A stretch of 25,294 nt of DNA. Source: a virus. The notes under the pieces are model-generated. The model searched no databases, was not told the DNA's origin, and worked only from the letters and a program-made list of their open reading frames with translations. The position numbers and the translations under genes were made by a program. Shown piece by piece: positions 1 to 25,294 of the stretch (positions are counted from its first letter, which is position 1; the number at the start of each line of letters is the position of its first letter). The DNA is taken from IMG/VR virus record IMGVR_UViG_3300024520_002795, positions 1 through 25,294 of that record; one strand, written 5' to 3'.

Positions 1-2
1 AT

Positions 3-548
3 GGGTTCACTGTCTTGAATGGCGTGGTTGATGCGGAACCCGCAGGGACTATCCCATTCCTTGGGGACTTGCAGCCAGATTACTCTATAAATTTCCCTAT
101 TCGGGACAGCACTTCGACAGCGAAACGTGCCCGAATTTCACGCAGGCTTGGGTACGCACCCGTTGGGGCTACAACTAATTACGGGATATTGGATGTTGAA
201 TGGGGTTTGCCGGAAAATGAGCACAAGTGGATTGATGCAACCATGTTAAACTCGTGGGTTGCGTATGGGCAGACTGCCAGCGACCTCTACTTGACTGGAC
301 AGTACATGAAGGACGAGTTTGGATTCGTCCACCTCAGGGGGTTTATTAAGAGCGGGTCTTCCGCAACGGCCACGATGTTCACTCTACCAGAAGGTTACCG
401 CCCCGCTATGAGGCAGATATTCTCAACGTGGTCTCAAGCTGGGCTTTGCAGGATGGATGTTAGGTCTACGGGGACGGTAAGTGCAATAGCTGGTGGGTCA
501 ACGTCGTGGTGCGATATAAGCAACATACACTTCTACGCTGAAGGATGA
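3..548 (+). CDS. Fibre/receptor-binding-like structural protein, 5' end outside window
   Basis: The frame is open to the left edge of the window, so the true start is upstream; a TTG at 15 is only the first in-frame start-like codon seen. The C-terminal ~105 residues form a module also found in the next gene: a NSWV segment, then FGFVHLRGFIKSGSS, then a TLPEGYRP motif, ending in S.IHFYAEG. The GFVHLRG...TLPxGYRP pattern is common at the C-terminus of phage fibres and minor tail proteins that contact the cell surface. That family statement is general knowledge; the role here is inferred. It abuts the next gene with a 1-nt gap and is followed by head-tail joining genes, an unusual place for a tail fibre, so a capsid-decorating fibre is an alternative. 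Confidence 0.6.
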   Translation, partial: GFTVLNGVVDAEPAGTIPFLGDLQPDYSINFPIRDSTSTAKRARISRRLGYAPVGATTNYGILDVEWGLPENEHKWIDATMLNSWVAYGQTASDLYLTGQYMKDEFGFVHLRGFIKSGSSATATMFTLPEGYRPAMRQIFSTWSQAGLCRMDVRSTGTVSAIAGGSTSWCDISNIHFYAEG

Positions 549-549
549 C

Positions 550-1614
550 ATGTCTGGACTAAAACACCTTTCCAAACAAGGGCAACATAAGCGTGTCTTC
601 ATACCGGATAACGAGTGGCATGATATAGGCGACCCCGGAGAACCAGCATTTGAAGCTGGTTGGAGTAATTCCGCAGGGTATGAGCCAGCCGGGTTTCGTA
701 TGGACGCTGATGGCTGGGTCCATCTGAAAGGGGTCGTGGATGGTGGGACGTCCGATATCTTCTTGTTGCCTGAAGAATATTGGTCCATTAACGACAACTG
801 GAATAACACGACTGCCGTACTGGGTAGTGGCGTGGAAAAGATTGCCGAGGTTCAGTGTACCCCCAGCACCGGATTCGTGGGTTGCCTTACTGCTTCGGGG
901 GCAAACACCGAGCTACTATTAGACGGAGTGAAATGGCCTACGTTTGAACATTCGTATGATGATGGGCTCATGATTGGAACCGGATCGGCTGATCTCAATC
1001 CGGCATCGGCTGGATTTAATCGGATCTATCAAGGTGCCGATGGTGTCAATGTTCTCCATATATCCAGCACTGTTTCGGTAGCAGCAACTACTTGTGCCTT
1101 CACTTGGGATGGGGAGGAAGCATCTGGCGCTCAGATGCTTCCTATAGGTTCGTTTACTACCGGGACGCAAGGCGGCTACTTGGAGGTATCCGCCCATAGA
1201 CCGCTTTACATCTCTCAAACACACGCAACATCGTTCAATGCTTCCTTATACTACACCACTCAAGCTGCCCACGAACAGCTTGTTGAGCCTTCGCTTTCTA
1301 ACTCGTGGGTAGTTGAGACCAAAGACACCAACAATGACTGGTATGGGATTGGGTTTATAAAAGATAGGCACGGCATTGTCCATCTGAAGGGTCGCCTGAA
1401 GTCCGGCTCGTCTGCCTCTGCCGTGATGATGACGTTACCGGTAGGTTCTCGTCCAGCCTACGACGTATACCATGTGGGCGTCACAGAGTCGGTGGTGTCG
1501 TCTACTACGACCACTGCTGTGGTAAAGGTTGGGAGTAATGGTGAAGTTTCGATGCATTATGGCGGCAGTACTACCTATAGTTCAATCTCTGGTGTCAGCT
1601 TCTATGCTGGCTAG
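550..1614 (+). CDS. Fibre/decoration-like protein with duplicated carbohydrate-contact-type modules
   Basis: This 354-aa protein starts at ATG 550, directly after the stop of the previous gene. It carries two versions of the module seen upstream. One is near residues 30-80 (AGYEPAGF, then DGWVHLKGVV, then FLLPEEYW). The other is near residues 255-354 (SNSWVV, then HGIVHLKGRLKSGSS, then TLPVGSRPAY, ending GVSFYAG). The middle region is Gly/Ser/Thr rich and predicted beta-rich by eye. The repeated G-x-VHLKG...LP architecture suggests an adhesin or fibre tip. I see no enzymatic motif. The next gene is a head-tail connector with its own promoter, so this protein could decorate the head or neck instead of the tail tip. 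Confidence 0.6.
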   Translation: MSGLKHLSKQGQHKRVFIPDNEWHDIGDPGEPAFEAGWSNSAGYEPAGFRMDADGWVHLKGVVDGGTSDIFLLPEEYWSINDNWNNTTAVLGSGVEKIAEVQCTPSTGFVGCLTASGANTELLLDGVKWPTFEHSYDDGLMIGTGSADLNPASAGFNRIYQGADGVNVLHISSTVSVAATTCAFTWDGEEASGAQMLPIGSFTTGTQGGYLEVSAHRPLYISQTHATSFNASLYYTTQAAHEQLVEPSLSNSWVVETKDTNNDWYGIGFIKDRHGIVHLKGRLKSGSSASAVMMTLPVGSRPAYDVYHVGVTESVVSSTTTTAVVKVGSNGEVSMHYGGSTTYSSISGVSFYAG

Positions 1615-1638
1615 CTAACTAAACACTTCTGTCACAAG

Positions 1639-1647
1639 TGGTATCAT
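1639..1647 (+). promoter_or_regulatory. Extended -10 promoter, leaderless start of connector gene
   Basis: TGG followed by TATCAT (1642-1647), then 7 nt, then the ATG at 1655. With normal -10 spacing the transcript would begin at or next to the A of the ATG. No Shine-Dalgarno sequence precedes this start. A short inverted repeat, CACTT-N7-AAGTG (1624-1640), directly abuts the element. Confidence 0.55.
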
Positions 1648-1654
1648 TAGAAGC

Positions 1655-2299
1655 ATGGCACTCATAAGCGTGGACGACATTGTTGCCATTATCGGAGATA
1701 CGACGATTGACTCCGATGATGAAACGATCCTTCAATTTTACATCGACTTTGCACAAGGCGAACTAGAGGCATGGTTAGGTCGACCAATTACGGTCGAGAC
1801 ATTTACTACAGTAGCTGTCTCCGACGCGGACGGCAGGGTTTATTTGCCGAACACCCCGATCGTTAGCGTCACGAGCGTGACGATTGAGACCATTCTGCAG
1901 GACACAGATTACTACACGATCACCCCGTGGGGCTTGGAAATGGGTTTTTCGTCCTACGCTTCCTCTCTGACTTCTGAGTCCGCCTATCTGTACGACTGGA
2001 AAGAACCTGAAATTACTGTTGTTTATACGGCAGGACTTGACGCTCCTCAGGCCATCAACTCGGCTATCGTTGGGGTTGTCATTAGGCAATGGAACGAACG
2101 TAAGGCTGGACTTGCTAAAGATGCTTCCAGCGCTCTCGGTATTAAAGAAATGAGGGTGGAAGACTATTCGATTGAATACGATGCCGGGGGCACGAACGAC
2201 TACAGCGCTTATAGCTCTGGAGCAACCCCTATCATAATGTTTCGCTCTGATGCCGACTTTAACTCAGTGAAGCGGTTTAAGAGAAGGTCGATTGCCTGA
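1655..2299 (+). CDS. Head-tail connector (adaptor) protein
   Basis: This 214-aa protein has an N-terminus typical of gp6-like/Ad1-type phage head-tail connectors: a short helical segment (SVDDIVAIIGD), an acidic stretch, then FYIDFAQGELEAWLGRPI. It continues with the usual beta insertion (LPNTPIVSVTSVTI) and a later helical region with VVIRQWNERKAGL. Such proteins bind under the portal ring and extend the DNA channel. The start is fixed by the domain beginning right at the N-terminus and by a promoter with a 7-nt gap to the ATG. The gene overlaps the next start by 1 nt (TGATG) and heads the usual connector, closure, gp10-like, terminator series. Confidence 0.75.
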   Translation: MALISVDDIVAIIGDTTIDSDDETILQFYIDFAQGELEAWLGRPITVETFTTVAVSDADGRVYLPNTPIVSVTSVTIETILQDTDYYTITPWGLEMGFSSYASSLTSESAYLYDWKEPEITVVYTAGLDAPQAINSAIVGVVIRQWNERKAGLAKDASSALGIKEMRVEDYSIEYDAGGTNDYSAYSSGATPIIMFRSDADFNSVKRFKRRSIA

Positions 2300-2487
2300 T
2301 GGAATTCCAAGTTAAAGACGCCAACAAGCCGTCAAGTGAAGAGCCTTCCCATATCATTAAATCTTTTCTGTCCTCCGTGGACCCCGCCGAGCTTTCCAAT
2401 CAAGTCCTCGACGAGATGGGTTGGGGTGGCGGTGATCCCGTTATTGCTGCTGTGGCGAAACTAATGGAGCTGGCTGACCAATGGTAG
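2299..2487 (+). CDS. Small hypothetical protein in head-tail cluster
   Basis: A 62-aa acidic protein whose ATG overlaps the stop of the connector gene (TGATG) and whose end overlaps the next gene by 7 nt. Its sequence has an N-terminal polar stretch and a probable helical C-terminal half (DPAELSNQVLDEMG, then DPVIAAVAKLMELADQW). I do not recognise the family. Tight coupling on both sides supports it being translated. Small proteins at this position in actinophage head-tail operons are common but mostly uncharacterised. Confidence 0.6.
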   Translation: MEFQVKDANKPSSEEPSHIIKSFLSSVDPAELSNQVLDEMGWGGGDPVIAAVAKLMELADQW

Positions 2488-2921
2488 CCATCCCCAGAGC
2501 CCCCGGAAAGGCTTTTATCGAAAGTCAAATGGTCGATACTTGCACCATCACGCGAGACGTGAGGGGCGTGTACGATGATGTCCTTAATGAGGCTACAGGT
2601 GAACTAGTGGCAAGTGGCACGGCAGATACTAGTGTTTATGCTGGTGTTTGCGTGGTTTCTTCGGTGAATCAAGGAGACAAGGTTCAGAAGAGCGCTGATA
2701 TGGCTAAAGAGTACAACCAGTACAGGGTGTTAGTCCCTCTTTCAGCCGCTACCGGTGGCATTAGGATAGGCGATACATTAACCATCACCGCCTCGGTCAG
2801 CTCCCTCGGGTTGGTGGACAAATCGTTTAGAGTGAGTAAAGTGGAGACTGAAACTCATGCCTTGTACACCCTCATTAGGATAGAGGAAGCAAATTCCGCT
2901 ATCGGGACACCCTTAATCTAA
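2481..2921 (+). CDS. Head closure / head-tail joining protein (DUF6093-like)
   Basis: A 146-aa protein opening with MVAIPRAPGKAFIESQMVDT, followed by CTITRDVRGVYDD and EATGELV. The 'MxDTCTITR...D..TGE' pattern is characteristic of the DUF6093-type actinophage proteins usually placed second in the head-tail joining series. The rest is a small beta-barrel-like sequence (YRVLVPLSAATGGIRIGDTL, then FRVSKVETETHALYTLIRIE), as in SPP1 gp16-type stoppers. The expected role is to plug the connector after packaging. The start overlaps the previous gene by 7 nt and the stop overlaps the next start (TAATG). The family call is by eye; the role is inferred from position. Confidence 0.65.
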   Translation: MVAIPRAPGKAFIESQMVDTCTITRDVRGVYDDVLNEATGELVASGTADTSVYAGVCVVSSVNQGDKVQKSADMAKEYNQYRVLVPLSAATGGIRIGDTLTITASVSSLGLVDKSFRVSKVETETHALYTLIRIEEANSAIGTPLI

Positions 2922-3298
2922 TGCAGGTTTCGATCTCTTCAGATGCCAATATAACTACCCAGTATTTTATGAGGCTGGGTAAGGAAGGTGGAGCGCGGGT
3001 TGGAGCCGTAATGTCGCGCGGTTCTCAACAGCTAGCAGCTAGCATCAAGGTTAGGGCTCCGGTAGACACGGGATACTACAAACGTAGCATTCGCGTCGAA
3101 ACCGCATCCAGCTCACCCACCTCCTATTCGTTTGAGGTCGGTTCAGATGTCACCTACGGATGGACTTTGGAATATGGTGCCCACGGGGTGGACTCTCAGG
3201 GTAGAATGTTAAACAAGGCCCCTCAACCTCACTACAGGCCCGCAATGACTGAGTTCGAGCCAGCGTTCGTAGCTGCTATTAAGGAAGTTCTTGACTGA
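2921..3298 (+). CDS. HK97 gp10-like tail completion/neck protein
   Basis: A 125-aa protein with the hallmark gp10-like core: an N-terminal amphipathic region, RAPVDTGYYKRSIRVE (around residues 46-61), a beta segment with YGWTLEYGAHG, and a C-terminal HYRPAMTEFEPAFVAAIKEV helix. The 'APVDTG.L..S' and 'YA..vE.Gt' pattern defines the HK97-gp10_like family of head-tail joining proteins. The ATG overlaps the previous stop (TAATG) and the stop overlaps the next start (TGATG). Its place between closure and terminator proteins agrees with a neck or tail-completion role. Confidence 0.75.
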   Translation: MQVSISSDANITTQYFMRLGKEGGARVGAVMSRGSQQLAASIKVRAPVDTGYYKRSIRVETASSSPTSYSFEVGSDVTYGWTLEYGAHGVDSQGRMLNKAPQPHYRPAMTEFEPAFVAAIKEVLD

Positions 3299-3741
3299 TG
3301 CCTAACATCCCACAACGAAGAAAACTCACAGAAGCCCTGAAGACTCTTTTGATTACGGAGACTGGCAAGCCAGTTGGCGTAGCCACAGCGCCCTTAGACA
3401 TTAACGGAGTCCAAGAGGAGCTTCCGTATATCGTGATTTACCCCCTAGACGGGGGAGGGTTCTCTGGACCGGCATGGTGTGGACCTAATGCAGACGCTGC
3501 ATTCGAGTACCAAATCGACTCCTATGGCAAGCGATACGATCAGGCAGAATGGTTGTCAGACCTTGTTCGCGTGACCGTAATCGACAGGGATGACAGCGGG
3601 GAACTAGTGAACCAGCTCACATACGATGAGCATGCGGTGATGGATCAAGAATCACTTGGCCCACCGGGTAAACTAGATGAAGTAGGACAGGTATGGTCTG
3701 CGAAAGAGTCGTATCTCATTTCGGTGACTTCTCAGACCTGA
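3298..3741 (+). CDS. Tail terminator protein
   Basis: A 147-aa protein. The N-terminal helix (RRKLTEALKTLLITE), then ELPYIVIYPLDGG, then FEYQIDSYGKRYDQAEWLSDLVRVTV and a C-terminal VWSAKESYLISVT strand give the alpha/beta order of siphovirus tail terminators (lambda gpU / SPP1 gp17 type fold). This protein caps the tail tube and mates with the neck. Sequence conservation in this family is weak, so the call rests largely on its place directly before the major tail protein. Start by TGATG overlap with the upstream gene. Confidence 0.65.
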   Translation: MPNIPQRRKLTEALKTLLITETGKPVGVATAPLDINGVQEELPYIVIYPLDGGGFSGPAWCGPNADAAFEYQIDSYGKRYDQAEWLSDLVRVTVIDRDDSGELVNQLTYDEHAVMDQESLGPPGKLDEVGQVWSAKESYLISVTSQT

Positions 3742-3772
3742 CCTCATAAGCCTCAAGGAGGGGCTACTTATT

Positions 3773-4249
3773 ATGGCAAGATATTTCAGGCGAGGAACGA
3801 CCAAGATCTATTTCGTTTCCAGCATTTCGAGTTCAGCCTCTCCAACCGTCGCAGAGATGGCAGCAGGCACCGAACTCACATGTAGCGTTGCGGAGATCTC
3901 AGGTTTCGCATTTCAGAACAACCCCATTGACGTTCCCGACATGTGTGCGGAGTTCGTTGCTAAGATCCCCGGTGAAGACACGGCAGATGATTCGGAGATG
4001 ACGTTCTATGAGGACGACACCACCAATCCGCTACTGACCACTCTTGCAAAGGGTACAACAGGCAATATTGTCTTCTTCCCTTATGGCATCGGTGGCGCTA
4101 ACCCCGTTGCTGGTGACGACTGTGAAGTCTGGCCGACATCGGTGGCGAAGACCACTCGTGAGTGGAGCGCAGGTAACGATCCAGCACGATTCATGACAAC
4201 GTTCACCGTCTCGGCTGTCCCGGCACTTACTGCTGAAGTTGTAGCCTAG
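3773..4249 (+). CDS. Major tail (tube) protein
   Basis: A 158-aa protein preceded by a strong AAGGAGG Shine-Dalgarno in a 31-nt gap, the best ribosome site in the structural block, which fits an abundantly made subunit. The sequence has the beta-rich pattern of siphovirus tube proteins: an opening RRGTTKIYFVSSI, a central region with ISGFAFQNNPIDVPDMC and DSEMTFYEDD, and a late strand pair containing ARFMTTFTVSAVP. Position between tail terminator and the frameshifted chaperones is the canonical slot. It is followed by a strong stem-loop, as usual for highly expressed tail tube genes. Confidence 0.75.
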   Translation: MARYFRRGTTKIYFVSSISSSASPTVAEMAAGTELTCSVAEISGFAFQNNPIDVPDMCAEFVAKIPGEDTADDSEMTFYEDDTTNPLLTTLAKGTTGNIVFFPYGIGGANPVAGDDCEVWPTSVAKTTREWSAGNDPARFMTTFTVSAVPALTAEVVA

Positions 4250-4272
4250 TAACTAGCTGAGTCTAATGATAT

Positions 4273-4310
4273 GGACAAGGAGGGAGGACTTAGGTTCCCC
4301 CTCCTTGTCC
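4273..4310 (+). terminator. Strong stem-loop after major tail protein gene
   Basis: A perfect 12-bp stem (GGACAAGGAGGG at 4273-4284 with its complement at 4299-4310) and a 14-nt loop. There is no U-tract after it, which is usual for actinobacterial terminators. It would end or attenuate transcription, or protect the tail-tube mRNA 3' end. Confidence 0.65.
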
Positions 4311-4318
4311 GCGCACGC

Positions 4319-4324
4319 TATACT
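4319..4324 (+). promoter_or_regulatory. Possible -10 element for tail chaperone/tape-measure unit
   Basis: TATACT lies 9 nt after the stem-loop and about 30 nt before the ATG at 4354, leaving a short leader that carries an AAGGAGAAG ribosome site. No clear -35 or TGn is seen, so this is tentative. It would restart transcription of the chaperone and tape-measure genes. Confidence 0.35.
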
Positions 4325-4353
4325 ATCCAAACAAACCCAAGGAGAAGAAATCA

Positions 4354-5294
4354 ATGTCCGAAAAGTCCGAGAAGCCCGAGAAGTCTAAGCGCCTCACTTA
4401 CGAAGATCTCAAAAAGAGAAAAAAGCCTACGGTCAAAAAGGTTAAGATCGCTTTTGACTCCCAGATTGCTGATGAGTTCAACAGTCTACGTGTAGCCGTC
4501 GAGGAAGCACGCGACGATGTAAAGCAGTTTCCTCGCGACAAGGAATCCCGCACTAAGCTTGTGAACCTCGAAGAGGCTTTCTCTGAAATTGAACTGAAAG
4601 CCGAAGAGTCGACCGTGGAGTTTGTGTTCCGTTCGATTGGGCGTGCTAAATTTGATGAGGTCATGGAGTCCTGCCCCCCAACTGATGAACAGAGCAAGGA
4701 TGCCAAGCTGAAGGGCGAGGATGCCCCAATTTGGAATGGAGAAACCTTTCCACCGGCTCTAGTGGCAGCAGCTATCGTTGACCCAGAACTAACCGAAGAG
4801 CAGGTTTTCGAGATTTGGGAAGGGGAGGACTGGAACCACGCTGAAGTTCTCAGCTTGTTCATGGCAGCACTTGAGGTAAATCAGTCTCGTAGTGTGGCGG
4901 ACTTGGGAAAAGGATTTGGGACGACCCCCTCTTAAGGGCGGAATTAGCCTATTGCGTCCCACTGGGTATCCCGCATTCAGAGTTCAAGTCTTGGAAGGAA
5001 TCCGACCAAGATAAGGCATTAGCGTACAACGGTGCCAAAGCTGAGGTCTGTGATATGTGTGGTTCGCGGGAAGCCGATTGGGTTGACCCCGAGACTGGCC
5101 GCATGTCTGACCATCCGCATTTAACCCCTACGGGGATTAGGTGTCATGGTTGTTCTGAGATATCTCATTTTAAGGCTGCAAAGTACGGGGAGGGCGTGCC
5201 CGAGGGGGTTCGTATTGTCCTATGGGAAGACTCGGATATTGACTCTGAAGGTACAATCAAGTCTAAGGCCAAGCGTCCCGTTCAACCTGACTAA
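4354..5294 (+). CDS. Tail assembly chaperones gpG and gpGT (-1 programmed frameshift)
   Basis: The unshifted product (gpG, 193 aa) ends at 4935; a -1 shift gives a gpGT fusion of about 313 aa ending at 5294. gpG has a Lys/Glu-rich N-terminus and a C-terminal half with TFPPALVAAAIVDPELTEEQ, typical of actinophage chaperones. After the slip the new frame reads W-DDPLLRAELAYCVPLGIPHS-EF, the standard gpT start, then a CDMCG...CHGC four-cysteine zinc-binding-like segment. These proteins bind the tape measure and recruit tube subunits during tail assembly. AAGGAGAAG precedes the ATG. The ATG at 5055 inside the second frame is unlikely to be a separate start, because coding similarity runs unbroken from the slip site. 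Confidence 0.85.
4905..4911 (+). promoter_or_regulatory. -1 ribosomal frameshift slippery heptamer GGGAAAA
   Basis: Read in the gpG frame as G GGA AAA, eight codons before the gpG stop. It matches the X-XXY-YYZ rule and is close to lambda's GGGAAAG. After slipping, the frame is open to 5294 and encodes the expected gpT sequence. Confidence 0.85.
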
Positions 5295-5304
5295 GGCATA
5301 ATTA

Positions 5305-8300
5305 ATGGCAATTAGAACCATATCGGTAAAGGTATCGGCAAATGTAGCACAGTATGTGTCTGCAATGAACAAGGCCGCCACTGCTACCAAGCAGCTTAAT
5401 ACGGCAACCAACGCTTCCCGTGGCGTGGGCAAGCAGGCCCAAAACCTCAATCAGGTAGGTAACGCAGCAAAGGGTGCCGGGAAGAATCTTGGCAACTTCA
5501 ACCGCAGCATGGGTAGCACTATGGCGAGAACGGCTAACACTTCAGCCGTTGCCCATAGGGCGGGCGCTGCCTTTAAGGTGATGAGTACTAATACGGGGGT
5601 AGCCGCGAAAGCTATGGGAATGTTGAGGCTAGCTGTTACGGCTACGCTGTCAGCGTTCGCTGGTTTCATTTTCATTAATGCTGCGATCCAAACCGTGCAG
5701 AAGTTTTTCTCTGTCACTATTGGGGGTTTTACTGAATTCAATAAGGCCATGACCGAAACTATGGCAATCATTCCTGATGCCACTGGTGAAATCGAGAAAG
5801 GGTTCACGGAGTCAGCTCAGGCCATTGCTAAGGTAACTAAGTTCTCTCCTGATGAAGTCGCTGAGGGCTTCTACTTTCTAGCATCAGCGGGCTACACATC
5901 CGCTCAAGCGATGCAGTCCATGGAGCAGGTGGCAAGGTTTGCTCAGGCTGGGGTTATGGATCTAGCTGAGGCATCCGAAATTGCTGCCGACACGGTAGCT
6001 GCACTTGGGCTTGCAGATAAGTTCGACCCAAAGGGAACTGCCGATGCCATCGAACGCGTTACTGATGTGATGGTGGGTGCTGCAAAGCAGGCGAACGCTA
6101 CAGTGAAGCAGTTCGGTGATGCTTTCACTAACAAGTTCGCCAACATGTTGAGCATCACCAACAAGAGCGTAGAAGAAGGCGCTGCGGTTCTTGGTGCATT
6201 TGCTAACCAAGGCATCAAAGGTCAGGTTGCTGGTACCCGTGCAAGCATGGCGCTTCGTGACTTGCAGCGCGCTTCGATCAAAAACAGCGCAGCGTTTCAG
6301 TCAATGAACATTGCCGTATATGACAGCCAAGGGAACATGCGGAATATGGCTGACATCATATTCGACATGGAGAATGCCCTCGGTGGGTTGTCTGACCAGC
6401 AGAAAAAGTCTGCACTCACGACTCTCGGGTTCCAAGATCGTTCCGTTCAGGCACTTCTCGCAATCATCGGTTCGTCGGATGCCATTCGAAGGATGGAAAA
6501 AGATCTTAAGAGTGCTGGCGGTACGGTTGACGAGGTTTCAGAGAAGCAAATGAAGTCCTTGTCTAACCGTATGAACCAAGCCGTATCTATCATGAAGTCG
6601 TTCTCGGTTGAATTTGGAAACAGCGTTGCCGAGAAGGTTGAAGTCTTTGTGAAGAAGATGACTCCAGCTTGGAACTCGATGTTCGCTGGGGTCAAATCAG
6701 TAATTAAAGTGTTAGGCGATTTTATAACTCCATTCAAGTTCTTGATTGGGGGTGCGACGCTGGGGGCGATCGTGGCCTTGAGTAAGGCGTTCGAATTGTT
6801 CGGGTCTTTGGTACAGAAGTTCTCTGGAGCGTTCGCTGGATTGGGCTTAATCATGCTCGCCCGCTGGCTCCCCTTGCAGGGAATGTTTAGCTCAATCGGA
6901 GCGTCTGCTGTTGGAGCGTTTACTGCGATTAAGACCGCAATTACCGGTACGACTTTTGATGCCATGAAGTTTAAAGTTGCTCTGAGTGCTGGTGTCAGTG
7001 AAGCTAATGCCAAGATCTTGGCAACTTCAGTGTCGGTTCAAACACTGGGCCAACGTTTGAAAGGTGCGGCCATCGGAGGCAATACCCTCAAGTTAAGTAT
7101 TGCGAGCATAGGCACATCAGGGGCGATGGCTGCATTAATGGCTATCCCTATGGCCCTCCAGTTGTTCGCTGACGAGGCGAGGAAGGCAGGGGCAGCCGTC
7201 GACGAGTACATGGGGCAATTTGACACTGAGACTTTAGCAGGTATGGAAGCCGCTCACGCCTCACTCTTTAAGGAGTTGGCTAGTGGTCAAGAGTCTCTTA
7301 AAGAAACTGGAGGTGGCTGGGAAGAAACATGGCAGAATATCAACCCGTTTATCGACAATGACATAACCCAACTCGAAGAGCAGCAGAAGAAGCGCCTCGA
7401 AGTAATGGAGCAGAACAAGAGGGCGCACGCCCAACAGAAGAAGGCCATCTTAGAAGTTCAGAAGACGGTTCACGTTAGTGGTGATGTCATTGAGGCAACA
7501 GCTAAGAGGAACGGTATCAACCTTGCAACTGAGGGTTCTCAGTGGACTGAGGCCGTTGCAACTATCAAAGGCGCTCTTGAAGAAGAGGTCTCTGGTTTAG
7601 ATCAGGTTGCTCTGGCACAGGGCGATCTAGCGGATATGACGGATGATCAACTAGGAGAGGTCAAGTCCTCGTATGAAGATATGGCTGAGAAGGCCATGGA
7701 TGTGCTCAGCGAACTTTACGGACCCGGAGCGGCACTAGAGTCCGCTGTTGAAAGAAGCAATCTCATCTTCGGCTCTCTGTTCACGCCGTCTGAGGTTTAT
7801 AGCAATTTGACTACCGAAGCAGAAGAACAAGCACAATCTTCCGCTGAGGCTCAAGTGGACGCATTCAATTCTGCTCTAGATGGACGCGTCGACGCTTTGA
7901 AGGATGCCAAAGAGGCGCAAGGTAAGGTCCACGACGATATGATTGAGGACGCTAAGAAGCGTGAGAAAGATGGGCTTAAAGAAGTTAAGGAAGCTTCGCA
8001 GGACCAGTTCGATGACCGTCTTGATGCGCTTAAGGAACAGAAGAAGGAGCAGGAAGACTTTTACAACGAGCCCATTATTGGACTTGACACTCTTTTCAAT
8101 GGTCTGAGGAAGGCGGCTGATCAGTCGACTGCCTTTAACGAAAAAATGAGTCTGCTTGGAGAGTCCGGGGCTAGCACAGCGCTATTGAACATGTTTAGGG
8201 ATATGGGCGAAGAGGCTCTCCCCATGCTTGACGATCTTCTGATTCAAGGTCAAGAGAAGATACGATCCTTCAATGGACTAGCTGATCAACTAGGCGAACC

Positions 8301-9432
8301 ACCCGAGGTGGACTTAGAGGTGTTCAAGCGGGAGCTATTGGGCAAGACGGAAGAGGGTATCCAGTTCAGGAAAGATGCCTTTGAGATCCAAGGGAATATC
8401 AATTTAGAACGATTTGAGTTGCCAGAGGGCACTACCTCTAATTCCCTGTTAAAGCAATTGATTGGCATGGGGCCAGAAGGCGAAGCACTTATTGCTGACA
8501 TGGCTAATAAGATTCGCACTGGTGGAGAAGCGGGTGTAGCGGAAGCAGAGGAACTCCTGAATCAGGTCTACTGGACTAACGATTTCATGGGCATATTGAC
8601 AGCGATGGGCCAAACTATGGATGCCACCGAGTTTGTGTTTGGTATGAGTATTCAGTCGATAAAGGACATGTCAGATCAGGCCAGAATGGGCATTATTGAT
8701 GATAACGTTAGAATGATGGCCGATATACAGAGAGAATTCGGACTGGACGAAATCAATGGCATCGACTTCGTTGGCCTAGAAGCGAAAGCGAAATACGCTG
8801 GTTCGGACAAGGTGATGGACGGTCGACGCCAAGAAGCAGAAGCACGCGCTGCTCAAGGGCGTAAGAACAGTGAAGCTGCTGGGGTTAGTGGCAAGACTGG
8901 TACTGGTGGAAGAATAGATAGCATGCCGAGCTACACTTCGCCTTGGCAAGAATATGCTGGAAGTGGATGGATGCCACCGGGGCTAAGCAAGGGGCAGAAA
9001 TACCTTGATCTCAGGTTGAACAAGCTCCAGCGGGTTGCTGGAGAGTACGCCGATGGTGGCTTCCATAACGCCCAAATTGCCCGTGGTGGCGGCTCTCGCA
9101 TATGGAATGAGCCCGAAACAGGAGGCGAAGCTTACATCCCCCTTAGCCCATCGAAGCGTGGGCGCAGCGAACACATTCTGGAAACCGTTGCCAGCGAGTT
9201 TGGGTATGGCTTGATGCGTTATGCTAACGGGGGAATGAATGGGCCTGCCGGTTATAGTATGGTTGGTGCTGGACGTTACGGTACTGGGGTGGGCCAGCAG
9301 GCTCCTACTGTGGTCGTGCCGGTGTCAAAGAACGAAGTCACCCAGTTTAACGGACCAATCCAAGGTGTAAGCATGGAAGGCGCTATGGCATTCGCTAAAC
9401 GTAAGAAGCGACAGAAGAACTTGACAGCATGA
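5305..9432 (+). CDS. Tape measure protein (TP901 family)
   Basis: The largest gene (1375 aa), directly after gpGT. An N-terminal low-complexity region is followed by a hydrophobic stretch near residues 105-130. The TP901 core spans roughly residues 140-420 (FNKAMTETMAIIPDATG, ATKFSP-like KVTKFSPDEV, FYFLASAGYTSAQAM, QGIKGQVAGTRASMALRDL). A second hydrophobic zone is near 470-540 and a charged coiled coil near 850-925, with a repeated D-x-R-x-DALK unit. The C-terminus has ARGGGSRIWNEPETGGEAY-IPL, a common actinophage tape-measure ending. It sets tail length and is ejected with DNA. At about 1.5 angstrom per residue the tail would be near 200 nm (inference). The ribosome site is weak (TAAGG), suggesting coupling to gpGT translation. 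Confidence 0.9.
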   Translation: MAIRTISVKVSANVAQYVSAMNKAATATKQLNTATNASRGVGKQAQNLNQVGNAAKGAGKNLGNFNRSMGSTMARTANTSAVAHRAGAAFKVMSTNTGVAAKAMGMLRLAVTATLSAFAGFIFINAAIQTVQKFFSVTIGGFTEFNKAMTETMAIIPDATGEIEKGFTESAQAIAKVTKFSPDEVAEGFYFLASAGYTSAQAMQSMEQVARFAQAGVMDLAEASEIAADTVAALGLADKFDPKGTADAIERVTDVMVGAAKQANATVKQFGDAFTNKFANMLSITNKSVEEGAAVLGAFANQGIKGQVAGTRASMALRDLQRASIKNSAAFQSMNIAVYDSQGNMRNMADIIFDMENALGGLSDQQKKSALTTLGFQDRSVQALLAIIGSSDAIRRMEKDLKSAGGTVDEVSEKQMKSLSNRMNQAVSIMKSFSVEFGNSVAEKVEVFVKKMTPAWNSMFAGVKSVIKVLGDFITPFKFLIGGATLGAIVALSKAFELFGSLVQKFSGAFAGLGLIMLARWLPLQGMFSSIGASAVGAFTAIKTAITGTTFDAMKFKVALSAGVSEANAKILATSVSVQTLGQRLKGAAIGGNTLKLSIASIGTSGAMAALMAIPMALQLFADEARKAGAAVDEYMGQFDTETLAGMEAAHASLFKELASGQESLKETGGGWEETWQNINPFIDNDITQLEEQQKKRLEVMEQNKRAHAQQKKAILEVQKTVHVSGDVIEATAKRNGINLATEGSQWTEAVATIKGALEEEVSGLDQVALAQGDLADMTDDQLGEVKSSYEDMAEKAMDVLSELYGPGAALESAVERSNLIFGSLFTPSEVYSNLTTEAEEQAQSSAEAQVDAFNSALDGRVDALKDAKEAQGKVHDDMIEDAKKREKDGLKEVKEASQDQFDDRLDALKEQKKEQEDFYNEPIIGLDTLFNGLRKAADQSTAFNEKMSLLGESGASTALLNMFRDMGEEALPMLDDLLIQGQEKIRSFNGLADQLGEPPEVDLEVFKRELLGKTEEGIQFRKDAFEIQGNINLERFELPEGTTSNSLLKQLIGMGPEGEALIADMANKIRTGGEAGVAEAEELLNQVYWTNDFMGILTAMGQTMDATEFVFGMSIQSIKDMSDQARMGIIDDNVRMMADIQREFGLDEINGIDFVGLEAKAKYAGSDKVMDGRRQEAEARAAQGRKNSEAAGVSGKTGTGGRIDSMPSYTSPWQEYAGSGWMPPGLSKGQKYLDLRLNKLQRVAGEYADGGFHNAQIARGGGSRIWNEPETGGEAYIPLSPSKRGRSEHILETVASEFGYGLMRYANGGMNGPAGYSMVGAGRYGTGVGQQAPTVVVPVSKNEVTQFNGPIQGVSMEGAMAFAKRKKRQKNLTA

Positions 9433-9884
9433 GCGCTCTAACAACAACCGGGGTAATCACAAGGACCGAGCTGGCCCTTTCTGATCTGTCGATCACTCCT
9501 GCCGGTGGGTATTACATCCAGCGCGATGGGTTTGGTCCCGGCCAGATTGAATGGCGTCGAAGCGAGGCTGAGTCCCCATACGTCGCTGGTAGTACCCTTA
9601 CTCATGCCGTGAAGGGTCAGGAAACATCCACACTCAAGATTCGTGTTGAGGATGTTACTGAAGCTGGCATGTATTCCCGCATGGGGACGTTAGCAACTGC
9701 CTTCGAACAGTTCAGCTACACGATGACCATCACTATTGGTGGGCAGGCATTCGCATACGAGTGCGACTGTTCTGATTATAGTGTTGGCGACGGTGGCAAC
9801 GTGCAGGATCTGTGGGTCAGATCGTTCACGCAGATGATGGTCTTCCAAATCCCACACAAGCCAATCGATGGTGGGTTCCTCTAA
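9429..9884 (+). CDS. Minor tail / distal tail-tip protein
   Basis: A 151-aa protein whose ATG overlaps the tape-measure stop (ATGA), so it is translated with it. It contains YYIQRDGFGPGQIEWRRSEAE, SPYVAGSTLTHAV, then KIRVEDVTEAG and a beta-rich C-terminal part with DLWVRSFTQMMVFQIPHKP. The YVAGS...L opening after tape measure recalls actinophage minor tail/distal tail proteins, but it is shorter than a full Dit. It is the only tail-tip gene before the strand change; the rest of the tip may lie left of the window. It converges with the DUF932 gene, with a 4-nt overlap of the two stops. Confidence 0.55.
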   Translation: MSALTTTGVITRTELALSDLSITPAGGYYIQRDGFGPGQIEWRRSEAESPYVAGSTLTHAVKGQETSTLKIRVEDVTEAGMYSRMGTLATAFEQFSYTMTITIGGQAFAYECDCSDYSVGDGGNVQDLWVRSFTQMMVFQIPHKPIDGGFL

Positions 9885-10885
9885 GGCAGAGAAAGCACCG
9901 AGGCAGCAGCTCGCTCCTTGGTTTTCTGAATCCAAGATCCGGGAGTCATGGTTGCTCTCGTGCGGTCACTCTCTGAGCTATTGCGCTTGTGATCGAGGTA
10001 CTCGACGATGGAGTTATACATTGTCCATCCGTTAGCACCGAAGTTCTGTGAGTTGAGGTCGCTGGCGAAGAGGCCGCGAACCTGTGCGTGAGTTGCTTGG
10101 GTGTTGGCCTTTTGCCTGTCAGTGGGGTTAGTGGGCTCGGGGAACACACTCTTGAGAATCCGTTGGAAGCGATCCTCCGAGTAACTAACGGCCAGAAGCT
10201 CCTCTGACTGCTCCTTGAAGCTGTCAGCCCAAGCCGTAGATACCCCTAGGACGCTCTGTGCGTGCGTTAGGCGGTTTTCAACGGAAGAGGTGTGCTTGGC
10301 ACGGAATACACTCTTAGCACCTTGTAGGGCGAAGTTTAGGGTGTTCCGACAGACTACTCGTGTTGCGGAGAACAGGTAGGTCATTGCGATACTACCGTCA
10401 TGCGACCACCAGATGACTAGGCCGCGCTCAACCTTGTCATTAATACCCACAGGGTCAACAACAAGATCCTCTAAACGAAGATAAGAAAAAAGCTGTCCGC
10501 CATTCCCGAGGACGCCCATTGTGTCGAGATATGCCTCACCTTTAGAGGCTCCGACGATATCGTAGGCAACTTCAAGGGCTTGGGTGTTCTGGACCACAGC
10601 GTAGGTATCGCCTACAACTCCGAGGGCTACCTGTCTCTGACGACCTTCTCCGAGGTCGTATGTAGCGACGGTAGCCTTTTTGCTCTCGATTTCGATGGGG
10701 GTTCCACCGCTACCTTGAGCATGGATGGGCTCCTTGGTAACTATGAAGTCTGCGTTGGCGGCAACAAGTGCCTGAGGTATGGTCATATTGCCGTCTACGG
10801 GAGTGCCTAGTCGATGCCATGGGTCTTGGTATGAGTTGTATGCAAAGCTGGCCTTGCCGTCGAGTTCTTGGATGTCGTGAGCCAT
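9881..10885 (-). CDS. DUF932 family phage/plasmid-like protein
   Basis: The start is placed at 10885 because AGGAGA sits 6 nt upstream there, giving 334 aa beginning MAHDIQELDGKASFAYNSYQ; a longer open frame exists upstream but has no such signal. The family pattern is clear: PWHRLGTPV near residue 20, then YAVVQNTQALEVAYDIVG, then GGQLFSYLRL, and WWSHDGSIAMTYLFSATRVVCRNTL. DUF932 (TIGR03299-type) proteins are widespread in phages and plasmids; I know of no settled activity. It is the only leftward gene in the first 19.7 kb, sits between tail and lysis genes, and has its own promoter and operator. This suggests separate, perhaps early, timing. Confidence 0.85.
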   Translation of the reverse strand: MAHDIQELDGKASFAYNSYQDPWHRLGTPVDGNMTIPQALVAANADFIVTKEPIHAQGSGGTPIEIESKKATVATYDLGEGRQRQVALGVVGDTYAVVQNTQALEVAYDIVGASKGEAYLDTMGVLGNGGQLFSYLRLEDLVVDPVGINDKVERGLVIWWSHDGSIAMTYLFSATRVVCRNTLNFALQGAKSVFRAKHTSSVENRLTHAQSVLGVSTAWADSFKEQSEELLAVSYSEDRFQRILKSVFPEPTNPTDRQKANTQATHAQVRGLFASDLNSQNFGANGWTMYNSIVEYLDHKRNSSESDRTRATMTPGSWIQKTKERAAASVLSLP

Positions 10886-10916
10886 GTTCTTCTCCTGTTT
10901 ATCTTGGACTACCCAC

Positions 10917-10925
10917 ACTATATCA
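10917..10925 (-). promoter_or_regulatory. Extended -10 promoter for the DUF932 gene
   Basis: On the minus strand: TGA then TATAGT (10922-10917). The transcript would start near 10910 and carry a ~25-nt leader containing AGGAGA. Its -35 position falls inside the palindrome at 10932-10952. Confidence 0.55.
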
Positions 10926-10931
10926 AATAAA

Positions 10932-10952
10932 TCTACGGTTAAGGTCCGTAGA
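10932..10952. promoter_or_regulatory. Palindromic operator between divergent promoters
   Basis: TCTACGG, 7-nt spacer, CCGTAGA. It lies 9 nt from each of the two divergent -10 elements, so it covers both -35 regions symmetrically. A dimeric regulator bound here could control both directions; the regulator is not identified. Confidence 0.6.
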
Positions 10953-10958
10953 CCGCAG

Positions 10959-10967
10959 TGGTATGAT
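10959..10967 (+). promoter_or_regulatory. Extended -10 promoter, leaderless start of gene at 10974
   Basis: TGG then TATGAT (10962-10967), 6 nt, then ATG at 10974. No ribosome site is present, and the predicted transcript begins at the start codon. Confidence 0.6.
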
Positions 10968-10973
10968 GCCCGT

Positions 10974-11303
10974 ATGGGATTTTCGTGGGCCAAAGAATCA
11001 GAACCAGAACCAGAATCGGAACCAGCACCAGAACCAACTGACCCTATCCTGTATTGCGGTGTGGAGAAGCTTGTTGCTGCCAATGGGGAGGAAATCCTCT
11101 TCGACAAGGCCCGCGTTGTCCATAGTATCGACGGTACCGTCATCCGAGGGTACGTTGTAGACGCTTCGACAGGCTCAACGACCCAAGCCCAGAGGATGGT
11201 CCCCAAGAGCGCCATCTCTCGTCATGTAGCTATGGGGTGGCGTAATAGCGATAAAACCCTCCATGAAATGGTGGGGGAAACCCCCTTCTCTCTTACTCGT
11301 TAA
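10974..11303 (+). CDS. Hypothetical protein with Glu-Pro repeat N-terminus
   Basis: A 109-aa protein. The ATG at 10974 was chosen over an earlier in-frame ATG (10884) because the promoter lies between them and positions 10974 as a leaderless start. Residues ~8-23 are a Glu/Pro/Ser repeat (ESEPEPESEPAPEPTDP) encoded by near-perfect GAACCA hexamers. It is followed by a small beta-rich region (EEILFDKARVVHSIDGTVIRGYVVD) and a helix with MVPKSAISRHVAMGWR. I recognise no family. The acidic-proline arm looks like a flexible linker. The stop overlaps the next start (TAATG). Confidence 0.6.
   Translation: MGFSWAKESEPEPESEPAPEPTDPILYCGVEKLVAANGEEILFDKARVVHSIDGTVIRGYVVDASTGSTTQAQRMVPKSAISRHVAMGWRNSDKTLHEMVGETPFSLTR
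10996..11037 (+). repeat. Imperfect GAACCA hexamer repeat
   Basis: Tandem, slightly degenerate GAACCA/GAATCA units inside the gene at 10974, encoding an Glu-Pro/Glu-Ser stretch. A possible site of in-frame length variation. Confidence 0.6.
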
Positions 11304-11608
11304 TGGGTAGGTTTAAGTTCGTCCTAATCGTGGGTGATAATGAAGAGGGGATTATTGGACGCGAAGAAAAAGAGCTGCTCATTCGAGACGTTGGCTGCAA
11401 CTTCGATCACTCCCCCTCTATTGCAGCGCTTTACGAAGTCTATTCCGACGAGGCCAAGAAAATCGTTCTTGACATCAGGGGGGAAGGCTTGAAGGTGGGA
11501 ATTTACGCATCAAGAGAGAAGGCACAGGGCTTTTTTTGGAAGGCTTTAGGCTCCGAATGGATGGGGTCAGCCGTGTCTTTGGATACAATTAAGGGTAAGA
11601 ACCACTGA
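11303..11608 (+). CDS. Hypothetical small protein
   Basis: A 101-aa protein translated by TAATG overlap with the previous gene. It begins with a beta strand (FKFVLIVGDNEEG), then a charged helix (GREEKELLIRDVG), and contains AALYEVYSDEAKKIVLDIRG and VGIYASREKAQGFFWKALG. The alternating strand/helix pattern suggests a compact alpha/beta fold. I recognise no family. It lies just before the holin-like gene, but nothing in it suggests a lysis enzyme. Confidence 0.55.
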   Translation: MGRFKFVLIVGDNEEGIIGREEKELLIRDVGCNFDHSPSIAALYEVYSDEAKKIVLDIRGEGLKVGIYASREKAQGFFWKALGSEWMGSAVSLDTIKGKNH

Positions 11609-11631
11609 TCATTCTGAAGGGAGGTGTAATC

Positions 11632-11925
11632 ATGGATACTTTTTCGCTCGTACAGCTAGCAGTAGCAGTCGTTTTGCCTGCTCTGGTTGCTCTCGTCACT
11701 AAGGAAGTTACTAGCAGCGCAGTTAAGGGATTCGCTTTGGCGGCTCTCGCAGGTGCTGCAGGGTTTGGTAAGGCGTACCTCGATGGGAAGGGAGTCGTAA
11801 CTGAAGCAGCATTGACTGACTCGGTAACGATTTTCGTTGTCTCAGTAGTAACGTATTACGGTCTTCTGAAGCCCGCTCACATTCCAGAGAAAATTCAGTC
11901 GAAGACACCAGACTTCGGCATCTAA
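11632..11925 (+). CDS. Holin-like membrane protein
   Basis: A 97-aa protein with a very strong ribosome site (GAAGGGAGGTG) ahead of the ATG. It has two or three hydrophobic segments: residues ~6-24 (VQLAVAVVLPALVALVT), ~31-46 (VKGFALAALAGAAGFG) and ~66-80 (VTIFVVSVVTYYGLL), then a polar tail (KPAHIPEKIQSK). Size, topology and the 'LVALVTKEVTSS' and 'YYGLLKP' features resemble actinophage holins, which make the membrane lesion that frees the endolysin. No endolysin is seen nearby, so the assignment rests on sequence character alone. A stem-loop follows the stop. Confidence 0.6.
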   Translation: MDTFSLVQLAVAVVLPALVALVTKEVTSSAVKGFALAALAGAAGFGKAYLDGKGVVTEAALTDSVTIFVVSVVTYYGLLKPAHIPEKIQSKTPDFGI

Positions 11926-11935
11926 TACGCCTTTC

Positions 11936-11962
11936 AGGGGAGGGACACAACGCCCCTCCTCT
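11936..11962 (+). terminator. Stem-loop after holin-like gene
   Basis: AGGGGAGGG (11936-11944) pairs with CCCTCCTCT (11954-11962), one G-U wobble, 9-nt loop. No U-tract. It separates the holin-like gene from the promoter of the next gene. Confidence 0.55.
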
Positions 11963-11973
11963 GCATGGTGTTG

Positions 11974-11979
11974 TAGAAT
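11974..11979 (+). promoter_or_regulatory. -10 element for ParB-like gene, probable leaderless start
   Basis: TAGAAT, then 6 nt, then ATG at 11986. No ribosome site. The preceding TTG does not fit TGn exactly, so this is weaker than the other leaderless promoters here. Confidence 0.45.
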
Positions 11980-11985
11980 GGGAAT

Positions 11986-12651
11986 ATGGCTAAACATAAC
12001 ATTGTTAAAGATTTAGAGTCTCTTGCCTATCCGATCGAGAAGCTAGAGACTCTCCCCGGAAATCCGCGTCAAGGTAATGTCCAGTCTGTAGCGAATTCGC
12101 TTGAAAAGTTCGGTCAGCGCAAGCCGATCGTTGCACGCAAAAAGCCCGACAGCGACATCGGTGTCGTTCTGGCAGGCAATACTACTCTCAAGGGTGCCCG
12201 TAAGCTGGACTGGGAAAAGATTGCTGTCACTTGGGTAGAGGACGACGACAAGACGGCAGCAGCGTTCGCTATAGCTGACAACCGTACACACGATCTTGGT
12301 CAGTACGACGAACAGAAGGTGGTCGATATGATCGCCCAGTTCGACGACGACGACACGCTGTTGGAAGCATCCGGTTATGACCTTATGGATGTAGAAGAGA
12401 TGACGCAAAGTCTAGAGGACTTCGACGGGGATATTGACCTCTCAGAGTTCGAAGAATCGGACGGCATGCCCGACGAACAGCCTGACCGTCCACCATCTCG
12501 TCCGGTGGTCCAGTACGCCCTCGTGTTTGACGACGAGGATCAACAGCAGCGCTGGTATTCGTTTGTCCGATGGTTGAAGCGCACTTTTCCGGATTCCGAT
12601 ACCGTAGCGGGAAGGATAGATGAGTACCTTCAAGACGCTATGGACGACTGA
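11986..12651 (+). CDS. ParB-like nuclease-domain protein 1
   Basis: A 221-aa protein with the ParB/Spo0J N-terminal fold: PIEKLETLPGNPRQGNVQSV (residues ~17-36), then LEKFGQRKPIVARKK, then VVLAGNTTLKGARKLDW (the 'GN/GH' nucleotide-binding motif), then AFAIADNRTHDLGQYDEQK. The 'AIADNRT..LG..D' block is typical of phage ParB-domain proteins linked to DNA modification genes. The acidic middle (DFDGDIDLSEFEES) is followed by a C-terminal domain with YALVFDDEDQQQRWYSFVRWLKR. It lacks a fused methyltransferase domain. Known ParB folds bind DNA, CTP or act as nucleases; which applies here is unclear. It stands just before the six-gene enzymatic operon, in the same direction. Confidence 0.75.
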   Translation: MAKHNIVKDLESLAYPIEKLETLPGNPRQGNVQSVANSLEKFGQRKPIVARKKPDSDIGVVLAGNTTLKGARKLDWEKIAVTWVEDDDKTAAAFAIADNRTHDLGQYDEQKVVDMIAQFDDDDTLLEASGYDLMDVEEMTQSLEDFDGDIDLSEFEESDGMPDEQPDRPPSRPVVQYALVFDDEDQQQRWYSFVRWLKRTFPDSDTVAGRIDEYLQDAMDD

Positions 12652-12692
12652 TTAACGGATTATCCAGAACCAGCTACCATAAAGGAAGGATG

Positions 12693-13337
12693 ATGAGCAC
12701 ATCAAGGGAATTGTTGACGACTAGTCTTGAGCAGGCAGCGCATGACTACGAGACTCTAGGTATCTGCCTAGTCGCTGATGGCGCACCACTTGAACTAATG
12801 CAAGAGTGGGAGAACACCTTGAGGTATGGTTGTAACAAGTTTATTCGCAACGACGCTATGGGATCTATGGAAGAGGCAGGAGACTACCTCATACTTGACG
12901 GTCCCAACACGAGGGCAACCTTGAAGGGTGTCGGTGAAATCTATACGAAGTTCAGGGACTGGAGTTCGCTCATCATCCGAGAACAGGCGATGTACAGCCC
13001 CTACCCGTTATCCGAAATGAACGCCAAAGTTTACCCCGATACTTGGGGCAAGCAGGGACTTCATTACGACTCTCAGCCATTCACCTGCCTCCTGTATGTA
13101 AATGAGGGGGCACCTACCCAGATTAAGCTTCTCACCGGAGAATGGGTTGACATAGACCCGATCCCCGGTGCTGTAGCTTTCTTCCACGGCAGGGAAATGG
13201 AACACCGCGTTCTAACCGGAACTCCCGGCAGTTTTAGAGTAACAGTCCCGTTCAACTATTACCTAGAAGATGATTACGAACGCCCCTCATGGATTGACGA
13301 AGCCATCTACATGAATAAGGACTACGTTAGTGCCTAG
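12693..13337 (+). CDS. Fe(II)/2-oxoglutarate-dependent oxygenase-like protein
   Basis: About 214 aa. Two adjacent ATGs (12690, 12693) follow AAAGGAAGG; the second has the better spacing. The double-stranded beta-helix signature of 2-oxoglutarate oxygenases is present: H-x-D in GLHYDSQPFTCLLYVN (H124, D126), the distal metal histidine in REMEHRVLTG (H171), and the 2-oxoglutarate-binding arginine in GSFRVTVPFNYY (R182). The order and spacing are right for a complete active site. The substrate cannot be read from sequence. Phage relatives of this superfamily oxidise DNA bases or proteins, but this one may act on a small molecule. It heads the operon and overlaps the next gene by 8 nt. Confidence 0.75.
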   Translation: MSTSRELLTTSLEQAAHDYETLGICLVADGAPLELMQEWENTLRYGCNKFIRNDAMGSMEEAGDYLILDGPNTRATLKGVGEIYTKFRDWSSLIIREQAMYSPYPLSEMNAKVYPDTWGKQGLHYDSQPFTCLLYVNEGAPTQIKLLTGEWVDIDPIPGAVAFFHGREMEHRVLTGTPGSFRVTVPFNYYLEDDYERPSWIDEAIYMNKDYVSA

Positions 13338-14436
13338 AGCTAGATGGTATCAAGATTACAATGTAGTGACGGCAGGGCGTGAACGCGTCCGCCACATTGA
13401 TGACCTGTTTGATCATATGGTTGTGCAGTTTAGCGGGGGGAAGGACAGCCTCGCAACTTTGCTTCTGGTTAAGGAGATGTACGAAGAACGTGGCTACGGC
13501 AAGGTTCCAGTTGTATTCAGGCACGAGGAAGTAATTAACCCTTCCGTCCTCGAATTCATGGAAACCTTTCGGCATTACGATTGGCTGGATCTGCATTGGA
13601 TGTGCATTTCGCAGAAAAACTCCAAGTTCGTTTTAGGTCGCAAGGAAACCTACACCGAGTGGGACACATCCGGCGAACGTGAATGGGTTACACAGCCCCC
13701 AGAGTGGGCGATTATGGGAAGCGAGCTAGGGATAGAGGACGCCAACGTCCTAGATCAGAACTCGCTGGACGACTACATCGCAGACTACCTATTCTCGAGT
13801 GGCAAGGTGGCCTTCGTGACCGGAGTGCGCGCATCTGAATCCCTTGTGCGTTTCCGTTCTGTGACACAGAAGCTCAACGAGAACTACATTTCATCCATCG
13901 AACATAACGCCAGATCGCGAGTGAAGCTTTGTAAGCCAATCTACGATTGGTCTCAGGATGACGTGTTTAAATTTATGATCGAATCAGGCGAACAGTACTG
14001 CCCTCTGTATGATGCTCAGGAATTGGCTGGTATGGGGTTGAGGGTTTCGACTGCTCTCCATGTGGTGGCTTCTAAGAAGCTTGATAAGCTAGCTGTCGTG
14101 GAGCCCGAGTTTTTCCAGACCATCGTGAACGTGTTCCCAGAAATGCAGGATCAAGAACGCTATTGGGGGCAGTTCGATCAGGATGCCATTATTCGCCCGT
14201 ACAAAGGGAAAGGGTGGAACGGGGTGATGCGTTACATCAAAGAGAACGTACCCGAGTCAAACCAGCGCCTCGCATACGAACGAGTAAAGTTGTGGAGAGG
14301 TCGTCACGAAAACGCCCCAGAGGATTACCCAATCGACCTACTGTTGAGAACCATAGCCTTCGGCACAATCAAACAGCGCATGGCCGGGGTATATGTCAAC
14401 AGCAAGGACTACAGCGGAGGCAAGGAAAATGAGTAA
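13330..14436 (+). CDS. PAPS-reductase-family PP-loop ATP pyrophosphatase (IbrA-like)
   Basis: A 368-aa protein starting at GTG 13330, overlapping the oxygenase gene by 8 nt. The PP-loop SGGKDS is at residues 35-40 (VVQFSGGKDSLATLLL). Further family features are VVFRHEEVINPSVLEFME, then FVTGVRASESLVRFRS and PIYDWSQDDVFKFM. Enzymes of this superfamily use ATP to adenylate a substrate, often for sulfur chemistry (PAPS reductase, DndC, tRNA thiolases). The C-terminal ~150 residues with WNGVMRYIKENVPE and VKLWRGRHEN recall the DUF3440/IbrA branch, and the next gene is ParB-like as in the ibrA-ibrB pair of E. coli. No four-cysteine Fe-S cluster motif is evident. The exact reaction is unknown. Confidence 0.8.
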   Translation: MPRARWYQDYNVVTAGRERVRHIDDLFDHMVVQFSGGKDSLATLLLVKEMYEERGYGKVPVVFRHEEVINPSVLEFMETFRHYDWLDLHWMCISQKNSKFVLGRKETYTEWDTSGEREWVTQPPEWAIMGSELGIEDANVLDQNSLDDYIADYLFSSGKVAFVTGVRASESLVRFRSVTQKLNENYISSIEHNARSRVKLCKPIYDWSQDDVFKFMIESGEQYCPLYDAQELAGMGLRVSTALHVVASKKLDKLAVVEPEFFQTIVNVFPEMQDQERYWGQFDQDAIIRPYKGKGWNGVMRYIKENVPESNQRLAYERVKLWRGRHENAPEDYPIDLLLRTIAFGTIKQRMAGVYVNSKDYSGGKENE

Positions 14437-15028
14437 CGAACCAGTAGACAACGTGGTCTGGATACCAGCGCGAGAGTTGAAGCCTAACGGCTACAACCCG
14501 AATACCGTTTTCAACACCGAGCTTACCCTACTGGAAGAGAGCATCTTGCGTGACGGTTGGGTTCAGCCCATCATCATCAATGGGAACAAAATCATCATCG
14601 ACGGATTCCACCGTTGGTCATTGTCTTGCATCAGCGACAAGTTGGCATCGAAGTATGCCGAAGAAATCCCTTGTGTTGTATTAGACATTCCCGATGATGA
14701 GGCCATGATGATGACAGTCCGCATGAACCGTGCCAAAGGCAAGCATGCGGCCATTAAGATGGCAGAGATCGTTCAGATTCTTGTGGACGACTACGGACGC
14801 ACTCCAGAGGATCTCGTTGAAGGCATGGGAATGACCCTCAGCGAAATCGAACTACTCTATGATGGTACCCTATTGAAGCACGTCAACTGGCAGAACAAAG
14901 AGTACTCCAAAGCGTGGGTTCCAATCGAGACTCGCTTCTACACCCACGAACAGCTAGTAAACATGGGAGTGGAGAGCGAAGAGGATTCAGACTTCGAACG
15001 AGAAAGTGATGACGATGGCAACACTTGA
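14429..15028 (+). CDS. ParB-like protein 2 (IbrB-like)
   Basis: A 199-aa protein. The start is set at ATG 14429, with GGAGG 8 nt upstream and an 8-nt overlap with the PP-loop gene; an upstream in-frame ATG (14393) has no ribosome site. The ParB fold is clear: WIPARELKPNGYNPN, then LEESILRDGWVQPIIING, then IIIDGFHRWSLSC (the 'DGfHR' nucleotide-binding motif), then VVLDIPDDEAMMMTVRMNRA. A helical domain with YGRTPEDLVEGMGMTLSEIE follows and the tail is very acidic. Adjacency to a PAPS-reductase-family gene mirrors ibrA/ibrB. It differs strongly from the ParB-like protein at 11986 and is probably not a recent duplicate. Confidence 0.8.
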   Translation: MSNEPVDNVVWIPARELKPNGYNPNTVFNTELTLLEESILRDGWVQPIIINGNKIIIDGFHRWSLSCISDKLASKYAEEIPCVVLDIPDDEAMMMTVRMNRAKGKHAAIKMAEIVQILVDDYGRTPEDLVEGMGMTLSEIELLYDGTLLKHVNWQNKEYSKAWVPIETRFYTHEQLVNMGVESEEDSDFERESDDDGNT

Positions 15029-15980
15029 TGACTTCGAGATCTGGTCGAAACACCTCTACCAATTCACCCGTGGCGTACCGCACGATGACTACATGTCAGA
15101 TACGGCATGCTTGTCTGCTGAAGATATTAACTCCAAGGGGGCTGGATGGCTTAACGACAAATCCCTGCTCCGCAAGCGCCTTCCCTCCGAATGGCTAATC
15201 CCCGAATATGGGCGTTTAGAGGGCGGCAAGATCGTGGAATATGCGGAAGCCGACTTGGATGTAGGCACAGCAATCTTTGAAACCGATGTGGTCCTGAAGG
15301 ACGTCGGGGCCTCTAGTGGTAAAAACATTTGGTTTCTTAGCGCAGGGATGGAAGAGAGGGAAAGGGAGCACATACTCAACCAAGCCGTAACACGGTCACA
15401 CATCAGCAAAATACAGGTTTGTGATTGGGCGAAACAGCACTCGTACGCTGAGAAGATCTGGCCCAACGGTTCCAACACTCTCCGTTTCCTAGTATTTAGT
15501 CCTGAAGGCGAGTACCCCCAGATAGCGGCAGCGGTTCAGAAGTGGGCGACACTCCACAGCGGACGCTGCGACAACTGGAACCAAGGTGGGCTGACCACAA
15601 CCGTCATCAACGGAGTGATGGGAGACACAATGGAGGACTTCACCGATCGCTCTCAGCGTGGAGGTAACGGTTCGGGGCGGAACCCCACGCGACCTTTACG
15701 CCCCACGAGATACGTTTCGCACCCGGAGCACGGATCGGAGATCATGGGTGTTAAGATACCGTTTTGGCAGGAAGCTGAAAGAATGGTACTTGAAGCATCG
15801 AACATATTGAGGGAAGAACTTCCATACATTGGTTGGGACGTCATCATAACCGAGGATGGCCCCAAAATCATTGAAGGCAACCCTTGGCCCGGTATCCAGT
15901 TGATGCAAGTCCACTTTCCTCTACTCGCCAACGTCAGGTTTAGAGATTTCTTGGAGTCACATCAAGTGAAAGGTCTGTAA
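15009..15980 (+). CDS. ATP-grasp ligase (sugar-transfer-associated type)
   Basis: About 323 aa. GTG 15006, ATG 15009 and ATG 15015 are all possible starts, all overlapping the ParB-like gene. The ATP-grasp core is visible: DVVLKDVGASSGKNIWFLS near residue 100 (the Lys and Gly-rich loop that hold ATP), then NTLRFLVFSPEG, then a C-terminal block KIPFWQEAERMVLEASNIL, YIGWDVIITEDGPKIIEGN (acidic Mg2+ ligands and EGN) and PGIQLMQ. The last block closely follows the ATPgrasp_ST family pattern. ATP-grasp enzymes join a carboxylate to an amine or thiol through an acyl-phosphate. The substrate is unknown, and its place in the operon implies action with the oxygenase, PP-loop enzyme and methyltransferase. 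Confidence 0.75.
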   Translation: MTMATLDDFEIWSKHLYQFTRGVPHDDYMSDTACLSAEDINSKGAGWLNDKSLLRKRLPSEWLIPEYGRLEGGKIVEYAEADLDVGTAIFETDVVLKDVGASSGKNIWFLSAGMEEREREHILNQAVTRSHISKIQVCDWAKQHSYAEKIWPNGSNTLRFLVFSPEGEYPQIAAAVQKWATLHSGRCDNWNQGGLTTTVINGVMGDTMEDFTDRSQRGGNGSGRNPTRPLRPTRYVSHPEHGSEIMGVKIPFWQEAERMVLEASNILREELPYIGWDVIITEDGPKIIEGNPWPGIQLMQVHFPLLANVRFRDFLESHQVKGL

Positions 15981-16561
15981 TGGGGACAAGGTACAACGCT
16001 GAAGCCTACCTTAAAGCATGGAGCGAGGAGGGCAAGTTCCCCAAAATTCACGACCCCGTTTTTAACCTGTTCATGACCACCTTCGAATCCGAATCGGTGC
16101 TCGACTTGTGCTGCGCCACAGGCATGATGGGGACACGGATTCAAGAGAAAGCCGGAATCAACGTATGCGGAGTGGAGTGGCTAGAAAAAAACATTCTTCG
16201 AGCATCCAAGTTCGGTGTCTCGATTCCAATCCGTGAAATGAAAATCGAGAGAGAAACTCTCCCCGAATTCACCGACTGGATCAAACAGAATAAAGTCACC
16301 GGAATCGTGGCCCGTCGCTGCATCAGCGAACTATTCGGAAACACCCCAAGCAACACGATTGACTGGGAGTGGGCGGACATCTGGTCGAACGCTGTAGCTG
16401 ACGCAGGGGTTAAAGAGTTTTGGGTCGAAGGTAGAGCCGATCAAGGTCGCTCAGTGCACTGCATCCCTGACACCGAAACAGAAGTCAAATGTTTGTCCTT
16501 CAGGTATACTGTGTCCGAGACGCAAGGTAAAACCGCATATCTGACTTTGAAAAATGACTGA
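15980..16561 (+). CDS. SAM-dependent methyltransferase-like protein
   Basis: A 193-aa protein translated by TAATG overlap with the ATP-grasp gene. Motif I of class I methyltransferases is at residues 40-51 (VLDLCCATGMMG), followed by INVCGVEWLEKNILRASKFG, where the E after motif I would bind the ribose of SAM. No (D/N)PPY motif of amino-DNA methyltransferases and no PC motif of C5 enzymes is seen; the motif IV area reads GIVARRCISELFG. So a non-DNA substrate or a degenerate, possibly non-catalytic domain is possible. It overlaps the HNH-like gene by 8 nt. Part of the six-gene operon. Confidence 0.65.
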   Translation: MGTRYNAEAYLKAWSEEGKFPKIHDPVFNLFMTTFESESVLDLCCATGMMGTRIQEKAGINVCGVEWLEKNILRASKFGVSIPIREMKIERETLPEFTDWIKQNKVTGIVARRCISELFGNTPSNTIDWEWADIWSNAVADAGVKEFWVEGRADQGRSVHCIPDTETEVKCLSFRYTVSETQGKTAYLTLKND

Positions 16562-17075
16562 CTACAACGGCTTCACAGGCGCAGAGCGTCACAAAGGTGG
16601 CAACATCCAAACTTGGGCCTACAAAAAAGGCTACTTGAAGCGACCCCTAAATTGTGAGGCGTGCCACGTTTACGGTGACGTCCCCGGTGAAATCGTCGCC
16701 CACCTCGAAGACTACACGGAACCAATCAAAGGCTCCATTTTTCTTTGCTACAGGTGCCACAGGATGGTCCACATTCGCCACCAGTACCCTGAAGCATGGT
16801 ACGACTATCGCAAGAAGGTCGGGGGAGGCTTCCATTGGCCTTTAGCCACTAACAAGCCGGGGCAGGTTGTTCACGACCATTGCGACAACCGTTTGAAAGG
16901 AATTTTTGATGCAGGAGCGGTATCGGGGTATGCGAGAGGTGAAACCGTTTTGGATCGGATCGACGACGGGACGTTACATCCCGGCCCCCGCGAAAAGTGG
17001 GTTGAGAAGATGGCGTTGATCATGGACGGCAAACGCCCATTTTTCATCCCTACAGACCAACTATCCTTCCTATGA
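16554..17075 (+). CDS. HNH-like zinc-binding protein
   Basis: A 173-aa protein. Residues 34-73 form a treble-clef/HNH-like site: C-x2-C (NCEACH), then VAHLEDYTEPI, then LCYRCHRMVHIRH. The order C..C, H-x-x-DY-x-P, C-x2-C-H-x3-H is that of phage HNH proteins, where the usual 'AHHxDY' is here AHLEDY. The loss of the second histidine may reduce or remove nuclease activity. The long C-terminal part (GGGFHWPLATNKPG onward) is unrecognised. It is last in the operon and directly before the terminase gene; in some phages (HK97 gp74) an HNH protein assists packaging. It could therefore serve packaging instead of the upstream enzymes. Confidence 0.6.
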   Translation: MTDYNGFTGAERHKGGNIQTWAYKKGYLKRPLNCEACHVYGDVPGEIVAHLEDYTEPIKGSIFLCYRCHRMVHIRHQYPEAWYDYRKKVGGGFHWPLATNKPGQVVHDHCDNRLKGIFDAGAVSGYARGETVLDRIDDGTLHPGPREKWVEKMALIMDGKRPFFIPTDQLSFL

Positions 17076-17081
17076 TATAAT
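17073..17081 (+). promoter_or_regulatory. Extended -10 promoter upstream of the terminase leader ORF
   Basis: TGA then a perfect TATAAT (17076-17081), 7 nt, then ATG 17089. This is the best promoter in the window. Its transcript would begin at the ATG of a 17-codon ORF. Confidence 0.7.
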
Positions 17082-17088
17082 ACATACC

Positions 17089-17142
17089 ATGAATACGTAC
17101 ACCAACCCAACCCAAACACACGGAAAAGAAACCCGTCGATAA
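17089..17142 (+). CDS. Leaderless 17-codon leader ORF coupled to terminase
   Basis: Encodes MNTYTNPTQTHGKETRR. It begins 7 nt after a consensus extended -10 element, and its TAA overlaps the terminase ATG (TAATG). The terminase gene has no convincing ribosome site of its own, so ribosomes finishing this ORF may reinitiate there. No family is recognisable; the peptide is polar and its sequence may not matter. Confidence 0.5.
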   Translation: MNTYTNPTQTHGKETRR

Positions 17143-19712
17143 TGGCAGAAAAAGAACCAGTAGACTGGGAAAAAGTTGTAGAATTCCTAGAACCAAAACC
17201 CTGCCTCTACACCCCCCACGAACCCCATCCGAAACAGAAAGCATTCCTCCGAACAGAAGTCCTAGAATGCTTATTCGGTGGAGCCGCGGGAGGTGGCAAA
17301 GATGTTTGGGTTGGTACTCCAATATTAACTTCAGATGGTTGGTCAACGATGGGTGATCTCCGAGTTGGAGATCTCGTGTTTGGCGAAGATGGTGAACTGG
17401 TTCCGGTGTTGGCTAAATCTGAAGTGATGCAAAATCCTTGCTATGAAATAGAGATGACTGACGGGGAAGTAGTTGTAGCGGGAGAGGGCCATTATTGGAA
17501 CGTGGCAAACGAAAAAGAGCGAGCAAATTACCAACGCACTAATCCATCATGGAAAGCAAAGCGACGCGCTAGCAGGAAAGCCCGTGGGAGGAATGCTTCT
17601 GAACGTGCTCTAGCCACGGGTGGACGCTCAAAGGGGACTGCCGAGGCCACATCCTTAAACAACTCCGTGAGAGCAGCAGAGGTAAGGGAAAACGAAGAAC
17701 GTCCAAGCATTTGGAGTTACACAACCAAGCTTACGACCAAGGAAGTTTTTGAGCTTCAGGAATCTGAACGCAAGCGAGTTACTATCCCGAATGGGGCTAC
17801 CCTCAATAGCGAAGATGGATGGAAGTCCGAGATCCCCCCATACACGTTAGGTGTATGGTTAGGCGACGGGACAACAGAAAGCGGATATATCTGCTGCGCT
17901 GAGAGCGATATGCCCAGCATGATTAGGGAATTAGAGAATGACGGTTGGGAGAACGTTAGGTCAGCTTCATCTTCCATGCCCCGCAAGGAAGGCGGGGAGG
18001 TCGTCCATTTGCTGACGGGTAAGTCGAGTGGTGGGCTATCGCTTCTCCAGTGTCTAAATAAAGAGGGGAAGCTTTATGACAAAAGTGTCCCTGCTTGGGT
18101 TCACAATGCTTCACTGGCGGACAAGGAAGCGTTTGTTTCTGGGTTTTTCGATACCGATGGCTACGTCGACGCTAATCGTGGGCGCATTGAATTCTGTCTA
18201 GCCCGTGAAGATATGGTTCGTGACGTTCATTCGCTTCTGTGGAGTATGGGTCTTTCCCCAACCAGCGTTAAACACAAGAAAACTACCAACCAAGACCCGA
18301 ACTTTGAGGGGGATGCTTGGAGATTTGAACTCTCGCAATGCCCTGCAACGTTGTTCAGGTTGCCTAGAAAGCGCGATCGTCTGGTGGTGAACGTCAAATT
18401 AAAAACCAAGGTCAACCACAACGAGTACCGATCAATCAAGTCCATCAAAGAAGTCCCCACCGTAGACACCCAATGCATTCAAGTCGGGAACACTTCAGGA
18501 CTGTTCAGGATAGGTCGCACACACCTCGTCACACACAACTCAGATGCCCTACTTATGGCTGCCCTGCAGTATTGCGATGTCCCCGGCTACTCAGCCATGA
18601 TCTTCCGTAACACCTTCGCTGACCTCGCTCTTCCCGGTGCCATAATGGACCGTGCCCGAGAGTGGTTAGGCGAATACCCCGAAGTTATATGGTCGAAACA
18701 GTCGAACATGGCTATTTTCCCATCAGGGGCTAGATTGACCTTCGGTTACCTCGACGGCCCTGATGACCACCTTCGTTACAAGGGTGCTGAAGCGCAGTTT
18801 CTAGGCTTCGATGAGATGACTGAAATCCGTGAGCAGCATTACCGATACTTGATCTCTCGTTTGAGGAAGCCAAACGCTGGACCTCTCTCGCGTGTTCCCT
18901 TGAGAGCGCGAGGAGCCACCAACCCTGCACCTAACTGGGTGCGTAGATATTTCGTTGAAGAAGGTATGGAGCAGAAGCGCCTGTATGTTCCATGCAAGTT
19001 TGACGAAAACCCGTTCATCGATCAGAAGTCGTATGCCGAATCCCTAGATCGGCTGTCAGCGGTGGACAGAGCGCGCCTAAAGGGTGGCGACTGGTATGCC
19101 GAGGAAACCGGCAACATGTTTGATCGCGACGACTTCCAGATTATCGCCCCTGAGGATGTCCCTGATTCAGCTTTCTTGAACGTCGTCCGTTACTGGGATT
19201 TGGCTGGTTCTGAGCCCACCGACAGTAACCCTGACCCCGATTACACCGTAGGAGCTAAGGTCGCCATAGTCGATGGCTATATGATCATCCTAGATATCAG
19301 ACGCGTCAGGGTCAACCCTGCTGAGGTGGAGAAGCTAGTGTGGCAGACGGCGCAGGAAGATGGTCCGAACGTGCGTGTGAGGATGGAAAAAGATCCCGGT
19401 CAGGCTGGTAAAGCGCAAATTTCTCATTACGGTCGCAACGTTCTGCTAGGGTTCGACTTTGATGGCAACCCCCCTACAGCCGACAAGGGTTCCCGTGTTG
19501 CCTTGTGGTCAGGTAAAGCTAAGCGTGGAGAGATCGCCCTAGTGCGCGGGGACTGGGTGACAGGGTTCTTAGACGAAGCAATGGCTTTTGATCCGCTCGC
19601 TGGGAAGAAATCTAAGGTCCACGACGATCAAATGGATGCGTGTTCAGGTTCGTTTGAAATTCTTACCGGAATCAAGGGTAAGAGTAAGAATAGAGTGCGA
19701 CTTATCCTCTAA
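17142..19712 (+). CDS. terL: Terminase large subunit, split by an intein
   Basis: An 856-aa precursor; removing the intein leaves a 443-aa terminase, normal for TerL. The N-extein ends in FGGAAGGGK (residues 45-53) and the C-extein begins SDALLMAALQY (467 on), together forming Walker A GGAAGGGKS. Walker B is FLGFDEMTE (D557, E558). The C-terminal nuclease shows an acidic RYWDLAGSEPTD site and HDDQMDACSGSFEIL near the end, as in TIGR01630-type terminases. It packages DNA into the prohead through the portal. Because the intein interrupts the ATP-binding loop, only the spliced protein can work. Translation is probably coupled to the leader ORF by TAATG. The position far downstream of the structural genes is unusual. 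Confidence 0.92.
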   Translation: MAEKEPVDWEKVVEFLEPKPCLYTPHEPHPKQKAFLRTEVLECLFGGAAGGGKDVWVGTPILTSDGWSTMGDLRVGDLVFGEDGELVPVLAKSEVMQNPCYEIEMTDGEVVVAGEGHYWNVANEKERANYQRTNPSWKAKRRASRKARGRNASERALATGGRSKGTAEATSLNNSVRAAEVRENEERPSIWSYTTKLTTKEVFELQESERKRVTIPNGATLNSEDGWKSEIPPYTLGVWLGDGTTESGYICCAESDMPSMIRELENDGWENVRSASSSMPRKEGGEVVHLLTGKSSGGLSLLQCLNKEGKLYDKSVPAWVHNASLADKEAFVSGFFDTDGYVDANRGRIEFCLAREDMVRDVHSLLWSMGLSPTSVKHKKTTNQDPNFEGDAWRFELSQCPATLFRLPRKRDRLVVNVKLKTKVNHNEYRSIKSIKEVPTVDTQCIQVGNTSGLFRIGRTHLVTHNSDALLMAALQYCDVPGYSAMIFRNTFADLALPGAIMDRAREWLGEYPEVIWSKQSNMAIFPSGARLTFGYLDGPDDHLRYKGAEAQFLGFDEMTEIREQHYRYLISRLRKPNAGPLSRVPLRARGATNPAPNWVRRYFVEEGMEQKRLYVPCKFDENPFIDQKSYAESLDRLSAVDRARLKGGDWYAEETGNMFDRDDFQIIAPEDVPDSAFLNVVRYWDLAGSEPTDSNPDPDYTVGAKVAIVDGYMIILDIRRVRVNPAEVEKLVWQTAQEDGPNVRVRMEKDPGQAGKAQISHYGRNVLLGFDFDGNPPTADKGSRVALWSGKAKRGEIALVRGDWVTGFLDEAMAFDPLAGKKSKVHDDQMDACSGSFEILTGIKGKSKNRVRLIL
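17301..18539 (+). mobile_element. Class 3 intein with LAGLIDADG homing endonuclease
   Basis: 413 residues (precursor 54-466). It starts with Asp, not Cys/Ser (K|DVWVGTPILTSDGWSTMG), and ends THLVTHN|S. The W-C-T triplet that defines class 3 inteins is present: Trp119 in block B (GEGHYWNV), Cys445 in block F (VDTQCIQVG), Thr464 before the terminal His-Asn. In this class the block F Cys makes the first nucleophilic attack, so residue 1 need not be a nucleophile. The +1 residue is Ser467. Between the splicing blocks lie two LAGLIDADG-type motifs, LGVWLGDGT near residue 236 and FVSGFFDTDGYVD near 331, indicating an endonuclease that would copy the intein into uninterrupted terL genes. The insertion point is codon-exact inside Walker A. 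Confidence 0.88.
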
Positions 19713-19927
19713 GCGGGTGACGGCTTCTTTGTCGGAACAGGCTTAGCCGGTACCTTCTTAGGTACGACATTGATCTTTCTTTTGGGTTTCCCTATGTTGG
19801 CGATTGGAATTCTCCTTGTCGAGCAAATGAACTGTGCATCGTCTCGAGAGCCAGCACAGATGAATGTCCCTACCTCCGAGGTATTGCATCCATCCCATAG
19901 TATAGCGCATACTCCACTACGAGGCAC
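19709..19927 (-). CDS. Doubtful small leftward ORF with Lys/Pro-rich end
   Basis: GTG at 19927 directly follows the TGA of the leftward gene at 20524, giving 72 aa, and the frame ends over the terminase stop. There is no ribosome site before the GTG. The last ~31 residues are strikingly basic and proline-rich (KPKRK, then VPKKVPAKPVPTKKPSPA). A strong AAGGAG (minus strand, 19817-19812) lies 7 nt before an in-frame ATC at 19804, so a short product from a rare ATC start is an alternative. A TATACT element (minus strand, near 19905) lies inside the ORF. I recognise no family; either version could be chance. Confidence 0.3.
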   Translation of the reverse strand: MPRSGVCAILWDGCNTSEVGTFICAGSRDDAQFICSTRRIPIANIGKPKRKINVVPKKVPAKPVPTKKPSPA

Positions 19928-20524
19928 TCAGGAGGTTTCGGGGTCTTCGTCGTCACTCTCAGCTTCTTGCTCGAAGTAATTGTCTGGTTTAGGAAGGCTG
20001 CGATCGTAATCAATCGCATGCTCTATAGGTTCGATGACTACATCAACGTTCTGGAGAATCAGATTTTGAAAGGTCTCGTGATGTTCAGGCAAGAACACAG
20101 TATCGGCCTTGATGAACTGTGCTCGATAGCCGGTGTCATGCTGGACGATATTCCCCCACATTTTCACTAGCGTCATAATGAAGATATAACGTTCGTCGTC
20201 CTTGTAGTCCATCTCCGCAACGTATGAGTCGAGACTGTCGAACGAATAGTAGCCGCAGGCGCACCAGTCCTGAGGTACTTCCACATGGTCCCTGTCAAGG
20301 TTCTTACCTGCGAAGTCAACACCCATCATGAAATAGGCCCAAGGGGTTCCGTAGAGGTCTTGGTGCATACAGTCAGCCTCCATCGGTTCAGTCCCCCAAG
20401 ATATTTGGGTTCTGACGGGGGAGGTGAGATCAAAGGTTTCCAAGTCTAGCCGGTTTGCTCTCCAACCGTACAAGTAGCCGTTGATGGGTTTAGTCTCTGG
20501 GACGTCCTCAAAGTAAAACATCAT
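19928..20524 (-). CDS. Hypothetical leftward protein, actinobacterial-type
   Basis: A 198-aa acidic protein beginning MMFYFEDVPETKPINGYLYG. Notable parts are YLYGWRANRLDLETFDL, a CACGYYSFDSLDSYV segment near the middle, and IMTLVKMWGNIVQHDTGYRA followed by QFIKADTVFLPEH. The 'W.CxCGyYaF' and 'W G.vveH..GyRA' combination resembles uncharacterised proteins common in actinobacteria and their phages; I know no function. The tail is very acidic. Translation is probably coupled to an upstream 19-codon leaderless ORF by ATGA overlap. It runs against terL and diverges from the helicase gene, sharing a compact promoter region with it. Confidence 0.7.
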   Translation of the reverse strand: MMFYFEDVPETKPINGYLYGWRANRLDLETFDLTSPVRTQISWGTEPMEADCMHQDLYGTPWAYFMMGVDFAGKNLDRDHVEVPQDWCACGYYSFDSLDSYVAEMDYKDDERYIFIMTLVKMWGNIVQHDTGYRAQFIKADTVFLPEHHETFQNLILQNVDVVIEPIEHAIDYDRSLPKPDNYFEQEAESDDEDPETS

Positions 20525-20580
20525 CTACCTCTTGGCCTTAAAGTCAGGGCCGTGGGGTGGATACCTTTACTGCCAACCAT
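20521..20580 (-). CDS. Leaderless 19-codon leader ORF for the leftward gene
   Basis: Encodes MVGSKGIHPTALTLRPRGR. Its ATG (20580) lies exactly 7 nt after the minus-strand TGA-TATACT element. Its TGA overlaps the next ATG (ATGA, 20524-20521). Same arrangement as the terminase leader ORF. No recognisable family. Confidence 0.45.
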   Translation of the reverse strand: MVGSKGIHPTALTLRPRGR

Positions 20581-20583
20581 AAT

Positions 20584-20596
20584 TGATAGTATATCA
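20584..20596. promoter_or_regulatory. Overlapping divergent extended -10 elements (TGATA-GTA-TATCA)
   Basis: A 13-bp palindrome. Read leftward it gives TGA-TATACT, then 7 nt, then ATG 20580 (leaderless leader ORF). Read rightward it gives TGA-TAGTAT, with a start near 20599 and a ~27-nt leader to the helicase ATG. The two promoters share the same bases, so only one can be open at a time. Confidence 0.5.
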
Positions 20597-20625
20597 GTGC
20601 CTCCTACGATCGACAAACGAAGATA

Positions 20626-22563
20626 ATGGTGGTAGCGTTGATAGAAATGAAACCTTACCTTGAATCCCTTGACCCCGAACAGTTGGCAGCAGCGATTGCC
20701 CCTACCACCCCTCTTGCCGTGATGGCCGGAGCCGGATCGGGAAAAACTATGTTAGTGGTTTCTCGCTTAGCAAACCAGATTGAAGAGGGTGTCGACCCTA
20801 AGCACATGTTCGTAAGTGCCTTCACTCGCGCAGCAGCAAACGAGATGAGGGATCGAGTTGAGCATCTTGTAGACACCCCAGATCTCGACGTCAACACCTT
20901 TCACTCCCTCATGTTTAGATTCTTCAACGGCTTCCACGAAGCAAGTGGCCGTCAGCCTTACGGGGTGATGAAGGAAGGGCGCAAGAAGATTCTTTTTCAG
21001 AAGCTTCTCGGTAAGCCCGGACGAGATTTTCCTCAGGCCGTCAACTTGGACGCTGACCCCGGTAACGTTATTGGGCAGATCGGTAGATGGAAGAACGCTA
21101 CTATCGCAGAGGATAGCGACGAGATAAAGGAAACCCTCACAGAGGCTCCTTCTGTATCCGATATGTATGCTGCGGCAATGGTCTATCCATTGTACGAGCA
21201 AGCCCTTCGGGACGAACATTTGATCGACTTTGACGACATGTTGTTCAAGAGCTTACAATTACTTAGCATCGATGCTGACGCCTGTTCGCAGGCGCGCTCT
21301 AAATGGAGTCAAGGAGTGTTCCTCGACGAGTGCCAAGACATGAATCTAGCTCAGTGGCGACTCGTCAACGCTATTGCCCCACCGGCAGAGAGCCCAAACC
21401 TGACAGTTGTCGGAGATCTTAGGCAGTGTCTTTATTCTTTTCGTGGGGCCTCACCTGAGATCTTCGAGCAGTTCGTGGAGCAATATAAAGACGCTCAGGT
21501 GATTAACCTCATCAGTAACTACCGTTCCAGTGAGACTATAGTAGGCGTATCGAACGCTCTTGCCAGTGGCCTTGGGATGGCTGACCAAAAGTCAAAGCGT
21601 GGCAAGGGTTCAGAAGTAGAGGTTTCCCATTTCTCTACTCCTGTCGAACAGTCTATAAAGATCGCTGAAGATGTGGCTGAGGCACGCGAGGACGGTGAAC
21701 TCGGAGGGAACTTCGCTGTGCTAGTTCGCACTAACGCCCAGTCAGCGCCTATAGAGTCAGCCTTTGTTGCGAGAGGGCTTCCGTACTGGTGTAATGGTGG
21801 AGGGTTTTTCGATCGCATGGAGGTCGGTGACCTGATGTCCTATCTGCGAATTGCTAACGATTTTACTCGCACCGACCTCCTTGAACGGATCATAAATCGT
21901 CCAACCCGCTACCTTGGTAAGGCGTTCGTGAACTCGGTGGTGGAGAATTTACCGAAACATGACGGTGATCTAATTCGAGCCGTTCGCCTCACTAGCAAGT
22001 ATAGTGGTCGCAAGCTTTCCCCTAAGCAACGTGAGGGCGCTGTAGAGCTGTCTGATCTACTAGTGCAGCTAAAGGAGTCAGATGTGAACCTCTCCCCCCT
22101 TATGGCAATCAATAGGGTTCTAGCGGAGACAGATTACATCAAGTGGCTTCGCAAGAACTCCGGTCTAGCCGAAGACGCAGACTCTCAGCGCCTCGACAAC
22201 ATCGAAGCCCTTAAGCTGGAGGCCGAAAAATTCATTTCGATTAAGGACTTTCTCGACTTTGCCGATGAGTCGTCACGACTGCAAATAGACTCCAAGGAGT
22301 CTACTCGCATCCTGACCGTCCATAAGGCCAAAGGGCTTGAATGGGATACCGTGTGGGTTACCAATATGCACGACGATTCGATTCCTCACGCCATGTCAAA
22401 GCGTGAAGGGGACATCGTATCCGAGAAGCGTGTCGCCTACGTTGCGTTCACGAGGGCTGAGAATCATCTGAAGGTTGGCGTTCCCAAAACTGACGAAAAA
22501 GGTCGAGAGGTTCAGCCGTCACGGTTCTTGCGTGACGCTGGGCTTGAGGTGCTAGTCGATTAA
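20626..22563 (+). CDS. UvrD/Rep-family superfamily 1A DNA helicase
   Basis: 645 aa with the SF1A motif set in order: a Q-motif-like SLDPEQLAAA (~14-23), Walker A AGAGSGKT (34-41), Ia FTRAAANEM, Walker B-type DECQD (234-238), GDLRQCLYSFRGASPE (motif III), LISNYRSSETI (motif IV), ILTVHKAKGLEWDTVWV (motif V) and VAYVAFTRAE (motif VI). It is an ATP-driven 3'-to-5' DNA translocase; in phages such proteins serve replication, recombination or repair. The motif II Cys in DECQD is a mild variant of DExQD. It is slightly shorter than cellular UvrD (~720 aa) and lacks a RecB-type nuclease domain. Alternative starts are GTG 20629 and ATG 20647; no strong ribosome site favours one. Confidence 0.9.
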   Translation: MVVALIEMKPYLESLDPEQLAAAIAPTTPLAVMAGAGSGKTMLVVSRLANQIEEGVDPKHMFVSAFTRAAANEMRDRVEHLVDTPDLDVNTFHSLMFRFFNGFHEASGRQPYGVMKEGRKKILFQKLLGKPGRDFPQAVNLDADPGNVIGQIGRWKNATIAEDSDEIKETLTEAPSVSDMYAAAMVYPLYEQALRDEHLIDFDDMLFKSLQLLSIDADACSQARSKWSQGVFLDECQDMNLAQWRLVNAIAPPAESPNLTVVGDLRQCLYSFRGASPEIFEQFVEQYKDAQVINLISNYRSSETIVGVSNALASGLGMADQKSKRGKGSEVEVSHFSTPVEQSIKIAEDVAEAREDGELGGNFAVLVRTNAQSAPIESAFVARGLPYWCNGGGFFDRMEVGDLMSYLRIANDFTRTDLLERIINRPTRYLGKAFVNSVVENLPKHDGDLIRAVRLTSKYSGRKLSPKQREGAVELSDLLVQLKESDVNLSPLMAINRVLAETDYIKWLRKNSGLAEDADSQRLDNIEALKLEAEKFISIKDFLDFADESSRLQIDSKESTRILTVHKAKGLEWDTVWVTNMHDDSIPHAMSKREGDIVSEKRVAYVAFTRAENHLKVGVPKTDEKGREVQPSRFLRDAGLEVLVD

Positions 22564-22571
22564 TGGGGGGG

Positions 22572-22594
22572 GGTAGCCTCTCGAAGAGGTTGCC
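22572..22594 (+). terminator. Stem-loop after helicase gene
   Basis: GGTAGCCTCT (22572-22581) pairs with AGAGGTTGCC (22585-22594) over 10 bp with two G-U pairs and a tight CGA loop. It follows a run of nine G at 22565-22573. No U-tract. Confidence 0.45.
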
Positions 22595-22604
22595 AAGCGT
22601 GAAC

Positions 22605-22613
22605 TGGTATTCT
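22605..22613 (+). promoter_or_regulatory. Extended -10 promoter for small-gene operon
   Basis: TGG then TATTCT (22608-22613), with a start expected near 22620. The leader to ATG 22656 then contains GGAAGG, so this transcript is not leaderless. It follows the stem-loop and would drive the genes to 23693. Confidence 0.45.
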
Positions 22614-22655
22614 AGTTGTTAGCTCCACATTCACTCAATGAGCGGAAGGTCACCA

Positions 22656-22946
22656 ATGGTCGAGAAGCGCAAGATCAAGGATCTCCTTAAGGGCGACAAG
22701 ATTAAAGTCCACGGCAGGGTTGCTGTCGTGAAGAGCGCAGTGGTCTGCTTCAAGAGAAGCAACGATGTCTGGAGCTTCGACGTACAACTTTCTGGTTCAT
22801 CCTCAGCCTGCAGCCTTGAGTTCGGGGATGGCGACGAAGAGGTTGAACTCAAGGAAGCATCAACTTTTGATCCTATCCCTGACGAGCTTAGCGAGATGAC
22901 GAAGCTCGCGCCGGGGTCGAAGAGGCGAAAGAAGAGGGCGACATGA
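22656..22946 (+). CDS. Hypothetical small protein
   Basis: 96 aa from ATG 22656, chosen because GGAAGG lies ~6 nt upstream; an in-frame ATG at 22638 would add six residues but has no ribosome site. The N-terminal half is basic and beta-like (KIKDLLKGDKIKVHGRVAVV, then VWSFDVQLSG), resembling a small SH3/KOW-like barrel by eye only. The C-terminal part is acidic (GDGDEEVELKEAS), then ends in a basic SKRRKKRAT. I recognise no family. The stop overlaps the next start (ATGA). Confidence 0.5.
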   Translation: MVEKRKIKDLLKGDKIKVHGRVAVVKSAVVCFKRSNDVWSFDVQLSGSSSACSLEFGDGDEEVELKEASTFDPIPDELSEMTKLAPGSKRRKKRAT

Positions 22947-23317
22947 ATCAAGAAATCGAAGAGGTGTTGGAGCCATACTGGAGCGATAATGCCGTATGGC
23001 GTTTCGCAGAGATTGGCAGCGGTTGGAACCAAATTGTCATCGATCTAGTGGTTGACCTAGTTGCAGCATACCCGAATTTCAAAGTGGTACAAGTCAAAGA
23101 GAAGTTTGGTGGCCTGCGATTCTATGTTGAAAACGTCACGCTCGACTATTCAGGTCAGCCGTTAGCGGAATCGTTCTTTAGCGAACGCATCCGTGAAGCG
23201 GAAGAACTTTCCTTCGCTACTTGTGACGTGTGTGGAGCCAAAGGTTCATCAGAAGGTAGTCAGGGTTGGGTTATGACGCGGTGTAAAACCCACGAAGGAG
23301 GACAGCAGGGATGGTAG
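22943..23317 (+). CDS. Conserved phage-type protein with KEKFGGLRFY and Cys-pair motif
   Basis: 124 aa. It contains GSGWNQIVIDLVVDLVAAYP, then VVQVKEKFGGLRFYVEN, then IREAEELSFATCDVCGAKG and GWVMTRCKTHEG. The 'IKEKFGGLRFY...AE..S..TCE.CG...GW..T.C..H' pattern is a widespread but uncharacterised family in phages and bacteria; the C-x2-C and C-x2-H pair probably bind zinc. The function is unknown. It starts within the stop of the previous gene (ATGA). The ATG of a 13-codon ORF lies inside its final codons, so translation continues rightward. Confidence 0.6.
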   Translation: MNQEIEEVLEPYWSDNAVWRFAEIGSGWNQIVIDLVVDLVAAYPNFKVVQVKEKFGGLRFYVENVTLDYSGQPLAESFFSERIREAEELSFATCDVCGAKGSSEGSQGWVMTRCKTHEGGQQGW

Positions 23318-23352
23318 CCAAGCCATACCGGCCCAAAGTTGACGCAGGTTGA
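23311..23352 (+). CDS. 13-codon ORF with strong ribosome site, coupled to next gene
   Basis: Encodes MVAKPYRPKVDAG. AAGGAGG lies upstream of the ATG at 23311, and the TGA overlaps the next ATG (TGATG at 23350-23354). The following gene lacks its own ribosome site, so this ORF may deliver ribosomes to it. Confidence 0.4.
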   Translation: MVAKPYRPKVDAG

Positions 23353-23693
23353 TGGCAACTTGCACTGAAGACTGGGGTGGTAAAGTAGGAGTTGTGGTTG
23401 ATTCTGGCAGCCCTAGAGATTATATCGCTACTTCCATTTGGGAAGCTGGTGTCCAGCGCCACATTCACACCCTGATGTACTGGCACTCTGACTTCAAATG
23501 CCCCTTAGGCTTCTTTGAAGAGGATGCCGACACCCCGGCGACCCCTGAGGTAGTCGATAAGATTCGACAGGCTGTCGCTGATGGCTTTGAGATGGCGGGC
23601 GGGATTTGGTCGCCATCAAGCGATCTTGAAACTAAACCGAGGGCTTGGGTGCACCTGAAGGGCACTTCAGAGTGGCGTGACCTTGGAGTCTAG
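23352..23693 (+). CDS. Hypothetical protein
   Basis: 113 aa from ATG 23352, which overlaps the stop of the 13-codon ORF (TGATG); an adjacent TTG at 23349 is a less likely start. It has an N-terminal strand (GKVGVVVDSGSPRDYIATSI), a HIHTLMYWHSDFKCPLGFFEE segment rich in His/Trp, a helix (PEVVDKIRQAVADGFEMAG) and a C-terminal AWVHLKGTSEWRDLGV. The last part resembles phrases in the fibre-like proteins (VHLKG), but too briefly to infer homology. No family recognised. Confidence 0.55.
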   Translation: MATCTEDWGGKVGVVVDSGSPRDYIATSIWEAGVQRHIHTLMYWHSDFKCPLGFFEEDADTPATPEVVDKIRQAVADGFEMAGGIWSPSSDLETKPRAWVHLKGTSEWRDLGV

Positions 23694-23702
23694 GGAGTGT
23701 CA

Positions 23703-23768
23703 ATGGGTGAGGATGCCGATGTCGGTAGATCGGCCCAAGATACTCGAATCCGACGATTCGTGTGCTAG
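23703..23768 (+). CDS. Possible 21-aa ORF before the tRNA
   Basis: ATG 23703 lies 5 nt after GGGAG. It encodes a 21-residue charged peptide starting MGEDADVGRSAQDTRIRR. The 23745-23760 hairpin is inside it. This stretch (23694-23826) holds no other gene candidate, so translation is uncertain. Confidence 0.3.
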   Translation: MGEDADVGRSAQDTRIRRFVC

Positions 23769-23781
23769 CCTAGAAAGGCTA
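23745..23781 (+). other. Two tandem short hairpins upstream of tRNA-Glu
   Basis: CGAATC-CGAC-GATTCG (23745-23760) and TAGCCT-AGAA-AGGCTA (23766-23781): perfect 6-bp stems with 4-nt loops. They may be transcript structures, processing guides or binding sites. The rest of the 23694-23826 interval shows no clear promoter. Confidence 0.4.
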
Positions 23782-23826
23782 TAGGAAATCAAGATCAGAA
23801 TCGGATGCGGTATCCTCGGCTTCCAA

Positions 23827-23903
23827 GCTCCCACGGTCTAATGGTAATGGACGTCTGGTTTTCACCCAGAAGGTTGCGGGTTCGATTCCCGCTGGGAGTA
23901 CCA
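23827..23903 (+). tRNA. tRNA-Glu, anticodon UUC
   Basis: A complete cloverleaf. Acceptor stem: GCTCCCA (23827-23833) with TGGGAGT (23893-23899). The D arm has GTC/GAC pairing. Anticodon stem: TCTGG/CCAGA around loop TTTTCAC, anticodon TTC at 23861-23863. T arm: GCGGG/CCCGC with loop TTCGATT. Discriminator A and an encoded CCA (23901-23903). Oddities: the first acceptor pair is G-U and position 8 is C instead of the usual U. It lies 17 nt upstream of a membrane-protein gene and upstream of a peptidyl-tRNA hydrolase. Confidence 0.95.
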
Positions 23904-23920
23904 ATGAAAGTAGGGAATTA

Positions 23921-24235
23921 ATGAGTGTAGCAATCGAAACCGATTACCGACCGGCGATCCTTAAATGGGGCGTCCTGCTTGTTTTCTTGAATATCGCTGA
24001 TGTGTTCACAACGCACGCCCTTTTTGCCCGAGGTGGGGTGGAACTCAATCCGATTGCGGAGCTATTCATCTATAGTTTATGGGTGGCTTTGGCGGTTAAG
24101 ACCCTTTTCCCGATGGCAGTCATATATCGGGCCGGGAGGACTGCGACTAAGCTGTTGCGTAATGGCATAGTAGTGGTGGTGGGCATCTATGCGTTGGTGT
24201 TAGCGAACAACCTGTTCCATCTTGCCCAATACTGA
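23921..24235 (+). CDS. DUF5658-like small membrane protein
   Basis: 104 aa, with GTAGGGA ahead of the ATG and only 17 nt after the tRNA CCA. Three or four membrane segments: ~15-30 (WGVLLVFLNIADVFTT), ~46-60, ~61-70 and ~80-97 (NGIVVVVGIYALVLANNL). The 'LN..DvftT...l..GG.ELNPIAe' and 'K..FP' arrangement matches DUF5658-type membrane proteins, found widely in bacteria and phages with no known function. It could modify the host membrane or be an accessory lysis protein, but nothing shows this. Confidence 0.65.
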   Translation: MSVAIETDYRPAILKWGVLLVFLNIADVFTTHALFARGGVELNPIAELFIYSLWVALAVKTLFPMAVIYRAGRTATKLLRNGIVVVVGIYALVLANNLFHLAQY

Positions 24236-24341
24236 CGGATATCGAACACTTGGAGCTTGCATCCAACCACACGCAGTCAAGCAAACAGTCCTATATCTAA
24301 TCTGTCGAAACGTGCCGTAAGGATATCTCTGTGGGGCGAAG

Positions 24342-24357
24342 ATAGTAGTGATACTAT
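24342..24357 (+). promoter_or_regulatory. Extended -10 promoter within an inverted repeat, leaderless GTG start
   Basis: TGA then TACTAT (24352-24357), 7 nt, then GTG at 24365. The -10 hexamer is the right arm of the repeat ATAGTA-GTGA-TACTAT (24342-24357), so a factor recognising the repeat would block RNA polymerase. No ribosome site. The 129-nt interval 24236-24364 holds nothing else I can name. Confidence 0.55.
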
Positions 24358-24364
24358 TCAAAGC

Positions 24365-24934
24365 GTGGATAAGAACGATACAGCCAAACAGCACTTGGGT
24401 AAACTTGTCGCTAAAGCCATCGAGAGCGATGTGGCTCAGCGTGTCATTGAAGCCGTCGAGGCTGAGGTGGGCGAGCCTGTCGATTTTGCGTTCTTGAAGA
24501 TTAACGACGTTCAATTTGATGGGAGCGACCTGTCGATCGACTACGACTACGATCTACCCGCTCCTTTGAAACAGGTGATCGTGGTGCGGAAAGATCTCAA
24601 AATGCGTAAGGGGGAAATGTGCGTTCAAGCATCGCATGCTTCCATAGGTTCGATTGTGAGTACTCGCAGCTTCGACGCAGATAGCCACTCAACCCAAGCA
24701 TACCTTTCCCCCGAGGAAGATCGTTGGCTTGGTGAAGGGATGGCAAAGGTGTGTGTTCGAGTTGGTTCGGAAGACGAGTTAGATGAGATCTACCAGCAGT
24801 CCTTGGACGCCAAGGTCAACGCCTATATGGTCGTAGATGAATACGATGGGGTGCCAACTAAGACTTGCCTTGCGATTGGACCCGATAGGGTCGAAGCGAT
24901 CGACGAGATCACCGACCACCTCAAACTACTTTGA
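24365..24934 (+). CDS. Peptidyl-tRNA hydrolase, type 2 (PTH2 family)
   Basis: 189 aa from GTG 24365, chosen because it lies 7 nt after the extended -10 element; an upstream TTG (24257) would precede the promoter. An acidic N-terminal region of ~65 residues is followed by the PTH2 domain: LKQVIVVRKDLKMRKGEMC (68-86), VQASHASIGSIV (88-99, matching 'AQ.aHA..g' with the catalytic-site Lys just before), VNAYMVVDEYDGVPTKT, and CLAIGPDRVEAIDEITDHL ending KLL. The family frees tRNAs from stalled peptidyl-tRNAs; it is typical of archaea and eukaryotes but also occurs in phages. It sits close to the tRNA-Glu gene, suggesting a translation-support role during infection. Confidence 0.85.
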   Translation: MDKNDTAKQHLGKLVAKAIESDVAQRVIEAVEAEVGEPVDFAFLKINDVQFDGSDLSIDYDYDLPAPLKQVIVVRKDLKMRKGEMCVQASHASIGSIVSTRSFDADSHSTQAYLSPEEDRWLGEGMAKVCVRVGSEDELDEIYQQSLDAKVNAYMVVDEYDGVPTKTCLAIGPDRVEAIDEITDHLKLL

Positions 24935-24959
24935 CTCAGACAAAGAGAGCGATACGAAA

Positions 24960-24986
24960 ATGTCACAGAATAGAGGGATTGAATGA
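24960..24986 (+). CDS. Possible 8-codon leader ORF
   Basis: Encodes MSQNRGIE and its TGA overlaps the next ATG (ATGA at 24983). The ribosome site upstream is only moderate (GAGAG). It may be chance, listed because it repeats the coupled mini-ORF arrangement. Confidence 0.2.
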   Translation: MSQNRGIE

Positions 24987-25180
24987 AAGCAAAAACAGTA
25001 ACGGATTTCGCAGTTCTCGAGGGGATCATCACCTCCCTTGACGAGGATTTTGATTATCGGAATAAACTGGAAGACGATGAGAAGTTTGTCTACGAGGCAA
25101 TAATCTTTGCCCGTAGCCTCTCATGCAACCCAGCGACAGTAAAAACCATGCGAAACATACTCGCAAAAATGAACAAGTAG
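24983..25180 (+). CDS. Hypothetical small protein
   Basis: 65 aa, preceded by AGAGGGA about 5 nt before the ATG. The sequence is mostly helical by eye: TVTDFAVLEGIITSLDEDFD, then DEKFVYEAIIFARSL, then TVKTMRNILAKMNK. No motif, membrane segment or family recognised. It follows the peptidyl-tRNA hydrolase gene by 48 nt. Confidence 0.5.
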   Translation: MKAKTVTDFAVLEGIITSLDEDFDYRNKLEDDEKFVYEAIIFARSLSCNPATVKTMRNILAKMNK

Positions 25181-25210
25181 TACTACAGCTATAACCAAGG
25201 AACTAAGTAA

Positions 25211-25294
25211 GTGACAAACGCAATTATCAACATAGTGGTGACTCTCACCATAGTTGGAGCCTTCATATCAACGTGGTCGGAGGTAGAGAAATGA
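25211..25294 (+). CDS. Small single-pass membrane protein
   Basis: 27 aa from GTG 25211, with AAGGA 9 nt upstream; the TGA is the last codon of the window. The sequence MTNAIINIVVTLTIVGAFIS is almost entirely hydrophobic and would span a membrane once, leaving a short TWSEVEK tail. Too short to assign; very small phage membrane proteins of this kind are common. Confidence 0.4.
   Translation: MTNAIINIVVTLTIVGAFISTWSEVEK

Follow-up and report, generated by a model that had tools for sequence, protein, structure and literature searches.

Analysis of a 25,294-nucleotide window (the whole stretch of viral DNA examined) revealed a conserved phage system consisting of a ParB-like protein, a PP-loop enzyme and a second ParB-like protein, together with one exchangeable gene encoding either a methyltransferase or a GNAT acetyltransferase, and adjoined by HNH and terminase genes. 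The swappable finishing enzyme and the recurring core beside packaging genes suggest an undescribed pathway, of putative chemistry, for the decoration of phage DNA. That the cassette genes form a joint pathway is well supported, and a hypermodified nucleic acid is the best reading of the predicted product. The fuller interpretation, a modular nucleic-acid modification pathway acting most likely on the phage's own DNA, is given about an even chance.

The cassette comprises seven genes (positions 11986-17075), all on the plus strand and each a single intact ORF, packed end to start directly ahead of the terminase. The gene for ParB1, a ParB/sulfiredoxin-fold protein (11986-12651), is separated by a 38 nt gap from that of an Fe(II)/2-oxoglutarate oxygenase-like protein (12690-13337), which overlaps by 8 nt the gene of the PP-loop (SGGKDS) ATP-binding enzyme (13330-14436). 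ParB2 (14429-15028) overlaps the latter by 8 nt, or by 44 nt with the alternative start at 14393, and shares 14-23 nt, depending on the start, with the gene of an ATP-grasp ligase (15006-15980), followed at an overlap of 1 nt by a minimal class I SAM-dependent methyltransferase (15980-16561). An HNH-type zinc protein (16554-17075), overlapping by 8 nt, and a 66 nt gap then lead to the terminase large subunit (17142-19712; plus strand; PF03237, PF17289, PF14528 and, weakly, PF13403), which carries a Hint/LAGLIDADG intein and is a neighbour rather than a member of the pathway. These coordinates and overlaps bear out the end-to-start arrangement of the original prediction, and one further contig (L001) matched 10,293 of 10,294 bases (99.99% identical). 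Since the same gene order recurs in independent phages, the arrangement is beyond chance.

The ParB1/PP-loop/ParB2 core was found in diverse phages falling into 44 groups, defined at 80% PP-loop identity, with ParB2 present in all 44 and ParB1 in 40. More than 100 phage records contain genes labelled "PAPS reductase" and "ParB nuclease". When loci were collected with the methyltransferase alone, 36 of the 37 usable non-self loci, some of them on closely related contigs, carried the PP-loop enzyme, nearly all together with ParB1 and ParB2; the homologues obtained with the oxygenase alone (L176, L190-L194 and L222; four groups) all lay inside the cassette. When viral contigs were scanned with the oxygenase or the PP-loop protein as a single sequence, the twin contig alone was recovered, and alignment queries were needed to reach the relatives. 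A bacterial genome scan returned mostly IbrA-type homologues of about 25% identity and is therefore of little use for the cassette PP-loop subfamily. Neighbourhood analysis thus showed genes that travel together, and the catalytic motifs look intact, so that a joint pathway stands on both counts. The original picture of a cassette of unrelated enzymes holds for the genes themselves but gives way to a conserved core with an exchangeable slot, the oxygenase being a recurrent option and the ATP-grasp ligase a single addition; likewise, the exact six-gene set is not known to match any described system and is unique, whereas its core is recurrent. The ParB-like gene placed just upstream of the cassette in the original prediction is present as described but is a core member instead of a chance neighbour.

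The slot was occupied by the methyltransferase in 18 of the 44 groups and by a GNAT acetyltransferase (matching acetyltransferase PHROGs 3810 and 1249) in 6, never by both in one locus. In the closest relatives it held one or the other, followed by the HNH gene. Specifically, the Arthrobacter phages Laroye (methyltransferase) and Kovu (GNAT) showed a clean swap of unrelated slot genes between conserved flanks, with identities of 87% for the PP-loop enzyme, 85% for ParB2, 76% for ParB1, 67% for the next gene and 83% for TerL. The same swap was seen in L019/L020 (71%) and L222/L176 (60%). Some carriers, among them the Mycobacterium phages Heathcliff and Phlyer and Rhizobium phage L338C, had the core and neither capping enzyme; literature searches turned up neither an account of the module nor anything on L338C.

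The HNH protein, whose gene usually separates the decorator slot from the terminase, was confirmed as an HNH-like zinc protein by its CxxC...HLEDY...CxxCHxxxH pattern, in which the four Cys, H50, H69 and H73 were invariant in 38 homologues. It weakly matched the endonuclease PHROG 2340 (1e-6), is encoded on the opposite strand in L005-type loci, and may be part of packaging rather than of the pathway. ParB-like and HNH genes are common beside terminases for other reasons. It could accordingly be argued that the ParB, HNH and terminase genes here serve packaging and that the rest are unrelated morons sharing a promoter, a reading with which the L028-L094 group, where ParB1, PP-loop and ParB2 genes adjoin head-tail genes without capping enzymes, is also consistent. 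The recurrent families flanking L028-type loci turned out to be head-tail genes. Such an assortment is nevertheless decidedly unlikely, as the module content is kept beside unrelated terminase classes (Terminase_3, TerL_ATPase and Terminase_6), and therefore moves as a unit, and as a single slot alternates between group-transfer enzymes of two kinds.

The PP-loop enzyme matched PF01507 (PAPS_reduct) at 3.7e-13 and PHROG 2302 at 1.4e-87, and SGGKDS and GxRxxES were invariant in 106 PP-loop sequences. The folds nearest to its AlphaFold2 model (pLDDT 85) were FAD synthase and sulfate adenylyltransferase, with a VIA Z of 18.2 against the PAPS domain of human FAD synthase, and the motif DW..D....YC.LYD also occurs in FAD synthase. 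PAPS reductase (CysH) shares the PP-loop fold with SGGxDS, but of its C-terminal ECGLH catalytic Cys motif no ECG was present in the cassette protein, the string occurring in 5 of the 106 homologues. The conserved cysteine dyad of DndC was also absent (CxxC in 1/106), and among the cysteines at 92, 201 and 224 C224 alone was near invariant (105/106). PAPS reduction and sulfur transfer were rejected because the catalytic motif and the Cys pair are missing; adenylyl transfer fits better, given the lack of a reductase Cys motif and the nearest folds. The predicted PAPS-reductase-family membership is therefore retained for the SGGKDS motif and fold, and the sulfur chemistry is not. DNA phosphorothioation of the Dnd/Ssp type would account for the DndC models matching part of the protein (2.9e-8 and 1.2e-9) and for DndB also being of the ParB family (PMC10853773), yet it is very improbable, since the one near-invariant Cys lies within the motif shared with FAD synthase, no DndA, DndD or DndE homologue turned up among the cassette genes or those around them, within the limits of a 25 kb fragment, and methyl or acyl capping has no place in such chemistry.

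A link to DNA is drawn from ParB1, which matched Pfam at 3e-4 and PHROG 723 at 2.3e-48 in profile searches and, in addition, the N-terminal region of PHROG 498 (a DNA methyltransferase by annotation; 2e-25) and a PADLOC Type II methyltransferase model with a ParB-like region, as well as from the sole orphan methyltransferase locus (L183), in which the gene is preceded by an MT-A70 gene. ParB2, the ParB-like protein predicted after the PP-loop gene, had a Pfam match barely above the cut-off (6.6e-6) and was confirmed by PHROG 2159 (1.4e-56), its profile also matching ParB and Noc structures at 3e-7. The methyltransferase gave 0.012 against Pfam and 8e-30 against PHROG 11826; as predicted, its confident model (AlphaFold2 pLDDT 93.8; seven strands, Rossmann fold with motif I) is that of a class I SAM-dependent enzyme (VIA Z up to 14.8), with many tied matches, Bud23 among them, that give no substrate hint. 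D42, G48, ARR 111-113, E117, GR 151-152 and E168 were invariant in its homologues. Motif IV of DNA methyltransferases (DPPY/NPPY-like or PC) was not found, in agreement with the original prediction, the segment after strand 4 reading VARRxxxE with ARR and E invariant, and DNA methylation by this enzyme was rejected on that ground. As no cassette gene has a DNA-methyltransferase catalytic motif, the substrate is not fixed as DNA (RNA, protein or a small molecule being possible), and DNA as the target is close to an even call. Modification of tRNA or rRNA would fit the resemblance to Bud23, among many others, and the fold shared with TilS and other tRNA-modifying PP-loop enzymes, which scored lower (Z about 11-13); the ParB-fold partners, the late, terminase-adjacent position and the lack of a visible RNA-binding domain in the cassette make it distinctly improbable.

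Two further enzymes extend the module in this phage. The oxygenase scored only 0.0055 against PF03171, below the Pfam cut-off, but its predicted intact HxD...H...R site (H125xD127, H172 and R183) was kept across aligned homologues, with HxE in some. The ATP-grasp ligase, also as predicted, matched the sugar-transfer-associated family PF14397 (ATPgrasp_ST) at 1.6e-19 (70.6 bits; curated cut-off 31.4), and Lys98, Trp277-Asp278 and the GN-P region are common to its cellular relatives. Scans of phages and viral contigs, including with alignments, gave no viral copy beyond this phage and its 99.99% identical contig, so that the ligase was rejected as a general module part; we infer its role in the pathway from tight coupling within one phage. 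Its relatives lie in surface-polysaccharide loci, which would suit a pathway making or altering a nucleotide-like metabolite (a counter-defence signal, cofactor or antimetabolite), as would the MazG gene inside L191 cassettes, the closeness of the PP-loop fold to FAD synthase and sulfate adenylyltransferase, and the small molecules that are frequent substrates of ATP-grasp, methyltransferase, GNAT and 2OG enzymes. This alternative is unlikely: the two ParB proteins and packaging-proximal position better fit a DNA substrate, and hardly any of the methyltransferase and oxygenase relatives found in viral contigs lie outside the cassette context.

In the modification pathway that we favour, the core (ParB1, PP-loop enzyme and ParB2) would pick the target after replication and before packaging, and would use ATP to adenylylate either an oxygen on the base or a small molecule at its acid group, leading to the installation of a side chain whose amine or hydroxyl is free. 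The slot enzyme would then cap this common handle with a methyl group (methyltransferase) or, in other phages, an acyl group (GNAT). Two additional steps are probable in this phage, with the 2OG oxygenase hydroxylating the side chain and the ATP-grasp ligase lengthening it through an amide bond ahead of methylation. The likely purpose would be evasion of host restriction or other DNA-reading defences. A widespread, undescribed class of phage DNA hypermodification, with a ParB/PP-loop adenylyltransferase/ParB core and caps that can replace one another (methyl or acyl or, in the present phage, a hydroxylated group attached by the ATP-grasp ligase), is tentatively proposed, at somewhat less than even chances. 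If this is true, many sequenced phages, including laboratory Mycobacterium, Arthrobacter and Bacillus isolates, harbour a base-modification system that has gone unrecognised, and a single exchangeable enzyme makes its product differ from one close relative to another, with a mass shift predicted between named phages. It would also assign a chemistry to the "PAPS reductase" and "ParB nuclease" genes, enlarge the set of DNA-modifying enzymes, give the restriction arms race a further layer, and explain the function of orphan IbrA/IbrB pairs.

Base side chains are finished by group-transfer enzymes in phage thymidine hypermodification and by Mu Mom, which is GNAT-fold; the hallmark enzymes of these systems were not found in the cassette, and the relatives' GNAT matches other acetyltransferase families. 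Assignment to a known defence system was rejected, PADLOC models matching parts only (DndC; Type II methyltransferase with ParB-like region). The cassette resembles Dnd/Ssp/BREX type 4 in pairing a PAPS-reductase-family PP-loop protein (DndC) with a ParB-family protein (DndB) and differs in lacking the conserved Cys pair, desulfurase and DndD/E and in having capping enzymes. DUF3440 after the PP-loop domain is the mark of IbrA; it was present in the Hendrix homologue, unlike the cassette PP-loop protein, in which PF11922 was not matched at E up to 1. The role described for IbrA/IbrB is to co-activate the expression of prophage genes (PMC4490671), as opposed to modification, and in phages and prophages its PP-loop gene likewise adjoins a ParB gene, with detectable, weak homology (about 23-33% identity). 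A comparable regulator, in which the PP-loop/ParB pair alters phage or host transcription, with the enzymes next to it carried as separate cargo, would explain why the pair keeps its order and weakly resembles IbrA (about 23-26% identity) and IbrB-annotated proteins. It is doubtful, because the exclusive methyltransferase/GNAT slot and the cassette-bound oxygenase are left unexplained and the cassette protein lacks the DUF3440 match. The cassette also differs from IbrA/IbrB in a PP-loop protein of about 25% identity, an extra ParB and capping enzymes. A transcription-altering modification would reconcile this reading with the modification pathway. In Dpd 7-deazaguanine modification, a ParB-like ATPase (DpdB) also serves a base-modifying system (PMC12839542), although the transglycosylase DpdA was not found in the cassette. 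CmoA/CmoX/CmoY of phage S-B43 carries out cytosine carboxymethylation followed by glycine amidation by an ATP-dependent amide ligase, frequently with ParB neighbours, CmoX being marked by an SPPC motif and an Arg for carboxy-SAM (PMC12783734). Membership of this system was rejected, since the cassette has no C5-methyltransferase (SPPC was not present in its methyltransferase). CmoA is also absent from the cassette, its ligase is ATP-grasp rather than Asn-synthetase-like, and it has an oxygenase; the likeness, which speaks for the proposed pathway, would lie in a stepwise phage DNA modification in which a handle is installed and then decorated, with the participation of an ATP-dependent amide ligase and with ParB neighbours.

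The 25,294-base virus record is probably a fragment, in which genes for head-tail connectors and for the tail, a tape measure among them, are followed by a holin-like gene, the cassette (11986–17075), the terminase large subunit gene and a UvrD-type helicase gene. The order and overlaps of the seven originally predicted reading frames (ParB1, oxygenase, PP-loop enzyme, ParB2, ATP-grasp ligase, methyltransferase and HNH protein) were reproduced, and a second contig (L001, the twin contig) was identical to the window at 10,293 of 10,294 bases. The window terminase was closest to those of Gordonia and methanogen phages (~40%). A DUF932 protein (PF06067, 1.6e-43) is encoded near the cassette on the minus strand (9881–11035); this family also occurs in locus L188 and in many of loci L021–L094, recurring in 24 loci. 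At 24257–24934 the window encodes a PTH2-type peptidyl-tRNA hydrolase domain (PF01981, 9e-29) with an additional N-terminal region.

The original prediction read the cassette as a joint pathway, and the neighbourhood check on shared inheritance supported this for the core (ParB1, PP-loop enzyme and ParB2), which recurs together in annotated phages and viral contigs. Among annotated genomes, Arthrobacter phage Laroye carries ParB-PAPS-ParB-methyltransferase, Kovu has the same order with an acetyltransferase in place of the methyltransferase, and in the M. abscessus prophage prophi79-1 an array of this type begins with two ParB genes. Heathcliff, a mycobacteriophage, and the Rhizobium phage L338C carry just the core. 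All four genes also occur in Bacillus phage 031MP002, where their order differs slightly. Viral contigs were scanned with PP-loop and methyltransferase alignments and all their reading frames were then profile-searched. With the methyltransferase alone as query, and once the twin contig and two truncated ones were set aside, the PP-loop gene lay nearby in 36 of 37 loci, many of them on related contigs. Because of this relatedness, loci were clustered by single linkage at 80% PP-loop identity and the fullest locus was taken from each group, giving 44 groups. ParB2 was present in all 44 and ParB1 in 40, followed by the methyltransferase (18), a GNAT acetyltransferase (6), the oxygenase (4) and the ATP-grasp ligase (1). 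The methyltransferase frequency is biased upward since many loci were retrieved using it as query, a bias that does not affect linkage or exclusivity. The terminases adjoining the module belong to several classes.

In no case among the 44 groups did methyltransferase and GNAT share a locus. Laroye and Kovu share 76–87% identity across ParB1, the PP-loop enzyme and ParB2, 67% in the following gene and 83% in the terminase, and the slot between ParB2 and the following gene holds a methyltransferase in one phage and a GNAT in the other, with no similarity between them. The same exchange was seen in the locus pairs L019/L020 (71%) and L222/L176 (60%). GNAT genes were assigned through Pfam. The sole orphan methyltransferase (L183, 1741–3272) shortly follows an MT-A70 gene and has a gpA-type terminase on its other side; this locus contains no PP-loop or ParB gene. 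Independently, a cryoconite phage survey (PMC7468147) described an acetyltransferase taking the place of DNA methyltransferase genes within the same stretch of a phage genome; these may or may not be the families seen here. Since the slot enzyme alternates between methyltransferase and GNAT, we infer that the core yields one nucleophile-bearing product, most simply an amine or hydroxyl, open to methylation or acylation. In Pseudoalteromonas phage XCL1123 and Mycobacterium phage Gaia, ectoine synthase/ParB genes adjoin a PP-loop gene (L011, 5589–6519; L013, 7311–8210), with an ectoine synthase-like domain (PF06339, 1.3e-32) fused to a ParB domain in Gaia; this arrangement may be a further capping or cyclising variant. 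Microbacterium phage Hendrix (L014, 3595–7143) has overlapping genes annotated as glycosyltransferase, methyltransferase and acetyltransferase together with a PP-loop protein with DUF3440, possibly a related pathway.

Family assignments were strong for the PP-loop and ATP-grasp proteins and good, via PHROGs, for both ParB proteins. Pfam scores were weak for the oxygenase and methyltransferase, offset in the former by catalytic residues that align among homologues and in the latter by conservation across homologues, with invariant VARRxxxE and EGR segments, and a confident predicted model. The HNH protein retains four Cys and the key His in 38 homologues. For the PP-loop enzyme (13330–14436) the name PAPS reductase is misleading: SGGKDS and GxRxxES do not vary among 106 homologues, but the enzyme lacks the Cys motif of the reductases. 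Its single near-invariant Cys sits in DW..D....YC.LYD, a motif shared with human FAD synthase. The predicted structure (pLDDT 85) best matched the FAD synthase domain (Z 18.2, 172 residues aligned at rmsd 3.2). Sulfate adenylyltransferase came next (Z 16.6), then PAPS or APS reductases (Z ~14–15.5), and TilS scored lower; the C-terminal third was barely covered in the matches. These features make adenylyl transfer to an oxygen the most economical reading of the chemistry, although a shared fold is no proof of this activity.

The oxygenase alignment alone retrieved eight contigs (the twin, five already known, L190 and the new L222), and the gene adjoined cassette genes in all eight, in L222 together with the GNAT variant. 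The oxygenase-bearing cassettes of L191–L194 also include a gene for a MazG nucleotide pyrophosphohydrolase, placed between ParB2 and the oxygenase. The ATP-grasp alignment, cellular relatives included, retrieved only the twin contig from the viral contigs. The enzyme looks like a recruited cellular ligase, as its plasmid relatives are partly sited among surface-polysaccharide genes.

The terminase gene (17142–19712) contains an intein with a LAGLIDADG domain (17301–18500), inserted directly after the Walker A motif (GGAAGGGK|D...HN|S). Its first residue is apparently Asp instead of Cys or Ser, so it may belong to a non-canonical class. The near-identical contig L001 ends at the intein boundary (~17299 in window coordinates), which suggests that intein-bearing and intein-free alleles coexist in one sample.

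ParB-fold proteins bind NTP and have roles in or beside DNA modification, such as DndB (PMC10853773) and DpdB (PMC12839542); they also occur in CmoX neighbourhoods (PMC12783734) and in phage ParB-methyltransferase fusions (PMC12704722). ParB1 matches the N-terminal part of a PHROG that carries a DNA methyltransferase annotation (2e-25), and also a PADLOC Type II methyltransferase model. The position directly before the terminase suits a late, post-replicative modification. Taken together, these indirect indications put the chances that DNA is the target at about even. In a working model, ParB1 and ParB2 would hold the target while the PP-loop enzyme, judging from its fold, would activate and install a side chain. 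The oxygenase, whose motif is present, would then hydroxylate this side chain, and the ligase, in keeping with its family, would add an amide-linked group to its presumed substrate before the methyltransferase placed a final cap. The VARRxxxE and EGR segments might, at a guess, fit an acidic or phosphate-bearing substrate. The HNH protein may have a packaging role, since it accompanies the terminase and, in some relatives, is encoded on the other strand.

No description of the module was found among openly accessible published papers. Of the named systems, the IbrA/IbrB pair is most closely related: it is homologous to cassette genes but differs in architecture, and no known chemistry was found for it in the literature. 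Among systems that are understood, CmoA/CmoX/CmoY comes closest in its logic. The cassette shares the full set of hallmarks of neither. The module is best read as one of the phage nucleic-acid modification cassettes, and its chemistry is possibly of a categorically new kind.
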